From contig JAJYTC010000021.1 in assembly GCA_021793275.1 (NCBI GenBank), forward strand, positions 1-40,131: a stretch of DNA of 40,131 bases. The letters run 5' to 3'. Every line of letters starts with the position of its first letter. The stretch's first letter is position 1. The position numbers and the translations under genes are program-made. The DNA is from Deltaproteobacteria bacterium (lineage in GTDB: Bacteria; Desulfobacterota; Syntrophobacteria; Syntrophobacterales; Syntrophobacteraceae). This document shows positions 1 through 40,131 of this stretch, piece after piece. The notes under the pieces were generated by a model. It made no database searches, was not told the DNA's origin, and saw only the letters and a list, made by a program, of their open reading frames with translations.

Positions 1-154
1 GCTTCTTGGCCGGCGCTTTGGCTGGAGCCGCCTTTGTTGCGGGCTCGTGCATAGCCGGCGGGCTCGCAGGCTCGGCAGCCATTACGATCGGGCACGCAGC
101 CACTGAAGCCCCGAACAGAACAGCGGTAATGATCGAGAAAACCTTACCCTTCAT
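1..154 (-). CDS. Small exported Ala/Pro-rich protein, truncated by window edge (MKGKVFSIITAVLFGASVAACPIVMAAEPASPPAMHEPATKAAPAKAPAKK...)
   Basis: Reverse-strand reading from ATG at 154 gives a signal-peptide-like N-terminus; runs off the window start. Confidence 0.55.
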   Translation of the reverse strand, partial: MKGKVFSIITAVLFGASVAACPIVMAAEPASPPAMHEPATKAAPAKAPAKK

Positions 155-286
155 ATATAAGCTCCTTTCCTCCTTCGAAATAACCATGCCGCTTTGAGAG
201 AGAGTTCAACCACGGCGAACATTTTAAGGATAAAATTTGAAATATACAAATTAAGAATTTGTCCAAAATCACTTTTTATGTTTTTT

Positions 287-1093
287 TTACCGGCGGTAAG
301 ACTTGCCCCGAGTCCGTCGTGCTTCTTTCCTGCCCACGCTCTTTTTCACCGGACTCTTTCGCACATGGGCGGCCCTTACGGACCTGCGCCGCTTTCCAGC
401 CGCTTTTGCAGACGGTCGAACGAGTCTGGCGCGTTGCCGCCGACTTGATGCGCGCGAAGACCTCAATTTCCTGGCGGCCGAATGCCTGGTTGAATACGAC
501 TTTCTATAAACAGCCCTTTTCTGAGAGGTCCTCAAGCGTTTATACGGCCTGCGCGTTGCAGCCCTCGTCCTTCGGACAGGCCTCCTTCGCAATACGACAT
601 GCGCTCGCTGCCTCCTCTTCGAGTACCTGTGCAATGCCGATTTCCTGCCCCCTCTTATCCAGCGTTGCGACGATTTTCGCCTATAGTACCTGTGCCTTCC
701 GTGTGAGCGCGATACCCTTTTCACGGCTCGCGGCCTCGAATGATTCAGCCAGCCCGGTTTGTTGAACGAAGGGTGAGCGGTTGGACTCGGATGAAAGTTG
801 GAAGGATTATACTCGTGCTTCAACAGGTCTTGATATTGCTCCTGGAGTTCGCGAACCCTGTTGTTAACCTGCGATCGACTTTGGCTCTGTGGAGGCGCAG
901 GACTCTGCCCCTGGTGTTGACCTTGAGCCGAGGCCTGAGTCTGCCCCTGCCTTTGACTGAATTGGTTTTGACTTGCCTCGGCGGCAAGGCGGCTAAGTGC
1001 AAAAAAGACTGATATCGAAACCATGGCGGTCAACATGAGTGTATTACGAAATCTCATGGGATCTCCTCTATGTGAAAGCCGTTTTTGCAGCAA
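287..1093 (-). CDS. Predicted secreted, Gln-rich then extremely Arg/Lys-rich low-complexity protein
   Basis: 268-aa ORF; likely start at internal Met (MRFRNTLMLTAMVSISVFFALSRLAAEA) gives a signal peptide; C-terminal half dominated by R/K/S. Confidence 0.5.
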   Translation of the reverse strand: MLQKRLSHRGDPMRFRNTLMLTAMVSISVFFALSRLAAEASQNQFSQRQGQTQASAQGQHQGQSPAPPQSQSRSQVNNRVRELQEQYQDLLKHEYNPSNFHPSPTAHPSFNKPGWLNHSRPRAVKRVSRSHGRHRYYRRKSSQRWIRGGRKSALHRYSKRRQRAHVVLRRRPVRRTRAATRRPYKRLRTSQKRAVYRKSYSTRHSAARKLRSSRASSRRQRARLVRPSAKAAGKRRRSVRAAHVRKSPVKKSVGRKEARRTRGKSYRR

Positions 1094-1338
1094 TCGAGCA
1101 GGCTTTCAATTTCATTCGGTTTTGGCTGGAGCATCTTTGTCGCGGGCGAATATATCATAACTGAGGATATTTACAACGCCCGCCGGGACATATGAAAAAT
1201 GATTCAAAGCCCGATCCGGTCAGTGTATTTCAAAATCGTATTTCCCGATGAGGACTCTCACGTTCTGGCGGATTTGCCTGATCGTGCTGAAATGATATCT
1301 TTTAAGCAGAATCACGGTAAGCGGCACAGGGGGGTGCG

Positions 1339-2268
1339 ATGAACGCTGCATACATCGAAGCATATCGAAGCGGTCGGCTCGAGCAATCTTTGGCCCGCGC
1401 GTCCCGTTGGATGAGCAAATGCACTCTATGCCCGCGCATGTGCAGGGTCGACAGGATGGCTGGTGAGACAGGCTTTTGCAAAACTGGAAAACTCGCAGTG
1501 GTGGCCAGTTTCGGGCCCCATTACGGAGAGGAGCGCCCACTTGTGGGCAGGGGCGGTTCAGGGGCTGTTTTCTTTTCGTTCTGCAATCTTTCCTGTCAAT
1601 TCTGCCAGAACTATGACATCAGCCATGGCGGTGAGGGTTCGCCCGTGGGCCCCGAACAGCTTGCCGAAATCATGTTGGCCCTTCAAAAAATGGGTTGTCA
1701 TAATATAAATCTTGTCACCCCCACACACGTCATCCAGCCTATCCTCCAGGCGCTCCTCTTCGCCGTCGCAAAGGGATTGCGCGTGCCGCTCGTGTACAAT
1801 TGCGGAGGCTACGAACGTGTTGCGGCGTTAAAGCTTTTGGAGGGAATAGTCGATATATATATGCCGGATTTCAAATTCTGGGACACCGAAACGGCGCGGG
1901 AATTGTGCGGCGCCCCCGATTATCCTTCTCGCGCCCGTGAAGCACTGCGGGAGATGCACAGGCAGGTGGGAGAGTTGGTTTGCGATGAGAGCGGGGTGGC
2001 TCGAAGAGGCGTGTTGGTGCGGCACCTGGTAATGCCCAACGGACTGGCGGGAACGGCTGAAATTGTCGGCTTCATAGCCGCCCGGATCTCGACGCGCACC
2101 TATGTCAACATAATGGACCAGTATCATCCTTGCGGCATGGCCTTCTTTAATGAGGCAATAAACCGCAGGATCACCCGCGCAGAATTCAACCAGGCGCTGG
2201 AAGCTGCCCGAAAAGCCGGCCTGACACGCCTGGACAACCGGCCCGGGCGCTGGATAATCGACAAATAA
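1339..2268 (+). CDS. Radical SAM protein, PflA-like / COG1313 type
   Basis: CNLSCQFC radical SAM cysteine motif after an N-terminal CTLCPRMCRVDR region; YMPDFKFWD, VRHLVMPN. Confidence 0.88.
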   Translation: MNAAYIEAYRSGRLEQSLARASRWMSKCTLCPRMCRVDRMAGETGFCKTGKLAVVASFGPHYGEERPLVGRGGSGAVFFSFCNLSCQFCQNYDISHGGEGSPVGPEQLAEIMLALQKMGCHNINLVTPTHVIQPILQALLFAVAKGLRVPLVYNCGGYERVAALKLLEGIVDIYMPDFKFWDTETARELCGAPDYPSRAREALREMHRQVGELVCDESGVARRGVLVRHLVMPNGLAGTAEIVGFIAARISTRTYVNIMDQYHPCGMAFFNEAINRRITRAEFNQALEAARKAGLTRLDNRPGRWIIDK

Positions 2269-2360
2269 GCAGTGTCTTTCATTTGAGGCATAAGTATTGC
2301 TAATTGGATGACCGTTTCCCTGAGGATCTCGCCGGCTCCCGGCATTAACTCGGAGGCTCC

Positions 2361-3443
2361 ATGGCTAAAATAGATGCTTTCTTCAAGCTGATGAACGAAC
2401 AAAAAGCTTCCGACCTGCACATGGTCTCGGGCCAGCAGCCGGTTTTGAGGATTCGAGGCGATTTGGAGCGCGTCAAATATAGAATCCTCGATGACAACGA
2501 ATTGCGCTCGATGCTCTACGAGATCACGCCCGAAGATAAGTTAAAGGTATTCGAGGAAACCGGAGACCTTGATTTTGCTTATGAAATCCCCGGACTTGCC
2601 CGTTACCGTGCCAATTTTTTCATTCAAAAAAACGGGATCGGAGCGGTTTTTCGGGAGATTCCAAGTGAGATTCTCTCAGTCGACCAGCTTGGCCTTCCCC
2701 CCGTCGTAAACCGGCTGGCCCTGCTGCCCCGAGGCATCGTTATCGTGACCGGCCCGACCGGAAGCGGCAAGTCCACAACTCTTGCCGCGATCATAGATGA
2801 GGCCAACCGCAAGAGAAAAGAGCACATAGTTACAATCGAAGACCCCATAGAGTTCGTTCATACGAGCAAGAGCTGCCTGATAAATCACCGGGAAATCGGC
2901 ACACACACGCGAAGTTTCGCCTCCGCGCTGAGGGCCTCACTGCGCGAGGACCCCGATATTATCCTCGTGGGCGAAATGCGAGACCTCGAGACAATCCGCC
3001 TGGCGATCGAGGCTGCTGCGACGGGCCATCTCGTTTTTTCCACCCTCCATACACAGAGCGCACCAAAGACTATCGACCGGATAATAGAGGTATTTCCGGT
3101 AGCTGAACAGGCTCAGATTCGCTCGACCCTGGCCGACGGCATCCGGGCTGTAATTTCCCAGGCGCTTTTCAAACGCATCGATGTCAAGGGGCGAATAGCA
3201 GTCGTTGAAATATTGATAGCAACCCATGCGGTAAGGGCGATGATTCGTGAATCAAAAACCCATCAGCTCCAATCCGCGATGCAGACGGGGAAAAAGTACG
3301 GAATGCAGACCCTCGACGATGCCATAGCCGCTCACCTGAAGGCAGGCCGAATCGACCCCATGGAAGCCTACATGAAATGCGTGGACAAGGACAAGTTTCG
3401 TTCCTACCTTACCGAGGCTCCGCCCGACTTTACCGAGGTCTAG
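2361..3443 (+). CDS. pilT: Type IV pilus retraction ATPase PilT-family protein
   Basis: Walker A GPTGSGKST, EDPIEFVH, LREDPDIILVGEMRD, ATGHLVFSTLHT. Confidence 0.92.
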   Translation: MAKIDAFFKLMNEQKASDLHMVSGQQPVLRIRGDLERVKYRILDDNELRSMLYEITPEDKLKVFEETGDLDFAYEIPGLARYRANFFIQKNGIGAVFREIPSEILSVDQLGLPPVVNRLALLPRGIVIVTGPTGSGKSTTLAAIIDEANRKRKEHIVTIEDPIEFVHTSKSCLINHREIGTHTRSFASALRASLREDPDIILVGEMRDLETIRLAIEAAATGHLVFSTLHTQSAPKTIDRIIEVFPVAEQAQIRSTLADGIRAVISQALFKRIDVKGRIAVVEILIATHAVRAMIRESKTHQLQSAMQTGKKYGMQTLDDAIAAHLKAGRIDPMEAYMKCVDKDKFRSYLTEAPPDFTEV

Positions 3444-3566
3444 GGCCTGCGCTTCACGAAGGCAAAAGTAAAAAGTAAAAAGGCAAAAGTAGAGAACTCC
3501 GCGCTTTTACCTTTTACCTTTTGCCTGTTGACTTGTTGCGGAGTCAAACGGAGCAACTGGGCGATC

Positions 3567-4736
3567 ATGAGACGACAAGAACTGGATGCGCTTCTTCTCG
3601 GTATTCTGGATGAGAACCCCACTGCATCCGACATTAATTTCACGGTGGGAAAACCTATGCAGGCCGAGGTTGACGGCCTTCTAAAACCCGTTTGCGCGGA
3701 ATTCGGCATCGGCGCCCTTACGCCCTTTCACACCGAAACCATAGCCTTGAACCTGGTCGGCGAGGACAGCCGAGGCATCCGGCACCTCCTTAACAGCGGA
3801 TCGTGCGACATTTCCTATCACCTGCCCGGCAGGGCGCGGTTTCGAGTCAATATATTTTCTCAACGCGGCACCTACTCGATCGTCATGCGCCAGCTCCCAA
3901 CCAAGATACTGTCCGTGGACGAACTGGGGCTGCCTCCGGTGATCAAACGGATAGCCGATGAAAAGGTGGGAATCGTCTTTGTTACCGGAGCGACCGGCAG
4001 CGGAAAAACCACCACCCTGGCTGCAATTCTTAACGAAATCAATTCCCGCCGTCCCTGTCACGTAGTGACCCTTGAGGACCCGGTGGAATTTGTTCATCCG
4101 CAGATAAAGGCCACCTTTAATCAGCGCGAGCTGGGTCTTGATTTCGACAACTTTGCAAACGGCCTGCGCGCCGCATTGAGGCAGGCGCCCAAGGTGATAC
4201 TGGTTGGTGAAATGCGCGACCGCGAGACGGTGGAAATCGGACTTAGCGCCGCAGAAACCGGCCACCTTGTCCTGACCACCCTGCACACCTCGGATGCGGG
4301 CCAAAGCGTAAACCGCCTCATCGGTATGTTCGAACTCGACGAGGAGCGGCTCATCCGTATCCGCTTGGCCGACAGCATGAAATGGGTAATCTCCCAGAGG
4401 CTCCTTTCCAAAGTCAGCGGCGGACGCGTTGCCGCACTCGAAATAATGGGCAACAGCCTCAGGGTCCAGGAAGCCATTGTGCACGGCGAAGCCGAAGGCA
4501 AGACTTTCTACGAAATGATGGAACAGGGTGAACATTCGGGATGGACTACATTCGACTCCAGCATCTCTCGGCTCTACAAGACGGGAAAGATAACCGAGGA
4601 AACAGCTCTCGCTTATGCAAACCGGCGCGCGATTGTAAAGAGAAACATCGACCAGATCAAATCCTTTAGGGGTGAAAAGACTAGCGATATCGAGGGATTG
4701 AAAATGGATAGCGAATATCGGAGAAACTTCGTCTGA
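3567..4736 (+). CDS. Second PilT/PilU-family ATPase paralog
   Basis: GATGSGKTTTLAAILNEI, TLEDPVEFVHPQIKA, LVGEMRDRETVE, ETGHLVLTTLHTSDA; start taken at MRRQELD. Confidence 0.9.
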   Translation: MRRQELDALLLGILDENPTASDINFTVGKPMQAEVDGLLKPVCAEFGIGALTPFHTETIALNLVGEDSRGIRHLLNSGSCDISYHLPGRARFRVNIFSQRGTYSIVMRQLPTKILSVDELGLPPVIKRIADEKVGIVFVTGATGSGKTTTLAAILNEINSRRPCHVVTLEDPVEFVHPQIKATFNQRELGLDFDNFANGLRAALRQAPKVILVGEMRDRETVEIGLSAAETGHLVLTTLHTSDAGQSVNRLIGMFELDEERLIRIRLADSMKWVISQRLLSKVSGGRVAALEIMGNSLRVQEAIVHGEAEGKTFYEMMEQGEHSGWTTFDSSISRLYKTGKITEETALAYANRRAIVKRNIDQIKSFRGEKTSDIEGLKMDSEYRRNFV

Positions 4737-4816
4737 TTTCTCATCACAGCACTCCCGCCCCTTGCCAATATCCCGACAATCACATGAGCGCCGCACGCAA
4801 CGAGCGCCCGGCTTCC

Positions 4817-4850
4817 CATTACAGCGGATAGCGGGCTGTCCGCTGTGATG
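4817..4850 (+). terminator. Hairpin downstream of the tandem pilT genes (possible terminator, no clear U-tract)
   Basis: CATTACAGCGGA ... TCCGCTGTGATG, 12-bp arms with one G-U wobble. Confidence 0.45.
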
Positions 4851-4864
4851 ATTTTGTGCGAAAT

Positions 4865-5087
4865 CTACTTTTCAGCCTCTTCAGTATCGGAGAACTCTAA
4901 TATCCTCCTCAATCCCGGCAGCAGCTGAGGGAGATCATGCTTAATCGTTTCCCAGACGATTTACAGACTTAAAAATCGTGGTATTCGCGCTAAGTGCCCG
5001 GCTGGTCAGACCCGCAGTCAGGCTGTTTATGTCCTCGATTGCCGCGAGAATGTCCTCGATCCTGAATCGCCAGTCCCTATTCGGCAT
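4865..5087 (-). pseudogene. HepT (DUF86) toxin remnant with internal deletion and frameshift
   Basis: N-term MPNRDWRFRIEDILAAIEDINSLTAG... and C-term IVWETIKHDLPQLLPGLRRILEFSDTEEAEK* are in different frames; 223 bp in total, central region missing; start overlaps the MNT stop (ATGCCGAATAG). Confidence 0.75.
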
Positions 5088-5391
5088 AGACCGCCTCTTC
5101 CAGGATCCGGTCCCGCAACTGCCGCTTCAAAGCCGGCGGGGTAACCAGATCGACACGCCTGCCCATAAGGTCTTCGAGGTGATGCCGGAGTCGAAGAAAG
5201 GTAAAGAGGCCTACAGGCCTGTCGAATTCGACGAGGATGTCTATGTCGCTGTCGGGTCGAGCCTCTTCCCGGACAACCGAGCCGAAAAGAGCGATGGATT
5301 TCACCCCGAATTGCTGCAGTTCGCCCCGATGGCTTTTCAAGATATCCAACGCGCCTTGCCGCTGCATTATAGCCTGTCCTTTTCGCGCCAA
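5077..5391 (-). CDS. MNT-domain nucleotidyltransferase (MntA-type antitoxin)
   Basis: GSVVREEARPDSDIDILVEF minimal nucleotidyltransferase motif; start may be the internal Met at about 5367. Confidence 0.85.
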   Translation of the reverse strand: MARKGQAIMQRQGALDILKSHRGELQQFGVKSIALFGSVVREEARPDSDIDILVEFDRPVGLFTFLRLRHHLEDLMGRRVDLVTPPALKRQLRDRILEEAVYAE

Positions 5392-5540
5392 CTCGAACGT
5401 GTCGCCGAACTTCCCACACCGGCATCATATCTAAAAGGGCATTGGGTGGCCATAGAGAAATGGCTGACTTGCCCTGCATATATAAACTAATCACTCGCCG
5501 ATGAAGGGATGAACAGGTCTGCCGCTCACTGCCCCTTGCC

Positions 5541-5600
5541 TCAAAAACAAAACCGCCCACCGGCCGGTGGCAGGTGGGCGTGTTTTGTAATAAAGTTCCG
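5541..5600. repeat. Hairpin repeat copy 1 (CCTCAAAAACAAAACCGCCCACC..GGTGGGCG..TTTTG.AATAAAG)
   Basis: Near-identical to copy 2 at about 7615-7673, with a compensatory C-G to T-A change in the stem; T-rich flanks on both strands, so could be a bidirectional terminator. Confidence 0.6.
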
Positions 5601-6234
5601 TAGGGGGGGCGGCGCCATCCTGCCCACCATTGAGGGCAACGCTTGCCTTTTGCCCGCCCTGGACCCTCGCAACTACTTTTGACGCTCCGTATAGAAAGAA
5701 TCGACCTGAGTTCCCGGGAAAACGGGAAAGTGACCAGGTTCGCATAGGCGCAAACCAGTGCCGCTCAAGCGATGATGAGATTATATAAAACGCCGAGGCT
5801 CTTCAGACTGTAATGGCTTAAATACTGCCTAAGGTAGGTGGCGCTATATATAGAGAGAGGCAGATATAGCAGCGCGTTCACGAAAATGAACAGTGCAGAA
5901 CGGCGGTCCATCCGAAGGATCAGGGGGACGAATGAAGGATGAAAAAGCGTTTCCGCAGCTACTGAGCGCGAGGTTGAAGACATTAGTGCCCTGCACTTAC
6001 TGAATACAAAAACGATTGAAAAGAAATGCTCTATCCTCGCCGAGCCGCTTCATGATCCGCCATATGAAAAGTGTGTCGGAAAAGTTTACGGATTCCTGAA
6101 TGAAGGTAATACCGCGATATATAAAGATATTATTGTGAGGCCAGCCCGCTGTCCCCGGTTTTTTTGTCGCAATTCTTTACACATTCGGAAGGTTCAGCAG
6201 AAAGACAGAAAAAGTGACCCGTTTGGTATTATCC

Positions 6235-6252
6235 CAACATTCCAATATGTTG
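6235..6252. promoter_or_regulatory. Candidate activator-binding palindrome upstream of a sigma54 promoter
   Basis: CAACAT-TCCAAT-ATGTTG perfect 6-bp inverted repeat, about 29 bp upstream of the -24 element. Confidence 0.35.
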
Positions 6253-6280
6253 TTTGGCAGAACAATAAATGCCGGCTGCG

Positions 6281-6296
6281 TGGCATATCTGTTGCA
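6281..6296 (+). promoter_or_regulatory. Candidate sigma54 (-24/-12) promoter for the PEP-CTERM gene
   Basis: TGGCATATCTGTTGCA matches TGGCAC-N5-TTGCA with exact GG-N10-GC spacing. Confidence 0.6.
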
Positions 6297-6609
6297 CAAT
6301 AACTACAGTAAAACCTAAACCCACATTGGCATTCGATTCATTGCGGCGGCGGCTGGAGCGTACGTTCCGGTTGCCGGCGGACCGTTCAATTCTATGCTCT
6401 TGCCGGTTCGTGTTCAAAGCGAAAGGAGGTGGGCATCTCAAACATAGAAGGAAGCGCGGTGACAGCCAAGCAGGTATCATGATGCGAGGAATGTGTTTTT
6501 TAAGTGCCGAACCCGTTAATTCCCCGTCTTCGGGGCGGGAATTTCTAAAGCCCCAAAACGCAGCTATGTTTTCATTGGCCCAAATAGGCAAAGGAGGAGG
6601 GACGATAAG

Positions 6610-7431
6610 ATGATGAAAACAGGTTTTGTTATCCTGGCGGTTGTGACTCTAACCGCTGGACTCTTTTTCGTGGCGGTCCAGAGATCAGTGGCTGATACAC
6701 TTCTCTTTAACCGGGGCTTGCCTACCACCAATTTGAACAATGCAGCAGGAACTGATCAGAGCAATGTGTCATGGGCTGACACCGAATCCAGCAGTAATCC
6801 ATCTCAATACTACCTGCCCGGTGACGACTTTACCCTTCCTACCAATGCCGCCGTGAACGACATAAGGGTCTGGATCGTAGGGGCCGGAGATACCGCACCA
6901 GGCGGTTTGCCCTCGGGCCTGTCCTTGTTGGGGGGGGAGGCAGGTGGCCCAATGTCCACAATCTCGAGTACCTACATGTCCACGGCGGTGACATATGCGG
7001 ACGGAGAGTTGTATCAGAGCGGTAGCGGAGCATACTGGAACATCTACCAGGTGGACTTTAAAGTTAACCAGAGCTTGGCCGCTAATGAGACATACGACTT
7101 TTTTGTTGATCAGCCCTTTGTGTCGGGCGGGGGCGGTAACTACTATAATGCTTTCCTCCACGCATCTAATGCGTCCTTGAGCGGTTCGCCGCAGCAGGGC
7201 GCCAACGGCCAGTTCCTGTGGCTCAATGTAGATAACACGAGCCAGACGGTCGAGACCTGGTATTCAGGGACCGGGGAAGGGACCGCAGGCATGCCCGCAG
7301 GGTGGAACAAGAACTCCGACGCCAACGTGCAGGTCTACGGCACAGCTGTTCCCGAACCGTCCTCGATTCTTCTTCTAAGCTTCGGCCTGTTTGGACTGGC
7401 GGTGTTCAAAATGAGGTTTCGGGCAGCTTAG
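6610..7431 (+). CDS. PEP-CTERM sorting-domain secreted protein
   Basis: N-terminal signal peptide; C-terminal AVPEPSSILLLSFGLFGLAVFKMRFRAA (VPEP motif, TM helix, basic tail). Confidence 0.85.
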   Translation: MMKTGFVILAVVTLTAGLFFVAVQRSVADTLLFNRGLPTTNLNNAAGTDQSNVSWADTESSSNPSQYYLPGDDFTLPTNAAVNDIRVWIVGAGDTAPGGLPSGLSLLGGEAGGPMSTISSTYMSTAVTYADGELYQSGSGAYWNIYQVDFKVNQSLAANETYDFFVDQPFVSGGGGNYYNAFLHASNASLSGSPQQGANGQFLWLNVDNTSQTVETWYSGTGEGTAGMPAGWNKNSDANVQVYGTAVPEPSSILLLSFGLFGLAVFKMRFRAA

Positions 7432-7614
7432 ATGACGCCGGTAAAATAGCACAATCCTTTGATACAATGAAAACCTGGCTGCGAATGGGACAAGCGGACG
7501 GGGTCGCTGACGGCCCTGCCCGCTACCTCCAGCCTTTGCAACTATTCCCCACATCCCTCCCGGAAGCATTTCGCAGTATTGATTAGCGCTGCGTCAAATT
7601 CCCCCTCCCTTTTG

Positions 7615-7673
7615 CCTCAAAAACAAAACCGCCTACCGGCCAGTGGCAGGTAGGCGTATTTTGAAATAAAGAG
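7615..7673. repeat. Hairpin repeat copy 2 (CCTCAAAAACAAAACCGCCTACC..GGTAGGCG..TTTTG.AATAAAG)
   Basis: Second copy of the 5541-5600 element, stem CGCCTACC/GGTAGGCG. Confidence 0.6.
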
Positions 7674-7713
7674 CGCATCCGTCGCCGGAAAAAGCGGCGA
7701 AAAATCCTCGCGC

Positions 7714-10056
7714 TTAACCGATCGGTTCGTTTTCCACGAGGTTCCAGACGCCGCAGGGGCATGCGCCGGCGCAGAACCCGCAGCCGATGCACTTTTCCGG
7801 GTCAACGACCATTTCAAATTCCGCCCCGCTCAAGCGGCTTTGCCTCGATATGGCCGATTCCGGGCAGATGGTTACGCATATGCCGCAGTCCCGGCAGGTC
7901 CCGCACGAAGAACACTGGGAGGCGCATGATTCGATGCCGCCAAAACCCGAAAGACGGGGATCGAAGTACTCGAGCTTTACGCGCCCGTAGTCAATCTTCG
8001 AACGCGAAGCCCCGGCCGCAAAATCCTTACCGGACAAAACGGCGCCTATTTTCTCCGCCGCTTTTTTCCCTGCCCCGATTGCATCCGTAAGCAGCCCGAG
8101 CTTTACGGTGTCGCCGATGGCGAAAATCTTCGGGTCGCTTGTCTGAAAATGCTCGTTTACCTTGATAAATCCCCGCTCGGTCTCGACGGTTTCCGGCAAA
8201 AAGTCGAGTTCGGGCAGGTCGCCGACCGAGATGATTATCGTATCCGCCGGAATTACTTCGCCTGTTGTAAGCTCCAGCCCCTCATCGGTAACCGCCTTGC
8301 TGAAGCAGGGCCACCTGAACTTCGCACCCGCCGCTTCGGCTTCCTTGCGTTCCTTGCCAAACGAGAGCGGCGCCTGGATGTCTATCAGCAGGATTTCCTC
8401 GGCCCCGAGCCTGTGGGCTTCGGTTGCCGCATCGCAGCCGACGTTTCCTGCCCCGATGATCAGCACCCGCTTTCCGACCTTCGCTTCGCCCGCTTTGCTG
8501 CTCTGCAAAAACTCGATGGCCGGGATAAGCTTCTCTTTTCCCGGGATGGGCAGCACACGGGGCTTCTGCGTGCCCGATGCGATAACAAGGAAATCAAAGT
8601 CTTCCCTTAGTTCTTCTACGTCGGACCTCTCAAGCCTGCGGCTCAGGTTCACGTGAGGGATCGCTTCCTTCACGCGGGCTACTTCGGCCTGGACGACCTC
8701 GTCGGGGATGCGCGAGCGCGGGATCATCGCCGAGATTTTTCCGCCCAGCTCCGATCTCATATCGTATATGATCGCCTCGTGCCCCTGCCTGCGTAGTTGC
8801 CACGCGACCGATATACCCGCCGGACCGCCTCCTATGACCGCAATTTTTTTGCCGCTTAGCGGGGGAAATTCCGGCAGCTTTGCGGCAACGCTCGCCTTTC
8901 CAAGCATGGAGATGTCGAGCGTGATCATTCTTGCCGTCTGTCTCGTACAGCTCTGCATGCACAGGTTCGGGCAAAGATAGCCGCAAACCGAAGCCGGAAA
9001 AGGCGTGTAGGCGAGAGCCAGGTCAACGGCCTCGTCGACCCTTCCTTCTCGAATGAGCCGCCACCGCTCGTGGACCGGTATCCCTGTCGGGCAGCTCGCC
9101 TCGCACGGCGCAGCAAACTTCCTGTTTTCCCACACCGGCACATAGCGTCTGAGAAAGCCGGTGGTTATAAGAGGGATCGGTGTTCTTTCGAAGTCTACCA
9201 AGTCTCCGATAAGGCCGCCCCCGCCCAACTCGCGATCCCAGACCTCCTGGTGAAAAGCCTCGATGGAACGCCTGGATTTTGAGTATTTTTCACTGGGCCC
9301 GCGGGATTTGAGGACCTGCCAATCCTCGCGGTCGGACAGTTTCGCGTAAAGCTCCGTTTTCCCGATCCCCGATAGAAATGTCTTGAGATTTTCGGTAAGC
9401 CACGCCCAATCGCTGTCTCCGATTGGAATCAGCCTCGCGTCGGCTTTGCTGTAGCCTTTATGCGGTCCCCTGAAAAAGATCTTTCCGCCAACCATTCCTA
9501 CGCAAGGTCGATAGCCCAGCACATTCTCGGGGTCCTGCGGCTCATGTCCGCAGATAACCGCAATGCCGCCCGCCATGAATTCGGCGAAATAGTCGCCGGC
9601 CGAGCCCAGCACCCACAGCTCGGGGGGAGAAAAGCGCGGATTGTGCTTCGTCATGGTCATGCCGCGCGCGCCGATGTTTCCGGCTACATAGACCCTGCCC
9701 TGGGCCATCGCGTTTGCGACGCCGTTGGTGGCATGTCCGTGGACGATAATGTCGGCCCCGGCGTTCAGCCAGCCTACATCGTCCGAAGACGGGCCAAAGA
9801 CTTCGATCAGAGTATTGGGAAAACCCATCGAGCCTACGCGCTGTCCGGGCGCGCCGGTAATTTTTACATGAAGCTTTTGGTTTCCGCCCTTCCAGAGCCT
9901 GCCTCCGATGCCGTGCTGGCCGAAGGCCTCGATCTCCAATACGCGGCAACCCTTCTCGACAGCCTGTTGAATTCTCTCTTCGAGAATACGCGATTCGATA
10001 CGCTGACCGTTTTCCGATCCGGAAAGGTGAACTACCGACCCCTGCTGCTGTTCCAT
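7714..10056 (-). CDS. Glutamate synthase component: GXGXG (GltB C-terminal) domain fused to GltD-like FAD/NAD(P) oxidoreductase with C-terminal 4Fe-4S ferredoxin domain
   Basis: N-term GXGXG-like GGRLWKGGNQKLHVKI / YVAGNIGARGMTMTKHNP; GltD-like CEASCPTGIPVHERWRLI, IGGGPAGISVAWQLRRQG; C-term CSSCGTCRDCGICVTICP and CIGCGFCAGACPCG; start taken at MEQQQGS. Confidence 0.85.
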   Translation of the reverse strand: MEQQQGSVVHLSGSENGQRIESRILEERIQQAVEKGCRVLEIEAFGQHGIGGRLWKGGNQKLHVKITGAPGQRVGSMGFPNTLIEVFGPSSDDVGWLNAGADIIVHGHATNGVANAMAQGRVYVAGNIGARGMTMTKHNPRFSPPELWVLGSAGDYFAEFMAGGIAVICGHEPQDPENVLGYRPCVGMVGGKIFFRGPHKGYSKADARLIPIGDSDWAWLTENLKTFLSGIGKTELYAKLSDREDWQVLKSRGPSEKYSKSRRSIEAFHQEVWDRELGGGGLIGDLVDFERTPIPLITTGFLRRYVPVWENRKFAAPCEASCPTGIPVHERWRLIREGRVDEAVDLALAYTPFPASVCGYLCPNLCMQSCTRQTARMITLDISMLGKASVAAKLPEFPPLSGKKIAVIGGGPAGISVAWQLRRQGHEAIIYDMRSELGGKISAMIPRSRIPDEVVQAEVARVKEAIPHVNLSRRLERSDVEELREDFDFLVIASGTQKPRVLPIPGKEKLIPAIEFLQSSKAGEAKVGKRVLIIGAGNVGCDAATEAHRLGAEEILLIDIQAPLSFGKERKEAEAAGAKFRWPCFSKAVTDEGLELTTGEVIPADTIIISVGDLPELDFLPETVETERGFIKVNEHFQTSDPKIFAIGDTVKLGLLTDAIGAGKKAAEKIGAVLSGKDFAAGASRSKIDYGRVKLEYFDPRLSGFGGIESCASQCSSCGTCRDCGICVTICPESAISRQSRLSGAEFEMVVDPEKCIGCGFCAGACPCGVWNLVENEPIG

Positions 10057-10132
10057 ATGCAAACTCCACCAGAGTTTAGACAAGGAGCGGGAAACGGAAA
10101 AAGGCGGCTCGCCTGCTCCCTGCTCCCTGCTC

Positions 10133-11791
10133 CTAGACAACGTATTTTATCTGAAGCCGATCGGCTGCGTTTTTATCGTCTATGGCCAGAGCGTCAGACA
10201 TGCCGATCGGAAGAGAGGTCGAACGTCCCAGGGGAGCAACGATCTTCTTCAGTTCGGTATCGAACGAGAGATATATGTCGACTACCCGCTCGGCCACCTT
10301 CTCGGGATCGAGCCGCCTGTAGAGGCGCGGATCCTGGGAGGTGATGCCCTTGGGGCACAAGCCTATGTTGCAGACATTGCACCGGTCGGTCTCGGAGCCC
10401 ACGCACCCTGCAGCTGCCTGCATCATGTATTTGCCCACCTGGACCCCGCTTGCTCCGAGCATTATGAGCGCGGCGGCGTTTGCCGCAAGCTTGCCGTTCT
10501 TGCCAACCCCTCCTCCCGCAAAAAGCGGGACTTCGTTCTGTTTGCCCAGCCTTGCGAGGTTGAGGTAGCAGTCGCGTATGTTGCTCGCTATCGGATGCCC
10601 CATATGGTCCATCGATACGTTATAGGCAGCGCCCGTTCCGCCGTCTTCGCCGTCAATGGCCAGCCCGCCGGCATAGGCGTTTCGCGTAAGGTTGTTAAGC
10701 ACCGCAAGGGCGGTCGAGGTGCCCGAAATCTTCGGATAGACCGGTACTCTGAAACCCCAGGCCATGTACATCGACTGGATCATTTTGGCGACCGATTCCT
10801 CGATCGAATACTTCGTCTGATGGGTCGGCGGGCTGGGAAGGCTCACCCCCGAGGGCACTCCGCGAATGGCGGCTATCAGCTTGTTGACCTTGTACCACAT
10901 CAGCAATCCGCCGTCGCCGGGTTTTGCCCCCTGGCCGTATTTGATCTCGATCGCGCAGGGGTCTTCCTTCATCTCGGGCAGGGCATGAATTATTTCGTCC
11001 CAGCCGAAATAGCCGCTGGCTATCTGTAAAATCGTGTACTTTAAAAATCTCGACCGCAGCAGCCGGGGCGGGCAGCCGCCTTCGCCCGTACACATCCTGA
11101 CGGGCATTCCGAGCTCTTCATTGAGATACGCCACTCCCATCTGGAGCCCTTCCCACATGTTCGGAGAAAGAGCGCCGAAAGACATGCTGCCGATGATAAG
11201 AGGGTATATCTCCCGCACCGGGGGAATCCAGCCGTTTTCTCGGTAGAGCCTGAGGTTTTCCTCCGGAGGCAGCACGCGCCCCAGAAGCGTGCGCAGTTCG
11301 AATTCGTGGCGGCCCGCATCGAGCGCCGGGTCGGTAAGCATCGAGATTCGGGTGAACTTAATACGGTCGAGCGTCCCCAGATTGAGGTAATCGGGCGCGT
11401 TTCTCCTGCCTCCGCGCCTTCTGGGCTGGCCTCCACGATTTATATGGAAGCGCTGCTTATCGATTTCCTCAGACCTTTCCGCTATGATCGCGCCGTTCGG
11501 ACACACCAGGTTGCACATCCCGCATCCTGTGCAGGCGTATGCGGGATCGGTTTTTTGCCTCACCCCGTGATAAACCTGGTAAACATTGGACGACGCCGTC
11601 GCCGGGCCGATTTCGGCCAGGGAAGGTATCTGAACGATTCTTTTTCTGTGCACGCCGAGCTCGATTGCCTGAACGGGGCAAACAGCGCAGCACCGGCCGC
11701 ACAGAGTGCATTTTTCTTTATCCCACCTGACCTGCCACAACAGGTCCCTCACGCTCAGTGAAGAAGGGATAATGGTTCCGTTTGCGAGCAT
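10133..11791 (-). CDS. Glutamate synthase central/FMN domain protein with N-terminal ferredoxin domain
   Basis: CTLCGRCCAVCPVQAIEL, CTGCGMCNLVCPNGAI; KYGQGAKPGDGGLL, VSLPSPPTHQTKYSIE, IDGEDGGTGAA, CNIGLCPKGITSQDP. Confidence 0.9.
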   Translation of the reverse strand: MLANGTIIPSSLSVRDLLWQVRWDKEKCTLCGRCCAVCPVQAIELGVHRKRIVQIPSLAEIGPATASSNVYQVYHGVRQKTDPAYACTGCGMCNLVCPNGAIIAERSEEIDKQRFHINRGGQPRRRGGRRNAPDYLNLGTLDRIKFTRISMLTDPALDAGRHEFELRTLLGRVLPPEENLRLYRENGWIPPVREIYPLIIGSMSFGALSPNMWEGLQMGVAYLNEELGMPVRMCTGEGGCPPRLLRSRFLKYTILQIASGYFGWDEIIHALPEMKEDPCAIEIKYGQGAKPGDGGLLMWYKVNKLIAAIRGVPSGVSLPSPPTHQTKYSIEESVAKMIQSMYMAWGFRVPVYPKISGTSTALAVLNNLTRNAYAGGLAIDGEDGGTGAAYNVSMDHMGHPIASNIRDCYLNLARLGKQNEVPLFAGGGVGKNGKLAANAAALIMLGASGVQVGKYMMQAAAGCVGSETDRCNVCNIGLCPKGITSQDPRLYRRLDPEKVAERVVDIYLSFDTELKKIVAPLGRSTSLPIGMSDALAIDDKNAADRLQIKYVV

Positions 11792-12888
11792 ATCCGGACC
11801 TCCGAGCGGTCAGAAGGTACAATGACCGTATCAAGATGCATCGGCTGAAAATCTTTGCTTTTGTCGCGGTCGGGGATCGCGGCTTCAAGACCGCACATCT
11901 CCGAGGAAAATGCGTACAACCCCTTCCTGCCACCGGCTACCGCCGGTCGGAGTTTTTTGCGGTCCTGGACGAGGAAAACGCTGTTATCGGGCAGCCGTCC
12001 GATGACACAGTTGGGACCGTCGATAATGAGCCTGCGGCATGAATGTTTGAGTTGCCTTAGAAAACCTCCGTCGGGGTGAGACTCCAAAGCCTCATCCTGC
12101 AGAGGTGTGATTATATGCTTGTATGCCTCGATGCCCAAACCGAGGCTGTTGAGCATATAATGGGCTATATGAGTGAAAACCTCGGAGTCGGACTGGTACC
12201 CCATGTAGCCCGGAAAGCCGCGCGACATGAGATACTCGCGAATCGGCACGAAAGCCGTGTTTTCCCCGTTGGTCATCGAAGCTATGCCCTGGATGAAAAA
12301 GGGATGGCAGGCGTAGAGGTTTATCGCATAATTGGTGTTCTGCCTGCCCTGGGCGAGAACCACCCTGGCCCTCAGCTCTTCGTTGTCCAATTGGAGGTAT
12401 TCGGCCACCTTTAATGGATCGCCGATCTCCTTTATCATGATCACGTCCGGCCAGAAGCTGTAGATGATCATGTCCTCGTTTTCCTCGCCCATCCGCCTCA
12501 ACTCGAGGCGCGCCATCATGAGGCGAAACTCTATTTCCCCGCGCTCCAACCCCTCCCATGACTGGGGATACTCATAGGCGCGGATTACATAAACATCGCG
12601 CTTGGGAGTCCCGGGAGGCGGCGTTTTTTTCGCAGTGCGCACCGAAACCTTGTGCTTGGTCAAAAAACCGAGGTTCATCATGAACTGATCGAGCCGCTTG
12701 ACGCCTTCGCCGGTGCATATGCCCGATAGAATCGGCAGTCCCTTCAGCTCCTCGAACGGCCCGCCCAGGTCGCTCATAAACAGGCCGACCCCCGAGCCGT
12801 CATGACCCTCCCGCATAACATCGAGGGCCCTCAATGCCAGGATTGGCGACAGAGGCTCGTTACTCGTTATCGCGATCAAACGACACAT
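11755..12888 (-). CDS. Class II glutamine amidotransferase (GltB N-terminal-like)
   Basis: MCRLIAITS (catalytic Cys2), GHDGSGVGLF, SDSEVFTHIAHYML; operon with the two downstream glutamate synthase genes. Confidence 0.87.
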   Translation of the reverse strand: MCRLIAITSNEPLSPILALRALDVMREGHDGSGVGLFMSDLGGPFEELKGLPILSGICTGEGVKRLDQFMMNLGFLTKHKVSVRTAKKTPPPGTPKRDVYVIRAYEYPQSWEGLERGEIEFRLMMARLELRRMGEENEDMIIYSFWPDVIMIKEIGDPLKVAEYLQLDNEELRARVVLAQGRQNTNYAINLYACHPFFIQGIASMTNGENTAFVPIREYLMSRGFPGYMGYQSDSEVFTHIAHYMLNSLGLGIEAYKHIITPLQDEALESHPDGGFLRQLKHSCRRLIIDGPNCVIGRLPDNSVFLVQDRKKLRPAVAGGRKGLYAFSSEMCGLEAAIPDRDKSKDFQPMHLDTVIVPSDRSEVRICSQTEPLSLLH

Positions 12889-13445
12889 TAGGCTCTATTC
12901 TCCTGCTGTTTTTTTATCCACGCTCCCGTCCCGGCAACGACGAAACCTTCGGTTGCGCGCCAAAACGGGATAATCTAAATCTGGTTCGCTCAGGGATACG
13001 ATCTATGGACACCCGGGGGGAAACTCTCTACGACGCCCGCTGCCGCTCATGCCCGCGGCCTTGCCTTCAGTTTCATTCAAGGTCCCGTATCCGATTGTGC
13101 ATGACAGATGTTCAAAATTTATAACAATACCAGAATGATCCGGCTTTTGGCAAACAAATTCCGCAAATTCGAAGCGCCGGGCTGGGACCCAAACGGTTCT
13201 CCGCTCCAAATTCGCCTTACTCTCTTCGTAATTTCGGGATGAAGATAGATAACATATCGATTGTAAAAGTACAGAGGCAGTTTCGTGGAAAAAAATCGTA
13301 TGAGCCCGGCAATGCCCGCGACTTAAGGCTTTGCCGCTCAAAAGGCCAGGGGCGGCAGGCGAGGGGAGCCGCTCACTCCCCCCCCACCCCCACGGGAATC
13401 CGGCGCCGCTGGCGCCAAAATCCATCCTCTTTCTCGACGCCTGGC

Positions 13446-14342
13446 TCACCCCGCCGGCGCGGCAACGCCCGCATCTTTTGCCGCGAGCTGAGCGAGGGCG
13501 GACCAGTCGAGTTTTTCTCCTCCCTGAGCAAGCAGGGCCAGGAAGCGGTCGTGAACAAGGCTGGCAAGAGGCATGGGCACGCGAAGCGAATCGGCGGCCT
13601 CCATGGCCAGGCGGATATCCTTATGGCCAAGCGGAGCGGCAAAGCCGGCCGGTTCGAATCTTCGCTCTGCGATCAACCTCCCATAGGTGCTGTAGACAGG
13701 CGCGCTGAAAAGAGTCGAGGTCAGAAAATCCACATAAAGGCCCGGGTCCACGCCGGCCTTGCCTACAAGCGCCATCGCTTCGCCAAGCGCTTCGATTACC
13801 GACGCTATCAGAAAGTTGCCGCTTAGCTTGATCAGATTTGCCGTCCCGGGTTTGTCGCCGAAAACGAAGACCTTTTGGCCCATCGCCGCGAGAAGCGGCA
13901 TGCTTTTTTCCAAAGTATCCGGCGAACCTGCGGCGGCGATGAACAGTTTGGCTGCCGCGGCCGCATCGGGCCGCCCGAATACGGGCGCAGAGAGGAAGCG
14001 CTGCCCGGCCTGCGCGTGTGCCTCGGCAAGCCTTTCCGACAAGGCTACGCTGATGGTGCTCATGGAAATGTGGACCGCGCCTCGCGAAAGACTGCCGATA
14101 ATGCCGTCTCCCCCGAAAGATAGGCTCTCAACCGCGGCGTCGTTGGCCAGCATCGTTATCACGGCCTCGCCCCCGCAGGCGTCCTCCACGCGGGCCGCCG
14201 GCAGCGCGCCTTGGTCCACAAGCGGTTTCATCTTTGCGGCCGTTCTGTTGTAGACGGTGACCTCATGGCCGGCCTTGAGAAGGTTGGCCGCCATGCCTGA
14301 CCCCATGTTTCCCAGCCCTATGAATCCTGCTTTCATAATCAT
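13446..14342 (-). CDS. NAD(P)-dependent oxidoreductase, 3-hydroxyisobutyrate dehydrogenase family
   Basis: KAGFIGLGNMGSGMAANLLKAGHEVTVYNRT; GTANLIKLSGNFLIAS; LGHKDIRLAMEAADSL. Confidence 0.88.
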   Translation of the reverse strand: MIMKAGFIGLGNMGSGMAANLLKAGHEVTVYNRTAAKMKPLVDQGALPAARVEDACGGEAVITMLANDAAVESLSFGGDGIIGSLSRGAVHISMSTISVALSERLAEAHAQAGQRFLSAPVFGRPDAAAAAKLFIAAAGSPDTLEKSMPLLAAMGQKVFVFGDKPGTANLIKLSGNFLIASVIEALGEAMALVGKAGVDPGLYVDFLTSTLFSAPVYSTYGRLIAERRFEPAGFAAPLGHKDIRLAMEAADSLRVPMPLASLVHDRFLALLAQGGEKLDWSALAQLAAKDAGVAAPAG

Positions 14343-14412
14343 TTTCTCCTGAGAGCGCAGCGCGAAAAACCCTCACGTTGCGTTCTGTGGGAGCCGGAAG
14401 CACCTACTGGCC

Positions 14413-15924
14413 TCAAGCCCCCCGCGCCGGGGAACTTTCTTCAATCTGCCGCTTCAACTCCCTTTTGAGTAGCTTTCCCGCCTGGCTCTTCGGGATGTCA
14501 CTCACTATCCGGAACTCCTTGGGAACCTTGAATGAGGAAAGACGAGATTTAAGAAATTGCTTGAGTTCGTCCGTATCCAGGGACTGCCCCGGCTTGGTGG
14601 TGATAATAGCCGTCACCCGCTCCCCCCATTCCTTGTCGGGCAAGCCGATTACGGCGCATTCCTGAACTTCGGGCCGGGTGTAGAGCAGTTCTTCGATTTC
14701 GCGCGGATAGACGTTTTCCCCGCCGGTTATGATCATATCCTTCAGCCGGTCGACTATGTAGAGATGTCCACCTTCACCTATCAGGCCGATATCCCCGCTT
14801 CTGAACCATTCCCCCCAGAAGGCCGACTGTGTCTCAGCAGGGGCGTTGAAATATCCCTTCATGATGTTGCGCGCCCGGATACAAATCTCTCCCTCTACTC
14901 CCTCCGGTGCGGGCTCCCCGTTGAGATCCCGGATCTGCACTTCGACAGTCCCCACCGGTGTGCCCACCGAACCCACCACATGCCGATGATAGTGATTGAA
15001 AGTAACCATCGAGGCGCTTTCCGTCATTCCATAGGCTTCATGGATGGCAAGCCCGGTCCTATCCTTCCATTGGCGCACCACCTCCGAGGCCATGCTGGCG
15101 GCAGCGGAAAAACAGTATCGAACGGCCCCAAGCTTTTCCTTGAGACCCTCCAGGGCCAGCAGCCGGATGTATACCGTCGGTACGCAATACAGCTTTGTGA
15201 CCCGCCCGGCCGACATGACTTCCAAAACACGATCCATGTCGAAAGACGGCAGCAGTTCCAGAGATCCCCCGCTCAGTATCGTTGCGTTCAAGATGTGCAT
15301 TTGCCCGAAAACATGGTGAAAGGGCAAAAAACACAGGGCCCGGTCCTGCTCATTGGAGCGCTCGTTGAAAACCACATTATGGATGGCCGTATTGATGTTC
15401 TCGTGACTGAGCATGACACCCTTGGGGATACCGGTCGTACCACCGGTAAAAAGAATAGCGGCCGTATCCGACCGATCGCGGCCCCCAGCCCTGAAAGAAG
15501 ACGTTCCCATCTCAAGGAAGGCCTTCATTTCAAGCTCGCAGCCCTTACCGATGACGTGCTCGACGATCCCGGGGCTGCGCAGGCGCCGGAAATCCTCCAA
15601 TTTATCTTCACTTGTAAACACGACCTTGGGCTTGGTAAGCGATGTCAGCGATTGCACTTCGTCACTTTTGGCCAGGCCCGGTAAAGTCACCGCCACCGCA
15701 CCGGCTTTTAGACATCCGTAGTATAAGATCAGCCACTCCGCGGAATTGGCCGCACAGAGCCCGACATGGTCCCCGGCCTCTACCCCCAGTTTGGCGAGTG
15801 CCGTCGCCGCCCGATTGACCTGTTCGTTGAACTGGCTGTAGGTAATCTCCCTGGCCCCCTCGCGAATTACCGGACGATCAGGGAAATAAAGAGATGAGCG
15901 TTCCAAGTTTTCTGCGATATTCAC
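14413..15924 (-). CDS. AMP-binding acyl-CoA synthetase (long-chain-fatty-acid-CoA ligase-like)
   Basis: AAILFTGGTTGIPKGVMLSHENI, HEAYGMTESA, WFRSGDIGLIGEGGHLYIVDRLKDMIITGGENVYPREIEE, PKSQAGKLLKRELK. Confidence 0.92.
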   Translation of the reverse strand: MNIAENLERSSLYFPDRPVIREGAREITYSQFNEQVNRAATALAKLGVEAGDHVGLCAANSAEWLILYYGCLKAGAVAVTLPGLAKSDEVQSLTSLTKPKVVFTSEDKLEDFRRLRSPGIVEHVIGKGCELEMKAFLEMGTSSFRAGGRDRSDTAAILFTGGTTGIPKGVMLSHENINTAIHNVVFNERSNEQDRALCFLPFHHVFGQMHILNATILSGGSLELLPSFDMDRVLEVMSAGRVTKLYCVPTVYIRLLALEGLKEKLGAVRYCFSAAASMASEVVRQWKDRTGLAIHEAYGMTESASMVTFNHYHRHVVGSVGTPVGTVEVQIRDLNGEPAPEGVEGEICIRARNIMKGYFNAPAETQSAFWGEWFRSGDIGLIGEGGHLYIVDRLKDMIITGGENVYPREIEELLYTRPEVQECAVIGLPDKEWGERVTAIITTKPGQSLDTDELKQFLKSRLSSFKVPKEFRIVSDIPKSQAGKLLKRELKRQIEESSPARGA

Positions 15925-16172
15925 GGCTGAAATACCTCCAGGTTAGGCCCCTGAGGGCTTGGCAAATCATGCCGCGCGGCGCGCTGGTAAGCCCTGCCGC
16001 GCCCTTTGCCGGTAGGGGCGTAAGTAAGAAAGGGCTGTTTGTTGGAGATCATTTCGCAGGGCGGCGCTCTCTCCAACCGGTTTGATAGCAATTGCACAAG
16101 CGATTCTATATTATTGCCGCTTTATTGAGAAGCTCTTTCATTGGTTTTCGCTTTTGATGCCTTCCCGTTTTC

Positions 16173-16473
16173 TTGTCAAAAGTCCTGGCCTTTGCGTTCG
16201 GTCTGTCCGCGGAGATCGAACGGAACTTGATCTCTAAGTGCGCCGTGGAAGAGCTGACCGGGAAGAAAAAGGAAGGCAAAAGGCTCGGAGAGCCGAAGGC
16301 CAGCCTCGCCAAAGTTGCGAAACTCACTGGCAGGGAAAATGAGATCAAATTGCTGCTTGAAAAGGGGGGGCAGCGCGATCATAAAAATTTTCGGTGTAAT
16401 AGGTCGCCCCTTCGCCATCAGCGTTGAACTTTGGGGGGCGCTCGCAGAGCCAAGCCTTGCGCTCTCCCCGTGA
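16173..16473 (+). pseudogene. Serine recombinase (resolvase/invertase) C-terminal remnant
   Basis: SKVLAFAFGLSAEIERNLIS...GKRLGEPKASLAKVAKLTGRENEIKLLLEKG, then frame change at the G7 tract into GGSAIIKIFGVIGRPF (degenerate HTH); N-terminal catalytic domain not recognisable. Confidence 0.75.
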
Positions 16474-16714
16474 GGTCGAATACCGCTCACTTTCGCATCG
16501 AAATTTACTATAATCAAATTTACTTGAAGCCGGTGTATAATTAAAATTTTTCCGGGGGGAGAAAATCGGCCCGACAATGTCGCTGGAATGCTTGGCAGGG
16601 GAAGTTGATGCATTATGCCGGACGACATTAGGCGGCATGCGCCCATCGATCACTTTTAATCAGAATGTATTTGTGTTGCTTTGGAGTGGATTTATATAGC
16701 TAATGGAGAGAACG

Positions 16715-17299
16715 ATGAAAAAGTATGGATGGATGACAGTTCTTATTCCGGTCGTCGTAGCAGCCGCTTTTTTACCCTTGGCCACCGCTTTCGGCGCAAA
16801 CCCTATCCAGGAGGGGACTCAATTCAATTACACCCTCCCTTCTCCTGTTTCCACGCAGGTCCAAAACTATCTCGGACTAAAGGCGATGGGGCCGTTCAAG
16901 GTCAACGACGTCAAAGCGCGGTGCGTGGTGATCGAACTGATGAGTTCCACCTGTCCGCACTGCCAGGCCGCCGCCCCCAATATGAATGAGCTCTACGAGC
17001 GGATGCAGACTGACCCGCAGATGGCGGACGTAAAGTTCTTCGCTATTGCCCTTGCCGATAGCAAACTTGGTGTAGAGACTTTCAGGAAAGAGTTCAAGAC
17101 GGTCTTCCCGATTCTGTTGGACAAAAACCATACAATTACGCATTCTTTGAAAGGCTTGGCTACTCCCACCACAATCATCGTTTCCACTAAAAGCGCCAAA
17201 GTGCTTGCTGTCCACCCGGGGGGAATCCACAATCCGGGTGGTTTCATAAAGCAGATAAAATTCGTCGAAGCCTTGGACGCTATGGACCAGTCGAAATAA
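16715..17299 (+). CDS. Exported redoxin / TlpA-like thioredoxin-fold protein with CPHC motif
   Basis: Signal peptide MKKYGWMTVLIPVVVAAAFLPLATAFG; ELMSSTCPHCQAAAPNMNELYERM. Confidence 0.82.
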   Translation: MKKYGWMTVLIPVVVAAAFLPLATAFGANPIQEGTQFNYTLPSPVSTQVQNYLGLKAMGPFKVNDVKARCVVIELMSSTCPHCQAAAPNMNELYERMQTDPQMADVKFFAIALADSKLGVETFRKEFKTVFPILLDKNHTITHSLKGLATPTTIIVSTKSAKVLAVHPGGIHNPGGFIKQIKFVEALDAMDQSK

Positions 17300-17325
17300 C
17301 AACTAAGCCATGATGGGATGGTTGC

Positions 17326-27020: not shown

Positions 27021-28079
27021 TCAGCTTCTCTCGGCGTCCCTGGTGGTGGAGGATTTCCCTTTCTCGTATTTTTCGTAGGCCTCGATGATGTCCTGTACGA
27101 GCTTATGCCTTACCACGTCGCGTTTGGTGAAATAGACCATGCGGATTCCCTTAACGCCCTGGAGCAGCTCGATTGCCTCCACCAGGCCGGAAGGCTTGTT
27201 TTCCGGCAGATCTATCTGGGTTATATCCCCGGTTATCACCGCTTTGGAACCAAGACCCAGCCGCGTCAAAAACATTTTCATCTGCTCTGTGGTCGTGTTC
27301 TGGGCTTCGTCGAGTATCACGAAGGAATCATTTAACGTGCGGCCCCTCATGAAGGCGAGAGGCGCCACCTCGATCACTCCCCTCAGGATCAGATTGCTTA
27401 CGCGCTCGAAGTCCATCATGTCGTGCAGGGCGTCATAGAGCGGTCGCAGATAGGGGTTTACCTTCTCGGCAAGATCTCCCGGCAAAAACCCCAGCTTCTC
27501 GCCGGCTTCGACCGCCGGACGAACGAGCACTATGCGCCGGACCAATTCCTTTGACAAGGCGGCAACCGCCGTGGCCATGGCAAGGTAGGTCTTTCCCGTG
27601 CCGGCCGGCCCGATGCCGAACACGATGTCATAGCCGCGAATAGCCTCTATATACTCCTTTTGCTTGACACTCTTGGGGCTGATGGTTTTCTTGTTTGAAC
27701 CTATAAAAACCTGGTCGAGAAAAATGTCAACGAGGCGCCGGTTGATGTTGTCTCTTAGGATCTGAACCGCGAACAGGATATCGCTTTCATAGAGCGGGTA
27801 ACCGCGCCTTATAAGCTCCGAGAGTTCTTGCAGGAGCCTTTCGCCGATCTCGATGTCGGCCCGCGCCCCCGAGACCGTAACCAGGTTTCCTCGCAGGTGA
27901 AGCTTGACCTCAAGTTGCCTTTCGATTGTCTTCAGATGCGCGTTTCGCTCACCGGCAAGCAACTGAAGCAAATTGTTGTCGTCGAAGCTGACCTGAATAG
28001 AGTTCCTCTCAGGTTCATTTTTGTGTTTGGAAAGCGCTTGCGCCAAAGCTTCCTCACCCTCGAAAAATATGTGCCTCAA
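27021..28079 (-). CDS. PhoH-family ATPase
   Basis: IVFGIGPAGTGKTYLAMA, VRPAVEAGEKLGFLPGDL, FVILDEAQNTT, MFLTRLGLGSKAVITGD. Confidence 0.95.
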   Translation of the reverse strand: MRHIFFEGEEALAQALSKHKNEPERNSIQVSFDDNNLLQLLAGERNAHLKTIERQLEVKLHLRGNLVTVSGARADIEIGERLLQELSELIRRGYPLYESDILFAVQILRDNINRRLVDIFLDQVFIGSNKKTISPKSVKQKEYIEAIRGYDIVFGIGPAGTGKTYLAMATAVAALSKELVRRIVLVRPAVEAGEKLGFLPGDLAEKVNPYLRPLYDALHDMMDFERVSNLILRGVIEVAPLAFMRGRTLNDSFVILDEAQNTTTEQMKMFLTRLGLGSKAVITGDITQIDLPENKPSGLVEAIELLQGVKGIRMVYFTKRDVVRHKLVQDIIEAYEKYEKGKSSTTRDAERS

Positions 28080-28229
28080 TCACCAATTCTTCTAAAACCA
28101 ACATAATTATCACGCAAATTTTACCTTGACAACAACCTCTTTAAACGAATATCGGGATTTACTCTTGCAAGGCGGTAAGATTGCTGCCAAAATAAAAAGG
28201 CGCTACTCTCCCGATGCGGTGGTCGATTT

Positions 28230-28832
28230 ATGAACATACTGGACTGGATACTGATCTGTACAGCGGCCTTCTGTGTGCTGCGAGGCTTTATGCGAGGGGC
28301 CGTTTCCCAGGTATTCGGACTTGCCGGCATTTTGGCCGGTTTCCTGGTGGCCTCCTATCAGTACTATCCCGTGAGCTTTTTTCTTGTAAGGCGGTTTCCT
28401 TCCATTTCCACCGTTTCCCGCCCCCTAAGCTTCGTGCTGCTGTTCTTTTTGACCTGGTTCTGCATCGCGGTTGTGGGCCTGTGGGTCGCTAGAATCCTGC
28501 GCGGCGTCGGCCTGGGATTTATCGACCGGCTGTGGGGCGCGATGATCGGATTTGGCAAGGCGCTGCTCTTCGCGATTGTGGCCATCTCGATTCTGACTTT
28601 GTTTTCTTTCGGCGGCGACTCTTCGCTGATCGCCACATCAAAGCTTGCACCTCCTATCATGGGGGCATCGCGGGTGCTCTTCGATCTGGCGCCCGCAAAT
28701 GTGCAATGCGAGCTTGGCAGAAGGCAGCGGGACATCAAGAAAATGGTGTCTGAGAGGACATCCGGCCTGCTGGGCTCCTTCGCTGGCGCCCGCGCCGGTT
28801 CAAAGGAAAAAGGTGGAAGCAACAAAAACTGA
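28230..28832 (+). CDS. CvpA family membrane protein
   Basis: LDWILICTAAFCVLRGFMRGAVSQVFGLAGILAGF and four TM pattern. Confidence 0.8.
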   Translation: MNILDWILICTAAFCVLRGFMRGAVSQVFGLAGILAGFLVASYQYYPVSFFLVRRFPSISTVSRPLSFVLLFFLTWFCIAVVGLWVARILRGVGLGFIDRLWGAMIGFGKALLFAIVAISILTLFSFGGDSSLIATSKLAPPIMGASRVLFDLAPANVQCELGRRQRDIKKMVSERTSGLLGSFAGARAGSKEKGGSNKN

Positions 28833-29496
28833 TCGTTGTGATGGAATAGAAGAAATCCTTCGGATTATCGAACGTCTGCTTGGCGAAAACGGCTGTCCGT
28901 GGGACCGCAAGCAAACCCCCGAATCCGTTCAAACCTACCTTATCGAGGAATCGCACGAAGCCGCGGCGGCAGTGAGGGCGGGAAAAACCGCAGAGGTCGC
29001 CGAGGAGCTTGGAGACGTGCTCTTTATGGCGTTTTTCCTGGTGCGCTTGTATGAGCGAAAGGGGGATTTCAGCCTCGAAGATGTCTGCCGGCTTATAAGC
29101 GAGAAGATGATCCGCAGGCATCCGCACGTTTTTGGTGAAATGAAGGTCAACTCGACAAAAGAAGTCAAAGAAAACTGGGAAAAAATTAAAGCGTCGGAAA
29201 AGCAGACAAGCGGTAAAACCGCCGAACCTGTGCCCGATTCTCTTCCTGCGCTCATGCGCGCCTACAGGATGCTTTCGCGTCTTTCGCAAAAAGAGGGTGA
29301 ACAGTGGAGCGGTCTTCCCCAACAGGTCCGCCAATTCGCCAGGGAAAGCGACGAGTTGGCGAGCAGGATCGAAACCGACGACGGCCGCTTCCAAAAGGAC
29401 CTTGGCCGCCTTCTTGCCCGCCTGGTCAATATCGCCCGCCTGAAAGGCTATCGGGCCGAAGACGTCCTGCACGATTTTTTGCGCAAACTCGAATAG
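28813..29496 (+). CDS. mazG: Nucleoside triphosphate pyrophosphohydrolase
   Basis: NGCPWDRKQTPESVQTYLIEESHEAAAA, EELGDVLFMAFFLV, RRHPHVFGE; GTG start at 28813 assumed, overlapping the cvpA end. Confidence 0.92.
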   Translation: MEATKTDRCDGIEEILRIIERLLGENGCPWDRKQTPESVQTYLIEESHEAAAAVRAGKTAEVAEELGDVLFMAFFLVRLYERKGDFSLEDVCRLISEKMIRRHPHVFGEMKVNSTKEVKENWEKIKASEKQTSGKTAEPVPDSLPALMRAYRMLSRLSQKEGEQWSGLPQQVRQFARESDELASRIETDDGRFQKDLGRLLARLVNIARLKGYRAEDVLHDFLRKLE

Positions 29497-29594
29497 ACCG
29501 GGCCTGCGAGACACAGTGAAGGAGTGCGCCACTCGGACCCGGAGTGTCGGAGAGCGGGAAGCGAGCAGAAGGAAGAACGGATTCCAAAATTTTC

Positions 29595-29625
29595 TTGACA
29601 AAGCGCTCGCAATGAAGTCTATTTT
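29595..29625 (+). promoter_or_regulatory. Sigma70-type promoter for leader peptide/aroF-tyrA
   Basis: TTGACA (29595-29600) and TATTTT (29620-29625) or TCTATT (17-bp spacer). Confidence 0.55.
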
Positions 29626-29644
29626 ACAATCACAAGGAGAGCGT

Positions 29645-29722
29645 ATGAGAGGCAGGCTTTATTATTATTGTTTCTATTATTACCCCTTGGGGGGGGCCGC
29701 TTCAGGTATGCTCGGGTACTGA
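29645..29722 (+). CDS. Tyrosine-rich attenuator leader peptide MRGRLYYYCFYYYPLGGAASGMLGY
   Basis: SD AAGGAG 29634-29639; six Tyr and one Phe in residues 6-13; followed by an intrinsic terminator and aromatic amino acid genes. Confidence 0.85.
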   Translation: MRGRLYYYCFYYYPLGGAASGMLGY

Positions 29723-29741
29723 AAGTTTCGTTTGTCTGTTT

Positions 29742-29782
29742 AAAAGCCGTGAGCGTCCGGAGCGCCCACGGCTTTTTTTTTT
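29742..29782 (+). terminator. Intrinsic terminator (attenuator)
   Basis: AAAAGCCGTGAGCG..GCGCCCACGGCTTTTTTTTTT: strong stem followed by a T10 run. Confidence 0.92.
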
Positions 29783-29842
29783 GTGCGTCCGGTTTCAAAA
29801 ACCGTCGCCTTAAATCATGAGAACCAAGGGGGGCAAATCGTC

Positions 29843-30856
29843 ATGATCATTGTTATGAGGCCGGATTACCAGGAAGAGGACCTGCTCAGAATAGTGCGGC
29901 GCCTCGAGGACATGGGCCTCAGGGCACATATTTCCAAAGGCGAACAGAGGACCATCGTAGGCGCGATCGGTGACGAGCGCCTGCTGGCGGAGATACCCAT
30001 GGAGACTTTCCCGGGAGTGGAGAAGGTGCTGCCTATCCTGAAGCCGTACAAGCTGGTCAGCAGGGATTTTAAAGCGGAAAACACAGTTGTGAGTGTAAAC
30101 GGCTTCGAGATTGGCGGCGCCCGGATTCAGGTTATTGCGGGACCGTGCGCGGTTGAGAGCCGGGAGGTACTCGAAGAGATAGCCGAGGCCGTAGGGCCTG
30201 CCGGGGTCCATTTTTTGCGCGGCGGAGCTTTCAAACCGCGAACCTCACCTTATGCTTTCCAGGGCTGGGGCGAAAAAGCTTTGAAGTTTCTCGCCGGAGT
30301 TCGTGAAAAGACCGGCATGAAGATAGTGACCGAACTCATGGACCCGAGGGACATTGTGCTGCTCTACAAATACGCGGACATTATCCAGATCGGCACCCGC
30401 AACATGCAGAATTTCAGGCTGCTTACCGAAGTGGGAAACATTGACAAGCCGGTCATCCTCAAGCGAGGCCTGTGCGCTACCATTAAGGAATTCCTGATGT
30501 CCGCCGAGTACATCATGGCGCAGGGAAACGACAAGGTGATCCTTTGCGAGCGGGGAATCCGGACATTTGAGACCGAGACCCGCAATACCCTCGATATCAG
30601 CGCCGTGCCGCTGTTGAAAAAACTCACGCACCTTCCGGTGATCGTCGACCCGAGCCACGCGGTGGGCAGGGTGGACCTCGTGCCGGCCGTATCGAGAGCC
30701 GCGGTCGCCGCCGGGGCCGACGGGCTCCTGGTTGAAGTGCACGTGCGTCCGGAGGAGGCATTGAGCGACGGCCCGCAATCGCTTCGGCCCCAGATGTTTC
30801 TTTCCATGATCGAGGAGTGCCGGCGGGTCGCCGAGGCGATCGGACGCTGTATGTAA
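29843..30856 (+). CDS. aroF: 3-deoxy-7-phosphoheptulonate (DAHP) synthase
   Basis: MIIVMRPDYQEEDLLRIV N-terminal domain; VIAGPCAVESREVLEEIA, LRGGAFKPRTSPYAFQG, VIVDPSHAVGR. Confidence 0.95.
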   Translation: MIIVMRPDYQEEDLLRIVRRLEDMGLRAHISKGEQRTIVGAIGDERLLAEIPMETFPGVEKVLPILKPYKLVSRDFKAENTVVSVNGFEIGGARIQVIAGPCAVESREVLEEIAEAVGPAGVHFLRGGAFKPRTSPYAFQGWGEKALKFLAGVREKTGMKIVTELMDPRDIVLLYKYADIIQIGTRNMQNFRLLTEVGNIDKPVILKRGLCATIKEFLMSAEYIMAQGNDKVILCERGIRTFETETRNTLDISAVPLLKKLTHLPVIVDPSHAVGRVDLVPAVSRAAVAAGADGLLVEVHVRPEEALSDGPQSLRPQMFLSMIEECRRVAEAIGRCM

Positions 30857-30906
30857 GAGGCGCCTGTCGATCGTTGAGCAAGAGTCAATTATACGAAGGA
30901 TTTAGC

Positions 30907-31818
30907 ATGGATGCTTCTTGTGTTTGCGGCCCTGTCGATCCCGGCCTCCAATGGGACAGGCAATCCGTAGTCGGAATAATCGGCGGAGAGGGTGAGATGG
31001 GCCGCCTTTTTTCAAAATTTTTCAGCTCGCACGGCTTCCAGGTGAGTTCGGCGGACCTGCAGACCCCTCTTACACCCGAACTCGTCATGCGCGAATGCGA
31101 TATAGTCGTATTCGCCGTGCCTCTCCACAAGACGGTGGAAATAATCAGGGAGCTTGTTCCCCTTGCTCGGCGGGGTCAGCTCCTGATGGACCTTACCAGC
31201 CTCAAAGTCGCTCCCGTGGAGGAAATGTTGCGATCTCCCGCCAGCGTCGTCGGGCTGCACCCCATGTTCGGGGGCCGGGTATCGAGCTTTTCCGGCCAGA
31301 CCATTGCCGCCTGCCCCGTGCGCATTTCGCCCGAACAGTGGCAGTGGCTGCGCGGGCTGTTTACTGCGAGCGGCATGCGGGTAAAGGAATGCAGCCCCGA
31401 AGAACACGACCGGATGATGAGCATCATTCAGGTGCTTTTTCATCTCACGACCATGCTCGTCGGAAGGACCCTGAGAAAGCTCGGAATAGACATTGACGAA
31501 ACCATGGAATACACCAGCCCCAGCTACCGGATCGAAATGAACCTCCTCGGCAGGATGTTCGCTCAAAGCCCGGAACTATATGCCGCCATTACACAGATGA
31601 ATCCTGATAGCGGGCGAATCTTTTCCGAATTGAAGGAGAGTATCGAAGTCTATGAAGACCTCTACAGATCGGAAAACCTTGCGGGGATCATAGACGATTT
31701 CAAGCAAAGCGCCCGCTACCTGGGGGATTTCTGTGCGACCGCATATCGCGAAAGTTCGGCGCTCCTGGATTTTTCAGTCCAGTTGGCAAACAATCATAGG
31801 AACGATAACCGCGAATGA
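30907..31818 (+). CDS. tyrA: Prephenate dehydrogenase
   Basis: VGIIGGEGEMGRLFSKFFSSHGF, VVFAVPLHKTVEII, DLTSLKVAPVEEML, GLHPMFGG. Confidence 0.88.
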   Translation: MDASCVCGPVDPGLQWDRQSVVGIIGGEGEMGRLFSKFFSSHGFQVSSADLQTPLTPELVMRECDIVVFAVPLHKTVEIIRELVPLARRGQLLMDLTSLKVAPVEEMLRSPASVVGLHPMFGGRVSSFSGQTIAACPVRISPEQWQWLRGLFTASGMRVKECSPEEHDRMMSIIQVLFHLTTMLVGRTLRKLGIDIDETMEYTSPSYRIEMNLLGRMFAQSPELYAAITQMNPDSGRIFSELKESIEVYEDLYRSENLAGIIDDFKQSARYLGDFCATAYRESSALLDFSVQLANNHRNDNRE

Positions 31819-31909
31819 ACGCGGATGAACGCGAATAAATCGAGAGTGAACCGCCCAGCGGGGTAGCCGGCCGGTTCACCCACTCACCCATTCACCCATT
31901 CACCGACAT

Positions 31910-32509
31910 TCAAAAATCCACGCCGGGCTGTGGCTCTATGTCTTTGCGATAAGCGTGGACGATCTCCTGCACCTCGCTTGCGGTATCCGCCAGTGCAATG
32001 ATCTCCGGGGCCGCGTCGCGGCCTGTAAGAATGAGATGCAGAAGGCGGGGCTTGCCGCGGATGAGCTCTACCGCCTGTTCGAGGTCCACCAGTTTTAAAT
32101 GGATGGCGTTATTGATCTCATCGAGAACTATGAGATCATATCCGTTTGAGCCGATTCGCTCTTTTGCCAGCCCAAGGGCCCGTTGGGCGGCCTCCCTGTG
32201 GCTGGCGCGCGGGTAGGGGTTGCCCTGTATTCCGCAAAACCCCATGCCTGTAGCGACTATCTCCACGTCGCAGTCCAATTTCTTTACACCCTCCCATTCG
32301 CCCGTGAAGATATCGCCCTTCATGAACTGAATAACGCAGACCTTCATCCCGTGCCCGCAGGCGCGTAGCACCATGCCCATGGCAGAAGAAGTTTTGCCTT
32401 TTCCGTACCCGGTGAGCACAACAACAAGGCCGATCCTTTTCTTGGGCGCCAGGGTGGTCATCGGAAGCTGCGGATTCAACCGCGTCATTTTCCGCTCGTC
32501 ATAAGTCAT
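31910..32509 (-). CDS. cobO: Cob(I)alamin adenosyltransferase (CobA/CobO/BtuR family)
   Basis: VVVLTGYGKGKTSSAMGMVLRACGHG, VIQFMKGD, YDLIVLDEINNAI, LILTGRDA. Confidence 0.9.
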   Translation of the reverse strand: MTYDERKMTRLNPQLPMTTLAPKKRIGLVVVLTGYGKGKTSSAMGMVLRACGHGMKVCVIQFMKGDIFTGEWEGVKKLDCDVEIVATGMGFCGIQGNPYPRASHREAAQRALGLAKERIGSNGYDLIVLDEINNAIHLKLVDLEQAVELIRGKPRLLHLILTGRDAAPEIIALADTASEVQEIVHAYRKDIEPQPGVDF

Positions 32510-32698
32510 CGCTGTTTCTCCCTTTATAAATAAAGATATGCTCGGGTAGAAAAGAAATAAACGAGCTTTCCGGCGAAAGGGCCAAGCCCGCTTCCTGTGA
32601 TCACGCCCCGGTCCCTTCAAACAGCGCGGTTGTGATTGACCGCTTCACTGAGCAGTGTTAGCATAACATGATAAGCGATAACCTATTGGAGTTCCTCC

Positions 32699-32944
32699 AT
32701 GGTTCGAACACAGATCCAGTTGACCGATGAGCAGGCATCTCCACTGAAAGAGATCGCCCATGAAAATAACGAATCCATAGCGGCAATCATCCGCAAGGCC
32801 TTGGACCAGTTCCTGATGAGACGCCGGCCAAACCGCCGCGATCTCTACCGGCAGGCCCTCGGAGCAGTCGGAAAATATACGGCCGGGGCCGGGGATATTG
32901 CAATCGAACACGATCGCTACCTCGATAAAGCACTGAGGCCATGA
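32699..32944 (+). CDS. Ribbon-helix-helix (CopG/VapB-like) antitoxin
   Basis: [43 protein letters not shown] overlap with next ORF. Confidence 0.75.
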
Positions 32945-33180
32945 CCGTGTTCGCCGATACTTCCGCGGACGAGTTCGAAGCAATTCGGCTGGCCGACCTG
33001 GAGCGGCTTTATCACGAACAGGCTGCGGAAAAAATGGGAATTTCCCGCCAGACTTTCGGAAGGATCCTCGAAGCGGCAAGGAGCAAAGTGGCGAAGGCCC
33101 TGGCCAGGGGGCTGGCCCTTCGTATCGAGGCAGACAGAGTGGATAAGGAGATCGAGCGCGAAAGTTTGTTTTCCGGCTGA
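32941..33180 (+). pseudogene. Chimeric ORF: VapC (PIN) start MTVFADTSA fused to C-terminal half of a DUF134 protein
   Basis: MTVFADTSA is a typical PIN-toxin N-terminus; [54 protein letters not shown] is DUF134 C-terminal sequence. Confidence 0.65.
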
Positions 33181-33205
33181 ATTGCTGCGGTGAAAGGATG
33201 TGGAG

Positions 33206-33925
33206 ATGAAAGAATACGTCATTTATCCTATGGTGATAGGGGCCAATGAAACCGATCAGGGGATCATGACCTATCTGCGGGGATACGGCAAACGCATCTG
33301 GATACCCATTTACGCGTTCCTGATAAAGGGGGCGAAAGAGGTTATTTTGGTTGATACCGGTCTCGAACAGTTTGTCGTGCCCGAGCATGTCGGGCGTCAA
33401 TACGGCCTGAAGATCCAGGAGTTCGAGGATGCGCTGGGCGACCACGGGCTGCGGCCGGAGGACGTGGACATTATCATTCATACACATTTGCACAACGATC
33501 ACTGCGAAAACGATCCGAAATGCACGCGGGCGAAAATAATCGTGCAAAAGGCCGAATACGACTTTTTCCTGAACCCCCATCCAATCGATCACCGCTACTA
33601 TTCGGACCTTCTGGACGGTTTGAATGTCGAACTGGTGGAGGGGGATACAAATCTGATGGATGGAATCGATCTGATTTTTTCCCCGGGCCATACTCCCGGA
33701 GGCCAGTCGGTCGCCGTCCGCACGGCGGCCGGAAGAGCAATTATCACCGGCTTTTGCTGCAACGGACTGAACTTTCCGGCAAATGCCCCGAGTGTGCCTT
33801 CCGGGGTCCACACCGATGCGATCGCAGCTTTTGATAGCGCCCGGAAAATCCGGGAGATGGCAGATATTCTGATCCCGCTGCACGAAATTTCCGTGGGAAA
33901 AGCCGGGCGAATCCCCGAGGCTTAG
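33206..33925 (+). CDS. MBL-fold metallohydrolase (N-acyl homoserine lactonase-like)
   Basis: VILVDTGLE, IIIHTHLHNDHCEND, FSPGHTPGGQS. Confidence 0.9.
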   Translation: MKEYVIYPMVIGANETDQGIMTYLRGYGKRIWIPIYAFLIKGAKEVILVDTGLEQFVVPEHVGRQYGLKIQEFEDALGDHGLRPEDVDIIIHTHLHNDHCENDPKCTRAKIIVQKAEYDFFLNPHPIDHRYYSDLLDGLNVELVEGDTNLMDGIDLIFSPGHTPGGQSVAVRTAAGRAIITGFCCNGLNFPANAPSVPSGVHTDAIAAFDSARKIREMADILIPLHEISVGKAGRIPEA

Positions 33926-34029
33926 GCGAAAGGAAACCGTGCGGCAGTACCTGGTGGAGACGGCTTGCCCTATCGCCGGGCTCACTAATGTCCATGCCGG
34001 ATAATGGCTGAGTAAGACGGAAGCGTATT

Positions 34030-35388
34030 ATGGCCAGGAAGCCCCTTGTATTGCAATCCGCTATATCGCCTCAAACTGAAATCATCTTGAACAGCATCGC
34101 AGATGGAGTTTTTACTGTAGACTCCGAATGGCGGATCACCTCTTTCAATCGCGCGGCGCAGCAGATCACAGGCGTTTCGGCTGCCGAGGCGATCGGGCGC
34201 CCCTGCTATGAAGTCTTTCGGGCCAACATCTGTGAATCCGTTTGTGCGCTTAAATCCACGATGGAGACAAAAAAGCCCGTCGTAAATCGTCCGGTTTTGA
34301 TTCTTCGCGCCGACGGCAAAGAAGTCCCGATCAGCGTCAGCAGTGCTTTGCTGCGCGATGAATCGGGCAAGGTGATCGGAGGGGTCGAGACATTCCGCGA
34401 TTTGAGCCTCGTTGAAACTTTGCGCAAGGAAATCGTCCGTCAGTATGGTTTCCAAGACATCATTTCAAAATCTCCGGCGATGAGGCGCCTTTTTTCCATT
34501 CTTCCCGAAGTGGCCCAAAGCGAGAGCACCGTGTTGATCCATGGGGAGAGCGGCACAGGAAAAGAACTGGTAAGCCGCGCCATTCACAGTCTTAGCCCCA
34601 GGTCCGCCAAGCCCTTTGTCGCCGTCAACTGCGGGGCTCTTCCCGACACTCTGCTGGAATCGGAACTCTTCGGTCATGTCGCCGGAGCATTCACCGACGC
34701 AAAGCGGACCCGCATCGGACGGTTTGCAATGGCCGAGGGGGGAACGCTTTTCCTCGATGAGATAGCGGACATATCCCCTGCCATGCAGGTGCGGCTTCTG
34801 AGGGTCCTGGAAGAGCGCACATACGAACCGCTTGGCTCTTCGAAAACGGTAAAGACCGATGTTAGGATAGTCACCGCATCGAACAGGGACCTGTCCAGGC
34901 TGGTTGATGAAGGCCTTTTCAGAAAAGATCTCTATTACCGCATCAATGTCGTAAAACTGGATCTGCCGCCTCTTTCCCGGCGCAAAGAAGACATTCCGCT
35001 TCTTGCCGCCCATTTCATCGAACGGCTGAACCGGATGAGGAACAAAGAGGTTGCCGGACTCAGCCAGGAAGTCCTGGCGATCTTCATGCGTCATGACTGG
35101 CCGGGAAACATCCGCGAGCTGGAAAATGCGATCGAATATGCTTTCATCCTGTGCCGGCAAGGGCTTATTCAACCCCAATGCCTGCCCGACTACCTCCATG
35201 GCGAACCTTGCCCGCCTGTGCACACCGGCGGCCTCACTCTGGTGGATTTCGAGCGCAACACGATTCTTAACGCCCTCGACCGCAACGGCTGGCGCCGAAT
35301 GGCCACGGCGCGCGAACTCGGCATAGATAAAAACACCCTGCGGCGCAAAATCAAAAGGCTTAACATCGTGCGCGAAGAATCCGCATGA
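34030..35388 (+). CDS. PAS-domain sigma54-dependent Fis-family transcriptional regulator
   Basis: PAS IADGVFTVDSEWRITSFNRAAQQITG; GESGTGKELVSRAIHSLSPR; GHVAGAFTDAKRTR; GGTLFLDEIADIS; C-term HTH. Confidence 0.93.
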   Translation: MARKPLVLQSAISPQTEIILNSIADGVFTVDSEWRITSFNRAAQQITGVSAAEAIGRPCYEVFRANICESVCALKSTMETKKPVVNRPVLILRADGKEVPISVSSALLRDESGKVIGGVETFRDLSLVETLRKEIVRQYGFQDIISKSPAMRRLFSILPEVAQSESTVLIHGESGTGKELVSRAIHSLSPRSAKPFVAVNCGALPDTLLESELFGHVAGAFTDAKRTRIGRFAMAEGGTLFLDEIADISPAMQVRLLRVLEERTYEPLGSSKTVKTDVRIVTASNRDLSRLVDEGLFRKDLYYRINVVKLDLPPLSRRKEDIPLLAAHFIERLNRMRNKEVAGLSQEVLAIFMRHDWPGNIRELENAIEYAFILCRQGLIQPQCLPDYLHGEPCPPVHTGGLTLVDFERNTILNALDRNGWRRMATARELGIDKNTLRRKIKRLNIVREESA

Positions 35389-35462
35389 TATGCTCATGGG
35401 AAGTTGCGTTCAACATTGATGCTAATTTATGGAATGTAACACAAGCCATGTCGGGATAGGGT

Positions 35463-35493
35463 GTAGGATGGGTGAAACGCAGTGGAACCCATC
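35463..35493. repeat. Dispersed intergenic repeat with ATGGGT/ACCCAT hairpin
   Basis: GTAGGATGGGTGAAACGCAGTGGAACCCATC; GATGGGT..ACCCATC inverted arms. Confidence 0.55.
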
Positions 35494-35780
35494 GCCTTTA
35501 CTGAAGAATCCATGGACCCCGCAAATCCCCCTCTCACCCCTCACCACACATCGTTCGCTCTTCGCTCTCCACTCTTCACCGCTCACTCATCACTCTTCAC
35601 TGCTCTTTCCCTCTCCCTGGAAACAATCTGCATCCTCGCCGCAGCCTACTGGGGACGATAAGCACCTTTTTGCGGACCGCTTTTTCGGGCAAAGGCATAC
35701 CCGAACGCAGTCCGGTGGCTGTTTTGGCTAAATGGCCCGATTCTTGATCTATCCCTTTGTAAAATTCAGAGGGGGTTGCT

Positions 35781-40131: not shown

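Follow-up and report, generated by a model that had tools for sequence, protein, structure and literature searches.

The window analysed here, a 40,131-nucleotide stretch of a Syntrophobacteraceae genome, carries an intact gene for a VapB-like ribbon-helix-helix (RHH) antitoxin (32699-32944, + strand) that is without a vapC partner and is followed by a chimeric open reading frame (ORF) of 79 aa (32941-33180, + strand). To the left lies cobO/btuR, which encodes a corrinoid adenosyltransferase (31910-32509, - strand; PF02572, E 7e-54) and whose longest ORF extends to 32620, with the conserved start at about 32509. To the right are genes for an MBL-fold hydrolase (33200-33925, + strand; PF00753, E 3e-14), which resembles AHL lactonases at scores below the family cut-offs (NF045699, 102 bits against 375), and for a PAS-AAA-Fis sigma54-dependent regulator (34030-35388, + strand; PF00158, E 1e-68). 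Farther 3' of the regulator, the window holds an ORP-like cluster (35781-38379) comprising a NifX-like gene (35781-36149; PF02579), two genes for MinD-like ATPases (PF01656), the first with 4Fe-4S motifs by Pfam, and a second NifX-like gene. An earlier account of this DNA, made from the letters alone (hereafter the sequence-only reading), had placed a NifX/MinD cluster about 2.6 kb downstream of the chimera, which is where the first NifX-like gene and the MinD-like ATPases were found.

The chimeric ORF begins at an ATG (32941) that overlaps the stop of the RHH gene (CCA TGA) as ATGA, and its product starts with MTVFADTSA, just as the sequence-only reading had described. The antitoxin itself scores 20.0 bits against the Pfam RHH_1 profile, just under the cut-off of 20.5, and its closest relative, with 68% aa identity, lies in genome G018 (contig C123) directly 5' of a vapC gene for a PIN protein (PF01850, E 3.4e-10). 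Together, the RHH match, this identity and the ATGA overlap give the arrangement by which VapBC modules are recognised, an RHH/AbrB antitoxin gene overlapping its toxin gene. The further claim that MTVFADTSA is the start of a PIN toxin gained support from the DNA, as the stub at 32941-32966 (+ strand), which encodes MTVFADTS and supplies the GC of Ala9, is collinear with the vapC starts of G018 and G009, with homology ending at 32966. About 94% of vapC is absent from the locus, and the nine residues left include one Asp and lack the set of catalytic acidic residues of a PIN toxin. Separate vapB-vapC pairs occur in G018, G009, G041, G017 and G059. G004 also has an orphan VapB of this type (C152, L046:1014-1277), independent of the one described here and with no vapC 3' of it, so toxin loss alone is not unusual in these relatives.

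From Ala9 onward, the reading continues to the native stop of a DUF134 gene (32967-33180, + strand; codons 37-106), retaining its helix-turn-helix (HTH), sigma region 4-like part. Specifically, residues 8-63 of the chimera match positions 36-91 of the 98 in PF02001 (Pfam; E 5.7e-15), at 56.1 bits against a gathering cut-off of 27, and residues 8-79, to the end of the protein, are 83% identical in aa sequence to the DUF134 protein of G004. Since the match starts only at profile position 36, the chimera lacks the family's N-terminal third, and with it the arm and strands of the full-length architecture. The sequence-only reading was thus right that the frame runs into DUF134 without its N-terminus, and it overstated the loss in calling the remainder half of the protein; what is missing amounts to a third, residues 1-36 out of about 106.

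Full-length DUF134 genes lie at the same locus in four congeners (G010, G009, G007 and G004). The first three share the order aroF, a tyrA-like (prephenate-dehydrogenase-like) gene, cobO (- strand), DUF134, MBL-fold gene and sigma54 regulator gene, with cobO adjoining DUF134 and the MBL-fold gene next in the DUF134 operon, while G004 carries the right half (DUF134-MBL-sigma54). The window retains this gene order exactly outside the replaced segment. In all four congeners DUF134 is adjoined by the MBL hydrolase and PAS-sigma54 regulator genes, which correspond to 33200-35388 in the window and encode proteins of 89-91% identity (89-90% aa identity for the MBL-fold protein, 89-91% for the regulator, a conserved right flank). 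Relatives carry the two contributing genes separately, as vapB-vapC pairs and as full-length DUF134 genes, and in none of them does vapBC stand beside DUF134. Farther afield, the 15 other DUF134 genes of the class and about 130 in a 297-genome sample of the phylum match the profile from near its start (at positions 2-15 in the class), the exceptions being matches at contig ends and a handful of divergent genes.

Comparison with these relatives places both ends of the replaced segment. On the right, the vapBC DNA of G018:C123 is collinear with the window across vapB and into the beginning of vapC (ATGACCGTNTTYGCCGAYACTTCCGC), with 32966 as the last collinear base, while identity with the DUF134 genes of congeners begins at base 32967 (GGACGAGTTCGAAGC), which fixes the breakpoint at 32966/32967 to the base. 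In these alignments, the homology on either side of the junction is far beyond chance. At most one base of microhomology (G) is present there, which would fit illegitimate recombination. On the left, the native region upstream of cobO is still alignable to relatives over 32510-32597; pairwise alignments to G007 and G010 stop at 32576-32597, and the upstream alignment to the G018 vapBC begins at 32592. From these weak intergenic alignments, we tentatively set the left edge at about 32592-32600. The vapB-'vapC segment, about 370 bp long (from about 32592-32600 to 32966), thus sits where relatives have the DNA upstream of DUF134 and its codons 1-36. Profile and tblastn matches that extend DUF134 back to 32851-32857 in another frame, through a stop, were considered as a hidden N-terminus and rejected as a chance extension over vapB, because that frame is vapB in another phase and the vapB reading is 68% conserved. 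A predicted sigma70-like promoter of vapB (TTGACC-17-TAGCAT; 32636-32664, + strand) falls within the segment, on a consensus scan that found three such promoters in the region against 1.4 expected.

Structure predictions, built on 6-7 sequences, give an indication of what the missing third contributes. The AlphaFold2 model of full-length DUF134 (6 sequences; pLDDT 78, pTM 0.66; moderate confidence) comprises a disordered basic arm (residues 1-10), strands at 17-19 and 31-34, helices at 36-47, 52-59 and 63-83, and a third strand at 86-89. The structures closest to it are those of sigma region 4 and of DeoR-type HTH domains, with weak E values and a TM to the target of about 0.6-0.7, and no significant sequence relative of DUF134 was found in the PDB. 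The chimera, modelled as two helices (pTM 0.50), lacks the conserved RPKCC arm at the N-terminus and two of the full-length protein's three beta strands. With these elements missing, it is probably unable to adopt the native fold or to find the palindromic site described below, which is itself gone from this genome.

Upstream of intact DUF134 genes lies a 20-bp palindrome, TTATGAGCATATGCTCATAA, set between TTGCCA/TTGAC-like and CATAAT-like hexamers and thus coinciding with the sigma70-like promoter of those genes (for example, at about L033 7912-7931, L034 7807-7826 and L044 7016-7035). Scanning 56 genomes of the class with the pattern TTATGNNCATATGNNCATAA, at one mismatch or fewer, yielded 12 sites, of which 11 immediately precede a DUF134 gene and none lies in the genome studied here. 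Phylum-wide, 18 of 29 DUF134 upstream regions carry the palindrome at 8/10 or better, against 2.3 expected from neighbouring DNA, in counts that include closely related, non-independent genomes; a similar palindrome also lies ahead of DUF134 in two records, named Saccharicenans and Omnitrophota. This co-occurrence suggests that DUF134 is probably a narrow autoregulator and that the palindrome is its candidate operator, which would be the simplest reading of a spread across phyla coupled with a near-absence of other sites. By the same comparison, the candidate operator and the N-terminal arm and strands appear to have been lost together in this genome; the sequence-only reading had not covered the loss of the promoter and predicted operator. 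G002 (C70:12750-12998, L074) has a DUF134 gene that is interrupted close to the start by an in-frame TGA yet retains the upstream palindrome, possibly a second copy in decay.

Our preferred reading, to which we assign a probability of roughly 70%, is that a rearrangement replaced the DUF134 promoter, operator and first 36 codons with a promoter, vapB and nine codons of vapC. Most likely, a full vapBC module was inserted between cobO and DUF134 and a later deletion connected codon 9 of vapC to codon 37 of DUF134, or a single replacement accomplished both steps. The intermediate, a vapBC insertion before deletion, was not found among relatives. The sequence-only reading had proposed an in-frame deletion that joined two genes; the in-frame joining stands, while a simple deletion between neighbours is not directly seen, as no relative has vapBC beside DUF134, and the alignments would equally allow some 370 bp to have been inserted, or to have replaced native DNA, between cobO and codon 37 of DUF134. 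In the ancestral state, full-length DUF134 would be an autoregulator of the DUF134-MBL operon, an HTH homodimer that represses it by binding TTATGAGCATATGCTCATAA across the spacer and -10 of the DUF134 promoter. The outcome of the rearrangement would be an orphan VapB and a 79-aa chimera translated from vapC start signals, with the vapB promoter predicted to drive vapB, the chimera and the downstream MBL gene. DUF134 autorepression would be gone and the operon would fall under VapB alone, with the chimera itself probably inert. VapB without VapC is usually a weak repressor.

One competing explanation is an artefact, in which a vapBC fragment was attached to the DUF134 locus by faulty assembly or binning, both genes being intact in the living cell. 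The contig does come from a metagenome-assembled genome (MAG) in 278 contigs (97.1% complete), and no second genome shows the fusion. Both flanks are native, however (aroF and cobO on the left, the MBL and sigma54 genes on the right), so that two wrong joins about 370 bp apart would have had to restore synteny, a requirement that makes misassembly improbable. Nor does the genome hold the leftovers that such joins should leave. A DUF134 N-terminus query gave only chance matches elsewhere in it (E 0.17) against E 1e-12 to 3e-19 in six congeners, and a vapC related to the missing partner is absent from it, whereas the same query matches strongly in five other genomes. A second copy of the junction region was considered as a source of misassembly and rejected, as the region is single copy, and no repeat occurs at the junction. 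The in-frame ATGA join would be unremarkable under either origin. With the lost DUF134 N-terminus and the remainder of vapC found nowhere in a MAG that is 97% complete, a real deletion or replacement appears likelier than an assembly chimera.

If the event is real, the chimera could still be more than debris. A truncated HTH protein might act under toxin-antitoxin control, for example in DNA binding, as a dominant-negative form or as a partner of VapB; no stop interrupts its ORF before the native one, neither the HTH core nor the C-terminal tail has been altered, and ATGA translational coupling to vapB is kept. Across the 54 codons shared with four congeners, the remnant shows dN of about 0.04-0.06 and dS of about 0.6-0.8, and the resulting dN/dS of about 0.05-0.09 is like that of intact relatives. 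We see no accelerated evolution or relaxed selection in this comparison, which suggests either that the event is recent or that the HTH is retained. One aa change and three nucleotide changes are unique to the remnant, no more than in intact relatives and in parallel with the MBL gene, and they are too few to reveal selection after the event. Given also that the conserved N-terminal arm and strands are missing and that the predicted operator is absent from the genome, we consider a functional new gene unlikely, and the chimera most likely arose recently as a by-product without function. Similarly doubtful is a regulatory swap in which the VapB unit replaced the DUF134 autoregulatory unit (operator and DNA-binding arm), so that an orphan antitoxin governs the MBL operon and the HTH fragment keeps a role. 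That vapB followed by a short HTH partner constitutes a natural family, a new type of toxin-antitoxin pair, is almost certainly wrong, as its likeness to such a pair lies in the gene overlap only. The vapB relatives are followed by a PIN vapC or by nothing (G004), the DUF134 relatives are full length, and neither the short ORF nor a vapB before a DUF134 fragment was found in any other of the 56 class and 297 phylum genomes. The possibility that relatives conserve the short ORF, which the sequence-only reading had itself raised against the fusion, is thus refuted within the sampled genomes; the ORF is private to this genome, and the sequence comparisons indicate that the fusion is a lineage-specific, one-genome accident.

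The locus offers a clean case, with its two breakpoints located, in which part of a toxin-antitoxin module has displaced a chromosomal operon's control region and assumed its place, leaving behind an orphan antitoxin. The more useful by-product is the candidate DUF134 operator, a lead worth keeping: DUF134 is widespread and appears to repress its own transcription through a palindromic site that occurs once per gene and almost nowhere else. Among the literature hits listed, we recognised no functional study of DUF134, UPF0251 or COG1342.

Set against known systems, the chimera shares with DUF134 (PF02001; UPF0251/COG1342) the HTH core, the C-terminal strand region and tail, and the operon context, and differs from it in lacking residues 1-36 (the MARPKCC arm, FKPxGxP and strands 1-2) and the upstream palindrome. 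With type II VapBC modules (RHH VapB and PIN VapC), it shares an intact VapB, the ATGA overlap, the start codons of vapC and the first PIN motif (FADTSA), whereas about 94% of vapC is missing and no toxin related to the partner exists in the genome. The sigma54 regulator and NifX/MinD genes of the window resemble the orp operons (ORP complex) of Desulfovibrio vulgaris, where a sigma54 regulator (DVU2106) likewise lies by NifX-like and MinD-like Fe-S genes (PMC3897727, PMC6345978); this likeness is one of gene content, and the excerpts of those papers mention no DUF134 or MBL gene. Finally, in Mycobacterium bovis BCG Moreau, the RD16 deletion near vapBC47 inactivates a transcriptional repressor and alters the expression of the adjacent operon, in a system where VapB recognises a palindromic site at the promoter of its own gene (PMC10453824). 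By analogy, the documented polar effect of RD16 provides a precedent for the rewiring of expression through inactivation of an adjacent repressor, although there the VapBC pair is intact and itself affected, whereas in this genome vapC has been destroyed, leaving its first codons joined to the disrupted regulator gene.
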